A stretch of 38,875 nucleotides of DNA from Selenomonadaceae bacterium (GTDB lineage: Bacteria; Bacillota; Negativicutes; Selenomonadales; Selenomonadaceae), in NCBI GenBank assembly GCA_017444245.1, contig JAFSXD010000064.1, forward strand, positions 1 through 38,875, written 5' to 3'. A model generated the notes under the pieces. It saw only the letters and a list, made by a program, of their open reading frames with translations, ran no database searches and was not told where the DNA came from. The position numbers and the translations under genes are program-made. Numbering within the stretch: the stretch's first letter is position 1; each line of letters begins with the position of its first letter. Positions 1 through 38,875 of the stretch are shown one piece after another.

Positions 1-40
1 ACGAAAAAAATATGATTTAGGAATTTAGATCGCCGGAGAG

Positions 41-96
41 ACAGTTATACAGTTAACTAGTGATCTAGCGAACTGGTGATCTGGCGATCTGATAAA
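41..96. repeat. degenerate octamer array at left edge
   Basis: Seven consecutive 8-bp units can be read: ACAGTTAT, ACAGTTAA, CTAGTGAT, CTAGCGAA, CTGGTGAT, CTGGCGAT, CTGATAAA. A related TAGATCGC lies just upstream at 26-33. The array belongs to the same family as those at 4306, 6607, 19056 and 21811. It lies directly before a + strand terminator, so it is probably the 3' untranslated region of a gene that ends left of the window. Confidence 0.6.
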
Positions 97-129
97 CGGA
101 TTGTCCAACGCGGCAGTCCGATTTTTTTT
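97..129 (+). terminator. rho-independent terminator of an off-window + strand gene
   Basis: The stem is CGGATTG (97-103) with CAGTCCG (114-120), 7 bp with one T-G wobble, around a 10-nt loop. It is followed by A and eight T. It faces the tRNA terminator at 134-158, so the two transcripts converge here. Confidence 0.65.
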
Positions 130-133
130 GCAC

Positions 134-158
134 AAAAAAACCGCCGAAATTTCGACGG
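134..158 (-). terminator. terminator of tRNA-Pro
   Basis: On the - strand, CCGTCGAAA pairs with TTTCGGCGG (141-158; the one + strand mismatch becomes a G-U pair) and is followed by seven U (complement of 134-140). It lies about 20 bp downstream of the tRNA. Confidence 0.75.
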
Positions 159-177
159 TCTCAAAAAAATTTTTCAG

Positions 178-251
178 TCGGAACGACGAGATTTGAACTC
201 ACGACCTCTTCCACCCCAAGGAAGCGCTCTACCAAACTGGGCTACGTCCCG
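178..251 (-). tRNA. tRNA-Pro (anticodon GGG)
   Basis: The reverse complement folds as a cloverleaf. The acceptor CGGGACG pairs with CGTTCCG with one G-U. The D arm is GCCC...GAGC. The anticodon arm is CTTCC-TTGGGGT-GGAAG, giving anticodon GGG, which reads CCC/CCU proline codons. The T arm carries the TTCAAAT loop. The discriminator base is A, and the 3' CCA is not encoded (CTG follows). The fold was made by eye. Confidence 0.9.
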
Positions 252-285
252 ATTAATTCAACGCCGGTAAGTTTAACACAACTGA

Positions 286-291
286 ATTATA
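286..291 (-). promoter_or_regulatory. -10 element of the tRNA-Pro promoter
   Basis: A perfect TATAAT lies on the - strand about 35 bp upstream of the tRNA 5' end. No good -35 hexamer is visible at the usual distance, so the promoter call is tentative. Confidence 0.4.
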
Positions 292-338
292 AATGCAAGC
301 GAAAATTTTTTCTCAAAAATTTCTGCGTAAAACTTTGC

Positions 339-368
339 TTGACTTAGTTTAAACGGCTATTGTAAAAT
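339..368 (+). promoter_or_regulatory. promoter of wecA
   Basis: TTGACT (339-344), an 18-bp spacer and TAAAAT (363-368), followed by the wecA ribosome-binding region. It has the same -10 (TAAAAT) as the promoters near 2637, 4853 and 17468. Confidence 0.6.
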
Positions 369-406
369 TTACGGAAATTTTGCGAATGGAGGCGCGTTTG
401 GAAGCG

Positions 407-1447
407 ATGCCTGAATATATATTGGCGTTTGTGGTGGCGATGACAAGTGCGCTGATGATAACGCCGGCTGTAATAAAATTTGCGTTCAAAACCGGAGCTG
501 TCGACAAGCCCAATGAAAGAAAAGTTCACAAAGTTCCAATTCCGCGAATCGGCGGGCTGGGAATTTATTTTTCATTCATGATTGCCGTCTTGTTCTACGC
601 CTTCTCAACGTACGTGGACGACGTGACGCTTTACGAATTAATCGGCTTGTTGACGAGCGGAAGTTTAATCGTAGCTTTGGGAATTGTCGACGATTACAAA
701 AATTTGCCGGCGAAAGTAAAACTTTTGGGACAAATTATCGCCGCGTCCGTGCTCGTGATACTTTTCGACGTGCGAATTGATTTCATAACAGATCCGTTGG
801 GAGATTTCATTTACCTTGAATGGGTAGCAGTCCCCGCGACAATTTTTTGGCTGGTCGGTTTGACGAACACGATAAATTTAATTGACGGGCTTGACGGTTT
901 GGCGGCGGGCGTTTCGGCTATCGCGTCAATTACAATTTTGCTTGTTGCACTGAAACAAAATTTTTTAATCGTGACGATTTTGACGGCGGCATTGGCGGGC
1001 GCGGCGGTTGGATTTTTATTTTACAATTCTCATCCCGCAAAAATTTTCATGGGCGATTCGGGCAGTATGTTTTTCGGATTCATGCTCGCGGGAATTTCCG
1101 TCATCGGCGCAGTGAAAAGCACGACGACTATTGCGTTAATCGTTCCGATTTTGGCGTTGGGACTTCCGATTTTGGACACGACTTTTGCAATAGTTCGCCG
1201 TTACTTGGGCGGGCGTCCGATATTTCAGCCGGATAAAGGTCATCTTCACCACAGACTTTTGAGTTTGGGATTTACTCAACGTCAAGCCGTGTTGCTGATG
1301 TACATAATCAGTTCGTTGCTTGGACTTAGTGCCGTTGCATTGACGGAAGTCAACGGGCACATTGCAATTTTGATTGTGATAATTGTCGTGGTGGCGGTTG
1401 TTTATGGTGCAAAAAAATTAGGCGTCCTTCGATTCACGAGAGACTGA
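407..1447 (+). CDS. wecA: undecaprenyl-phosphate GlcNAc-1-phosphate transferase (WecA/TagO family)
   Basis: Polytopic membrane enzyme of the MraY/WecA/TagO family. It transfers a HexNAc-1-phosphate (usually GlcNAc) from the UDP-sugar to undecaprenyl phosphate, the first membrane step of surface glycan synthesis. Seen: many hydrophobic segments; the acidic pair D95-D96 (IVDDYKNL); NTINLIDGLDGL at about 154-165; MGDSGS at 215-220; HLHHRL at 279-284. All are family catalytic or substrate motifs, and 346 aa is normal length. The start is uncertain: ATG 407 gives the usual N-terminus (MPEYILAF), but GGAGG (388-392) is better spaced to TTG 398, and TTG 380 is also open. It is followed after 24 bp by wecB, so the two probably form one operon. 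Sugar specificity cannot be read from the sequence; tagO would be an equally fair symbol. Confidence 0.9.
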   Translation: MPEYILAFVVAMTSALMITPAVIKFAFKTGAVDKPNERKVHKVPIPRIGGLGIYFSFMIAVLFYAFSTYVDDVTLYELIGLLTSGSLIVALGIVDDYKNLPAKVKLLGQIIAASVLVILFDVRIDFITDPLGDFIYLEWVAVPATIFWLVGLTNTINLIDGLDGLAAGVSAIASITILLVALKQNFLIVTILTAALAGAAVGFLFYNSHPAKIFMGDSGSMFFGFMLAGISVIGAVKSTTTIALIVPILALGLPILDTTFAIVRRYLGGRPIFQPDKGHLHHRLLSLGFTQRQAVLLMYIISSLLGLSAVALTEVNGHIAILIVIIVVVAVVYGAKKLGVLRFTRD

Positions 1448-1471
1448 CATTAAGATAAAGTTGGTGTTAAC

Positions 1472-2629
1472 ATGGAAAAATTAAAAGTCATGACGATTTT
1501 CGGCACGCGCCCCGAAGCAATAAAAATGGCCCCCGTGATTTTGGAGCTGAAAAATTTTCCGCAGGAAGTTGAAGTCATCGTCGCTGTCACGGCTCAACAT
1601 CGCGAAATGTTGGATCAAGTTTTAAATCTTTTCAACATTCGCCCCGATTACGATTTGAATATCATGTCGGCGGGGCAAACTCTTTTTGACATAACGAGCC
1701 GCGCACTTTTGGGCTTGAACAAAGTTTTGCAGGAAGTCAAGCCGCAAATTGTTTTGGTGCACGGAGACACGACTACAACTTTTGCCGGCGCACTTGCCGC
1801 GTATTATCATCAAATTTCCGTCGGACACGTCGAGGCGGGATTGCGCACGGGAAATAAATTTTCGCCGTACCCTGAAGAAATGAATCGTAAGTTGACTGCC
1901 GCGTTGACGGATTTAAATTTTGCGCCGACGAATACCGCGAAAGAAAATCTCCTGCGCGAAGGAATTGACGAGGAAAAAATTTTCGTCACGGGAAATACCG
2001 TCATCGACGCGCTGTATAAAACCGTGAAAAAAAATTTTACGTTCAACGACAAACTTTTGGACGGTATCGATTACGCGGGAAAAACAATTTTGGTGACGAC
2101 ACACCGCCGCGAAAATTGGGGCGAACCGCTTCGGCAAGTTTACAAGGCATTGAAAAAAATTTTGGACGAATTTGCGGACGTGAAAATAATTTTTCCCGTG
2201 CATAAAAATCCTGTCGTTCGCGACGTTGTCAACGAGGAACTTGGAAATTTGCCGCGAGTTTATTTGACAGATCCGCTGGACTATGAACCGTTCGCAAATT
2301 TGATGAACCGCGTCGATTTAATTTTGACGGATTCGGGCGGAGTTCAAGAGGAGGCACCCGCGCTCGGCAAACCCGTTTTAGTTTTGCGCAACACGACGGA
2401 GAGACCGGAGGCAGTAAACGCGGGGACAGTCAAATTGGTTGGCACAAATTTTGAAAACGTTTTCGCCAATACAAAATTACTTTTGACGGACGCCGACGAA
2501 TATAAAAAAATGTCTGACGCCTGCAATCCTTACGGCGACGGCATCGCGGCAAAAAGAATTGTTCAAGCCATCCTTTGGCATTATAAATTTGTCGACGAAA
2601 AACCTGCGACGTTTCAGCCGCGCCGGTAA
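1472..2629 (+). CDS. wecB: UDP-N-acetylglucosamine 2-epimerase (non-hydrolysing)
   Basis: Cytosolic enzyme interconverting UDP-GlcNAc and UDP-ManNAc, the ManNAc donor for surface polysaccharides or wall teichoic acid linkage units. Seen: GTRPEA (11-16), HGDTTTT (97-103), HVEAGLRT (119-126), PEEMNR (134-139), HRREN (211-215), DSGGVQEEA (287-295) and RNTTERPEA (306-314), the full set of family signatures over 385 aa. ATG 1472 has only a weak SD, so translation may rely on coupling with wecA 24 bp upstream. The pairing with wecA supports a role in lipid-linked glycan synthesis. Also known as mnaA in Firmicutes. Confidence 0.95.
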   Translation: MEKLKVMTIFGTRPEAIKMAPVILELKNFPQEVEVIVAVTAQHREMLDQVLNLFNIRPDYDLNIMSAGQTLFDITSRALLGLNKVLQEVKPQIVLVHGDTTTTFAGALAAYYHQISVGHVEAGLRTGNKFSPYPEEMNRKLTAALTDLNFAPTNTAKENLLREGIDEEKIFVTGNTVIDALYKTVKKNFTFNDKLLDGIDYAGKTILVTTHRRENWGEPLRQVYKALKKILDEFADVKIIFPVHKNPVVRDVVNEELGNLPRVYLTDPLDYEPFANLMNRVDLILTDSGGVQEEAPALGKPVLVLRNTTERPEAVNAGTVKLVGTNFENVFANTKLLLTDADEYKKMSDACNPYGDGIAAKRIVQAILWHYKFVDEKPATFQPRR

Positions 2630-2636
2630 CAAATTC

Positions 2637-2666
2637 TTGACACAAAAATTAAGTGAATGTTAAAAT
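2637..2666 (+). promoter_or_regulatory. promoter of the receiver / CheX-like genes
   Basis: Perfect TTGACA (2637-2642), an 18-bp spacer and TAAAAT (2661-2666). It starts within ten bases of the wecB stop, so the downstream genes are a separate transcription unit with a leader of about 165 nt. Confidence 0.65.
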
Positions 2667-2671
2667 TAGTC

Positions 2672-2838
2672 GAAGTTCAAGACTTCCAATTTGGATAGTT
2701 GCGGCTAGAAATTTTTTATCATTTTTTTCTACAAGAGATGCAAGGAGGTGAAATCCGTTACCGGTAAATTTTTTTGCCCTGATTTTTGTGCAAAAAAGTT
2801 TACAGCTTGTCAAAAGTTTTCAGTAACGGTCTACTACT
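2672..2838 (+). promoter_or_regulatory. structured leader upstream of the receiver gene
   Basis: The leader holds a small hairpin GAAGT-TCAAG-ACTTC just after the promoter. It has a strong SD, AAGGAGGTG (2742-2750), with no ATG, GTG or TTG at a usable distance. It also has a 7-bp inverted repeat, CCGTTAC (2755-2761) with GTAACGG (2823-2829), closing a 61-nt loop. The SD lies inside a tiny ORF, ATG 2738 to TAA (9 codons). The annotated ATG 2839 has no SD of its own. I do not recognise a known riboswitch. Confidence 0.35.
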
Positions 2839-3288
2839 ATGGACAATACAAATGTTGACGAAAAAACTTTGGGAAATGCCGCCGAAAAAAAATTGCGTCT
2901 TCTCATAACGGACGATTCAAGGTTGTTGCGCAAAAAGTTACGTGAAGAGCTTGAAAATCTCGGTTGCGAAGTTTTAGAAGCGGCAAACGGCAAAGAGGCA
3001 ATCGAAGTTGACATGACAAATGAACTCGACGGCGTCATTTTGGATATCGTCATGCCGGAAGTCGGCGGAATTGAGGCGTTGCAAGCAATTCGCGAACTTA
3101 GCCCCGACGTTCCCATTGTCATGCTTTCTTCGGCGGGCACTCCTCAAAAATTAATGCAGACGCTCAAAATGGGCGCGATTGATTTTATTCAAAAGCCGTA
3201 CACGAAAGAGCAAATTGCCCGCGCAGTGCAAGCGATTCGTAGAGCGCGCGAAAAAAATTTGAAAAAGCGCGCTGAATCTAAATCCTAA
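2839..3288 (+). CDS. CheY-like response regulator, receiver domain only
   Basis: Single-domain receiver of two-component or chemotaxis signalling, cytosolic. Seen: acidic pair D25-D26, phospho-acceptor D69 in the context LDIVMP, S97 (switch Ser/Thr) and K119 followed by P120. No DNA-binding domain follows. The ends are a charged 17-residue N-terminal extension and a basic tail (KNLKKRAESKS). ATG 2839 is the only in-frame start below a stop at 2824, but it has no visible SD. The next gene encodes a CheX/CheC-like domain, and a YvyF-like flagellar gene follows, so a role in motility or chemotaxis is inferred. The cognate kinase is not in the window. Confidence 0.85.
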   Translation: MDNTNVDEKTLGNAAEKKLRLLITDDSRLLRKKLREELENLGCEVLEAANGKEAIEVDMTNELDGVILDIVMPEVGGIEALQAIRELSPDVPIVMLSSAGTPQKLMQTLKMGAIDFIQKPYTKEQIARAVQAIRRAREKNLKKRAESKS

Positions 3289-3327
3289 AACTTTTTGGTA
3301 GCAGATTTTGAAAGGCAGTGAAATCCA

Positions 3328-4308
3328 ATGAAGGGTTATGACTTTGGTCAATTTCTTTACAACTCCGCCTTCCTTGACGAATCTCAACTTGCCGAACTGA
3401 TTGTTGCCGCGCAGAAAACAAAGGCGACGCTCACAACGAAGGCAATTTTCCTTCGCATGGTGTCTGTGTCAGAATTGAAGGAATTGCAATCTGATGAAAG
3501 TCTTGAAGAGTTGTTACGTTCGCACGACGCAGAAGTTCAGGGCAAGTACGACGAGATTGTAAAAAAAATTTTGAAGGCGGGGCAATCTGCGCGGCTTGAG
3601 AAGTCGAAGGAAGTTGCGCCAATTTCCCTAGTGCAAGTGCTGATTGATCGCGACGTTTTGAACTGTGAGCAGTTGGAAAAATTTTTGGACGATTATCAAA
3701 AGCAGGAAACTTCGCCGATTGAACAAGCCTTCGCCGCCCGCTACGATTCACTGCCGCCGACACAACAAACGGAATATTCTTTGGCTGTCGACGTAGTGAA
3801 AAGTTTTTGCGAATTTACTTCCGAAGCCTTCTCCACGTCGATAATTTTGTTGCCCGACGCGGAAAATGTCACGTCACAACTTTTGGGCGCGACTGTCAAA
3901 ATAAAAGGCATTACTCCAATCGTCATTGGGGTTTTCGCCGAAGAGCCCGCGTTCATGAAATTCGCGCAAAATTACAATCACTTGGCGGAGAACAAAGAAG
4001 ACGCTCTCGATGTCGTGTCCGAATTTTTGAACATATACGTCGGGCATTTCACGATAAGAGTTGCGGAAACGCTGGGGACGGAAGAAGAACCGGAAACGCC
4101 GCGATTCGGAGAAGTGACAGACTTCAGCGCGATAAAAATGTTGGCAGACTGCGGTGAAATTTATCTTTACGTCGGCAATGAAGAATGTTTCGACAACGGC
4201 AAGACGCAGGCGGAGGGTCTCGCGACGGTGGGAGATTTGAGCCAGTTCGGACTTGAAGATTTGGGAATTGATTTAGACGACGACTTTAAAGACCCGTATG
4301 ATTTTTAG
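3328..4308 (+). CDS. CheX/CheC-like chemotaxis phosphatase-domain protein
   Basis: A 326-aa soluble protein without signal peptide or membrane segment. The N-terminal half (to about 150) is helical and charged and I do not recognise it. The C-terminal half (about 155-290) resembles a CheX/CheC-type fold, read from EYSLAVDVVKSF, a hydrophobic strand pattern (KGITPIVIGVF) and DALDVVSEFLNIYVGHF. CheX proteins dephosphorylate CheY-P. The gene follows the receiver gene after 39 bp and could act on it, but that is inference. The ATG has an AAAGG-type SD; the stretch before it matches the CheY leader (GTGAAATCC in both). The acidic C-terminus ends at a TAG that is also the first unit of an octamer array. 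An alternative is an unrelated two-domain signalling protein. Confidence 0.5.
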   Translation: MKGYDFGQFLYNSAFLDESQLAELIVAAQKTKATLTTKAIFLRMVSVSELKELQSDESLEELLRSHDAEVQGKYDEIVKKILKAGQSARLEKSKEVAPISLVQVLIDRDVLNCEQLEKFLDDYQKQETSPIEQAFAARYDSLPPTQQTEYSLAVDVVKSFCEFTSEAFSTSIILLPDAENVTSQLLGATVKIKGITPIVIGVFAEEPAFMKFAQNYNHLAENKEDALDVVSEFLNIYVGHFTIRVAETLGTEEEPETPRFGEVTDFSAIKMLADCGEIYLYVGNEECFDNGKTQAEGLATVGDLSQFGLEDLGIDLDDDFKDPYDF

Positions 4309-4345
4309 ATCGATAGATCGATAGATCGATGGATCGCTAGTTAGT
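4306..4345 (+). repeat. octamer array starting at the stop codon
   Basis: Units are TAGATCGA (three times), TGGATCGC, TAGTTAGT. The first TAG is the stop codon of the CheX-like gene. Each GATCGA unit carries a GATC site. Confidence 0.85.
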
Positions 4346-4361
4346 TGGAAAAAATATTTTC

Positions 4362-4396
4362 TAAAAGCTGGAAGCTAGACGCTAAAAGCTAAAAGG
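4362..4396 (+). repeat. heptamer array supplying an SD
   Basis: Five 7-bp units: TAAAAGC, TGGAAGC, TAGACGC, TAAAAGC, TAAAAGG. The last unit runs into GTG, creating AAAGGTG seven bases before the ATG of the next gene, so it acts as that gene's SD. Confidence 0.8.
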
Positions 4397-4405
4397 TGTA
4401 GTGTT

Positions 4406-4816
4406 ATGGCAGGAAAAATGAGAAATTGCCAACGTTGCGGGAAACTTTTCATGCAACAGTCGAGGGAAAAAATTTGTCGTGATTGTCGCGATGCTGATGC
4501 GGCAATGGAAGCGAAAGTCATGGATTTTGTCCGCTCAAATCCCGAATGCAAAGTTCCGGATATTATCGAAGGAACGGGCGCGGAAGAAAGCCTCATTCGT
4601 CGAATGATCGATGACGGACGTTTTGAACAGAACGTCATAAAGACAAATTGCAAGAAATGTGGCAAGGAAATTGTTGGCGGACCTTATTGCGAAGCTTGCT
4701 TGAGTTCAATGCAAGAAAATCTCCAAAGTGTGCAAGAAAGAATTTCTGCGTCAAGTACCGCTGCCGCCGCCGCAAGAGGTCGAGGCATGCATTCAAAGAA
4801 TTTGGGGAAGAAATAA
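4406..4816 (+). CDS. flagellar operon protein, YvyF/TIGR03826-like
   Basis: A 136-aa cytosolic protein with a CxxC...CxxC zinc-ribbon-like N-terminus (CQRCGKLF, CRDC), a middle helical segment (FVRSNPECKVPDIIEGTGAEESLIRRMIDDGRF, resembling a MerR/helix-turn-helix-like region) and a second CxxC pair (CKKCGKEI, CEAC). This order matches the YvyF family (TIGR03826), found beside flgM/flgK in Firmicutes, where it is linked to flagellar regulation. The flagellar genes themselves are not in this window. ATG 4406 is set by AAAGGTG (4392-4398), which belongs to the preceding repeat array. The Ala-rich tail (STAAAAARG) is probably disordered. Confidence 0.7.
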   Translation: MAGKMRNCQRCGKLFMQQSREKICRDCRDADAAMEAKVMDFVRSNPECKVPDIIEGTGAEESLIRRMIDDGRFEQNVIKTNCKKCGKEIVGGPYCEACLSSMQENLQSVQERISASSTAAAAARGRGMHSKNLGKK

Positions 4817-4852
4817 GATTGGCGGCAAGCCTCTAAGAGATCGCGCCTAATC

Positions 4853-4881
4853 TTGACAATGCAAACATGGTGTTGTAAAAT
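4853..4881 (+). promoter_or_regulatory. promoter overlapping the yceD start
   Basis: TTGACA (4853-4858), a 17-bp spacer and TAAAAT (4876-4881), the best promoter match in the window. The -10 overlaps the likely yceD ATG (4880). Transcripts from it would therefore start inside yceD, unless yceD uses a later start. Confidence 0.6.
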
Positions 4882-5299
4882 GCTGAAAGTTTTGATTAGC
4901 GAAGGGCAGGGCGAACGCTTTTCTGTCCAAACTTCGGCGGAGAAATTTTTCAAAGATTTCTTTTCGGACGAAGAAAATTTTGTGGGAAATATCAAAGTCG
5001 AAGGCGAATTTGTTAAAGACGGCTCGTCGTTGATTATTCGAGGAAAAATTTTTTGCCGCAAAGTTTTTTTGTGCGACAGATGTTTGGCAAAGACGCAAGA
5101 AGATCAAGTCCACGAATTTGACGAAGAGATTGACAAATTTCAACTTACGTCTGACGTTCTGGACATAAGCGAACTTGTGCGCGACGTGTTGGTTGCCGCC
5201 CAGCCGATTCAAAATCTTTGTAAACCGGACTGCAAGGGGCTTTGTCCGAATTGCGGTAAACCTTTAGAGGGCGAATGTACATGCAATAAACGAAATTAG
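4880..5299 (+). CDS. yceD: YceD-family (DUF177) metal-binding protein
   Basis: A protein of about 139 aa of the DUF177/YceD family, almost always encoded just before rpmF, as here, and linked to rRNA/ribosome biogenesis. Seen: CDRC (zinc-type pair) in the middle, then DISELVRDVLVAAQPIQNLC and the C-terminal cysteine cluster CKPDCKGLCPNCGKPL...CTC, the family hallmark. ATG 4880 (MLKVLISEG) is the conventional start; ATG 4853 is open but lies in the -35. There is no strong SD at either. The promoter overlap makes TTG 4892 worth considering. Confidence 0.85.
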   Translation: MLKVLISEGQGERFSVQTSAEKFFKDFFSDEENFVGNIKVEGEFVKDGSSLIIRGKIFCRKVFLCDRCLAKTQEDQVHEFDEEIDKFQLTSDVLDISELVRDVLVAAQPIQNLCKPDCKGLCPNCGKPLEGECTCNKRN

Positions 5300-5349
5300 T
5301 TTTTCAATCGTTCTCAAAAAATTTTTGATGAAAGGAAACGGTGATACAT

Positions 5350-5526
5350 TTGGCAGCACCAAAAAGAAAATTAAGCAAGTCCAGACGCGACAGAAGACGT
5401 GCGAATTGGAAATTGGAAGTACCGAACTACGTAAAGTGTCCGAGATGCCATGAGCCTAAACTCCCGCACCATGTGTGCCTGGAATGCGGTTACTATAACG
5501 GAAAATCGGTTATTGAAACGGCTTAA
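5350..5526 (+). CDS. rpmF: 50S ribosomal protein L32
   Basis: Large-subunit ribosomal protein, 58 aa. Seen: the typical basic N-terminus (APKRKLSKSRRDRRR), then the zinc-binding form with C30, C33, C43 and C46. The family begins M-A-(V/A)-P, which points to TTG 5350, preceded by GGTGAT (5340-5345), a match to the distal SD, with 4 nt spacing. GTG 5341 is an alternative that would add three residues. It follows yceD by about 50 bp and is separated from plsX by a terminator-like hairpin. Confidence 0.95.
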   Translation: MAAPKRKLSKSRRDRRRANWKLEVPNYVKCPRCHEPKLPHHVCLECGYYNGKSVIETA

Positions 5527-5543
5527 GGACAGCAAATTTTTGG

Positions 5544-5570
5544 GCAGGCATGAACCTGCTTATTTTTTTT
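5544..5570 (+). terminator. terminator or attenuator between rpmF and plsX
   Basis: GCAGG (5544-5548), loop CATGAA, CCTGC (5555-5559), then TTATTTTTTTT. The stem is only 5 bp (6 with a G-T), so partial termination that lowers plsX expression relative to rpmF is likely. Confidence 0.6.
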
Positions 5571-5622
5571 AGTGGGGATATTGCGTAGAGACCGAAAAAT
5601 TTTTTCACGAGGAGCAAAAAAT

Positions 5623-6609
5623 TTGAGAATTGCAGTAGACGCTATGGGCGGCGACAATGCCCCCGAAGAAATTGTAAAAGGTGTGCTTGAGGCGTCAGAA
5701 AAATTTCCTTGCGAAATTATTTTGGTCGGCGACTCAAATAAAATCAAAAATATCTTAGAGCGTGAAGGCAAAAATAATTTTCGGATTGAAATAAGACATG
5801 CCGAAGAAATTATTTCCATGCGCGATCATCCCGCCGATGCCGTCAGAAGTAAAAAAAATTCTTCAATCGTGGTTGCTACGGAAATGGTAAAAAGTGGCGA
5901 ATGTGACGCAGTGCTTTCTGCCGGGTCGACAGGTGCCGCCGTTGCCGCCGCGCAGTTAATTTTGAAAAGGATTCATGGCGTCGGTCGTCCTGCCATTGCC
6001 ACGCCGATACCTACTCCCAACGGCGTCACGTTGCTTTTGGATTCCGGCGCGAATGTGGACAGCAAACCGGAACATTTAGTTCAAGTCGCAATGATGGGCG
6101 CGTTTTATGCCGAGCATGTTCTTGGCAAAAAAAATCCCAAAGTCGGGTTGCTGAACATCGGAGAAGAAGAGACGAAGGGCAATGAGCAAGTCAAAGAAAC
6201 TTACCAACTTTTGAAAGACGCGCCGAACATAAATTTTACCGGCAATGCCGAAGGGCGCGATATTCCCGAAGGAAAATTCGACGTTGTAGTTTGTGACGGC
6301 TTTGTTGGCAACGTCGTTTTGAAATTTGGCGAAGGACTTGCGCTCACGATTTTTAAACTGATTAAGGAAGAAATTGCGGCGGGCGGTGTCAGTGCAAAAG
6401 TTGGCGCGCTGTTGTTGACGCCCACGCTAAAAAATCTTGCTAAGCGGCTGGACGTTTCGGAATACGGCGGCGCACCACTTCTCGGCGTCAACGGCTACTG
6501 TATCATAAGTCATGGCAGCTCCGACGCAAAATCTATTTGCAGTGCTATTGGTATCGCCCAAGATTATGTTCACAGCAACATTTTGGAGCGAATCAATACG
6601 GCGATTTAG
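5623..6609 (+). CDS. plsX: phosphate acyltransferase PlsX
   Basis: Peripheral membrane enzyme making acyl-phosphate from acyl-ACP, the donor for PlsY in phospholipid synthesis. Seen: VDAMGGDNAP at the N-terminus, RDHPADAVRSKKNSS, LSAGSTGA, LLDSGANVD, NIGEEETKGN, CDGFVGNVVLK and YGGAPLLGVNG, all conserved in PlsX. TTG 5623 gives 328 aa and is preceded by AGGAG (5610-5614) at 8 nt; GTG 5572 is open but would add an atypical 17-residue extension. The TAG stop begins a heptamer array. In related genomes fabH usually follows; here it does not. Confidence 0.95.
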   Translation: MRIAVDAMGGDNAPEEIVKGVLEASEKFPCEIILVGDSNKIKNILEREGKNNFRIEIRHAEEIISMRDHPADAVRSKKNSSIVVATEMVKSGECDAVLSAGSTGAAVAAAQLILKRIHGVGRPAIATPIPTPNGVTLLLDSGANVDSKPEHLVQVAMMGAFYAEHVLGKKNPKVGLLNIGEEETKGNEQVKETYQLLKDAPNINFTGNAEGRDIPEGKFDVVVCDGFVGNVVLKFGEGLALTIFKLIKEEIAAGGVSAKVGALLLTPTLKNLAKRLDVSEYGGAPLLGVNGYCIISHGSSDAKSICSAIGIAQDYVHSNILERINTAI

Positions 6610-6641
6610 TGAGTAGTAAGTAGGGAGTAGGGAGTAGAAAA
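6607..6641 (+). repeat. heptamer array starting at the plsX stop codon
   Basis: Units are TAGTGAG, TAGTAAG, TAGGGAG, TAGGGAG, TAGAAAA. The first TAG is the plsX stop. Confidence 0.85.
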
Positions 6642-6657
6642 TTTTTTTGAAAACTAA

Positions 6658-6697
6658 CCATCGATCTATCGATCCATCGATCCATCGATCTAAATGA
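6658..6697 (-). repeat. octamer array in reverse orientation
   Basis: On the + strand: CCATCGAT, CTATCGAT, CCATCGAT, CCATCGAT, CTAAATGA. This is the reverse complement of the TAGATCGA/TGGATCGA arrays at 4306 and 19056. It ends just before the fabK SD. Confidence 0.85.
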
Positions 6698-6710
6698 AAG
6701 GAGCGTTTGA

Positions 6711-7658
6711 ATGTTTGAAAATAACGCAATCTGTAAACTTTTGAACATTAAATATCCGATATTTCAAGGCGGCATGGCGTGGATAGGAACGGCTGAATTG
6801 GTCTCCGCAGTCTCCAACGCCGGAGGATTGGGACTTATCGGCGCGGGGCATATGCCGCCGGATATTCTCAAAAAAGAAATTCAGAAATGCAAACAGTGGA
6901 CGGACAAACCTTTTGGCGTGAATATTATGTTGATGTCGCCGTTTGTCAAAGAAGTTATGCAGCTCATGGTTGATGAGCGCGTTCCAGTCGTGACTACCGG
7001 CGCGGGAAATCCCGGCGAATATCTTCCGGCACTTAAAGAAGTCGGCTCAAAAGTTATTCCCGTCGTTGCCAGCGTCGCACTTGCAAAACGGCTTGCCAAA
7101 GGCGGCGTTGACGCGATAATTGCCGAAGGTTGCGAATCGGGCGGACACATTGGAGAAATTTCCACAATGCCGTTAATTCCGCAAGTCGTTGACGCGGTGG
7201 ACGTTCCCGTAATTGCGGCGGGCGGTTTCGCTGATTCTCGTGGCATGGCGGCGGCGTTCGCTCTTGGGGCAAGCGCAATTCAAATGGGTTCGCGTTTCGT
7301 TTTAAGCAATGAATGTATCGCCCATGAAAATTACAAAAATTTTGTGCTCAAGGCAAAAGATCGTTCAACCGTCGTGACAGGCAGAAGTTTAGGTCATCCT
7401 GTCCGCGTTTTGGCAAACAAACTCACGCGAACTTTCCACGAAATGGAAGCGGCGGGCGCGTCCCCTGAAGAGCTTGAAAAACTTGGCGAAGGAAAATTGC
7501 ATCTCGCCACGCACAAAGGTGACGTTGAAAACGGCTCGGTTATGATTGGGCAAATTTCCGGCATGCTTGACGACATTAAACCAGTCAAAGAAATTATTGA
7601 CAGCATCATTAACGGGTTGCCTCAAGCCGTCGCTGAACTTCAACAAAGATATTTGTAA
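6711..7658 (+). CDS. fabK: enoyl-[acyl-carrier-protein] reductase II (FabK)
   Basis: FMN-dependent enoyl-ACP reductase of the nitronate monooxygenase-like TIM-barrel family. It performs the last reduction of fatty-acid elongation and is the triclosan-insensitive alternative to FabI. Seen: YPIFQGGMAW, GLGLIGAGHM, GVNIML, VTTGAGNP, AEGCESGGHIGE (flavin/catalytic His region), AAGGFADSRG and GASAIQMGSRF. At 315 aa it has normal length. ATG 6711 is preceded by AAAGGAG. The fab context (plsX before, fabD after the peptidase pair) favours FabK over a nitronate monooxygenase. Confidence 0.93.
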   Translation: MFENNAICKLLNIKYPIFQGGMAWIGTAELVSAVSNAGGLGLIGAGHMPPDILKKEIQKCKQWTDKPFGVNIMLMSPFVKEVMQLMVDERVPVVTTGAGNPGEYLPALKEVGSKVIPVVASVALAKRLAKGGVDAIIAEGCESGGHIGEISTMPLIPQVVDAVDVPVIAAGGFADSRGMAAAFALGASAIQMGSRFVLSNECIAHENYKNFVLKAKDRSTVVTGRSLGHPVRVLANKLTRTFHEMEAAGASPEELEKLGEGKLHLATHKGDVENGSVMIGQISGMLDDIKPVKEIIDSIINGLPQAVAELQQRYL

Positions 7659-7672
7659 CGGGGGAAAATTTT

Positions 7673-9556
7673 TTGGCAACAGCGGTTGAAACGATTAAAA
7701 CTTTGATGAGCACGTTGAAAAAATATTCAACGGACGAAAGCTATGTTGGAGTTATCGCGCTTGACGATGCAATTCGTACTGCGACAACTTTCACGGACAC
7801 CAACGACGCTATTGACAAATTGACAAAGGCTTTGGGCGACACTGAAACTTACCCCGATACGAATACGCGCTTGCAGAAAGCTACGGGCATGGTTATCGGC
7901 GCGGAAAAAGATTACACGGTAGACACGGGCGCAATTTCGGGCGCGAATGCTGGCGGCAGTGTCGTGAAAAATGCTCAGGATATTGTTCCGGAGAATGGCG
8001 ACTTGTCAACGGCGACTTTGCCAGAGGTGGGCTCAACAGTCCCGATAACCTACACGGGCAACGACGGAAAATCTTTCACCTTCTACGTGAAATATCCCGA
8101 CAGCTTTTCAACCGTAGTTCAAGGATTCGACGAAAAAGACAGAACGAACGGGGAATTAAAAATTATCGATAGCCGCTACTACGTCGACTTGAACACCCTT
8201 GACGAAAATTATTCTCACGAGCGGACTTCCACCAACGAAGACGGCACGACTAAGGTAGTTGCCTCGCCAACCGTCGCGCAAATGAAAGAATCCATTCAGA
8301 CGATTTTGAAGGGGCTGAATACGTACTGGCTGCGTGAAGGCGCGAAACTTGATTATGATTCGCTTGGCTTTGCACTTGACGGGCAGACGATTGAAATTAA
8401 ATTTATCGCGGGCGGAGACACGTTCGACGGATCGGCGGCGATCACTTTTTCGCACAGGAACGATTATCAGCCGTCCAACCACATCATACTGGCAATAGAC
8501 CTTTTCAACTACGGCAACATCAGCCCAACAGACCCTAACGGAAGTACGGAGAACAACGGCGGCGAAGCAAGCATTTATCTGGATCGCGTCCTTGCCCATG
8601 AAATGGTTCATGCGGTTATGCAGTCCAACGGAACTTTGAAAAATGGAATGCCGCAATTTTTCACTGAAGGCGTTGCGGATTTGGTGCAGGGCGACGACGA
8701 TTATAATTCTGAGCAGCGCAAATTTATGATAGAACTTGCGAACAATACGGACACGCTTCAGGAAAGTCTGTCAATGTTGCCGGGAACGGGTTCATCGTAC
8801 GCCTATCCTGCGGGCAACATGCTTTTGCGTTTCATTGCTCAACACAGCCTTGACACTACGGCGATGATTGGCGATTCCGCACAACAACAAACCTTCAGCT
8901 ATTCGACTGGTAGCGGTGTCGTCACTGGCTACAAGGAAGGCGACTTTATCAACTACAATTTGACGGATGGCGCGGCGTTGAGATACGTCGGGGCAACGGC
9001 GATGGGCGATTTTGTTTTCACGGAGTTCACGCAGAATTTTGAGAAGGAAAATACTTTCGTGATCCGTGACGTCCGCGACAAACTTGTAACGCTCAACACT
9101 TCCTACGGCACGGAGTACGCTTACTTGTCCTCAAGCGCGGGAAAAATTGACGGTAGGAATTTCAACAACGGGGAAAACTATCAAGTAATCGTTGGCGCAA
9201 ATTATCTGAACAATTCACTTCACGCGGGCAACAACGGTTCGCAACTTTGGGGCGGATATCGCGGCAATGATGAACTTTTCGGCGGCGCGGGCGAGGACAC
9301 TTTCATGTACGATTTTGACGGCGGCAATGACAAAATCTTCAACGCGGAAAGTCAAGACAAAGTGATTATCTTTGATACTTCGTTGGATCAAATTTCTGCC
9401 GCGCAGATTACGGACGAAGGGTCTTACTTGGTATTTACGGACGGCATGTCTTTAAGTATCTCTGGCAAGCCTGAAACTTTCATTCTTGAAAATGACGAGA
9501 CTTATACGTATTACGCTGCAAATTACGAGACAAAATCTTGGACGCCGCAGAATTAA
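7673..9556 (+). CDS. putative secreted zinc metallopeptidase with RTX-like C-terminus (paralogue 1)
   Basis: A 627-aa protein I do not recognise by name. Seen: no signal peptide; an N-terminal region (1-100, VGVIALDDA, YPDTNTRL) shared with the next gene; a hinge GAISGANAGGS; a middle domain with H309-E310-x-x-H313 (AHEMVHAVM) and E332 (FFTEGVADL), the HExxH...E pattern of gluzincin (peptidase MA-like) enzymes; and an Asp/Gly-rich C-terminus (GYRGNDELFGGAGEDTF, DFDGGNDKI) like RTX calcium-binding repeats. Together these suggest export by a type I system and extracellular proteolysis, but no transporter is in the window. TTG 7673 follows GGGGGA and lies 14 bp after fabK. Substrate unknown. A surface or adhesin protein with an inactive peptidase fold is the main alternative. 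Confidence 0.65.
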   Translation: MATAVETIKTLMSTLKKYSTDESYVGVIALDDAIRTATTFTDTNDAIDKLTKALGDTETYPDTNTRLQKATGMVIGAEKDYTVDTGAISGANAGGSVVKNAQDIVPENGDLSTATLPEVGSTVPITYTGNDGKSFTFYVKYPDSFSTVVQGFDEKDRTNGELKIIDSRYYVDLNTLDENYSHERTSTNEDGTTKVVASPTVAQMKESIQTILKGLNTYWLREGAKLDYDSLGFALDGQTIEIKFIAGGDTFDGSAAITFSHRNDYQPSNHIILAIDLFNYGNISPTDPNGSTENNGGEASIYLDRVLAHEMVHAVMQSNGTLKNGMPQFFTEGVADLVQGDDDYNSEQRKFMIELANNTDTLQESLSMLPGTGSSYAYPAGNMLLRFIAQHSLDTTAMIGDSAQQQTFSYSTGSGVVTGYKEGDFINYNLTDGAALRYVGATAMGDFVFTEFTQNFEKENTFVIRDVRDKLVTLNTSYGTEYAYLSSSAGKIDGRNFNNGENYQVIVGANYLNNSLHAGNNGSQLWGGYRGNDELFGGAGEDTFMYDFDGGNDKIFNAESQDKVIIFDTSLDQISAAQITDEGSYLVFTDGMSLSISGKPETFILENDETYTYYAANYETKSWTPQN

Positions 9557-9584
9557 CGGAGAAAAATTTTTTCAGATGACTTTG

Positions 9585-9610
9585 AATGTGCTATCACCAG
9601 CACATTTTTA
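9585..9610 (+). terminator. hairpin between the two peptidase paralogues
   Basis: AATGTGCT (9585-9592), loop ATCACC, AGCACATT (9599-9606), an 8-bp perfect stem followed by TTTA. The T-run is short, so this may be a partial terminator or an mRNA processing/stability hairpin rather than a full stop. Confidence 0.55.
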
Positions 9611-9628
9611 ATAAGGGGGAAAATTTTT

Positions 9629-11446
9629 TTGGCAACTGCTATTGAAACTGTAAAAAATTTTGTTAGCGTCTTGAAGGATTACGCGCAGGACCCTTCCAAC
9701 GTTGGACGAATCGCGCTTGACGACGCCACCAGAAAGACGACAATTTTTCCAAGTTTTGCGGACGCGGTAAAAGAACTCGAAAGAAAATTGCTTGACACCA
9801 CAACTTACCCCGACACCGATACGCGCTTGCTGAACGCTACGGGCATGGTTCTCGGATCGGAAGACACGGGCGCAATTTCGGGCGCGAATGCTGGCGGCTC
9901 AACCGTAAAGAATGCTGAGGACATTGTTCCCGAAGACGGCGACTTAACCACTGCAACTTTGCCAACGCCTGGTTCAACGACGCAAATCACTTACACGGGC
10001 GAAGACGGCAAAACTTTTTCCTTCAATGTGAAATGGCCAGACAGTTTTACCGCGCTCATCGACAGCAAAGATTTTGTTTTGGGAGTTCCCGACGAATACG
10101 AAAACTATTTAAACCTTTTTTTTGATTCAAACAATCTCCTTGAGTTCGACGATTTGAACACGAGCGACGAAGGAAAACAATTACTCAAAAACGCGGCGGA
10201 AACTATGTTGAAGGCACTGAATACTTACTGGTTTAAAGAAAGTGCTAAACTCGTTTATGATTCTTTCGGGATTGCGCTTGACGGTAAAACAATCGAAGTT
10301 GGATTCATAGGAACGGGTCCTCTCTCGGCGGCGGGGGCAATAACGGCGCAGACTCGTGTAGACGACAAACCCGCTGACAAATCATACATCGTGGTAAACG
10401 TAGTTGGTTTTGCGGGAATAGATTCCGAAAACCCAAACGGTGCCATTCCTATGGCAGACGGCAGTTTTCTTTACTTGGATCGTACCATCGCCCATGAGAT
10501 GGTGCACGCTACAATGCATTCATTGGGACTTATGAAAAAAGACATGCCGCAATTTTTCACGGAAGGCATCGCGGAGGTAGTTGAAGGCGAAGACGATTCC
10601 TCTGCTGGGCGTACTGGAGACATTGCTACGCTCGTCAACGATTCAGATACTTTGCTTGAAAATTTAAATTTTGGCGAAGGCACGGGCTCACATTATGCGT
10701 ATCCTGTTGGCAATATGTTCATGCGTTTTCTGGCTCATCAGAATTTGAACACGACTTCGATTATCGGCGACCCCAACCGAGCGCAGACCTTTGACTACTA
10801 CGGCAACAACGAAGTCATCACAAATTATTCTGAAGCGGACACGATTAATTATCAGGCGAACTTTACTGGAGTTCAGACGCCGAAAAATGGTACAACCTCC
10901 TTTTCTTACGACGACTTGAACATTGACGCGCTTGACGGCAACCAATTAATTCTGCGCGACGTTCGCGGAAAGTTCATGACGTTGAACATGGCGGGCGCAA
11001 ATGTTTACGCTTACATGGCGGAGCACTCAACCGAAGTCAACGGAAATAATTTCAGCGGCGGCAACAATTTTGAAATACTCTTCGGTTCAAATTTCGAAAA
11101 TGACATCATCCGCGCGGGCAATGCAGGCTCGCATCTTTGGGGCGGCATTTCTGGCAACGACGAAATTTTTGGCGGCAATGGGCAGGACACGTTCATTTAC
11201 AATTTCTTGGACGGCAACGACGCAATTCACAACGCGGAAAGTCAAGACGTCGTTTCTTTGCGGAAAATTTCACTTGCAGAGATTTCTGCCGCGCAGATTA
11301 CTGACGACGGAGTTTACATGACTTTCTCGGACGGCGGCAGTTTAAATATTTCTGGCAACCCCGAAACCTTCACGATTGAAAAAAATGGTGCGACTGACAC
11401 TTACAAGGCGGATTACCAGACTAAGAGTTGGACGCAACAAAGTTAA
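9629..11446 (+). CDS. putative secreted zinc metallopeptidase with RTX-like C-terminus (paralogue 2)
   Basis: A 605-aa paralogue of the preceding protein with the same architecture: shared N-terminus (ETVKNF, VGRIALDDA, YPDTDTRLLNATGM), hinge GAISGANAGGS, H289-E290-x-x-H293 (AHEMVHATM) with E312 (FFTEGIAEV) at the same spacing as paralogue 1, and C-terminal GISGNDEIFGGNGQDTF. The C-terminal 30 residues (NPETF...DYQTKSWTQQS) are also conserved and could be a secretion signal. TTG 9629 has the same leader as paralogue 1 (GGGGGAAAATTTT, then TTGGCAAC), so the duplication included the translation start. fabD begins 12 bp after its stop. Divergence is greatest between hinge and active site. Confidence 0.65.
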   Translation: MATAIETVKNFVSVLKDYAQDPSNVGRIALDDATRKTTIFPSFADAVKELERKLLDTTTYPDTDTRLLNATGMVLGSEDTGAISGANAGGSTVKNAEDIVPEDGDLTTATLPTPGSTTQITYTGEDGKTFSFNVKWPDSFTALIDSKDFVLGVPDEYENYLNLFFDSNNLLEFDDLNTSDEGKQLLKNAAETMLKALNTYWFKESAKLVYDSFGIALDGKTIEVGFIGTGPLSAAGAITAQTRVDDKPADKSYIVVNVVGFAGIDSENPNGAIPMADGSFLYLDRTIAHEMVHATMHSLGLMKKDMPQFFTEGIAEVVEGEDDSSAGRTGDIATLVNDSDTLLENLNFGEGTGSHYAYPVGNMFMRFLAHQNLNTTSIIGDPNRAQTFDYYGNNEVITNYSEADTINYQANFTGVQTPKNGTTSFSYDDLNIDALDGNQLILRDVRGKFMTLNMAGANVYAYMAEHSTEVNGNNFSGGNNFEILFGSNFENDIIRAGNAGSHLWGGISGNDEIFGGNGQDTFIYNFLDGNDAIHNAESQDVVSLRKISLAEISAAQITDDGVYMTFSDGGSLNISGNPETFTIEKNGATDTYKADYQTKSWTQQS

Positions 11447-11458
11447 TGAGGAATTTTT

Positions 11459-12394
11459 ATGAGTAAAATTGCTTTTGTTTTTCCGGGTCAAGGCGCGCAG
11501 TTCGTCGGCATGGGGAAGGATTTGTACGAAAAATTTCCCGTCGCAAAAAATTTTTTTGACGAGGCTGATGACGCGCTTGGTTATTCCATAAAAAAAATTT
11601 GTTTTGAAGGCTCGGAAGACGATTTGAAATTGACGGCGAACACCCAGCCTGCAATTTTGGTTGTCAGCGTGATTGTCGCTGAACTTCTCAAGGCGGAAGG
11701 AATCAAACCTGAAGTCGCGGGCGGACACAGTCTCGGAGAATATTCCGCACTCGTCGCCGCTGATTCAATAAAATTTCGTGACGCCGTCGTTTTGGTGCAC
11801 AAACGCGGAACTTTCATGCAAGAAGCCGTTCCCGTCGGCGAAGGTTCAATGGCGGCAATTATCGGACTTGACGAAAAAATTATCGTCGACGCATGCGAAA
11901 AAGCCTCCGACGTCGACGAAGTTCAAGCCGTGAATTTTAATTGTCCCGGTCAAACCGTAATTGCCGGAAAAGTTAAAGGCGTCGAAAAAGCCGTAGAAAT
12001 TTTAAAATCTCTCGGCGCAAAAAAATCCGTGATTCTTCCCGTGAGTGCGCCTTTCCACAGCACTTTGATGAAACCCGCCGCACAAAAACTTTCCGCAGAA
12101 CTCGACAAAATTTCAATCGCTGATGCCGCATTCCCAATCGCCGCAAATTTCAGCGGAGCTCTTGAAACTTCCGCAGACGAAATTAAATCAAACCTCGTCG
12201 CTCAAGCGGATCATCCCGTTAAATGGATCGACTGCGTCAAGTCCATGCAAAATTTTGGTGCGGAAATTTTTGTTGAGTGCGGTCCCGGCAAAACTCTTTC
12301 CAACTTCAATAAACGCATTGATAAGAAAATTAAAAACTTCAACGCGGAAAATGTAGAAACACTTCAAAAAACTATCGACGCTCTGAAAAATTGA
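11459..12394 (+). CDS. fabD: malonyl-CoA:ACP transacylase
   Basis: Loads malonate from CoA onto ACP for fatty-acid elongation. Seen: FVFPGQGAQFVGMG at the N-terminus, the nucleophile S91 in GHSLGEYS, R117-containing KRGTFMQ, H200 in SAPFHSTLM, and a C-terminal VECGPGKTL. At 311 aa it is typical. ATG 11459 follows GAGGA, 12 bp after paralogue 2. It would normally be followed by fabG and acpP; here a RelB/PIN pair follows, with the antitoxin SD overlapping the fabD stop. Confidence 0.96.
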   Translation: MSKIAFVFPGQGAQFVGMGKDLYEKFPVAKNFFDEADDALGYSIKKICFEGSEDDLKLTANTQPAILVVSVIVAELLKAEGIKPEVAGGHSLGEYSALVAADSIKFRDAVVLVHKRGTFMQEAVPVGEGSMAAIIGLDEKIIVDACEKASDVDEVQAVNFNCPGQTVIAGKVKGVEKAVEILKSLGAKKSVILPVSAPFHSTLMKPAAQKLSAELDKISIADAAFPIAANFSGALETSADEIKSNLVAQADHPVKWIDCVKSMQNFGAEIFVECGPGKTLSNFNKRIDKKIKNFNAENVETLQKTIDALKN

Positions 12395-12404
12395 GGTGGT
12401 TTCC

Positions 12405-12701
12405 ATGTCGCAAAGTTTGATTCAGTTGAAAGTGGATTCTGCGCTGAAAAATGAAGTCGAAGAAATATACCAATCTATCGGGCTGGATCTTTCGACGGCA
12501 GTAAAAATGTTTTTGATTCGCTCAAAATTAGTACGCGGACTTCCATTTGAAACAAGTTTACCGGAAAATTTTGTAACTCATCAGCAGGCATTGGACGCCT
12601 TTGAAGGATTGCGTAAGCAAGCGGAAAATCTTCCTGAAATGTCTCTCGAAGATGTTAATGCTGAAATTTCTGCTACCAGAGCTGAACGAAAAGCACGGTG
12701 A
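12405..12701 (+). CDS. RelB/DinJ-family antitoxin
   Basis: A 98-aa acidic protein with the ribbon-helix-helix N-terminus of RelB/DinJ antitoxins (LIQLKVDSALKNEVEEIYQSIGLDLSTAVKMFLIRS) and a variable C-terminus (SLEDVNAEISATRAERKAR) expected to wrap the toxin. These proteins neutralise the toxin and repress their own operon. ATG 12405 is set by GAGGTGG (12394-12400), which overlaps the fabD TGA; GTG 12396 is open but too near the SD. The toxin gene starts 6 bp downstream. RelB/DinJ antitoxins usually pair with RelE/YafQ, so the PIN partner is a less common combination. Confidence 0.8.
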   Translation: MSQSLIQLKVDSALKNEVEEIYQSIGLDLSTAVKMFLIRSKLVRGLPFETSLPENFVTHQQALDAFEGLRKQAENLPEMSLEDVNAEISATRAERKAR

Positions 12702-12707
12702 AATAAA

Positions 12708-13127
12708 ATGCGCTGTTATGCCGTGATTGACACCAATGTTTTAATTTCTGCCGTAATTTCAAAACAATCCGACGCCGCAACAGTGAAAGTTTTGCGAAAA
12801 GTTTTTGACGGCTCAATTTGTCCGATTTACAATTCAAAAATTTTGGAAGAATATAACGAAGTCTTGCGCCGCCCGAAATTTCATCTGCAAGAGCAAACTG
12901 TAGCCGTTGTCATTTCCGCGATTAAGCAGTTTGGCATTGAATTAAATCCAATGACTTCATCCGAAACTATGATTGACGAAGACGACAGAATTTTTTTAGA
13001 TACTGCAATAGCATTTGAAGGCTCGTTTTTGGTTACCGGAAATATGAAACATTTTCCAAACTTGCCGATAGTAGTTTCTCCTAAACAAATGTTAGATTTT
13101 GTAAGTGGTGAGGACAGAAAAATTTGA
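12708..13127 (+). CDS. PIN-domain toxin (COG1569 type)
   Basis: A 139-aa PIN-fold endoribonuclease, the probable toxin of the upstream antitoxin. Seen: D8 and N10 in VIDTNVLISA, E47/E48 in the ILEEYNEVLRRP helix, D92/D93 and D98 in DEDDRIFLDTA, and VTGNMKHF, where the usual VTGD carries N112 in place of Asp. At least three of the acidic metal ligands remain, so activity is plausible. The stop codon TGA overlaps the TTG of hypF by 4 nt (TTGA), so hypF is translationally coupled to a toxin gene. Confidence 0.8.
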   Translation: MRCYAVIDTNVLISAVISKQSDAATVKVLRKVFDGSICPIYNSKILEEYNEVLRRPKFHLQEQTVAVVISAIKQFGIELNPMTSSETMIDEDDRIFLDTAIAFEGSFLVTGNMKHFPNLPIVVSPKQMLDFVSGEDRKI

Positions 13128-15364
13128 CGTTCAACATAAAAATTTTTGGAATTGTTCAAGGCGTCGGCTTTCGACCGTTTGTAAGTCGAACTGCTGACGC
13201 TTTTTCTGTACGCGGGACTGTTGCGAACAAAGGCTCTTACGTCGAAATTATCGCGCAGACTTCGGAAAATATTTTGGAAAAATTTCTTGCCGCAATAAAA
13301 AAAAATTCGCCGCCGCGTTCCAACATTTTGAAAGTCGACGTTACAAAAACTTTTGACGAAAAAAATTTTGCCGACTTTCAAATTGTCGACAGTGAACATG
13401 AAATTGGCGATATTTTTGTTTCGCCTGACATTGCGATTTGCGAAAAATGCGCCGAAGAACTTTTCGACAAAAAAAATCGTCGATACCTGCACCCGTTCAT
13501 AAATTGCACGGCTTGCGGTCCGCGACTTACGATTTTGGAGAATATGCCGTACGATCGCGAACGCACGAGCATGAAAAATTTTCCCATGTGTGACGACTGC
13601 GCGGAAGAATATTTTTCGCCGACTTCGCGCCGTTATGACGCTCAACCGATTTGCTGTAACGAATGCGGTCCGAAAATTTTTTTGCTGAACTCAAATTTGG
13701 AAGGGCACGACGCAATTAAATCTGTCCGAAAAATTTTAGTCGACGGCGGCGTTGTTGCGATTAAAGGGATTGGCGGTTTTCATCTTGCCTGCGATGCGAA
13801 AAATTTTGACGCCGTGCAACGCTTGAGAAATTCTAAAATCCGTCCGACAAAACCTTTTGCCGTGATGTTCAAGAATATTTCTGCCGTTGAAAGTGAATGC
13901 GTCGTTACTCCCGCGCAAAAAAAAATTTTGGACAGCCCGCAAAAACCAATCGTCTTGTTGCAAAAAAAAATTTGTACGACCATTGCCGGAAATGTTGCGC
14001 CGCAAATTAATCGTCTTGGCGCGATGTTGCCTTACACGCCGTTGCACATGCTGATTTTCAGTTTCCCCGACGAAATAAAAAATTTCCCCGACGCGTTGGT
14101 TATGACGAGCGGAAATCCGTCCGGCGTTCCAATTTCGATTGACGACGACGACGCTCAAAAAAATTTCGGCAATTTCTGTGACGTCATACTTACCAACGAC
14201 AGAAAAATTTTGCTCCGCGCGGATGATTCGGTAATGGATTTTATTGGCGATGAACCGTCAATGATTCGTCGAAGTCGCGGTTATGCGCCGTTGCCGATTT
14301 TTTTTGAGGGCAATAAAAAATCCGTGCTGGCTATTGGCGGCGAATTGAAAAATACTTTTTGTCTGGCGAAAAATAATTTGCTGTACGCCTCGCCGTACAT
14401 TGGCGATGTTGGAAATTTGCAAAGTGTTGACGTGCTGAAAAATTCCGTGCGCCGAATGTGTGATTTGCTGGAAATTTCCCCTAAAATTATAATTTGCGAC
14501 AAGCACCCGCGCTATCAATCGTCGAAAGTTGCCGCCGAAATTGCGAAAAATCTTGATGTGCCGCTGGTGAAAATTCAGCATCATTATGCGCACACTTTGA
14601 GTTGCATGGCGGAAAATAATTTTCACGACGAAGTAATTGGCGTTGCCTTCGACGGGACGGGCTACGGCGACGACGGGACGATTTGGGGCGGGGAATTTTT
14701 TATTTGCGACATGAAAAATTATTTGCGCGTCAGTCACTTGGAAAAATTTTTGCAGGCGGGCGGTGATAAATCTGCGCGGGAATGTTGGCGCAGTGCAATT
14801 TCGCTGATGAAAAATTTTGACGTTGACGACGTGGCGAAAAAATTAAATTTGACGAGTCCGCAAAATATTTCTGCACAGAAATTTTTGTTGGAAAATAAAT
14901 TGAATTGCGTTGAATCGACGAGTTGCGGGAGAATTTTTGACGCGGTGAGCGCAGTGCTTGGAATTTGCGCTGTGGCGACGTACGAAGGCGAAGCGGCTAT
15001 GAAATTGCAAGCCGTTGCGGAAAAATCTTTTCTCCCCGCACCCACTTCACTACCGTCTGATTCTTCCGCGCTCTTTGAAGAAATTTTGACGCGCAGGTTG
15101 GAAGGCTGGGACGTTGGGGCGTTGGCGAAATTTTTTCACGAAAGTTTAGCGGAAATTATTTCGGCGGAGTGCGAAAAAATAAAATCGCGTCACGGAATTA
15201 AAACCGTAGCTTTAAGCGGCGGCGTCTTCCAAAATTCTTTGTTGACGGGGTTAACGGCGGAGAAATTAAAATTGCGTGGTTTTAAAGTTTTGCTGAACAA
15301 AATGATTCCGCCAAACGACGGCGGCATTTGCATTGGGCAGGCGGCGTTCGTGAATGGCGACTGA
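13124..15364 (+). CDS. hypF: carbamoyltransferase HypF ([NiFe]-hydrogenase maturation)
   Basis: Makes the thiocarbamate on HypE that becomes the cyanide ligand of [NiFe]-hydrogenase. Domains in order: acylphosphatase-like (1-90, VQGVGFRPFV), two zinc fingers (CEKC...CTACGP and CDDC...CNECGP, about 104-185), a YrdC-like domain (about 200-380, KGIGGFHLACDA, MTSGNPSG) and a Kae1-like domain (about 400-746, IQHHYAH, FDGTGYGDDGTIWGGEF, SGGVFQN). At 746 aa it is full length and intact. TTG 13124 has GGTGAGGA at 9 nt. No other hyp or hydrogenase gene is in the window, so it is an isolated copy. Confidence 0.95.
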   Translation: MTFNIKIFGIVQGVGFRPFVSRTADAFSVRGTVANKGSYVEIIAQTSENILEKFLAAIKKNSPPRSNILKVDVTKTFDEKNFADFQIVDSEHEIGDIFVSPDIAICEKCAEELFDKKNRRYLHPFINCTACGPRLTILENMPYDRERTSMKNFPMCDDCAEEYFSPTSRRYDAQPICCNECGPKIFLLNSNLEGHDAIKSVRKILVDGGVVAIKGIGGFHLACDAKNFDAVQRLRNSKIRPTKPFAVMFKNISAVESECVVTPAQKKILDSPQKPIVLLQKKICTTIAGNVAPQINRLGAMLPYTPLHMLIFSFPDEIKNFPDALVMTSGNPSGVPISIDDDDAQKNFGNFCDVILTNDRKILLRADDSVMDFIGDEPSMIRRSRGYAPLPIFFEGNKKSVLAIGGELKNTFCLAKNNLLYASPYIGDVGNLQSVDVLKNSVRRMCDLLEISPKIIICDKHPRYQSSKVAAEIAKNLDVPLVKIQHHYAHTLSCMAENNFHDEVIGVAFDGTGYGDDGTIWGGEFFICDMKNYLRVSHLEKFLQAGGDKSARECWRSAISLMKNFDVDDVAKKLNLTSPQNISAQKFLLENKLNCVESTSCGRIFDAVSAVLGICAVATYEGEAAMKLQAVAEKSFLPAPTSLPSDSSALFEEILTRRLEGWDVGALAKFFHESLAEIISAECEKIKSRHGIKTVALSGGVFQNSLLTGLTAEKLKLRGFKVLLNKMIPPNDGGICIGQAAFVNGD

Positions 15365-15373
15365 AATTTTTTG

Positions 15374-15401
15374 TTGCTAAAGTCAAAAAAACTGTTATAA
15401 T
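15374..15401 (+). promoter_or_regulatory. promoter of crcB
   Basis: TTGCTA (15374-15379), a 16-bp spacer and TATAAT (15396-15401), with TG one base upstream (extended -10). Confidence 0.6.
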
Positions 15402-15427
15402 TGCGAAAGATTTTTTGTAGAAATTAT

Positions 15428-15462
15428 TAGGGACTAGGCATTAGGGACTAGGAGCTGGAAAA
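15428..15462 (+). repeat. heptamer array upstream of crcB
   Basis: Units are TAGGGAC, TAGGCAT, TAGGGAC, TAGGAGC, TGGAAAA. It lies in the crcB leader, not at a stop codon. Its AGGAG is the only SD-like sequence before crcB, 14 nt from the TTG. Confidence 0.8.
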
Positions 15463-15467
15463 GAATT

Positions 15468-15842
15468 TTGACAAAAATTTTTCTAGTGTTTTTAGGCGGC
15501 GGACTCGGCGCAATGTCAAGGTACGTGGTGACGACGTTGCTTGCGGGCAAGTTGGGAAATTTTCCGTTGGGAACATTCGCGGCAAATATTTCAGGAAGTT
15601 TTTTAATGGGATTGTTGCTTGGAATTTTTGTCGGCAGATCCGGCGCGACTTCAGAAATGTTTCGTCTGTTTTTGGCGGTAGGATTTTTGGGCGGCTTTAC
15701 AACATTTTCGTCATTCTCCGCCGAAACTTTTAATCTGATACAAAACGAACAAACTTTCGCCGCGATATTAAATGTTGTGTTCAGCGTTGCAGTGGGATTG
15801 ACGGTCTGCGCGGTTGGATTTTCTTTGACGAAAAATTTTTAG
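15468..15842 (+). CDS. crcB: fluoride ion exporter CrcB/Fluc
   Basis: Small four-helix membrane protein that exports fluoride as an antiparallel dual-topology dimer. Seen: GGGLGAMSRY at 10-19, GTFAANISGSF with N40, and GFLGGFTTFSSFS (73-84), the Phe-box/TTFS signature. At 124 aa a single gene implies a homodimer. TTG 15468 is preceded by AGGAG in the heptamer array. The leader shows no fluoride riboswitch that I can recognise. Confidence 0.93.
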   Translation: MTKIFLVFLGGGLGAMSRYVVTTLLAGKLGNFPLGTFAANISGSFLMGLLLGIFVGRSGATSEMFRLFLAVGFLGGFTTFSSFSAETFNLIQNEQTFAAILNVVFSVAVGLTVCAVGFSLTKNF

Positions 15843-15924
15843 TTCAATAGTCAAATGAAATGCGCAGAAAATTTATTTGGTATTGAGAAAATTTTTTTGC
15901 GTTGTAGCATAAAGGAATTTTTTG

Positions 15925-15933
15925 TGATAGAAT
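15925..15933 (+). promoter_or_regulatory. possible extended -10 promoter of ftsZ
   Basis: TG-A-TAGAAT upstream of ftsZ with about 70 nt of leader. No convincing -35 hexamer at 16-18 bp, so only an extended -10 call. Confidence 0.35.
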
Positions 15934-16005
15934 TAAGCGATTTAGTAGTTTCATTTAAGTCCCGCTCAAGGTTGCAATTAAATTTTTTAGACGGAGGCAT
16001 AGAAT

Positions 16006-17289
16006 GTGTTTGAATTAGACGAAAATGGCTTGGACAAATTCGCCAAAATAAAAGTCATCGGCGTAGGCGGAGGCGGGAACAACGCCGTAAACCGAATGAT
16101 TTCATTAGGGCTTGAAGGCGTGGAATTTATAGCGGTGAACACGGACTCTCAAGCTTTAATGGCGGCACTTGCCCCTAAGCGCATGCAGATCGGAATGAAA
16201 CTGACGCGCGGACTTGGTGCGGGAGCTCGTCCGGAAATTGGAGAACAAGCGGCTATAGAGAGTCGTGACGAAATTTTAAAAGCCTTAGACAAATCTGATA
16301 TGGTTTTCATAACCGCAGGAATGGGCGGCGGCACCGGAACAGGCGCAGCCCCGATTGTTGCGGAATGTGCCAAAGAGCTCGGCGCGCTGACGGTTGGCGT
16401 CGTCACTCGTCCTTTCAACTTTGAAGGTCCAAAACGAAAAAGAAATGCCGATTATGGAATTGAAAATCTGAAAAAAAAAGTTGATACTATAATCACAATT
16501 CCGAACGATAGATTGATGCAAGTCATTGACAAGAAAACTCCAATGACGAAAGCGTTTAGCATTGCCGATGATATTTTGCGTCAAGGCGTCAAGGGAATTT
16601 CTGACTTAATCGCGGTGCCGGGTCTTGTCAATCTCGATTTTGCCGACGTGCAAACCGTAATGAGCAACGCAGGTTCGGCGTTAATGGGAATTGGCGAGGC
16701 GTCCGGAGAAAACGCGACGATTAATGCCGTAAAAATTGCGATTGATTCGCCGCTTTTGGAAACCAGTATTCAAGGCGCGCACGGAATACTTTTGAACATC
16801 ATGGGCGCGACAGAAAATCTTCGTATGTACGAAATTTACGACGCGTCAACGACTGTGCAAGAGGCGGCACACCCCGAAGCGGAAATTCTTTGGGGAGTGT
16901 CAATCGATGAATCTATGGGCGACACTGTCAGCGTAACGATCATTGCAACGAGATTTGACGGCGAAGTTGATACAATATCAGAGCCGGTATCGCCGCTAGT
17001 CAATCGACTGCATCAAATGAGACAAGGCGTCCCACCTCAACCGATGACAGCAAACAGACGCCAGCCGCCAATCACTCCAATTTCTCCGTTCCCAAATTTC
17101 GGTGGCGGGTTCAATCCTCCAACTTTCAACGTTCCACAAAATCAAAATCAAAGTCAAACTCAACCGCCCCAGCAACAGCCGCCGCAAAATTCTCAACAAC
17201 AAAATCCTAACCAAAATCAACAACAAAATAATCGTCAAAACAGCGCGGACTTTGGATCGCCTGAACTTCCCCCTTGGATGCGCTCTTAA
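16006..17289 (+). CDS. ftsZ: cell division protein FtsZ
   Basis: Tubulin-like GTPase forming the division ring. Seen: GGGGNN (21-26), NTDSQA, the tubulin signature GGGTGTG (107-113), NDRL, and the T7 loop NLDFAD (209-214). A Pro/Gln/Asn-rich disordered linker follows (about 345-415), ending in the C-terminal partner-binding peptide [11 protein letters not shown] 16006 is set by GGAGG (15993-15997) at 8 nt. An ATG at 16004 overlaps it out of frame (ATGTG) and reaches a stop after four sense codons. There is no ftsA or ftsQ next to it; its neighbours are crcB and a glucosaminidase. Confidence 0.97.
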
Positions 17290-17355
17290 AATAAATTTTC
17301 TTTCCGATAATTCCCGTAACTAAAGCAAAGATTTGCAAGGACTGCAAGAAAAATT

Positions 17356-17377
17356 CTGCCGCAAGGCAGTTTTTTTT
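17356..17377 (+). terminator. terminator of ftsZ
   Basis: CTGCC, GCAA tetraloop, GGCAG, then eight T: a short, very typical intrinsic terminator. Confidence 0.85.
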
Positions 17378-17467
17378 GTCTCCAAATATTTTAACGTCGA
17401 TAAATATTTTTACTACACGCAATGAATTTCAATGATACAAAATTGTTAAGTGTAAATTTTTCGTAAT

Positions 17468-17496
17468 TTGACACAAAAGTTTGATAGGTGTAAAAT
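17468..17496 (+). promoter_or_regulatory. promoter of the glucosaminidase gene
   Basis: Perfect TTGACA (17468-17473), a 17-bp spacer and TAAAAT (17491-17496), after the ftsZ terminator. Confidence 0.7.
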
Positions 17497-17547
17497 CTTC
17501 GAGTGTGTTTTTATATGAGAAGTCAAAAATTTGATGAGGTGAACTTT

Positions 17548-18369
17548 TTGAACAGCGTACAACTTAAAAAATTTTTAACGGCTTTTGTACTTGGAACATT
17601 TACGATTTCTTTACCTATGGCAACGAGCGAAGGCAGGATTCACGACCCGAAGGTTAAAGCCATTTCGTCATCAGACCTTCGCGGCGGACAAAAAGTCGAA
17701 TCTGAAAGAGAATACAGAGCGAGTGACTACGAAAAATATTATTCGCCGTCATATTCGTCAAGAACGCCGTCATATTCGTCAAGATATCCTGCGTATCCGA
17801 CATATCCCACTACGACAAATATTGATTATTATCCTGTGGAAAAAACAATTTCGTTGGCGGACTCCTCAATAAGCGGGACGCCGATTGCAACTCAAGCGCA
17901 ATGCGTGGAATATCTTTTGCAAAATAATCCCAATCCGAAAATTTCCGTTTCTCCTGAAGAAATTGTTGCGTACTACTACGAAGAGGCAGGACGTGAGGGC
18001 ATTCGTGCCGACGTTGCCTTTGCACAAGCACTGAAGGAGACGGGATTTTTCCGTTATGGCGGCGATGTTGTACCTGAACAAAATAATTTTTGCGGGCTCG
18101 GCACGACGGGCGGCGGCGTACGTGGCGGATATTTCCCGACAGCGCAAATTGGCGTACGTGCGCACATTCAGCATTTGTTAGCTTATTCTTCGACGCGCAG
18201 ACCGACAATGCCGCTGGTTGATCCGCGCTACGATATTGTCCGCAAGGCTTACGGCGAACGGATTCTTACGCGCTGGTCAGATTTGAATGGACGTTGGGCA
18301 GTTCCCGGCAATTATTACGGGCAAGAAATTATGTCAATGTTTAGAGCTATCGTTGGAACGCGTGCTTAA
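17548..18369 (+). CDS. secreted glucosaminidase-domain (GH73-like) peptidoglycan hydrolase
   Basis: A 273-aa exported protein. N-terminus: basic residues then a hydrophobic core (KKFLTAFVLGTFTISLPM), a signal peptide. Residues about 60-110 are a Ser/Tyr/Arg/Pro-rich linker with SPSYSSR/TPSYSSR repeats. The C-terminal domain has the GH73 pattern: EEIVAYYYEEAGREGIRADVAFAQALKETGFF with the candidate catalytic Glu in KETGF, then NNFCGLGTTGGG and ARAHIQ-like helices. It should cleave glycan strands of peptidoglycan. TTG 17548 follows TGAGGTGA at 5 nt; GTG 17503 and ATG 17515 are open but without an SD. It has its own promoter. Confidence 0.8.
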   Translation: MNSVQLKKFLTAFVLGTFTISLPMATSEGRIHDPKVKAISSSDLRGGQKVESEREYRASDYEKYYSPSYSSRTPSYSSRYPAYPTYPTTTNIDYYPVEKTISLADSSISGTPIATQAQCVEYLLQNNPNPKISVSPEEIVAYYYEEAGREGIRADVAFAQALKETGFFRYGGDVVPEQNNFCGLGTTGGGVRGGYFPTAQIGVRAHIQHLLAYSSTRRPTMPLVDPRYDIVRKAYGERILTRWSDLNGRWAVPGNYYGQEIMSMFRAIVGTRA

Positions 18370-18392
18370 ATTTTTTTAATGAAGTGATTTAA

Positions 18393-19058
18393 TTGGTTTC
18401 TGAGTGGGAACTTTTTTTGAGATTGGCACTGTCATGCTTTTTGGGCGGCGTGATTGGTTACGAACGACAGAGCAGGCGAAAATCTGCGGGGCTTCGTACA
18501 AATGTTTTGGTTTGTCTCGGCTCGTGTTTGATAATGGTTTTGAGTGAGGCACTTTATTTCGACGTCGAAGGGCGCACGAACGCAGACCCGGCACGATTGG
18601 CGGCGCAAGTTGTCAGCGGCATAGGTTTTTTGGGCGCGGGCGCGATTATGAAGGAAGGTTTAACCGTCACCGGCTTGACTACGGCGGCTTGTCTTTGGGT
18701 TGTCGCAGGCGTCGGGCTTGCAGTCGGCGCGGGATATTATGCCGGTGCATTGTTCACTACAGGATTAATTTTCGCCACGCTCGGAACTCTTTCACGCATT
18801 GACGAATGGGTTATGCACGATCAAAATTTGTACTTGAAAGTTCGCACGCAGGACAAGCCCGGACAACTCATGCATATCAGCTCATGCATTGACGATTTGC
18901 AGCTGAAAGTTCGCGGCGTCAAAGTCAAGGCGGACGAAGATCACAGCGATATTCTTTGCATTGATTTTGAAGTTTATAACCATCGCGGCTTGAAAGGCGT
19001 TATCGTGGTGGACGCGATTCAGCGTATCGAAGGCGTCTTGAGCGTTGATGTGAGTTAG
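18393..19058 (+). CDS. MgtC/SapB family membrane protein
   Basis: A 221-aa protein with four or five hydrophobic segments in the first 140 residues and a soluble C-terminal ACT-like domain. Seen: CFLGGVIGYERQSRRKSAGLRTN and the VSGIGFLGAGAIMKEG / GLTTAACLWV motifs, diagnostic of MgtC/SapB. The family is associated with survival at low magnesium and with modulation of the F-type ATPase or of membrane potential; the exact role here is unknown. TTG 18393 has a weak SD. The TAG stop is the first unit of an octamer array. Confidence 0.85.
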   Translation: MVSEWELFLRLALSCFLGGVIGYERQSRRKSAGLRTNVLVCLGSCLIMVLSEALYFDVEGRTNADPARLAAQVVSGIGFLGAGAIMKEGLTVTGLTTAACLWVVAGVGLAVGAGYYAGALFTTGLIFATLGTLSRIDEWVMHDQNLYLKVRTQDKPGQLMHISSCIDDLQLKVRGVKVKADEDHSDILCIDFEVYNHRGLKGVIVVDAIQRIEGVLSVDVS

Positions 19059-19095
19059 ATCGATGGATCGATAGATCGATGGATCGATAGTTAGA
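19056..19095 (+). repeat. octamer array starting at the mgtC-like stop codon
   Basis: Units are TAGATCGA, TGGATCGA, TAGATCGA, TGGATCGA, TAGTTAGA, with the first TAG acting as the stop codon. Four GATC sites. The sequence just after it supplies AGGAG for the next gene. Confidence 0.87.
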
Positions 19096-19114
19096 TTTTT
19101 TAGGAGAAATTAAT

Positions 19115-19771
19115 TTGATTGTTTACACCACTAAGGGCGGAAAATATTTTCCCGTCGCCGAAAGTTTCGCAAAAGATTCTTCGACGCCGCGCGGAATTTA
19201 CATCAACCTTACGAATCAATGCAACAACGATTGCGTTTTCTGTCTGCGCGATAAAAAAATTTTGAACGCCGAAAATACTTTGTGGCTGGAGCGCGAACCT
19301 TCCGTTGACGAAATTAAATCTGAACTCGACAAATTGAATTGGCAACTCGTCAGCGAAATTGTTTTTTGCGGATTCGGCGAACCTACAATGCGTCTTGCCG
19401 AACTCAAAAAACTTTTGCGATACGTCAAGGAAAATCATCCTGAAATTTCCACGCGGCTGAATACCAACGGCTTGGGTAGCCTGCAACACGGGCGGGACAT
19501 TGCGCCGGAGTTTGAAAATATTTTGGACGTGGCGTCAATCAGTTTAAATTCGGCGACGGCGGAACGTTACTTGAAAATCACTCGTTCAAAGTTTGGTCTG
19601 CAAGCTTACGCGGCGATGTTCGATTTCGCGGAGCGCATGAAAAATTTCGTGCCGCAAGTCGTCATGACAATCGTCGACAAAGTGACGCCGCCTGATGAAA
19701 TTATCGCTTGCAAAAAAATTTGTGACGAACACGGCTTGAAATTGCGCGTCAGACCGTACGAAGACAATTAA
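19115..19771 (+). CDS. radical SAM protein, TatD-associated family (TIGR04038-like)
   Basis: A 218-aa short radical SAM enzyme with the [4Fe-4S] motif C36-x3-C40-x2-C43 (CNNDCVFC), the GGEP-like strand FCGFGEPTMR and TRLNTNG. It matches the tatD_link_rSAM family, whose reaction is not known; members often sit beside or are fused with TatD nuclease, but no tatD is next to it here. TTG 19115 follows AGGAG (19102-19106) at 8 nt. It ends at a clear terminator. Confidence 0.8.
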   Translation: MIVYTTKGGKYFPVAESFAKDSSTPRGIYINLTNQCNNDCVFCLRDKKILNAENTLWLEREPSVDEIKSELDKLNWQLVSEIVFCGFGEPTMRLAELKKLLRYVKENHPEISTRLNTNGLGSLQHGRDIAPEFENILDVASISLNSATAERYLKITRSKFGLQAYAAMFDFAERMKNFVPQVVMTIVDKVTPPDEIIACKKICDEHGLKLRVRPYEDN

Positions 19772-19784
19772 AAAATTTTTACCG

Positions 19785-19815
19785 AATCGGATTGTTAATT
19801 CAGTCCGATTTTTTT
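19785..19815 (+). terminator. terminator after the radical SAM gene
   Basis: AATCGGA (19785-19791) pairs with TCCGATT (19804-19810), 7 bp around a 12-nt loop, running into TTTTTTT. Confidence 0.85.
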
Positions 19816-19886
19816 GTTTTGTTCAAGACGCAGGAAAAGAAAATAAATCGGCGAAAAAAATATCAGCAGAAATGGAGGAAATTTTT

Positions 19887-20603
19887 ATGGCTGATGAAAG
19901 ATTAATCGTCGCGCTGGATTTTCATCACTTCGACGACGTGAAAAATTTGGTTGATACTCTTGACGACAGCGTAAATTTTTACAAAGTCGGCATGGAACTT
20001 TTTTACAGCGTCGGCACGGACGTTGTCGATTGGCTGAAAGCTCTCGACAAAAAAATTTTTCTTGACTTGAAACTTTGCGACATCCCCAACACGACGGCGA
20101 ACGGTCTTTGTTCACTGATGAATTTGGGTGCGGATATTTTGAACATTCACGCGGCGGGCGGCTACACCATGATGAAAACTGCCGCCGATAAATTGCGTGA
20201 AGAATCTGCGCGGCGGGGAATCGCTAAACCGAAATTAATTGCCGTAACCGTTTTGACAAGCGTCAATCAATCCGATTGGGAGGGGCTCGGCTACAGTCAA
20301 CTGGAAATTTCCGCGCAGGTCGTGCGCTTTGCAAAACTTGCGAAATCTGCGGGCGTTGACGGCGTCGTTGCCTCACCAAACGAAGCAAAATTGATTCGCG
20401 AAAATTGCGGCGAAGATTTTTTAATCGTCACGCCGGGAGTTCGTCCCGTCGGAAGTGCCGTCAATGATCAAAGTCGAATCGCCACGCCGTCAAGCGCAAT
20501 TCAAAACGGCGCAAATTATCTCGTCGTCGGCAGACCAATTACGAAGGCGGAAAATCCTAAACTTGCCGCACAAAAAATTTTAGAGGAGATTAACGGACTT
20601 TGA
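19887..20603 (+). CDS. pyrF: orotidine 5'-phosphate decarboxylase
   Basis: Last step of UMP synthesis. TIM barrel of 238 aa. Seen: ALDF at the N-terminus, the catalytic D60-x-K62-x-x-D65 array (FLDLKLCDIPNT), and the phosphate-binding TPGVRP and YLVVGRPI near the C-terminus. ATG 19887 follows GGAGG (19874-19878) at 8 nt; ATG 19872 overlaps that SD and is rejected. The next gene overlaps by 4 nt (TTGA), and pyrE follows, so this is a small pyrimidine operon with an inserted peptidase gene. Confidence 0.95.
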   Translation: MADERLIVALDFHHFDDVKNLVDTLDDSVNFYKVGMELFYSVGTDVVDWLKALDKKIFLDLKLCDIPNTTANGLCSLMNLGADILNIHAAGGYTMMKTAADKLREESARRGIAKPKLIAVTVLTSVNQSDWEGLGYSQLEISAQVVRFAKLAKSAGVDGVVASPNEAKLIRENCGEDFLIVTPGVRPVGSAVNDQSRIATPSSAIQNGANYLVVGRPITKAENPKLAAQKILEEINGL

Positions 20604-21223
20604 TTCACGAAGAAAACTTTTTTGTAACGGCGATTGACGACAAAATTTTTGCACGGATTAAAGGAAAATCTTTCAAAGATAATTGCACTTTGCCCGTTGA
20701 AGATTTGCGCTACTTGCACGTTCTTCACAAAGATTTGAACGGCGAAACTCACGAAGGCGAAATTATTTGCAACGCGTACATTGCCGCTGATTTGATTGAC
20801 ATTTTTAAAAAATTGTACGCGGCGAATTATCCCATAGAAAAAATTCGTTTGGTTGACGAGTACGACGCTGACGACGAACTTTCCATGCGCGACAATAATT
20901 CTTCGTGTTTCAATTTCCGTTTCATTTCGCACTCGAAAAAAATTTCCAAGCATGGCTACGGGCTGGCGGTTGACATTAATCCGCTTTATAATCCGTATGT
21001 GAAATTCGTTGACGGGAAAAGAAGTTTAGAGCCGGCGACTGCGGAAGAATATTTGGACAGAGAAAAAATTTTTCCGTACAAAATTACCGAAGATGATTTG
21101 TGCTACAAACTTTTCACGGAACATGGTTTTGAATGGGGCGGAAATTGGGGCGACAGAAAAGATTACCAGCATTTTGAAATTTCAAGTGACATTGTGAAAA
21201 AACTTTATCCGAATGACTTTTAA
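20600..21223 (+). CDS. M15-family metallopeptidase, leaderless (D-Ala-D-Ala/L-Ala-D-Glu peptidase-like)
   Basis: A 207-aa protein with the M15 zinc site H118-x6-D125 (SKHGYGLAVDIN) and H191 (YQHFE), in the VanY / L-alanyl-D-glutamate peptidase group. Such enzymes trim peptidoglycan stem peptides. No signal peptide or membrane segment is visible, so it may act in the cytoplasm on recycled muropeptides or use an unrecognised export route. TTG 20600 overlaps the pyrF stop by 4 nt, with GAGGAG 11 nt upstream. It lies between pyrF and pyrE. Confidence 0.8.
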   Translation: MIHEENFFVTAIDDKIFARIKGKSFKDNCTLPVEDLRYLHVLHKDLNGETHEGEIICNAYIAADLIDIFKKLYAANYPIEKIRLVDEYDADDELSMRDNNSSCFNFRFISHSKKISKHGYGLAVDINPLYNPYVKFVDGKRSLEPATAEEYLDREKIFPYKITEDDLCYKLFTEHGFEWGGNWGDRKDYQHFEISSDIVKKLYPNDF

Positions 21224-21237
21224 AAGGAGAAATTTTT

Positions 21238-21813
21238 ATGACAGAAAAAGAAGTTTATGATTTATTGGTTGAAACAGGCGCGATTATGACGGGGCATTTT
21301 GTTTTGACTTCCGGCTTGCACAGCCCGCATTACGTTGAAAAATTTAACGTGTTGCAACATCCGAAGTACACGGAAAAACTTTGTCAAGCGATTGCGGAAC
21401 ATTTCAAAGACGCGCAGATTGAAACGGTTGTAGGTCCTGTGACGGGCGGAATTATTCTTGCGCATGAGACGGGCAAGGCTCTGGGGACTCGTGCAATTTT
21501 CACGGAGCGCGTCGAAGGCAAGATGACTTTTCGTCGCGGCTTTAAACTTCATGAAGGCGAAAGAGTTTTAATCGTTGAAGACGTTGTGACGACGGGCGGT
21601 TCAATTCGTGAAGTGATTGACGTTGTAAAAAATTTCGGCGGCGTACCCGTTGCCGTTGCAATGTTGGTTGATCGTTCGGGCGGCAAGGCAACTTTTGACG
21701 ACGTGCCGAATTTTGCGTTACTTCATATGGACGTAAAAACTTTTTCGCCTGATGCTTGCCCGCTCTGCGCGGAGGGAGTTCCTTTGACGAAACGCGGATC
21801 GACGGGAAAGTAG
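21238..21813 (+). CDS. pyrE: orotate phosphoribosyltransferase
   Basis: Converts orotate and PRPP to OMP, the substrate of PyrF. Seen: SGLHSPHYVEKF, GPVTGGIILAHETG, FTERVEGKMTFRRGF and the PRPP motif VLIVEDVVTTGGS. At 191 aa it resembles the short Firmicute/thermophile form with a C-terminal cysteine pair (CPLC). ATG 21238 follows AAAGGAG at 8 nt. The TAG stop is the first unit of an octamer array. Confidence 0.95.
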   Translation: MTEKEVYDLLVETGAIMTGHFVLTSGLHSPHYVEKFNVLQHPKYTEKLCQAIAEHFKDAQIETVVGPVTGGIILAHETGKALGTRAIFTERVEGKMTFRRGFKLHEGERVLIVEDVVTTGGSIREVIDVVKNFGGVPVAVAMLVDRSGGKATFDDVPNFALLHMDVKTFSPDACPLCAEGVPLTKRGSTGK

Positions 21814-21858
21814 ATTGCTAGATCGCCAGATCGCTAGATAGTTAGAGTGCTAGAACCT
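21811..21858 (+). repeat. octamer array starting at the pyrE stop codon
   Basis: Six 8-bp units: TAGATTGC, TAGATCGC, CAGATCGC, TAGATAGT, TAGAGTGC, TAGAACCT. The first TAG is the pyrE stop. Confidence 0.85.
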
Positions 21859-21892
21859 TAAAGCTTGAAGCTTAAAGCTTAAAGCTAAGGAG
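21858..21892 (+). repeat. heptamer array supplying the recN SD
   Basis: Units are TTAAAGC, TTGAAGC, TTAAAGC, TTAAAGC, TAAGGAG. The last unit is a strong SD, 7 nt before the recN ATG. It abuts the octamer array, so the whole pyrE-recN gap is repeat. Confidence 0.87.
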
Positions 21893-21899
21893 ATAATAG

Positions 21900-23582
21900 A
21901 TGCTGAAAAGTTTAAGCGTTAAAAATTTTGCGCTGATTGAACAAATTGATTTAGAGTTTGAACGTGGGCTTAACGTGTTGACGGGCGAGACGGGCGCGGG
22001 TAAGTCCATTTTAATCGACGCATTGGGCGCGGCTCTGGGAAATCGCGTCAGCGCAAATCAAATTCGGGCGGGCTGTGATGAATGCAGTCTTGAGGCGGTT
22101 TTTGTGCCGGAAAAAAAATCTTCACTGAAAGTTTTGCTTGATGAATTTGAAATTGAGGACGACGATACCCTAATCATCAAGCGCAAGTTCAATCGCGCGG
22201 GAAAAAATAATATTCTCATCAACGGTTCTCACGTGAACGTGGCGACACTAAAAAAAATCGGCGCGGCTCTCGTCGACATTCACGGGCAGACGGAAAATCT
22301 TTCACTGCTGAAACAGGAAAGTATTTACGGATTGATTGACGGCGCGGACGAAAAAATTTCCGCTACATTGGTTGATTATCAAAAAATTTTCCGTTCGCGG
22401 CTGTTGCAAATAAAATCTCTTGAAGAAAAGAAAAAGTCCAAGTCAATCAACGAGGAAAAACTTGAACTTTTGCGCTGGCAGGAACAAGAAATTTCTGCCG
22501 CCGATTTGAAACCGCATGAGGACGAGGAATTAGAAATTGAGATTCGCAAATTGTCCAACGCCGAAAAAATTTCTGCATACGTTGAGGAATCGCGCACGCT
22601 TTTAGGCAACGGCGACGAGTCCGATATTTTAACGGAACTGTCACGCGTTCAAAAAAATATTTCCGAAGTTGCGCGTTACGAAAAAAGTTTAAGTCCAACC
22701 GTAAAATTTTTGGACGACGCCGAAATTTATTTGCGCGAAGCCTACGAAGTCATCAGGAATTATTCCAACGCAATGGATTTTTCGCCGGAACTTCTTGACC
22801 AAGCCCAAGCGCGAATGGACGTAATTTTTCATTTAAAAAAGTACGGCGCGAACGTCGACGAAATTTTGGCGCGTCTGGAAAAAATCCGTGCAGAAATTTC
22901 CGCCCTTGAAAATTTTGACGCTGAACTTGAAAGCACGCAAAAACTTATTGACAAGCTCGAAATTTTAACTAAAAAACGTGCCGCAACTTTGCTTGAACTT
23001 CGCAAAAACTCTGCCGCAAAATTGGACACGCTTATAGAAAAAGAAATTCAGCGTCTCGGAATGAAGAAGGCGACGTTGAAAATTTCCGTGACGCCTGCCG
23101 AAAATTTGACGTTGAACGGCGGCGACGTTGCAGAAATTTTTTTCTCGGCAAACGCGGGCGAAGAGGCAAAACCACTTTCAAAAGTTGTGTCCGGTGGAGA
23201 ACTTTCAAGAATTGCGCTTGCCGTCAAGACTGTTTCAGCGGGGCGCGAAGATTCGGCGTCGACGATGATTTTTGACGAAATCGACACGGGATTGGGCGGC
23301 ACGACGGCAAAAATTGTCGCCGAATGTATCGCGAAAGTTTCAAAGTCCACGCAAATTTTATGTGTCACTCATCTTGCGCAAATTGCTTGCATGGCTGACG
23401 TGCACTTACAAATTTCAAAAGTGGAAAACGATTCGCGGACAATCACGACGGTTAAAAAAATTTTTGACTACGAACGCGTTCAAGAAATTGCGCGAATGGC
23501 GTCCGGTTCAGAAATTCCGTCAGCGATTCAAAATGCCCGTGAGATGATTGCCGAAGCGAAAAAATTTTCTAAGACTTTATGA
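21900..23582 (+). CDS. recN: DNA repair protein RecN
   Basis: SMC-like ATPase acting early in double-strand-break repair. Seen: Walker A GETGAGKS (29-36), a long coiled-coil middle (about 150-370), the ABC signature VSGGELSRIALAVK and Walker B MIFDEIDTGLGG. At 560 aa it is typical. ATG 21900 is set by TAAGGAG. The 3' end overlaps the convergent cupin gene by 14 bp. Confidence 0.95.
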   Translation: MLKSLSVKNFALIEQIDLEFERGLNVLTGETGAGKSILIDALGAALGNRVSANQIRAGCDECSLEAVFVPEKKSSLKVLLDEFEIEDDDTLIIKRKFNRAGKNNILINGSHVNVATLKKIGAALVDIHGQTENLSLLKQESIYGLIDGADEKISATLVDYQKIFRSRLLQIKSLEEKKKSKSINEEKLELLRWQEQEISAADLKPHEDEELEIEIRKLSNAEKISAYVEESRTLLGNGDESDILTELSRVQKNISEVARYEKSLSPTVKFLDDAEIYLREAYEVIRNYSNAMDFSPELLDQAQARMDVIFHLKKYGANVDEILARLEKIRAEISALENFDAELESTQKLIDKLEILTKKRAATLLELRKNSAAKLDTLIEKEIQRLGMKKATLKISVTPAENLTLNGGDVAEIFFSANAGEEAKPLSKVVSGGELSRIALAVKTVSAGREDSASTMIFDEIDTGLGGTTAKIVAECIAKVSKSTQILCVTHLAQIACMADVHLQISKVENDSRTITTVKKIFDYERVQEIARMASGSEIPSAIQNAREMIAEAKKFSKTL

Positions 23583-23913
23583 TAAGCGCGATAAATTTTA
23601 AATCTTCGTCGCCGATATTTTCAATGCCGTGCGATTCGCCGTCCGCGCAGAAAGTTGTTTCGCCGACGCCGACTTCATAAGTTTTTTCGTTATCGGTGTA
23701 AAGTGCCTTGCCCTGCAAAATGTGATACGTTTCAGTATTGCCGTTGTGCTTGTGAACGCCGATTGACGCGCCCGCAGGAATTACGACGCTTGCGAACATT
23801 TGACAATTCTCTGTTGGGAAAAAATGCGGCGGCAGAAGGTGCGTAATTTGAATTTCGCCTTTCCCGCCCGCTTTATTTTTTGCTGTAACGGTTTTGCTTT
23901 CAATGGTTGGCAT
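23569..23913 (-). CDS. small cupin-fold protein
   Basis: A 114-aa single-domain cupin. Seen: motif 1 PAGASIGVHKHNGNTETYHILQG and motif 2 VGVGETTFCADGESHGIENIG, with His/Glu/His metal ligands in place. The reaction is not predictable. ATG 23913 (MPTIESKTV) follows GGGAG; the longer ORF from 23967 lacks cupin similarity in its first 18 residues. It is convergent with and overlaps recN by 14 bp. A weak terminator separates it from the DUF362 gene upstream. Confidence 0.75.
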   Translation of the reverse strand: MPTIESKTVTAKNKAGGKGEIQITHLLPPHFFPTENCQMFASVVIPAGASIGVHKHNGNTETYHILQGKALYTDNEKTYEVGVGETTFCADGESHGIENIGDEDLKFIALIIKS

Positions 23914-23930
23914 TTCCAATCTCTCCCAAT

Positions 23931-23964
23931 CAAAAAATATAGCGCAGAAAAAATTTCCTACGCT
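23931..23964 (-). terminator. weak terminator after the DUF362 gene
   Basis: On the - strand, AGCGTAG pairs with CTGCGCT (one U-G), with a 10-nt loop, and is followed by ATATTTTTTG. It may allow read-through into the cupin gene. Confidence 0.5.
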
Positions 23965-23988
23965 CAAAAAAGTATTCAGTCAAAAAAT

Positions 23989-24927
23989 TTACTCGACTTC
24001 AATCAATTCGTATTGAGGATTGCCGAGCCCTTTTTCAGCCATTGCGGAAAGTTGACGCAGTCCTAAGCGGCTTTCAATGCGCTCTTTCATGTCGTGGCTG
24101 TCTGGCGCGTTGTAAATCATATCCGTGCAAGCTTGATCCACCGCAAGAATATCCGTTGATGCGCAAATTCCGATGTCCGCCATTGTCGGTTCAGCCGCCG
24201 CTACGCCTTCGCAGTCGCAGGAAACGGAAATTCTGCGCATAACGTTGATGAAGACAATGTGCTTGCCAAAATAATTACACGTCGCCTGCGCGCTGTCCGC
24301 CATTAACTCCATGAACGGTTCTTTGAAAACCCAATCATGAAAATCTTCTGGGACATCATAGCCTAAGCCATGAACTTGCTTTTTGCCCAAGTGACCAGAG
24401 GCACAACCGATAGCAATATTTTTCATTGAGCCGCCGAATCCGCCCATTGCGTGCCCCTTGTAGTGCGTGAGAACAATCATTGAATCGTAGTTGACGATGT
24501 TCGCGCCCATTGAAACGTATTTGAGATGAAACGGATTTCTTACGGGCAAGTCGACAACTTTTTCGTCTTCGTCCATAATGTCAACGTCGCAGAAAGTCCA
24601 GCCGTTTACCTTCAACGTTTCGCGATGTCCTTCGGTGGTGTACCTGTCGCCTTCGTAAAGCGTATTACATTCAACAATTTTTGAGTTCGGAACTTGCGCT
24701 TGAAAATCGCGTACCATATCGCGCGGCAAAATGTTTGGACCGTTTTTTTCGCCCGTGTGAAGTTTGATTGCGACTTTGCCGAAAATGCTTTCGTTAATGA
24801 ATTGATAAAGTTTGATGAGATGTTCGCTGTCAATTTTCTTCGTGAAATAAACTTTTGCGGCAGTCCCCGTGTAATTTTCGCCGGTAACATTTTTGCTACC
24901 GATAACCGGTGCTTGTGGATTCGCCAT
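23989..24927 (-). CDS. DUF362 family protein
   Basis: A 312-aa soluble protein of the DUF362 group (proteins often annotated with iron-sulfur features). Seen: VAIKLHTGE near residue 52, GANIVNYDSMIVLTHYKGHAMGGFGGSMKNIAIGCASGHLGK in the middle, the best conserved family block, and a C-terminal helix ending YELIEVE. No 2x[4Fe-4S] ferredoxin insert is visible; the few cysteines are scattered. Function unknown. The ATG follows AGGAGGGAG, and a TTGACC-N17-TAAAAT promoter lies just upstream. Confidence 0.8.
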   Translation of the reverse strand: MANPQAPVIGSKNVTGENYTGTAAKVYFTKKIDSEHLIKLYQFINESIFGKVAIKLHTGEKNGPNILPRDMVRDFQAQVPNSKIVECNTLYEGDRYTTEGHRETLKVNGWTFCDVDIMDEDEKVVDLPVRNPFHLKYVSMGANIVNYDSMIVLTHYKGHAMGGFGGSMKNIAIGCASGHLGKKQVHGLGYDVPEDFHDWVFKEPFMELMADSAQATCNYFGKHIVFINVMRRISVSCDCEGVAAAEPTMADIGICASTDILAVDQACTDMIYNAPDSHDMKERIESRLGLRQLSAMAEKGLGNPQYELIEVE

Positions 24928-24957
24928 GAAACTCCCTCCTATGATTTTAGTGGAAAA

Positions 24958-24986
24958 ATTTTAGCACAAAAAAAAAACGCGGTCAA
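24958..24986 (-). promoter_or_regulatory. promoter of the DUF362 gene
   Basis: On the - strand TTGACC (24986-24981), a 17-bp spacer containing ten T, and TAAAAT (24963-24958), about 31 bp before the ATG. Confidence 0.65.
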
Positions 24987-25038
24987 TTTTAAGTTTTAGA
25001 TTTGCGATAGAAAATTTTTCTCAACTTGCCGCGTAAAA

Positions 25039-25071
25039 AATCCCAACGACGAATTCTTTGTCGAGGGGATT
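25039..25071 (-). terminator. terminator after the small unknown gene
   Basis: AATCCC and GGGATT enclose a second stem (CGAC/GTCG). It is flanked by A6 and T7, so it can act in both directions, but on the - strand it ends the gene at 25099. Confidence 0.7.
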
Positions 25072-25098
25072 AATTTTTTTCTCAATTCAATTTAAAGT

Positions 25099-25560
25099 TT
25101 ACGCGCGGAAATTAATTTTGCCGCCGGTTTTTTTTGCGACGCGTGCCGCATTGAGTTTGTCAAGCATCTGCGTCCACCAAGATTTTTTTTCTTCACGCTT
25201 GAGCGGAATTTTTTCACGGTTACTTTCTGAAATGCTCCACATGCTAAGTCCGCCGTCCTTGCCGATAATCACGCCGTGCGATTTCACGTTGGCATTTGCG
25301 GGCGGTCTCAAATTCGCAACGTCATAAAGCAGTGCTTCGTACTCCAATTTTTTTTCGGGATCGCGTTCCATTTCGCGCAAAATGTTCGGCGCAATGGCGA
25401 CGTTGTTCAAGCCGTTGCCGTTAAACGGTGCTGTGCCAACGGAAAATTTGAGATTCGGAAATTTCTCCGACAAACTTTTCAACGTGCCGCCGTCCGCTTG
25501 AGATTTTGCGTACTCGTACGCCGCCTCCGAAACGTAGCTGTTGCCAATCTTAACCGGCAT
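25099..25560 (-). CDS. conserved protein of unknown function (possibly DUF6033-like)
   Basis: A 153-aa soluble protein starting PVKIGNSYVSEAAYEYAKSQ. It carries FPNLKFSVGTAPF, NNVAIAPNILREMERDPEKKLEYEALLYD and HGVIIGKDGGLSMWS, with a basic tail. I recall similar proteins in clostridia and Negativicutes under a DUF (I believe DUF6033) with no known function; this attribution is from memory. No signal peptide. ATG 25560 follows AAAGGAG at 8 nt; GTG 25569 overlaps the SD. It is downstream of the lipoprotein gene, separated by a TAG-started repeat. Confidence 0.6.
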   Translation of the reverse strand: MPVKIGNSYVSEAAYEYAKSQADGGTLKSLSEKFPNLKFSVGTAPFNGNGLNNVAIAPNILREMERDPEKKLEYEALLYDVANLRPPANANVKSHGVIIGKDGGLSMWSISESNREKIPLKREEKKSWWTQMLDKLNAARVAKKTGGKINFRA

Positions 25561-25632
25561 GAAATTCACTCCTTTGAAAAAAATTCCTTAATGAAAAAGC
25601 TACGAAATATTTTAGGGGTAAGAGAATAATTT

Positions 25633-25653
25633 TTTCCCAGCCCCTAACCCCTA
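25633..25653 (-). repeat. heptamer array starting at the lipoprotein stop codon
   Basis: On the - strand: TAGGGGT, TAGGGGC, TGGGAAA, with the first TAG acting as the stop codon of the lipoprotein gene. A CCCCTAA 22 nt further downstream could pair with TTAGGGG to form a hairpin. Confidence 0.75.
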
Positions 25654-26229
25654 GTCTCTAAGTTCACTTTCCATTTCTGCAACAACGCCGCCGCGCGCAG
25701 TGACTTTGAAAGATTTCCTGCCGTCCCTGCTGTAATATTTGTACTCAACTTCGCCGTCGTCATGGTCACGATCCATTTTGTCCGCCGCGCCGTATCTGGC
25801 TTGAATTTCGTCTTCGCTCATTCCAACCGCTAAACCTTCAGGCGTCACAATTCCTTCAGAACGAATTTTTATTTTTTCAACGGTACTTCTTGAATCATTT
25901 AACTCAACTTTCAAACCGTTTTTGAAAAATAACTCCTCTTTGTCACGCGAAACCGGCTCGCCCAAAACCGAAATAATTTGTTCAACCGAAATGCCCGGCA
26001 ACAAACCTAAAATTGGAACTTCGCGCGTCTCATTGAAAATACTTTTTTTCGCGTCAAGAACTTCATGCGTCGTCGTCGAAGATGCTTGATTTTGCACCGC
26101 GTTGACCGTCTGCGCAGTTTCCTGTTTCACTTCGTCAACTTTTTTTTCTTGAACGTTATTCGCGGCGTCCGTACCGCAACCCGTCAAAAAAAGCGTCGCC
26201 AAAATCGCCGTAGCCAAAAATTTTTTCAT
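25651..26229 (-). CDS. lipoprotein with SmpA/BamE-like repeats
   Basis: A 192-aa exported lipoprotein: signal peptide with lipobox LTGC (acylated Cys18), an Asn/Gln/Val-rich linker (to about 60), then two similar segments, GLLPGISVEQIISVLGEP and GLAVGMSEDEIQARYGAA. These are of the 'G-M-s-x-x-x-v-x-x-x-x-G' kind seen in SmpA/BamE/OmlA folds. It could be a peptidoglycan- or envelope-associated lipoprotein; I infer no specific partner. ATG 26229 overlaps the stop of the upstream gene by 4 nt (ATGA), indicating coupling. Confidence 0.7.
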   Translation of the reverse strand: MKKFLATAILATLFLTGCGTDAANNVQEKKVDEVKQETAQTVNAVQNQASSTTTHEVLDAKKSIFNETREVPILGLLPGISVEQIISVLGEPVSRDKEELFFKNGLKVELNDSRSTVEKIKIRSEGIVTPEGLAVGMSEDEIQARYGAADKMDRDHDDGEVEYKYYSRDGRKSFKVTARGGVVAEMESELRD

Positions 26230-26426
26230 AACGCATCAAACCTTTCAAAAAAATTCTCGTAAACAAAATATTTCCCGCCAAAATCCAAACTCGCCTGCTT
26301 TGGCGTTGAATTTGCCGCAATGTAAACGAAAAATGCGATTATCAAAACAGTTACGACTACTGCGAAAATCTTAAAAATATTTCCAATCGTCACCAGTGCT
26401 TTATCAGTTTCGTTTTTGTTGTCCAT
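26226..26426 (-). CDS. small single-span membrane protein
   Basis: A 66-aa protein: charged N-terminus (MDNKNETDKAL), one long hydrophobic segment (about 17-42, IFKIFAVVVTVLIIAFFVYIAA) and a short tail. No family recognised. ATG 26426 has an AAAGGC SD; the ORF can be read from 26444 without an SD. It lies 24 bp after sbcC and overlaps the lipoprotein start by 4 nt, so sbcC, this gene and the lipoprotein form an operon. Confidence 0.6.
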   Translation of the reverse strand: MDNKNETDKALVTIGNIFKIFAVVVTVLIIAFFVYIAANSTPKQASLDFGGKYFVYENFFERFDAL

Positions 26427-26450
26427 AAAAATTTTGCCTTTCAAAAAATT

Positions 26451-29141
26451 TCACGCAATAAATTTTGCCGAGCTGCCGTCCTTGCTCTTCGTAATTTCAA
26501 GACGATTTTGAACGCGCTGTCTTAATTCTTCGACGTGTGAAATAATTCCCACAAGCCGCCCGTCGCTCTGCAAATCAATCAGCGTATTTATCGCGTAATC
26601 TAAAGTTTCGCTGTCGAGTGAACCAAATCCTTCGTCGATAAAAATTGTGTCGAGTTGAATTCCGCCCGCAGTATTTTTCACGACGGCGGCAAGTCCCAAC
26701 GCCAACGCCAACGACGCCAAAAAAGATTCTCCGCCGGACAAAGTCGCAACGTCGCGGCAAGTTCCAGAGTTCGCGTCAAAAATTTCTAAGTCCAAGCCCG
26801 CCAATTTATTTTTGTTCGTCATTTCTTTATCGCGAAATTGATAACGCCCGCCGCTCATTTTTTCCAAACGCAAATTCGCTTCCAAAATCACGTGCCGGAA
26901 CATCGAATTTAAATAATATCGCTGGAATGAAAGTCTGCCGCCGTCACGCGAAGACAAACGCCCGTTCGCCGTGTCAGAAAGTCTCTGCCACATTGTCGCG
27001 GTCTCTTGAGCACTCTGAATTTCCGTCGACAATCCCGCCAGACGAAAAGAAATTTGTTTCAGCTTGTCCAACGTCGCTTTGAGATTTTCTGCGGCAAGAC
27101 TTGTATCGACGTAATTTTTTTGCGCGGCGTCCGCTTGAGCTTGCAACGAATCAACGTCCGGCTTTGTCTTGCCTTCAACTTTTTGCGCGGCTTCACGTTG
27201 AGAAATTTCCGCCGCCTTCAACGCGCCTTCAAGCCGTGAATATTCGCCCATTGCCTTCTGAAAATTTTTATCGGCTAAACGAAATGCCTCGTCAAGTTTA
27301 TTTTTCTCCGCCAAATTTATTTTCAAGTCATGGGAAATTTTTTCTTCGTCGTCAAAATAATTTTGCGGAATTTGATTTTTCTTTTCCGCCAAAATCCCGC
27401 GCAGATTCGCCGCCGAATTAGTTTTTTCACGCAAATTCGCTTGAGCGTCGTCAATTTCCGCGTAAAGTTTTTGAGTGATTCCCTCGCCCAAATTCAAAGC
27501 GTTTCTTGCCTGCTCCAATCGTTCGGAAAATTTTTTATACCTGTCGTAATTTTTTTGAGCCTCTTCAATCGGCAAAACTCCTGCGCGCATTCTTTCCAAC
27601 TGTTTATCCAACGCGTCAATTTGCCCGGAAATTTTTGACACGGCGGAATTTGTACGATCCTTTTCAATTTGCCGACGCTTCAAAGAATTTTCCGCCTGTT
27701 CCAATTCCTCTTCGGTGGGGATGACTTCTTCGCTGACGGCAATTTTCGGATGGACTGTCGATCCGCAAACGGGACAGGGCATTCCGTCCTGCAAAGTTTC
27801 AGCAAGTTTCGCGGCAACGCACAATTTTTGAATGGCAATTAATCTGTCGCGTTGCAACTGTTCTGCGTCGAAATTTTTTGTTGCGCCGTCCAAATGTTTT
27901 TTCGCGGCGATTAATTCACTTTGCAAACGATTCAATTCGTCGGAGAGTTCCAGAAATTTTTTTGCGTCGTCAAGTTTTCTTTCGGCGTCTTTGAATTTTT
28001 TGTCCGCGCCGTCCAGACGTTTTATCGTGTCACGCAACTGCTGAAGTCTTGCCTCGTAACGAACTTTTTTTTCTTTCAATTCGTCGAAATTTTTTTGTGC
28101 GTCGCGTTCTTCAACTTCGGCGGCTGAAAGTTTTTTTGTTTCCGCTTTAAATTCGGAGAGAACGTTTTCAATTTGTTGCAACTCGTTGATTACGCGTTCC
28201 AATTCGCGGCGTCGACTTTCATCAGCTTTTACGGCGTCGTATTCAGCTTGTGCGGCGTCGAAAATTTTTTTTGCATCGTCGACAGAAATTTTCATGTCAT
28301 GAAGTTTTTTCGTGCTCTTGTCCAAAGTTTCAAAGTCCGCGAACAAAATTTTTCCGTCAGTCAAAAGTTTTGCGGCGGCGTCAGCTTGGATTTTCAATTT
28401 ATCAATTTCGCTCGTGAAAGATTTACAGCGCGTCGAAATATTTTTTATGATTTCGTCTACTTCGTCTTCGTCAACGGGTTTTTCGTCCAAGTCGGCAACA
28501 GTCATCACTTGTTCAAAAAAATTTTCGCGTCGTGAATGCAGAAATGTAAGTTCGTTTTCGGCTTCGGCGGCGTTTTCTTTCAGTTTTTCTTCCACAGATT
28601 TATATAAACTTGCGTTGAAAATCACGTTCAAAAGTTCGCTGCGTTCGCCGGAATTTGCCATGAGAAATTTTCTGAACTCGCCCTGCGGCAACAAAACGAC
28701 TTGACGAAATTGTTTGTCGTCGAAGTGAAGGAGATTTTTAAAATAATCTTCGCCGCGCTCATTGCCCTGAAGTTTTCCGTTGACGTAAATGGAAACGCCG
28801 GCTTTTTCTTCGACTTCACCGCCGCCGCGTTTACTTGGGCGCATTTGTTTTGGAGTGCGCACGACGCGATAAATTTTCCCGCCAAAAGAAAAAGTAAAAT
28901 CAACTTCCGTTTTCAAAGTCGACGGTGCTTTTTCGGAGCGCATCATTTCGCCCGTACGATCTCCACCGGAACATTTTCCGTAAATCGCGTAACAGATTGC
29001 GTCCAAAATTGTTGTCTTGCCGGAGCCCGTCGCGCCGTGTATCAGAAAAAAATTATTGCCCGCCAGTCCTTTTTCAAAATCAATTTCAACCGGTTTTGTG
29101 TACGGACCGAAGGCGCACATTTTTAGTTTCAATGGTTTCAA
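26451..29141 (-). CDS. sbcC: exonuclease subunit SbcC
   Basis: Rad50-like ATPase that with SbcD nuclease opens hairpins and processes DNA ends. Seen: Walker A GATGSGKT (36-43), long coiled coils on both sides, the zinc hook CPVC (456-459) near mid-protein, signature LSGGESFLASLALALGL and Walker B DTIFIDEGFGSLD. At 896 aa it is full length. TTG 29141 (then KPLKLKMCAFGPY) fits the family start with a GGGGA SD; GTG 29150 lies on the SD. sbcD, normally just upstream, is absent: hemA is there, divergent. Confidence 0.94.
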   Translation of the reverse strand: MKPLKLKMCAFGPYTKPVEIDFEKGLAGNNFFLIHGATGSGKTTILDAICYAIYGKCSGGDRTGEMMRSEKAPSTLKTEVDFTFSFGGKIYRVVRTPKQMRPSKRGGGEVEEKAGVSIYVNGKLQGNERGEDYFKNLLHFDDKQFRQVVLLPQGEFRKFLMANSGERSELLNVIFNASLYKSVEEKLKENAAEAENELTFLHSRRENFFEQVMTVADLDEKPVDEDEVDEIIKNISTRCKSFTSEIDKLKIQADAAAKLLTDGKILFADFETLDKSTKKLHDMKISVDDAKKIFDAAQAEYDAVKADESRRRELERVINELQQIENVLSEFKAETKKLSAAEVEERDAQKNFDELKEKKVRYEARLQQLRDTIKRLDGADKKFKDAERKLDDAKKFLELSDELNRLQSELIAAKKHLDGATKNFDAEQLQRDRLIAIQKLCVAAKLAETLQDGMPCPVCGSTVHPKIAVSEEVIPTEEELEQAENSLKRRQIEKDRTNSAVSKISGQIDALDKQLERMRAGVLPIEEAQKNYDRYKKFSERLEQARNALNLGEGITQKLYAEIDDAQANLREKTNSAANLRGILAEKKNQIPQNYFDDEEKISHDLKINLAEKNKLDEAFRLADKNFQKAMGEYSRLEGALKAAEISQREAAQKVEGKTKPDVDSLQAQADAAQKNYVDTSLAAENLKATLDKLKQISFRLAGLSTEIQSAQETATMWQRLSDTANGRLSSRDGGRLSFQRYYLNSMFRHVILEANLRLEKMSGGRYQFRDKEMTNKNKLAGLDLEIFDANSGTCRDVATLSGGESFLASLALALGLAAVVKNTAGGIQLDTIFIDEGFGSLDSETLDYAINTLIDLQSDGRLVGIISHVEELRQRVQNRLEITKSKDGSSAKFIA

Positions 29142-29161
29142 TTCGTTCACTTCCCCAAAAA

Positions 29162-29190
29162 ATTATAGCATAGGTTTATTGAACAGTGAA
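29162..29190 (-). promoter_or_regulatory. promoter of sbcC
   Basis: On the - strand TTCACT, a 17-bp spacer and TATAAT (29167-29162), with TG one base before the -10. Confidence 0.55.
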
Positions 29191-29215
29191 GGGTTAGGGG
29201 GCGGGAGATTTTATG

Positions 29216-29243
29216 TTGAAAAAATTTTTTTGTCACGTATAAT
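29216..29243 (+). promoter_or_regulatory. promoter of hemA
   Basis: TTGAAA (29216-29221), a 16-bp spacer and TATAAT (29238-29243). It stands back to back with the sbcC promoter; the -35 elements are about 25 bp apart. Confidence 0.65.
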
Positions 29244-29296
29244 ATAGATTCATGACGGAAAATTTTTTGAGCTACAAAAAAATTAAGGAATAGGAT

Positions 29297-30541
29297 ATGC
29301 AACTAAAAATTTTGGGATTGAATTACAAAACCGCCCCGCTTGAAATTCGTGAGAAATTTTCTCTCGACAAAGAATCAATACGGCGCGGGTTGGAGAATTT
29401 GGAAGATTACGACGAACTGGAAGAGGCAGTGATTTTGTCGACGTGCAACCGTACGGAAATTTACGCCGTCACTTCAACAAATTTTTCTACTAGCGTCAAA
29501 AATTTTATCAATGATTTAATCGGCGGCGGCGTGGAAAATTTTTTGTACGAATACGAAGGAGAAAATTGCGTCCGTCATTTGTTTAAAGTCGCGTCAAGTT
29601 TGGATTCGTTGATAATCGGCGAAGGACAAATTTTATCGCAAGTCAAAGAGGCGTACACAACGGCGAAATCTGCGGGCGCAACCGGCACAGTTTTGAATAC
29701 GCTGTTCAACAAAGCCATTGCCGTAGGAAAAATTGTCCGCACTGAAACAAAAATTGCTTACAGTTCAGTTTCAGTAAGTTCAGCCGCCGTAGAACTTGCC
29801 GCGAAAAAATTGGGCGAGCTGAAAAATCGTCGTGCATTAATTTTCGGCGCGGGCAAAATGGCACAGCTTACGGCTCAACATTTGAAGGCGCGTAACATCG
29901 GAAAAATTTTTATTGCCAATCGTCATTACTCCCGCGCAGTTGAAATGGCAGGAAAATTTTCCGCCGAAGCCGTGACGTGGGACGAAGCCCTTTTGAAAGC
30001 GGACAACGTCGACATAATAATTACTTCGACGGGTGCTCCTCATTACGTCGTTAAAGCGTGGCAAACTCAACAACTCATGGCGCGGCGGCAGGGTCGCGAA
30101 ATTTTTTTTATTGACATCGCCGTTCCGCGTGACGTTGATCCTGAAGTTGCAAAAATTAACGGCGTGACGCTTTACAACATTGATGACCTTGAATCCGTCG
30201 TTGAATCTCATGTGAAATTTCGTCAAGAGGAGGCGAAGGCGGCGCAAAAAATTGTTGACGCAAATGTTTCAGCGATTATGGAACGATTTAAATATTTGAA
30301 ATTCCGTCCGCTGATGGCTGATTTGTCACAACGCGCAGAAAAAATTCGTGTGCGTGAACTGCGGCGAATCGCCAACAAGTTACCGAATCTTAGCGAGGAG
30401 GAACGAAAAAATATTGAGCAGATGACGAAAATGATCGTCCGAAAACTTTTGCGTCTGCCGATGATGAAATTGAGTTCGTCAATCGGCACGGAGGACGAAA
30501 AATTTTTTGCGGAGGCAATGCGCGCTCTGCTGTTGGATTAA
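29297..30541 (+). CDS. hemA: glutamyl-tRNA reductase
   Basis: First enzyme of C5-pathway haem synthesis: reduces Glu-tRNA to glutamate-1-semialdehyde. Seen: LNYKTAPLEIREK, catalytic C50 in STCNRTE, HLFKVASSLDSLIIGEGQILSQVK, the NADPH-binding GAGKMAQLTAQHL and the C-terminal dimerisation helices. At 414 aa it is normal. ATG 29297 has AAGGA upstream. The usual hemC/hemD/hemB partners do not follow; niaP does, 27 bp downstream. Confidence 0.95.
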   Translation: MQLKILGLNYKTAPLEIREKFSLDKESIRRGLENLEDYDELEEAVILSTCNRTEIYAVTSTNFSTSVKNFINDLIGGGVENFLYEYEGENCVRHLFKVASSLDSLIIGEGQILSQVKEAYTTAKSAGATGTVLNTLFNKAIAVGKIVRTETKIAYSSVSVSSAAVELAAKKLGELKNRRALIFGAGKMAQLTAQHLKARNIGKIFIANRHYSRAVEMAGKFSAEAVTWDEALLKADNVDIIITSTGAPHYVVKAWQTQQLMARRQGREIFFIDIAVPRDVDPEVAKINGVTLYNIDDLESVVESHVKFRQEEAKAAQKIVDANVSAIMERFKYLKFRPLMADLSQRAEKIRVRELRRIANKLPNLSEEERKNIEQMTKMIVRKLLRLPMMKLSSSIGTEDEKFFAEAMRALLLD

Positions 30542-30568
30542 TTTTTTTCAAAGGAGAGAATTTTTGAA

Positions 30569-31906
30569 TTGATACTTGAAAGATTGGAACGCCTGCCCGT
30601 AGGATCGTTTCATTACAAATTACTTGTCGTCACGGGATTGGGCTGGCTGTTCGATTCTATGGACACGGGAATAATTTCATTTGTGTTGCCGGTGCTTGCG
30701 AAGGAATGGGATTTGAGCGCGGCACAAGTCGGCTGGATTGGCAGCGTTGGTTTGATTGGCATGGCGTTGGGCGCGGTGCTTGCGGGAACAATCGCTGACA
30801 AATTGGGGCGAAAAAATGTTTTCGCGGCAACGGTAATTTTGTACAGCGTGTCAACGGGAATGTGCGCCGTCGCATGGAATTACGAATCACTTTTATTTTT
30901 CAGATTTTTAGTCGGCTTTGGATTAGGCGGAGAACTTCCCGTCGCGGCAACTTTGATGAGTGAGTACGCGCCTTCGCATCTGCGCGGAAGATTTATTGTC
31001 TTGCTTGAAAGTTTTTGGGGCGTCGGCTGGCTCGTCGCGGCGTTGATTTCGTACGTGATAATTCCGAAATTCGGCTGGCAAGTTGCGTTCATTATCGGCG
31101 CATTGCCCGCGCTTTACGTCTTCGCAATTCGTTTGCACATGCCCGAATCGATACGCTATCTGATTTCAAATAAAAAAATTGACGAGGCTAAGCGGATAAT
31201 TTTAGACCTTGAAGTAAAGTTGGGCGTCGAATCAAAACCGTTTGACAAAGAATTGAGCGCGTTGGAACTTGGCTCGGAAAAAACCGCCAAGCCGCAATTT
31301 TCAAGTTTATGGTCGGAACAATTCCGCGTTCGCACAATCATGCTTTGGTTGACGTGGTTCGGCATTGTCTACAGCTACTACGGAATTTTCATGTGGTTGC
31401 CGTCAATCGTGTACGCTCAAGGGTTGGAAGTCGTGAAAACTTTTGAATACGTTTTGATAATGACGACGGCGCAGTTGCCGGGATATTTTGCGGCGGCGTG
31501 GCTTGTCGACAAAATCGGGCGTCGATACACGCTTGCAAGTTTTCTGTTGATGTCAGGCGTCTGCAGTTATTTCTTCGGCAACGCGGAAACGGCAACGTCG
31601 CTTTTGATGTGGGGCGCGGCAATGAGTTTCTTCAACTTGGGCGCGTGGGGCGTCATTTACACATACACGCCGGAACTTTATCCTACTTCAATTCGCGCGC
31701 TCGGCTCCGGTTGGGCGGCAGGTTTCGGCAGAATCGGCGGAATGCTCGCGCCAATGTTGGTTGGTGTCCTTTTGGCAAACGGATTTGGAATTGAAATTAT
31801 TTTTGTGATGTTCGCATCCGTCTTCGCGATAATTTCCGTGATTGTCTTGGCATTGGGCATTGAGAGCAAGCAAAAATCTTTGGAGCAAATTGAATTGGGC
31901 GGCTGA
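30569..31906 (+). CDS. niaP: MFS transporter, NiaP-like (niacin/nicotinamide)
   Basis: A 445-aa transporter with about 12 membrane segments in two halves. Seen: GLGWLFDSMDTGIISF, the loop DKLGRK after TM2, GLGGELPVAATLMSEY, LLESFWGVGWLVAALISY, SYYGIFMWLPSIVY, YTPELYPTSIRALGSG and FGRIGG. These segments closely match what I recall of Bacillus NiaP (YceI), so niacin uptake is the best guess; other MFS substrates cannot be excluded. TTG 30569 follows AAGGAGA at 11 nt. It is probably cotranscribed with hemA. Confidence 0.75.
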   Translation: MILERLERLPVGSFHYKLLVVTGLGWLFDSMDTGIISFVLPVLAKEWDLSAAQVGWIGSVGLIGMALGAVLAGTIADKLGRKNVFAATVILYSVSTGMCAVAWNYESLLFFRFLVGFGLGGELPVAATLMSEYAPSHLRGRFIVLLESFWGVGWLVAALISYVIIPKFGWQVAFIIGALPALYVFAIRLHMPESIRYLISNKKIDEAKRIILDLEVKLGVESKPFDKELSALELGSEKTAKPQFSSLWSEQFRVRTIMLWLTWFGIVYSYYGIFMWLPSIVYAQGLEVVKTFEYVLIMTTAQLPGYFAAAWLVDKIGRRYTLASFLLMSGVCSYFFGNAETATSLLMWGAAMSFFNLGAWGVIYTYTPELYPTSIRALGSGWAAGFGRIGGMLAPMLVGVLLANGFGIEIIFVMFASVFAIISVIVLALGIESKQKSLEQIELGG

Positions 31907-31951
31907 AAAATTTTTTGAAAAGTAAAGCTGATACAATAGCATAAAATTTCG

Positions 31952-31980
31952 TTTACTTCAACTTCAATTTAATGTAAAAT
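31952..31980 (+). promoter_or_regulatory. possible promoter of the AAA ATPase gene
   Basis: TTTACT, a 17-bp spacer and TAAAAT (31975-31980), about 34 bp before the TTG start. The -35 matches four of six. Confidence 0.45.
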
Positions 31981-32013
31981 TGGAGTTGATTTTTTTTTCG
32001 GAGATGATTAAGT

Positions 32014-33213
32014 TTGAGTTTGATACATCGTCCGCTGTATTTGAACCGCTTGAACAAATTGCTTGAACGTGATGAAGTGAAAATTTTGCTGGGGGCTCGC
32101 GGCGTCGGGAAAACGTCTATTCTGGACATGTTCGCGCAGAGTTTATTGCTAAGCGGCGTTAAGCGTGAAAATATTGTCCGCATTGACTTGGACTCGTTGA
32201 ATTTCAGGACGCTGATTGATGCCGAAGAATTTTTCGATTTAATTTCCGCGCAAATTGCGGATCAAGGAAAAACTTACTTGCTGTTGGATGAGCCGACGCG
32301 CATTCCGAATTGGCAAATGGTAATTTCCGGCGTGAGAAATATTTTTGGCGCGGATATTTATCTGACAAGTTCGGTGGAAATTTCTTTGGAGGACGTTGAG
32401 GAATTTTTTGAACACAAGCCGATTTTTTTAAACATACTGCCGCTTTCGTTCCAAGAGTTTCAAATTTTCTACAGATTTCCGGAAGAAGTCGGCTTGAAGG
32501 AGCGACTGGAAGTTTATTTGAAAGTTGGCGGCATGCCGGCGGCGATTCAAATGCGGGCTAACGAATCTGCGTTGACTTCCATGATGACGGGAAATTTTTC
32601 GGCGTCTTTGATGTGCGACGTGCTAAAGGGCGTGGGAATTACTGATTACGAGTTGCTGATAAATTTGACGAAAAAAATTTTCATGCAAGGCGGCGCGGTA
32701 AATTCCTTCAACAATTTCCGAAAACTTTTTGAGGAACGTCCGCCGAAAGTTGCGACGATTGAAAGTTACGTTGAACGACTGCGCAAGGCTTTTTTATTTT
32801 ACGCCGTGCCCGTGATTGACATGCGCGACGGCGAACCGATCCCGCGCGTTGCAAAATATTTTCCTGTTGATTTGGGCTACCAGAGTTTGATGATCGGCGA
32901 ACAAATTTTGACGAACGAAATTTTGGAATGCCTCGTCTACTTGGAAATTTTGCGCCTTGAGGTTGGCTGTACGATTTTTCGCGTGGGCAAGTCGACAGTT
33001 TTTCAAATTGAGCGCGACGATTTAGGCGACAGAATTTATATCAATACCGCGCAGAATTTGGAGACGGCTGACGCTCAAGACGCCGCGTATTCTCCGTTGC
33101 GCGCGATAAAAAATCTTTTTGCGCGTTGGGTAATAACTTCGGACGAAAATGCTACGAACTCGGACGACGGAATTAAAGTCACAAACATTTTGGACTTTCT
33201 TACATCGGAATAA
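32014..33213 (+). CDS. AAA ATPase with DUF4143-like C-terminus
   Basis: A 399-aa soluble ATPase of the AAA_14/DUF4143 group. Seen: Walker A GARGVGKT (27-34), Walker B YLLLDEP, the arginine-type motif in IPNWQMVI, a PLSFQEF segment typical of the group, and YVERLRKAFLFYAVPVID (the winged-helix region). The function of these proteins is unclear; they are common, mobile and often patchy between strains. TTG 32014 follows GGAGA at 9 nt. It has its own promoter and a strong terminator, so it is a free-standing unit. Confidence 0.75.
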   Translation: MSLIHRPLYLNRLNKLLERDEVKILLGARGVGKTSILDMFAQSLLLSGVKRENIVRIDLDSLNFRTLIDAEEFFDLISAQIADQGKTYLLLDEPTRIPNWQMVISGVRNIFGADIYLTSSVEISLEDVEEFFEHKPIFLNILPLSFQEFQIFYRFPEEVGLKERLEVYLKVGGMPAAIQMRANESALTSMMTGNFSASLMCDVLKGVGITDYELLINLTKKIFMQGGAVNSFNNFRKLFEERPPKVATIESYVERLRKAFLFYAVPVIDMRDGEPIPRVAKYFPVDLGYQSLMIGEQILTNEILECLVYLEILRLEVGCTIFRVGKSTVFQIERDDLGDRIYINTAQNLETADAQDAAYSPLRAIKNLFARWVITSDENATNSDDGIKVTNILDFLTSE

Positions 33214-33227
33214 TTTTTTGTATGACG

Positions 33228-33264
33228 GAATGTGTTTCGCTTGTTCGGAACACATTCTTTTTTT
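33228..33264 (+). terminator. terminator of the AAA ATPase gene
   Basis: GAATGTGTT (33228-33236) and AACACATTC (33249-33257) pair perfectly, extended inward by three pairs, and are followed by seven T. Confidence 0.9.
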
Positions 33265-33291
33265 GTGTTTACATTTTAAATTCACAATCCC

Positions 33292-33319
33292 TTGAAAGGA
33301 AAAAAAAATTTGCTATAAT
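33292..33319 (+). promoter_or_regulatory. promoter of the glycosyltransferase operon
   Basis: TTGAAA (33292-33297), a 16-bp spacer and TATAAT (33314-33319) with TG one base upstream (extended -10). Confidence 0.7.
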
Positions 33320-33382
33320 AGCAAGTGAATTTGTGGCGACTTATTCAGTCGACGCAGACGCAAGAAAGGTTTGGAATTTTTT

Positions 33383-34363
33383 ATGGATAAAGTGACTGTT
33401 GTCGTGCCGTGCTACAACGAAGAAGAAGTAGTCGATATGTTTTACCCTGAAGTTCAAAAACATCTGCAAAAAATTCCTGATTGCCAATTTGAATATCTTT
33501 TCATAAATGACGGAAGCCGTGACGGTACGCTTGAAAAACTTCGCGCGCTGGCAAAAAAATATGACGCGGTGAATTATTTGAGCTTGTCACGAAATTTTGG
33601 AAAAGAATCCGCAATGATGGCGGGCATCGATTACGCGGAAGGCGACGCCGTGATTATCATGGACGCCGATTTACAACATCCGCCTGAAACTGTTGCCGAA
33701 ATGATAAAACTTTGGCGTGAAGGTTACGACGACGTTTGCGGAAAGCGCGTCGACCGCGCAGGTGAATCTTTTTTGAAACGTACCTTTACAAATTTTTTTT
33801 ACTTGCTGATGAAACAGTTCAGCACTTCGTACGAAATGCAACGTGACGTTGGCGATTTTCGGCTTTTGGACAGACGCTGTGTCGAGGCGTTGAAGTTGAT
33901 GCGCGAAAATCAGCGATTCACGAAGGGACTTTTCACTTGGGTCGGCTATCGAAAAAAAGAAATTCCGTTTGAAGTGCGCCCGCGTGCGGCAGGTACTACG
34001 ACATGGAATTTTTTTGCGCTGTTTAATTTGGCAATGAAGGGCATGACTTCATTCACGACCGCGCCGCTTAGGTTGATGACTTTTCTCGGCATGACAATTT
34101 CCTGTTTGGCAATGGCGTACATGATTTTCATTTTCGTAATGGCGTTGATTTACGGCGATCCCGTCGCGGGTTATCCGACGCTGATAACGGTGCTTCTTTT
34201 TCTCGGCGGCACACAACTTTTGGCGTTGGGAATTATCGGCGAATACATCGGACAAATTTTCTACGAAAGCAAACGACGACCGATTTACCTCGTGGACGAA
34301 ATGAACGGCACGCGCATGGTTTATGAAAGTGTTCTTCGTCCCGCCGAAAGGAATACAAAATGA
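33383..34363 (+). CDS. GT2-family glycosyltransferase, GtrB/DPM1-like
   Basis: A 326-aa membrane-anchored enzyme. The N-terminal GT-A domain shows VVVPCYNEEE, FINDGSRDGT, the MDADLQHPPE (DxD) metal site and GDFRLLDR. Two C-terminal membrane spans (about 225-250 and 258-285) and EYIGQIFYESKRRP end the protein, as in GtrB/polyprenyl-phosphate glucosyl- or mannosyltransferases. It likely loads a sugar on undecaprenyl phosphate for transfer outside. ATG 33383 (MDKVTVVVP) is the family-like start; TTG 33371 lies too near the AAAGG. The LtaS-type gene follows after 34 bp. Confidence 0.85.
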   Translation: MDKVTVVVPCYNEEEVVDMFYPEVQKHLQKIPDCQFEYLFINDGSRDGTLEKLRALAKKYDAVNYLSLSRNFGKESAMMAGIDYAEGDAVIIMDADLQHPPETVAEMIKLWREGYDDVCGKRVDRAGESFLKRTFTNFFYLLMKQFSTSYEMQRDVGDFRLLDRRCVEALKLMRENQRFTKGLFTWVGYRKKEIPFEVRPRAAGTTTWNFFALFNLAMKGMTSFTTAPLRLMTFLGMTISCLAMAYMIFIFVMALIYGDPVAGYPTLITVLLFLGGTQLLALGIIGEYIGQIFYESKRRPIYLVDEMNGTRMVYESVLRPAERNTK

Positions 34364-34397
34364 TTCAACAAAATTTCTGAAGGGAGCAATTAGGCGA

Positions 34398-36397
34398 TTG
34401 AAATTTTTTAAGAGATTTTTTTCCGGCACACAACGCGACCTCAGAATATTTTTTTTCATACTGATACTTCTCGAAATTTACCGCGCACTTTTCATTTTTC
34501 GGATGTCGGATTACATTGGCGTCAGCACGGACAGTTCACAAATTTGGTTGGCACTTTTCGCGGGACTTCGCATAAGTTTGAAGTCCGCAGGCGTGGTTAC
34601 GCTTTTTTCTTTCGTTTTCGTCACGCTACTCGGCTTGAACTTTCGACTACGACTAGCTATCGGAATTATCGCTTCACTGATTTTTTCCATTCTGTTCATG
34701 TTGCGTTTTCCGTACTACCAAGAATTTAACGCGACTTTCGGCATGGATTTAGTCATGGGTTTGCAGGACGATGTTTGGTCAATTTTTGTGACGTTGATTC
34801 AAGGCTACGGATTAATTTGGCGAATTTTGGCGGGATTTTTTCTTACGCTCATCTGCATTTTTTTCTTGAGCAGACTTTTGTTGATAAAAACAATTCCGTT
34901 GCCGAACCTTGACACTCTTGCGAAGAAAATTATTTTTTCGTTGTGGGCAGTGATTACCGTCGTTTTGTTTTTTATTTTTGCGCGATTCGGCGGAAGTTTT
35001 ACGTACGAAAGCGGATTGAGTTGGGAGAACGCGGGAGTAACTTCAGACAGTTTTCTGAACGAGGCTATCTTGGACGATATGCAGGCACTTTACCGCGCCT
35101 ACTCAATTTCGGAGGACATGGAAGTTAGGGAAATTTCGGGGGTTGAGCCGGAAAATATTTTGGAGTTCGCAGAATTTATTTCGCAGAGAAAAAATTTGAA
35201 TGCGCAAAGTTTAGATCCGTACTTGGAACGGACGGCTGACGGTGAACGAATTGAAAAACCGAAACATATTTTCATAATCGTTGGCGAAACGTGGATGCAG
35301 TGGCCAATGCTCGGCAAGTACGCAAGTTTGCACGTTGCCGACGGAATTAAGTCAATCATCGCTGAACCGAATGCGTATTACAGCAGAAATTTTTTCTCGT
35401 CCGGCAGTTTCACTTCGATTGCCGCTTCAAGCATCGTTACGGGCATGCCCGACGTTAACATTAATATCACGTACCAGCCGTTCACTTACGAAGAAATTTA
35501 TATTCCGGCAATGGCACCGCCGCTGAAGGAATTGGGTTACCGCGTAGATTTTTGGTACGGTGGAACGCCGAGCTGGGATAACATTGCTAAGATGGCTTTG
35601 GCGCAAGGGTTTGATAATTTTTACGGCTATCCTGATTTGCACGCGCCTAAACAAACGACTTGGGGCGCGAAGGACGGCGATTTATTTAAAGCGATTGAAG
35701 AACATTTAGTTGACGAGCCGCCGACAGTTCATTTGATTTTGACGACGACGAATCATCCGCCGTACAATTTGGATTTGGAGGCGGAAGGTTTTGATTACAG
35801 CACGACGCTTGCGGAAGTTCAAAAGTTGCCGAACGTCGACGACCCGCGCGAACTTACCGTCGAGTTGGGGCATTACTGGTACATGGATCAAGTCACGACA
35901 AAATTTATTCGTTCCGTTTCGGAAAAATATCCTGACAGTCTTTTCATCGTGACGGGAGATCACGCGCACAGAGTTGATCCGAGCACGCGCCCGACAATTT
36001 TTGAGCATGAAAGCGTTCCTTTCGTGATGTACGGCGCGGGAATAAATAAAAAAATGCTAAAGTCTGATGCTGTTGGCGGGCATATTCGATTGTGCCGACG
36101 ATTATCGAATTGATTGCGCCGCGCGGATTTATTTACTACTCAATCGCGCCGAGTTTGTTTCACAGCCAAAACGCGGCACTGAATAATTTTTCTTACATAA
36201 CGCAAAACACGGCGGGAAAAATTGATTCGGATGTTTGGGAAATTTTGCCGCAAGTTGCCTCTGCCAGTTTGACGCAGATTAATTTATCGGACGAGCGAAT
36301 ACACGCAATGCAAGTTGTTCGCGCGATTCATACGGTCGGCTGGTGGCTTTTGACGAAAGGTTCAAGTATCGCGGGGGGCGGTGAAAGTGGCAATTAA
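34398..36397 (+). pseudogene. LtaS-type sulfatase/phosphoglycerol transferase, frameshifted
   Basis: The reading frame splits near 36087. The first part (TTG 34398 to TGA 36113, about 571 aa) has a basic N-terminus, about five membrane spans and an extracellular sulfatase-fold domain with metal-site residues IIVGETWM (Glu) and IVTGDHAH (Asp, His). The end of the domain continues in another frame (to 36397) as IVPTIIELIAPRGFIYYSIAPSLF, the conserved HxDxVPT-type block and tail. Joining GGHI to IVPT needs one extra base. Either a real mutation has removed the last 100 residues or one base was missed in sequencing. Intact, it would transfer phosphoglycerol or phosphoethanolamine-like groups to an envelope glycan. 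ATG 34323 is open but overlaps the glycosyltransferase gene. Confidence 0.75.
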
Positions 36398-37028
36398 AAA
36401 TTACAAAACCGTTGCCGCCGATGAAATTTTTTCCGCAGAATACGAAGTGAAAAAATCTCGTTTCATTGCCCACGTGAAAAATGTTGCAGACGAAAATTCT
36501 GCGCGGGAGTTCGTGCAATCCGTCAGAAAAAAATTTTTTGACGCAACGCATAATTGTTCGGCATGGATTTTGGGTGAGACGGGCAATTTGCAAAAATCCA
36601 ACGACGACGGCGAACCGGGCGGTACGGCGGGAAATCCGATTTTGGAAACGATTAAGAAAAATAATTTGACGAACACCGCCGTTGTCGTCACGAGATATTT
36701 CGGCGGCATAAAGTTGGGAGCGGGCGGGCTGATTCGCGCCTATTCGCACACTGCCGCGCTTGGTCTTGAGTCGTCAAAAATTATTCAGATGACTACGTTT
36801 CAAAAAATTTCCCTGACGCTGGAATATAATTTTCTTGCGCAGGTTGAAAACTTTTTGCGAAAAAAAAATATCCCCGTCGACAGTGCGGAGTACACGGAAC
36901 TGGTCACGTTGAACGTCGCGCTGTTGCCTGAAGACGTAGAAAATTTTTTGCTGGAGCTGACAGATTTAACCGCCGCAAATTTTCTTCACGAACTGAAAGA
37001 AAAAATTTTAGTTCCGATTGCGCAATAA
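36387..37028 (+). CDS. YigZ/IMPACT family protein
   Basis: A 213-aa two-domain protein. N-terminal UPF0029 domain: KKSRFIAHVKNV, ATHNCSAWILG, SNDDGEPGGTAGNPILE and VVVTRYFGGIKLGAGGLIRAYS, the family hallmark; C-terminal DUF1949 ferredoxin-like domain (about 140-213). IMPACT proteins modulate GCN2 in eukaryotes; the bacterial role is uncertain. GTG 36387 has GGGGGG at 8 nt; GTG 36381 is also possible. It overlaps the tail frame of the broken LtaS-type gene. Confidence 0.88.
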   Translation: MAIKNYKTVAADEIFSAEYEVKKSRFIAHVKNVADENSAREFVQSVRKKFFDATHNCSAWILGETGNLQKSNDDGEPGGTAGNPILETIKKNNLTNTAVVVTRYFGGIKLGAGGLIRAYSHTAALGLESSKIIQMTTFQKISLTLEYNFLAQVENFLRKKNIPVDSAEYTELVTLNVALLPEDVENFLLELTDLTAANFLHELKEKILVPIAQ

Positions 37029-37064
37029 AAAAATCCCTTCCGCAAATTGGAAGGGTAATTTTTT
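37027..37064. terminator. bidirectional terminator, copy 1
   Basis: CCCTTCC (37035-37041), loop GCAAATT, GGAAGGG (37049-37055), flanked by A7 and TAATTTTTT. It ends the YigZ-family gene. It is a near-duplicate of the hairpin at 37442 (one mismatch over 27 nt). Confidence 0.85.
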
Positions 37065-37077
37065 AGACGGGGGCAGT

Positions 37078-37519
37078 ATGTCAAGATTGTTACAAAAATA
37101 CTAAGCTCCTTTGAAAGGTCGTTATTCGGGAGACTCAAAGTTGAACTTAAACACGCACGGACTGGATTTTCATACTGTTAAGGATCGATTCAACAAAGAT
37201 AAGTTTTCGTTGCCTCTGGAGGTAGGAATAAAGAATCATGATTACAACGAAAAACTTTTGCCGAAATTGAAAGATTATCTAAACGCGACGAAAGGTACTG
37301 AAGCGTTAATTGCAGAACTTCTTTTGAAAAATTATGAAGGTTGCGCCGTATGTAGAGGGCTTCGCACAAAAAAGTTCCGAAATAGTATTAAGCCCAGACC
37401 CACCATCAGAAATTATGATTCAGAAAATTTTTTCCGCCGATAAAAAAAATCCCTTCCACAAATTGGAAGAGGAAATTTTTTTGTCCAAAAGTTTTTCTCA
37501 AGCGTCGACGCGAATATAA
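37078..37519 (+). pseudogene. decayed small gene of unknown function
   Basis: ATG 37078 follows GGGGG and opens a frame that hits TAA at 37102 after 8 codons (MSRLLQKY). The same frame then continues as APLKGRYSGDSK..., readable from TTG 37111, through protein-like sequence (NTHGLDFHTVKDRFNKDKF, LLPKLKDYLNATKGTEALIAELLLKNYEG) to 37443. From about 37340 the other frame looks more protein-like (APYVEGFAQKSSEIVLSPDPPSEIM). An in-frame stop plus a probable +1 shift suggest an eroded gene. I do not recognise the family. An 8-codon leader peptide followed by a real 110-aa protein is the alternative. Confidence 0.45.
37442..37482. terminator. bidirectional terminator, copy 2
   Basis: CCCTTCC (37451-37457), loop ACAAATT, GGAAGAG, flanked by A8 and ATTTTTTT. 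On the - strand it ends the SH3-domain gene at 37498. Near-identical to the copy at 37027. Confidence 0.8.
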
Positions 37520-37989
37520 GTTTTCAAAACGTAGCCTTTGACGCCGCGATACATGACGCAATAGAAAGAGTTTGTTTCTTCGCCGGGATAAATCGAAACG
37601 CGTTCGCCGAGCGGAATTTGCATAAGTTCAGCGGCTTCGACTGAAGGATATTCGCGCAAAGTGATTGAAATTTTGCAGTTGACGACGCGCCCGAAAATTC
37701 CCGCAACGCCGCTACGATCCGCCGAAAGATATTCCGCCAGCGCGTAACCTACAAGCCCGTCGTAATTGATTTTATAAAAGCCGTTGCCGACGTTTTCAAT
37801 GAATCCGACTGCTTGACCCAACGGAATTTGCGCAATTTCCCGCGCGTGAACGGACGGCGCATCTCTCAACGTGATTGATTCGTTGCACTCAACGACAAAC
37901 ATCGTCGAAACAATTCTTTCATTTGCGAAAGTCACAGACGCCGTCAATGTCATTAACATTGCCGCAATTAAAATTAAAAACTTTTTCAA
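37498..37989 (-). CDS. secreted protein with two bacterial SH3 domains
   Basis: A 163-aa exported protein. Signal peptide MKKFLILIAAMLMTLTASVTFA, then two SH3b-type segments: SITLRDAPSVHAREIAQIPLGQAVGFIENVGNGFYKINYDG (about 39-90) and SITLREYPSVEAAELMQIPLGERVSIYPG (about 107-160). Such domains bind peptidoglycan or mediate envelope contacts; there is no catalytic domain. ATG 37989 has an AAGG-type SD. The first segment closely resembles that of the upstream gene, pointing to duplication. Confidence 0.75.
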   Translation of the reverse strand: MKKFLILIAAMLMTLTASVTFANERIVSTMFVVECNESITLRDAPSVHAREIAQIPLGQAVGFIENVGNGFYKINYDGLVGYALAEYLSADRSGVAGIFGRVVNCKISITLREYPSVEAAELMQIPLGERVSIYPGEETNSFYCVMYRGVKGYVLKTYIRVDA

Positions 37990-38005
37990 AGTTCAACGCC
38001 TTCCT

Positions 38006-38515
38006 TTACATTCTTCGGCGATAATTCCAGTCCACTTTGTCGGCAGTGATATAGCCGTAGACACCGCTGGGTGCTCTGACAAGGTAAAACTCCGGTGCTT
38101 CAGGCGGGCGCGTGTTGCAATAGCCGTCCATCACATATTCCACCCAATGACCGGAAATAATTGTCGTAATCGCTTCTGAATTTACTGATGCGTGCTCAAA
38201 AAGCGTCGCCCGCTTGACAAGCATGCCATAGCGTAAATTTTCGGGGAATTGGTTAGCAACAAGATAATCGGCTAGCGCATAACCCGTGTAAGCTCCATAA
38301 ATCACGCGATAAAAACCATTGTCCGCGTCTTCCACAAACTCCACGCCTTGCCCGAGAGGAATTTGCGCAATTTCGTTACCATTGACTGACGGCGATTCCC
38401 TCAAAGTTATTGATTGTTCGCAATTTGTCACGAAAAGCACTTGAGTTGCCGAAGTCGACGCTGTAAACAAAGCAAACGCCATGAAAAACGCCGCGATGAA
38501 AATAAATTTTTTCAA
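38006..38515 (-). CDS. secreted SH3-domain protein (paralogue)
   Basis: A 169-aa exported protein: signal peptide (KKFIFIAAFFMAFALFTASTSA), an SH3b segment nearly identical in pattern to its neighbour (SITLRESPSVNGNEIAQIPLGQGVEFVEDADNGFYRVIYGAYTGYALADYL) and a second, more divergent SH3-like half (ATLFEHASVNSEAITTI, SGVYGYITADKVDW). TTG 38515 has an AAAGG SD; the open frame upstream to 38653 is low-complexity Arg/Leu read out of frame from the next gene. It lies 16 bp before the 163-aa paralogue, so the two are probably one transcript. Confidence 0.75.
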   Translation of the reverse strand: MKKFIFIAAFFMAFALFTASTSATQVLFVTNCEQSITLRESPSVNGNEIAQIPLGQGVEFVEDADNGFYRVIYGAYTGYALADYLVANQFPENLRYGMLVKRATLFEHASVNSEAITTIISGHWVEYVMDGYCNTRPPEAPEFYLVRAPSGVYGYITADKVDWNYRRRM

Positions 38516-38535
38516 GGAAGATCGCCGCCTTTCAA

Positions 38536-38727
38536 TCAGCGACGGTAGGAATCGTAACAACCATTTCCGTCGTAGCAATGATAACCGTCGTTGTAACAAC
38601 CGCCGTTGTAGCCGTCGTTGTAGCAACCGCCGTAGCCGTAACCGCCGTGACAACGCGCTTCAGAAGTTGTTGCGGTCAAGCCCAAAAGTGAAACGACAAC
38701 CGCCGCGATAGCAAAAAATTTTTTCAT
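38536..38727 (-). CDS. small secreted Gly/Tyr/Cys-rich peptide
   Basis: A 63-aa precursor: signal peptide MKKFFAIAAVVVSLLGLTATTSEA, then a mature part of about 38 residues rich in Gly, Tyr, Cys, Asn and Asp with repeats of the type GGCYNDGY. There are seven Cys in the mature part, one next to the cleavage site. No family recognised; a disulfide- or metal-binding surface peptide is conceivable. ATG 38727 follows GGTGA at 5 nt. It heads the - strand operon with two SH3 proteins. Confidence 0.6.
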   Translation of the reverse strand: MKKFFAIAAVVVSLLGLTATTSEARCHGGYGYGGCYNDGYNGGCYNDGYHCYDGNGCYDSYRR

Positions 38728-38795
38728 AATAATCACCAGCCAAATTAAAATTAGGGAGCAAGTGTTAAAAATTTCTCCCGCTCCCTTCTTTCGAT

Positions 38796-38824
38796 ATTTT
38801 ACAGTGTAAAGTTGCCTTTGTCCA
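38796..38824 (-). promoter_or_regulatory. promoter with palindromic operator candidate
   Basis: On the - strand TGGACA (38824-38819), a 17-bp spacer and TAAAAT (38801-38796). The palindrome TTTACA-G-TGTAAA (38798-38810) overlaps the -10, a classic repressor position. The leader to the first start codon is about 60 nt. Confidence 0.55.
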
Positions 38825-38875
38825 GAGAATTTAAATTCTTGTACAACGCAAAAACTTTTCTTTATTTCAACGTGA

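Follow-up and report, generated by a model that had tools for sequence, protein, structure and literature searches.

The window analysed here, which is the whole 38,875-nucleotide stretch of contig JAFSXD010000064.1 from a Selenomonadaceae bacterium, harbors an LtaS-like sulfatase-family gene that is read in two frames. The frame-0 part (34398–36113, +) encodes 571 aa, of which the final eight residues are aberrant, and begins with a TTG at 34398; the same start is used in the relatives, whose alignments begin at residue 1 of this frame, and the in-frame ATG at 34323 falls within the upstream gene. That upstream neighbour, an intact family-2 glycosyltransferase of the polyprenyl-phosphate glycosyltransferase type (33386–34363, +), also adjoins the LtaS-like orthologue in two close relatives. 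An intact YigZ/IMPACT family gene (36381–37028, +) lies downstream and overlaps the displaced tail of the LtaS-like gene by 17 bases.

Frame 0 closes with ...KKMLKSDAVGGHIRLCRRLSN*, in which the GGHI motif ends at 36086 and the stop codon occupies 36111–36113. The C-terminal tail (36089–36397, +), opening with IVPTIIELIAP, is read one base back, as IVPTIIELIAPRGF..., from 36089 through a stop codon whose last base is 36397, and the last sixth of the gene is read out of frame. In the relatives, single ORFs align with the two pieces over their full lengths, so the homology of these pieces is not due to chance, and the tail is 52–82% identical to those ORFs over about 90–100 residues. The strict bounds of the frame switch are 36068, set by a TGA of the displaced frame (36065–36067, +), and 36110, set by the frame-0 stop, while homology narrows the change to between 36086 and 36089. 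At this break site (36087–36088, +) all 29 relatives inspected have one base more than the window, with the shortfall sitting between the codon that ends at 36086 and the codon that starts at 36089. The original prediction had described a clean reading to GGHI at about 36086 followed by the tail in another frame to 36397, which was confirmed when the frames were re-read, and the TGA at 36065 and the A7 run (36048–36054, +) are both located where it had placed them. Its exclusion of slippage at the A7 run also holds, since the TGA in the displaced frame comes after the run, and its interval for the shift, 36068 to about 36090, agrees with our reading, with an upper bound that is homology-based and upheld by the relatives and a strict limit of 36110.

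Other features of the window were also observed. Two tandem proteins of about 600 aa (7673–9556 and 9629–11446), 48% identical to each other, each carry an HExxH-like HEMVHA and a C-terminal GGxGxDTF by direct reading and have no Pfam match; judging from these motifs, they may be secreted and metallopeptidase-like. Intergenic short repeats of the GTAGGGAGTAG type, followed by ATCGATC(C/T) repeats, occupy 6605–6645 and 6658–6692. The GTAGGGAGTAG-type repeats have many short matches of ~83–94% identity over the contigs of two related genomes (G002 and G052) and are likely a dispersed intergenic repeat, while a hairpin was rejected because the RNA fold was weaker than that of shuffled sequences.

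A match to the LtaS-like gene was detected in 132 of 149 related genomes, and none of the listed matches contains an internal stop. The 29 best loci, all from other genomes of the same genus, were inspected base by base, and every one of them passes the break point in a single frame with the same flanking residues, showing a G-[G/D]-H-x-S-[I/V/F]-type context followed by about 95–105 more residues. The nearest relatives' proteins are 79–81% identical to that of the window, and the shortened matches inspected in two genomes (G005 and G018) both end at contig ends. The original prediction had proposed a comparison with strains as a check. Its two readings of the break, a recent loss of function or a sequencing error, are supported by the 29 unbroken relatives and by the lack of further breaks wherever the window was covered. 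A second collection contributed 21 loci, for the most part from rumen-metagenome Selenomonadaceae. One of them, the LtaS-like orthologue of Veillonella agrestimuris (L063, 10001–11989), has an in-frame stop after residue 373, far upstream of the position of the window's break, and its homology continues past this stop. A second intact copy of the LtaS-like gene was sought in the same genome and was not found; another PF00884 gene, on contig C100, was rejected as such a copy, since BLASTP gave no similarity of note (best E 1.0). Matches in the plasmid search were all below 60% identity, with five listed at 21–25%, and a search of viral contigs with the window's pattern returned no match.

The frame-0 part scored 72.1 bits against Pfam Sulfatase PF00884, above the gathering cut-off of 25, and only 24.5 bits against the LtaS equivalog NCBIfam NF053595, below its cut-off of 970. 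The name "LtaS-type" given in the original prediction is therefore appropriate at the level of fold and Pfam family, while the protein should not be called LtaS itself. Selenomonadaceae possess an outer membrane and make up most of the relatives, so lipoteichoic acid is not necessarily the substrate. A literature search on Negativicutes and Selenomonas returned no papers about this enzyme. The residues E299, T341, H455, D523 and H524 are invariant in all 19 proteins aligned (19 of the 21 loci, with L062 and L063 left out), and the motifs that contain them, GETW, GSFTS, TNHPPY and TGDH, are present in the window ahead of the break; from LtaS, we take these residues to have catalytic roles as metal site and nucleophile. 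An AlphaFold2 model of the intact orthologue in locus L045 (mean pLDDT 88.8) matched the LtaS, LtaP and VP1736 structures (PDB 4uop, 2w5q, 3lxq) with Z of 33.5–35.2 over 364–376 residues, to the C-termini (model range ending at 658–660), a result that applies to the intact orthologue and not to the window's own product. As in those proteins, N-terminal helices are followed by an extracellular alkaline-phosphatase-superfamily domain, and the candidate Glu, Thr and Asp-His residues of the LtaS/LtaP family are also kept; however, identity to them is only 14–18%, and the window protein falls below the LtaS equivalog cut-off. In the L045 model, GGHM occupies residues 562–565, a helix runs from 564, strands lie within 581–618 and helices span 624–629 and 632–656. 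The frame-0 product lacks everything past the equivalent of residue 565 (95 residues), a stretch that is modelled as folded domain with one conserved helix, several strands and closing helices. It keeps all the presumed catalytic residues yet would likely misfold and lose its function, and if the break is real, the truncated enzyme is probably dead.

The dN between the window and its relatives is low for the body of the gene and the tail alike, with values for the tail of 0.106–0.192 to three relatives, the lowest being to G002. Window-branch dN ratios were calculated where a window gene has a counterpart in G023 as well as in G052; of 27 gene entries attempted, 16 were scored, and two of these are the sulfatase pieces themselves. 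The body has a ratio of 0.78 and the 94-codon tail one of 1.01, compared with 0.38–0.86 (median 0.64) in the 14 other genes. The tail exceeds this range, but over 94 codons only and with a dN of 0.106 to G002, and no conclusion on relaxed selection was drawn, because the tail is short and that dN is so small. At two residues that most of the family conserves, a P replaced by K shortly before the break and an R replaced by H in the tail, the window departs from all five relatives compared, which is weak evidence of decay. The original prediction that the remainder of the gene is well preserved is in line with the low dN, and we read a tail free of clear decay as suggesting that the break is either recent or an artefact.

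The relatives' ORFs cover 30,405 of the 38,875 bases of the window, and the LtaS-like gene is the sole frame-split gene flagged there. In five other contigs of the same genome, 50,131 of 60,313 bases were covered, with four flags and no confirmed break: at two, the gene is open in this genome and the relative's copy is shifted (L132 and L233), another comes from two overlapping genes, and the last is a 20-residue piece. About 80.5 kb of this assembly was covered in total with one break, which argues that the assembly is not generally indel-ridden. The reverse comparison covered 298,535 of 679,642 relative bases, counting overlapping loci more than once, and flagged eight places; those in long ORFs represent three distinct places (L132, L133/L185 as one place, and L233), while the four others fall in short ORFs and look like shadows. 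Isolated breaks of one gene occur at a similar rate in the sister drafts, which are metagenome-assembled. One of these affects a second, different PF00884 gene, which is intact here (L125:6123–8054) and has a frame change in relative G052 (L132, contig C126, ~2150–2160, −) at a site without a long homopolymer.

The two frames, the unbroken relatives and the single copy are direct observations, and our preferred explanation, to which we give slightly better than even odds, is a genuine recent single-base deletion in the sampled strain with loss of the enzyme. The gene product would be an LtaS-like transferase of phospho groups that belongs to the alkaline phosphatase superfamily and is anchored in the membrane. 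Compared with every relative inspected, one base would have been deleted outside homopolymer tracts, between 36086 and 36089, after which the ribosome would read on through eight aberrant residues and halt at 36111. Without the ~95 C-terminal residues of its catalytic domain, the product would then misfold and be lost as an enzyme. That the deletion is a real mutation and not an artefact is the less certain step; such a break would be young, as the tail dN is still low, and the conserved sequence past the break, with no sign of lapsed selection, counts against it.

The main competitor, which we consider plausible though somewhat short of even, is a consensus or assembly error, strain mixing included, in a draft metagenomic genome of 110 contigs and 76.7% completeness, in which case the real gene would be intact and the enzyme made normally. 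The preserved remainder of the gene, the constraint on the tail and the similar isolated breaks in the sister drafts agree with such an error, and in view of the breaks at three distinct places in close relatives it fits as well as pseudogenes do. High indel rates in unpolished nanopore assemblies are described in PMC12363240. However, the site is not in a homopolymer, the break is single in the covered sequence, and the mismatch density is unexceptional: a bad join marked by local mismatch excess was rejected, because the 15-base maximum near the site, 7–8 mismatches against the three nearest relatives, is equalled or exceeded in 65 to 256 of 1986 windows. Given the non-homopolymer site and the few breaks in the assembly, we lean slightly towards a genuine mutation over an artefact.

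It is improbable that, in rumen Selenomonadaceae and related bacteria, envelope phospho-transferases of this superfamily are repeatedly lost or varied between strains; were it so, the single breaks in the window gene, the G052 superfamily member and the Veillonella agrestimuris orthologue would suggest that variable surface decoration is selected for. A programmed ribosomal frameshift that joins both frames into a full enzyme would use a −1 shift, a step ribosomes can make, but it is extremely unlikely, since the 29 relatives encode the protein without a shift and the frame change is not conserved; no in-phase X XXY YYZ slippery heptamer is present in 36068–36088 by direct reading, and the TGA at 36065 rules out a shift at the A7 run. 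Hardly more credible is a split gene with two polypeptides: a 101-aa ORF does start from GTG 36092, but this codon falls in the interior of the domain, where the intact-orthologue model has a helix, the tail fragment alone has no Pfam or NCBIfam match and none of the 29 relatives is split. Homopolymer phase variation was rejected, as no tract longer than 2 bases is found at the break and the upstream A7 run is excluded.

Whether a recent deletion or a draft error, the event is an ordinary gene break or sequence error, with no new mechanism. Ordinary single-indel pseudogenes and draft-assembly frameshifts show the same one base, one copy, preserved gene and intact sister genes, and nothing observed distinguishes the window's gene from them. 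The finding has annotation value only: the gene at this locus should be entered as disrupted or as a probable draft error, and on present evidence the strain should not be scored negative for the LtaS-like enzyme. If the deletion is real, the strain would be a naturally occurring mutant, within an outer-membrane Firmicute lineage, that has lost the LtaS-like enzyme.
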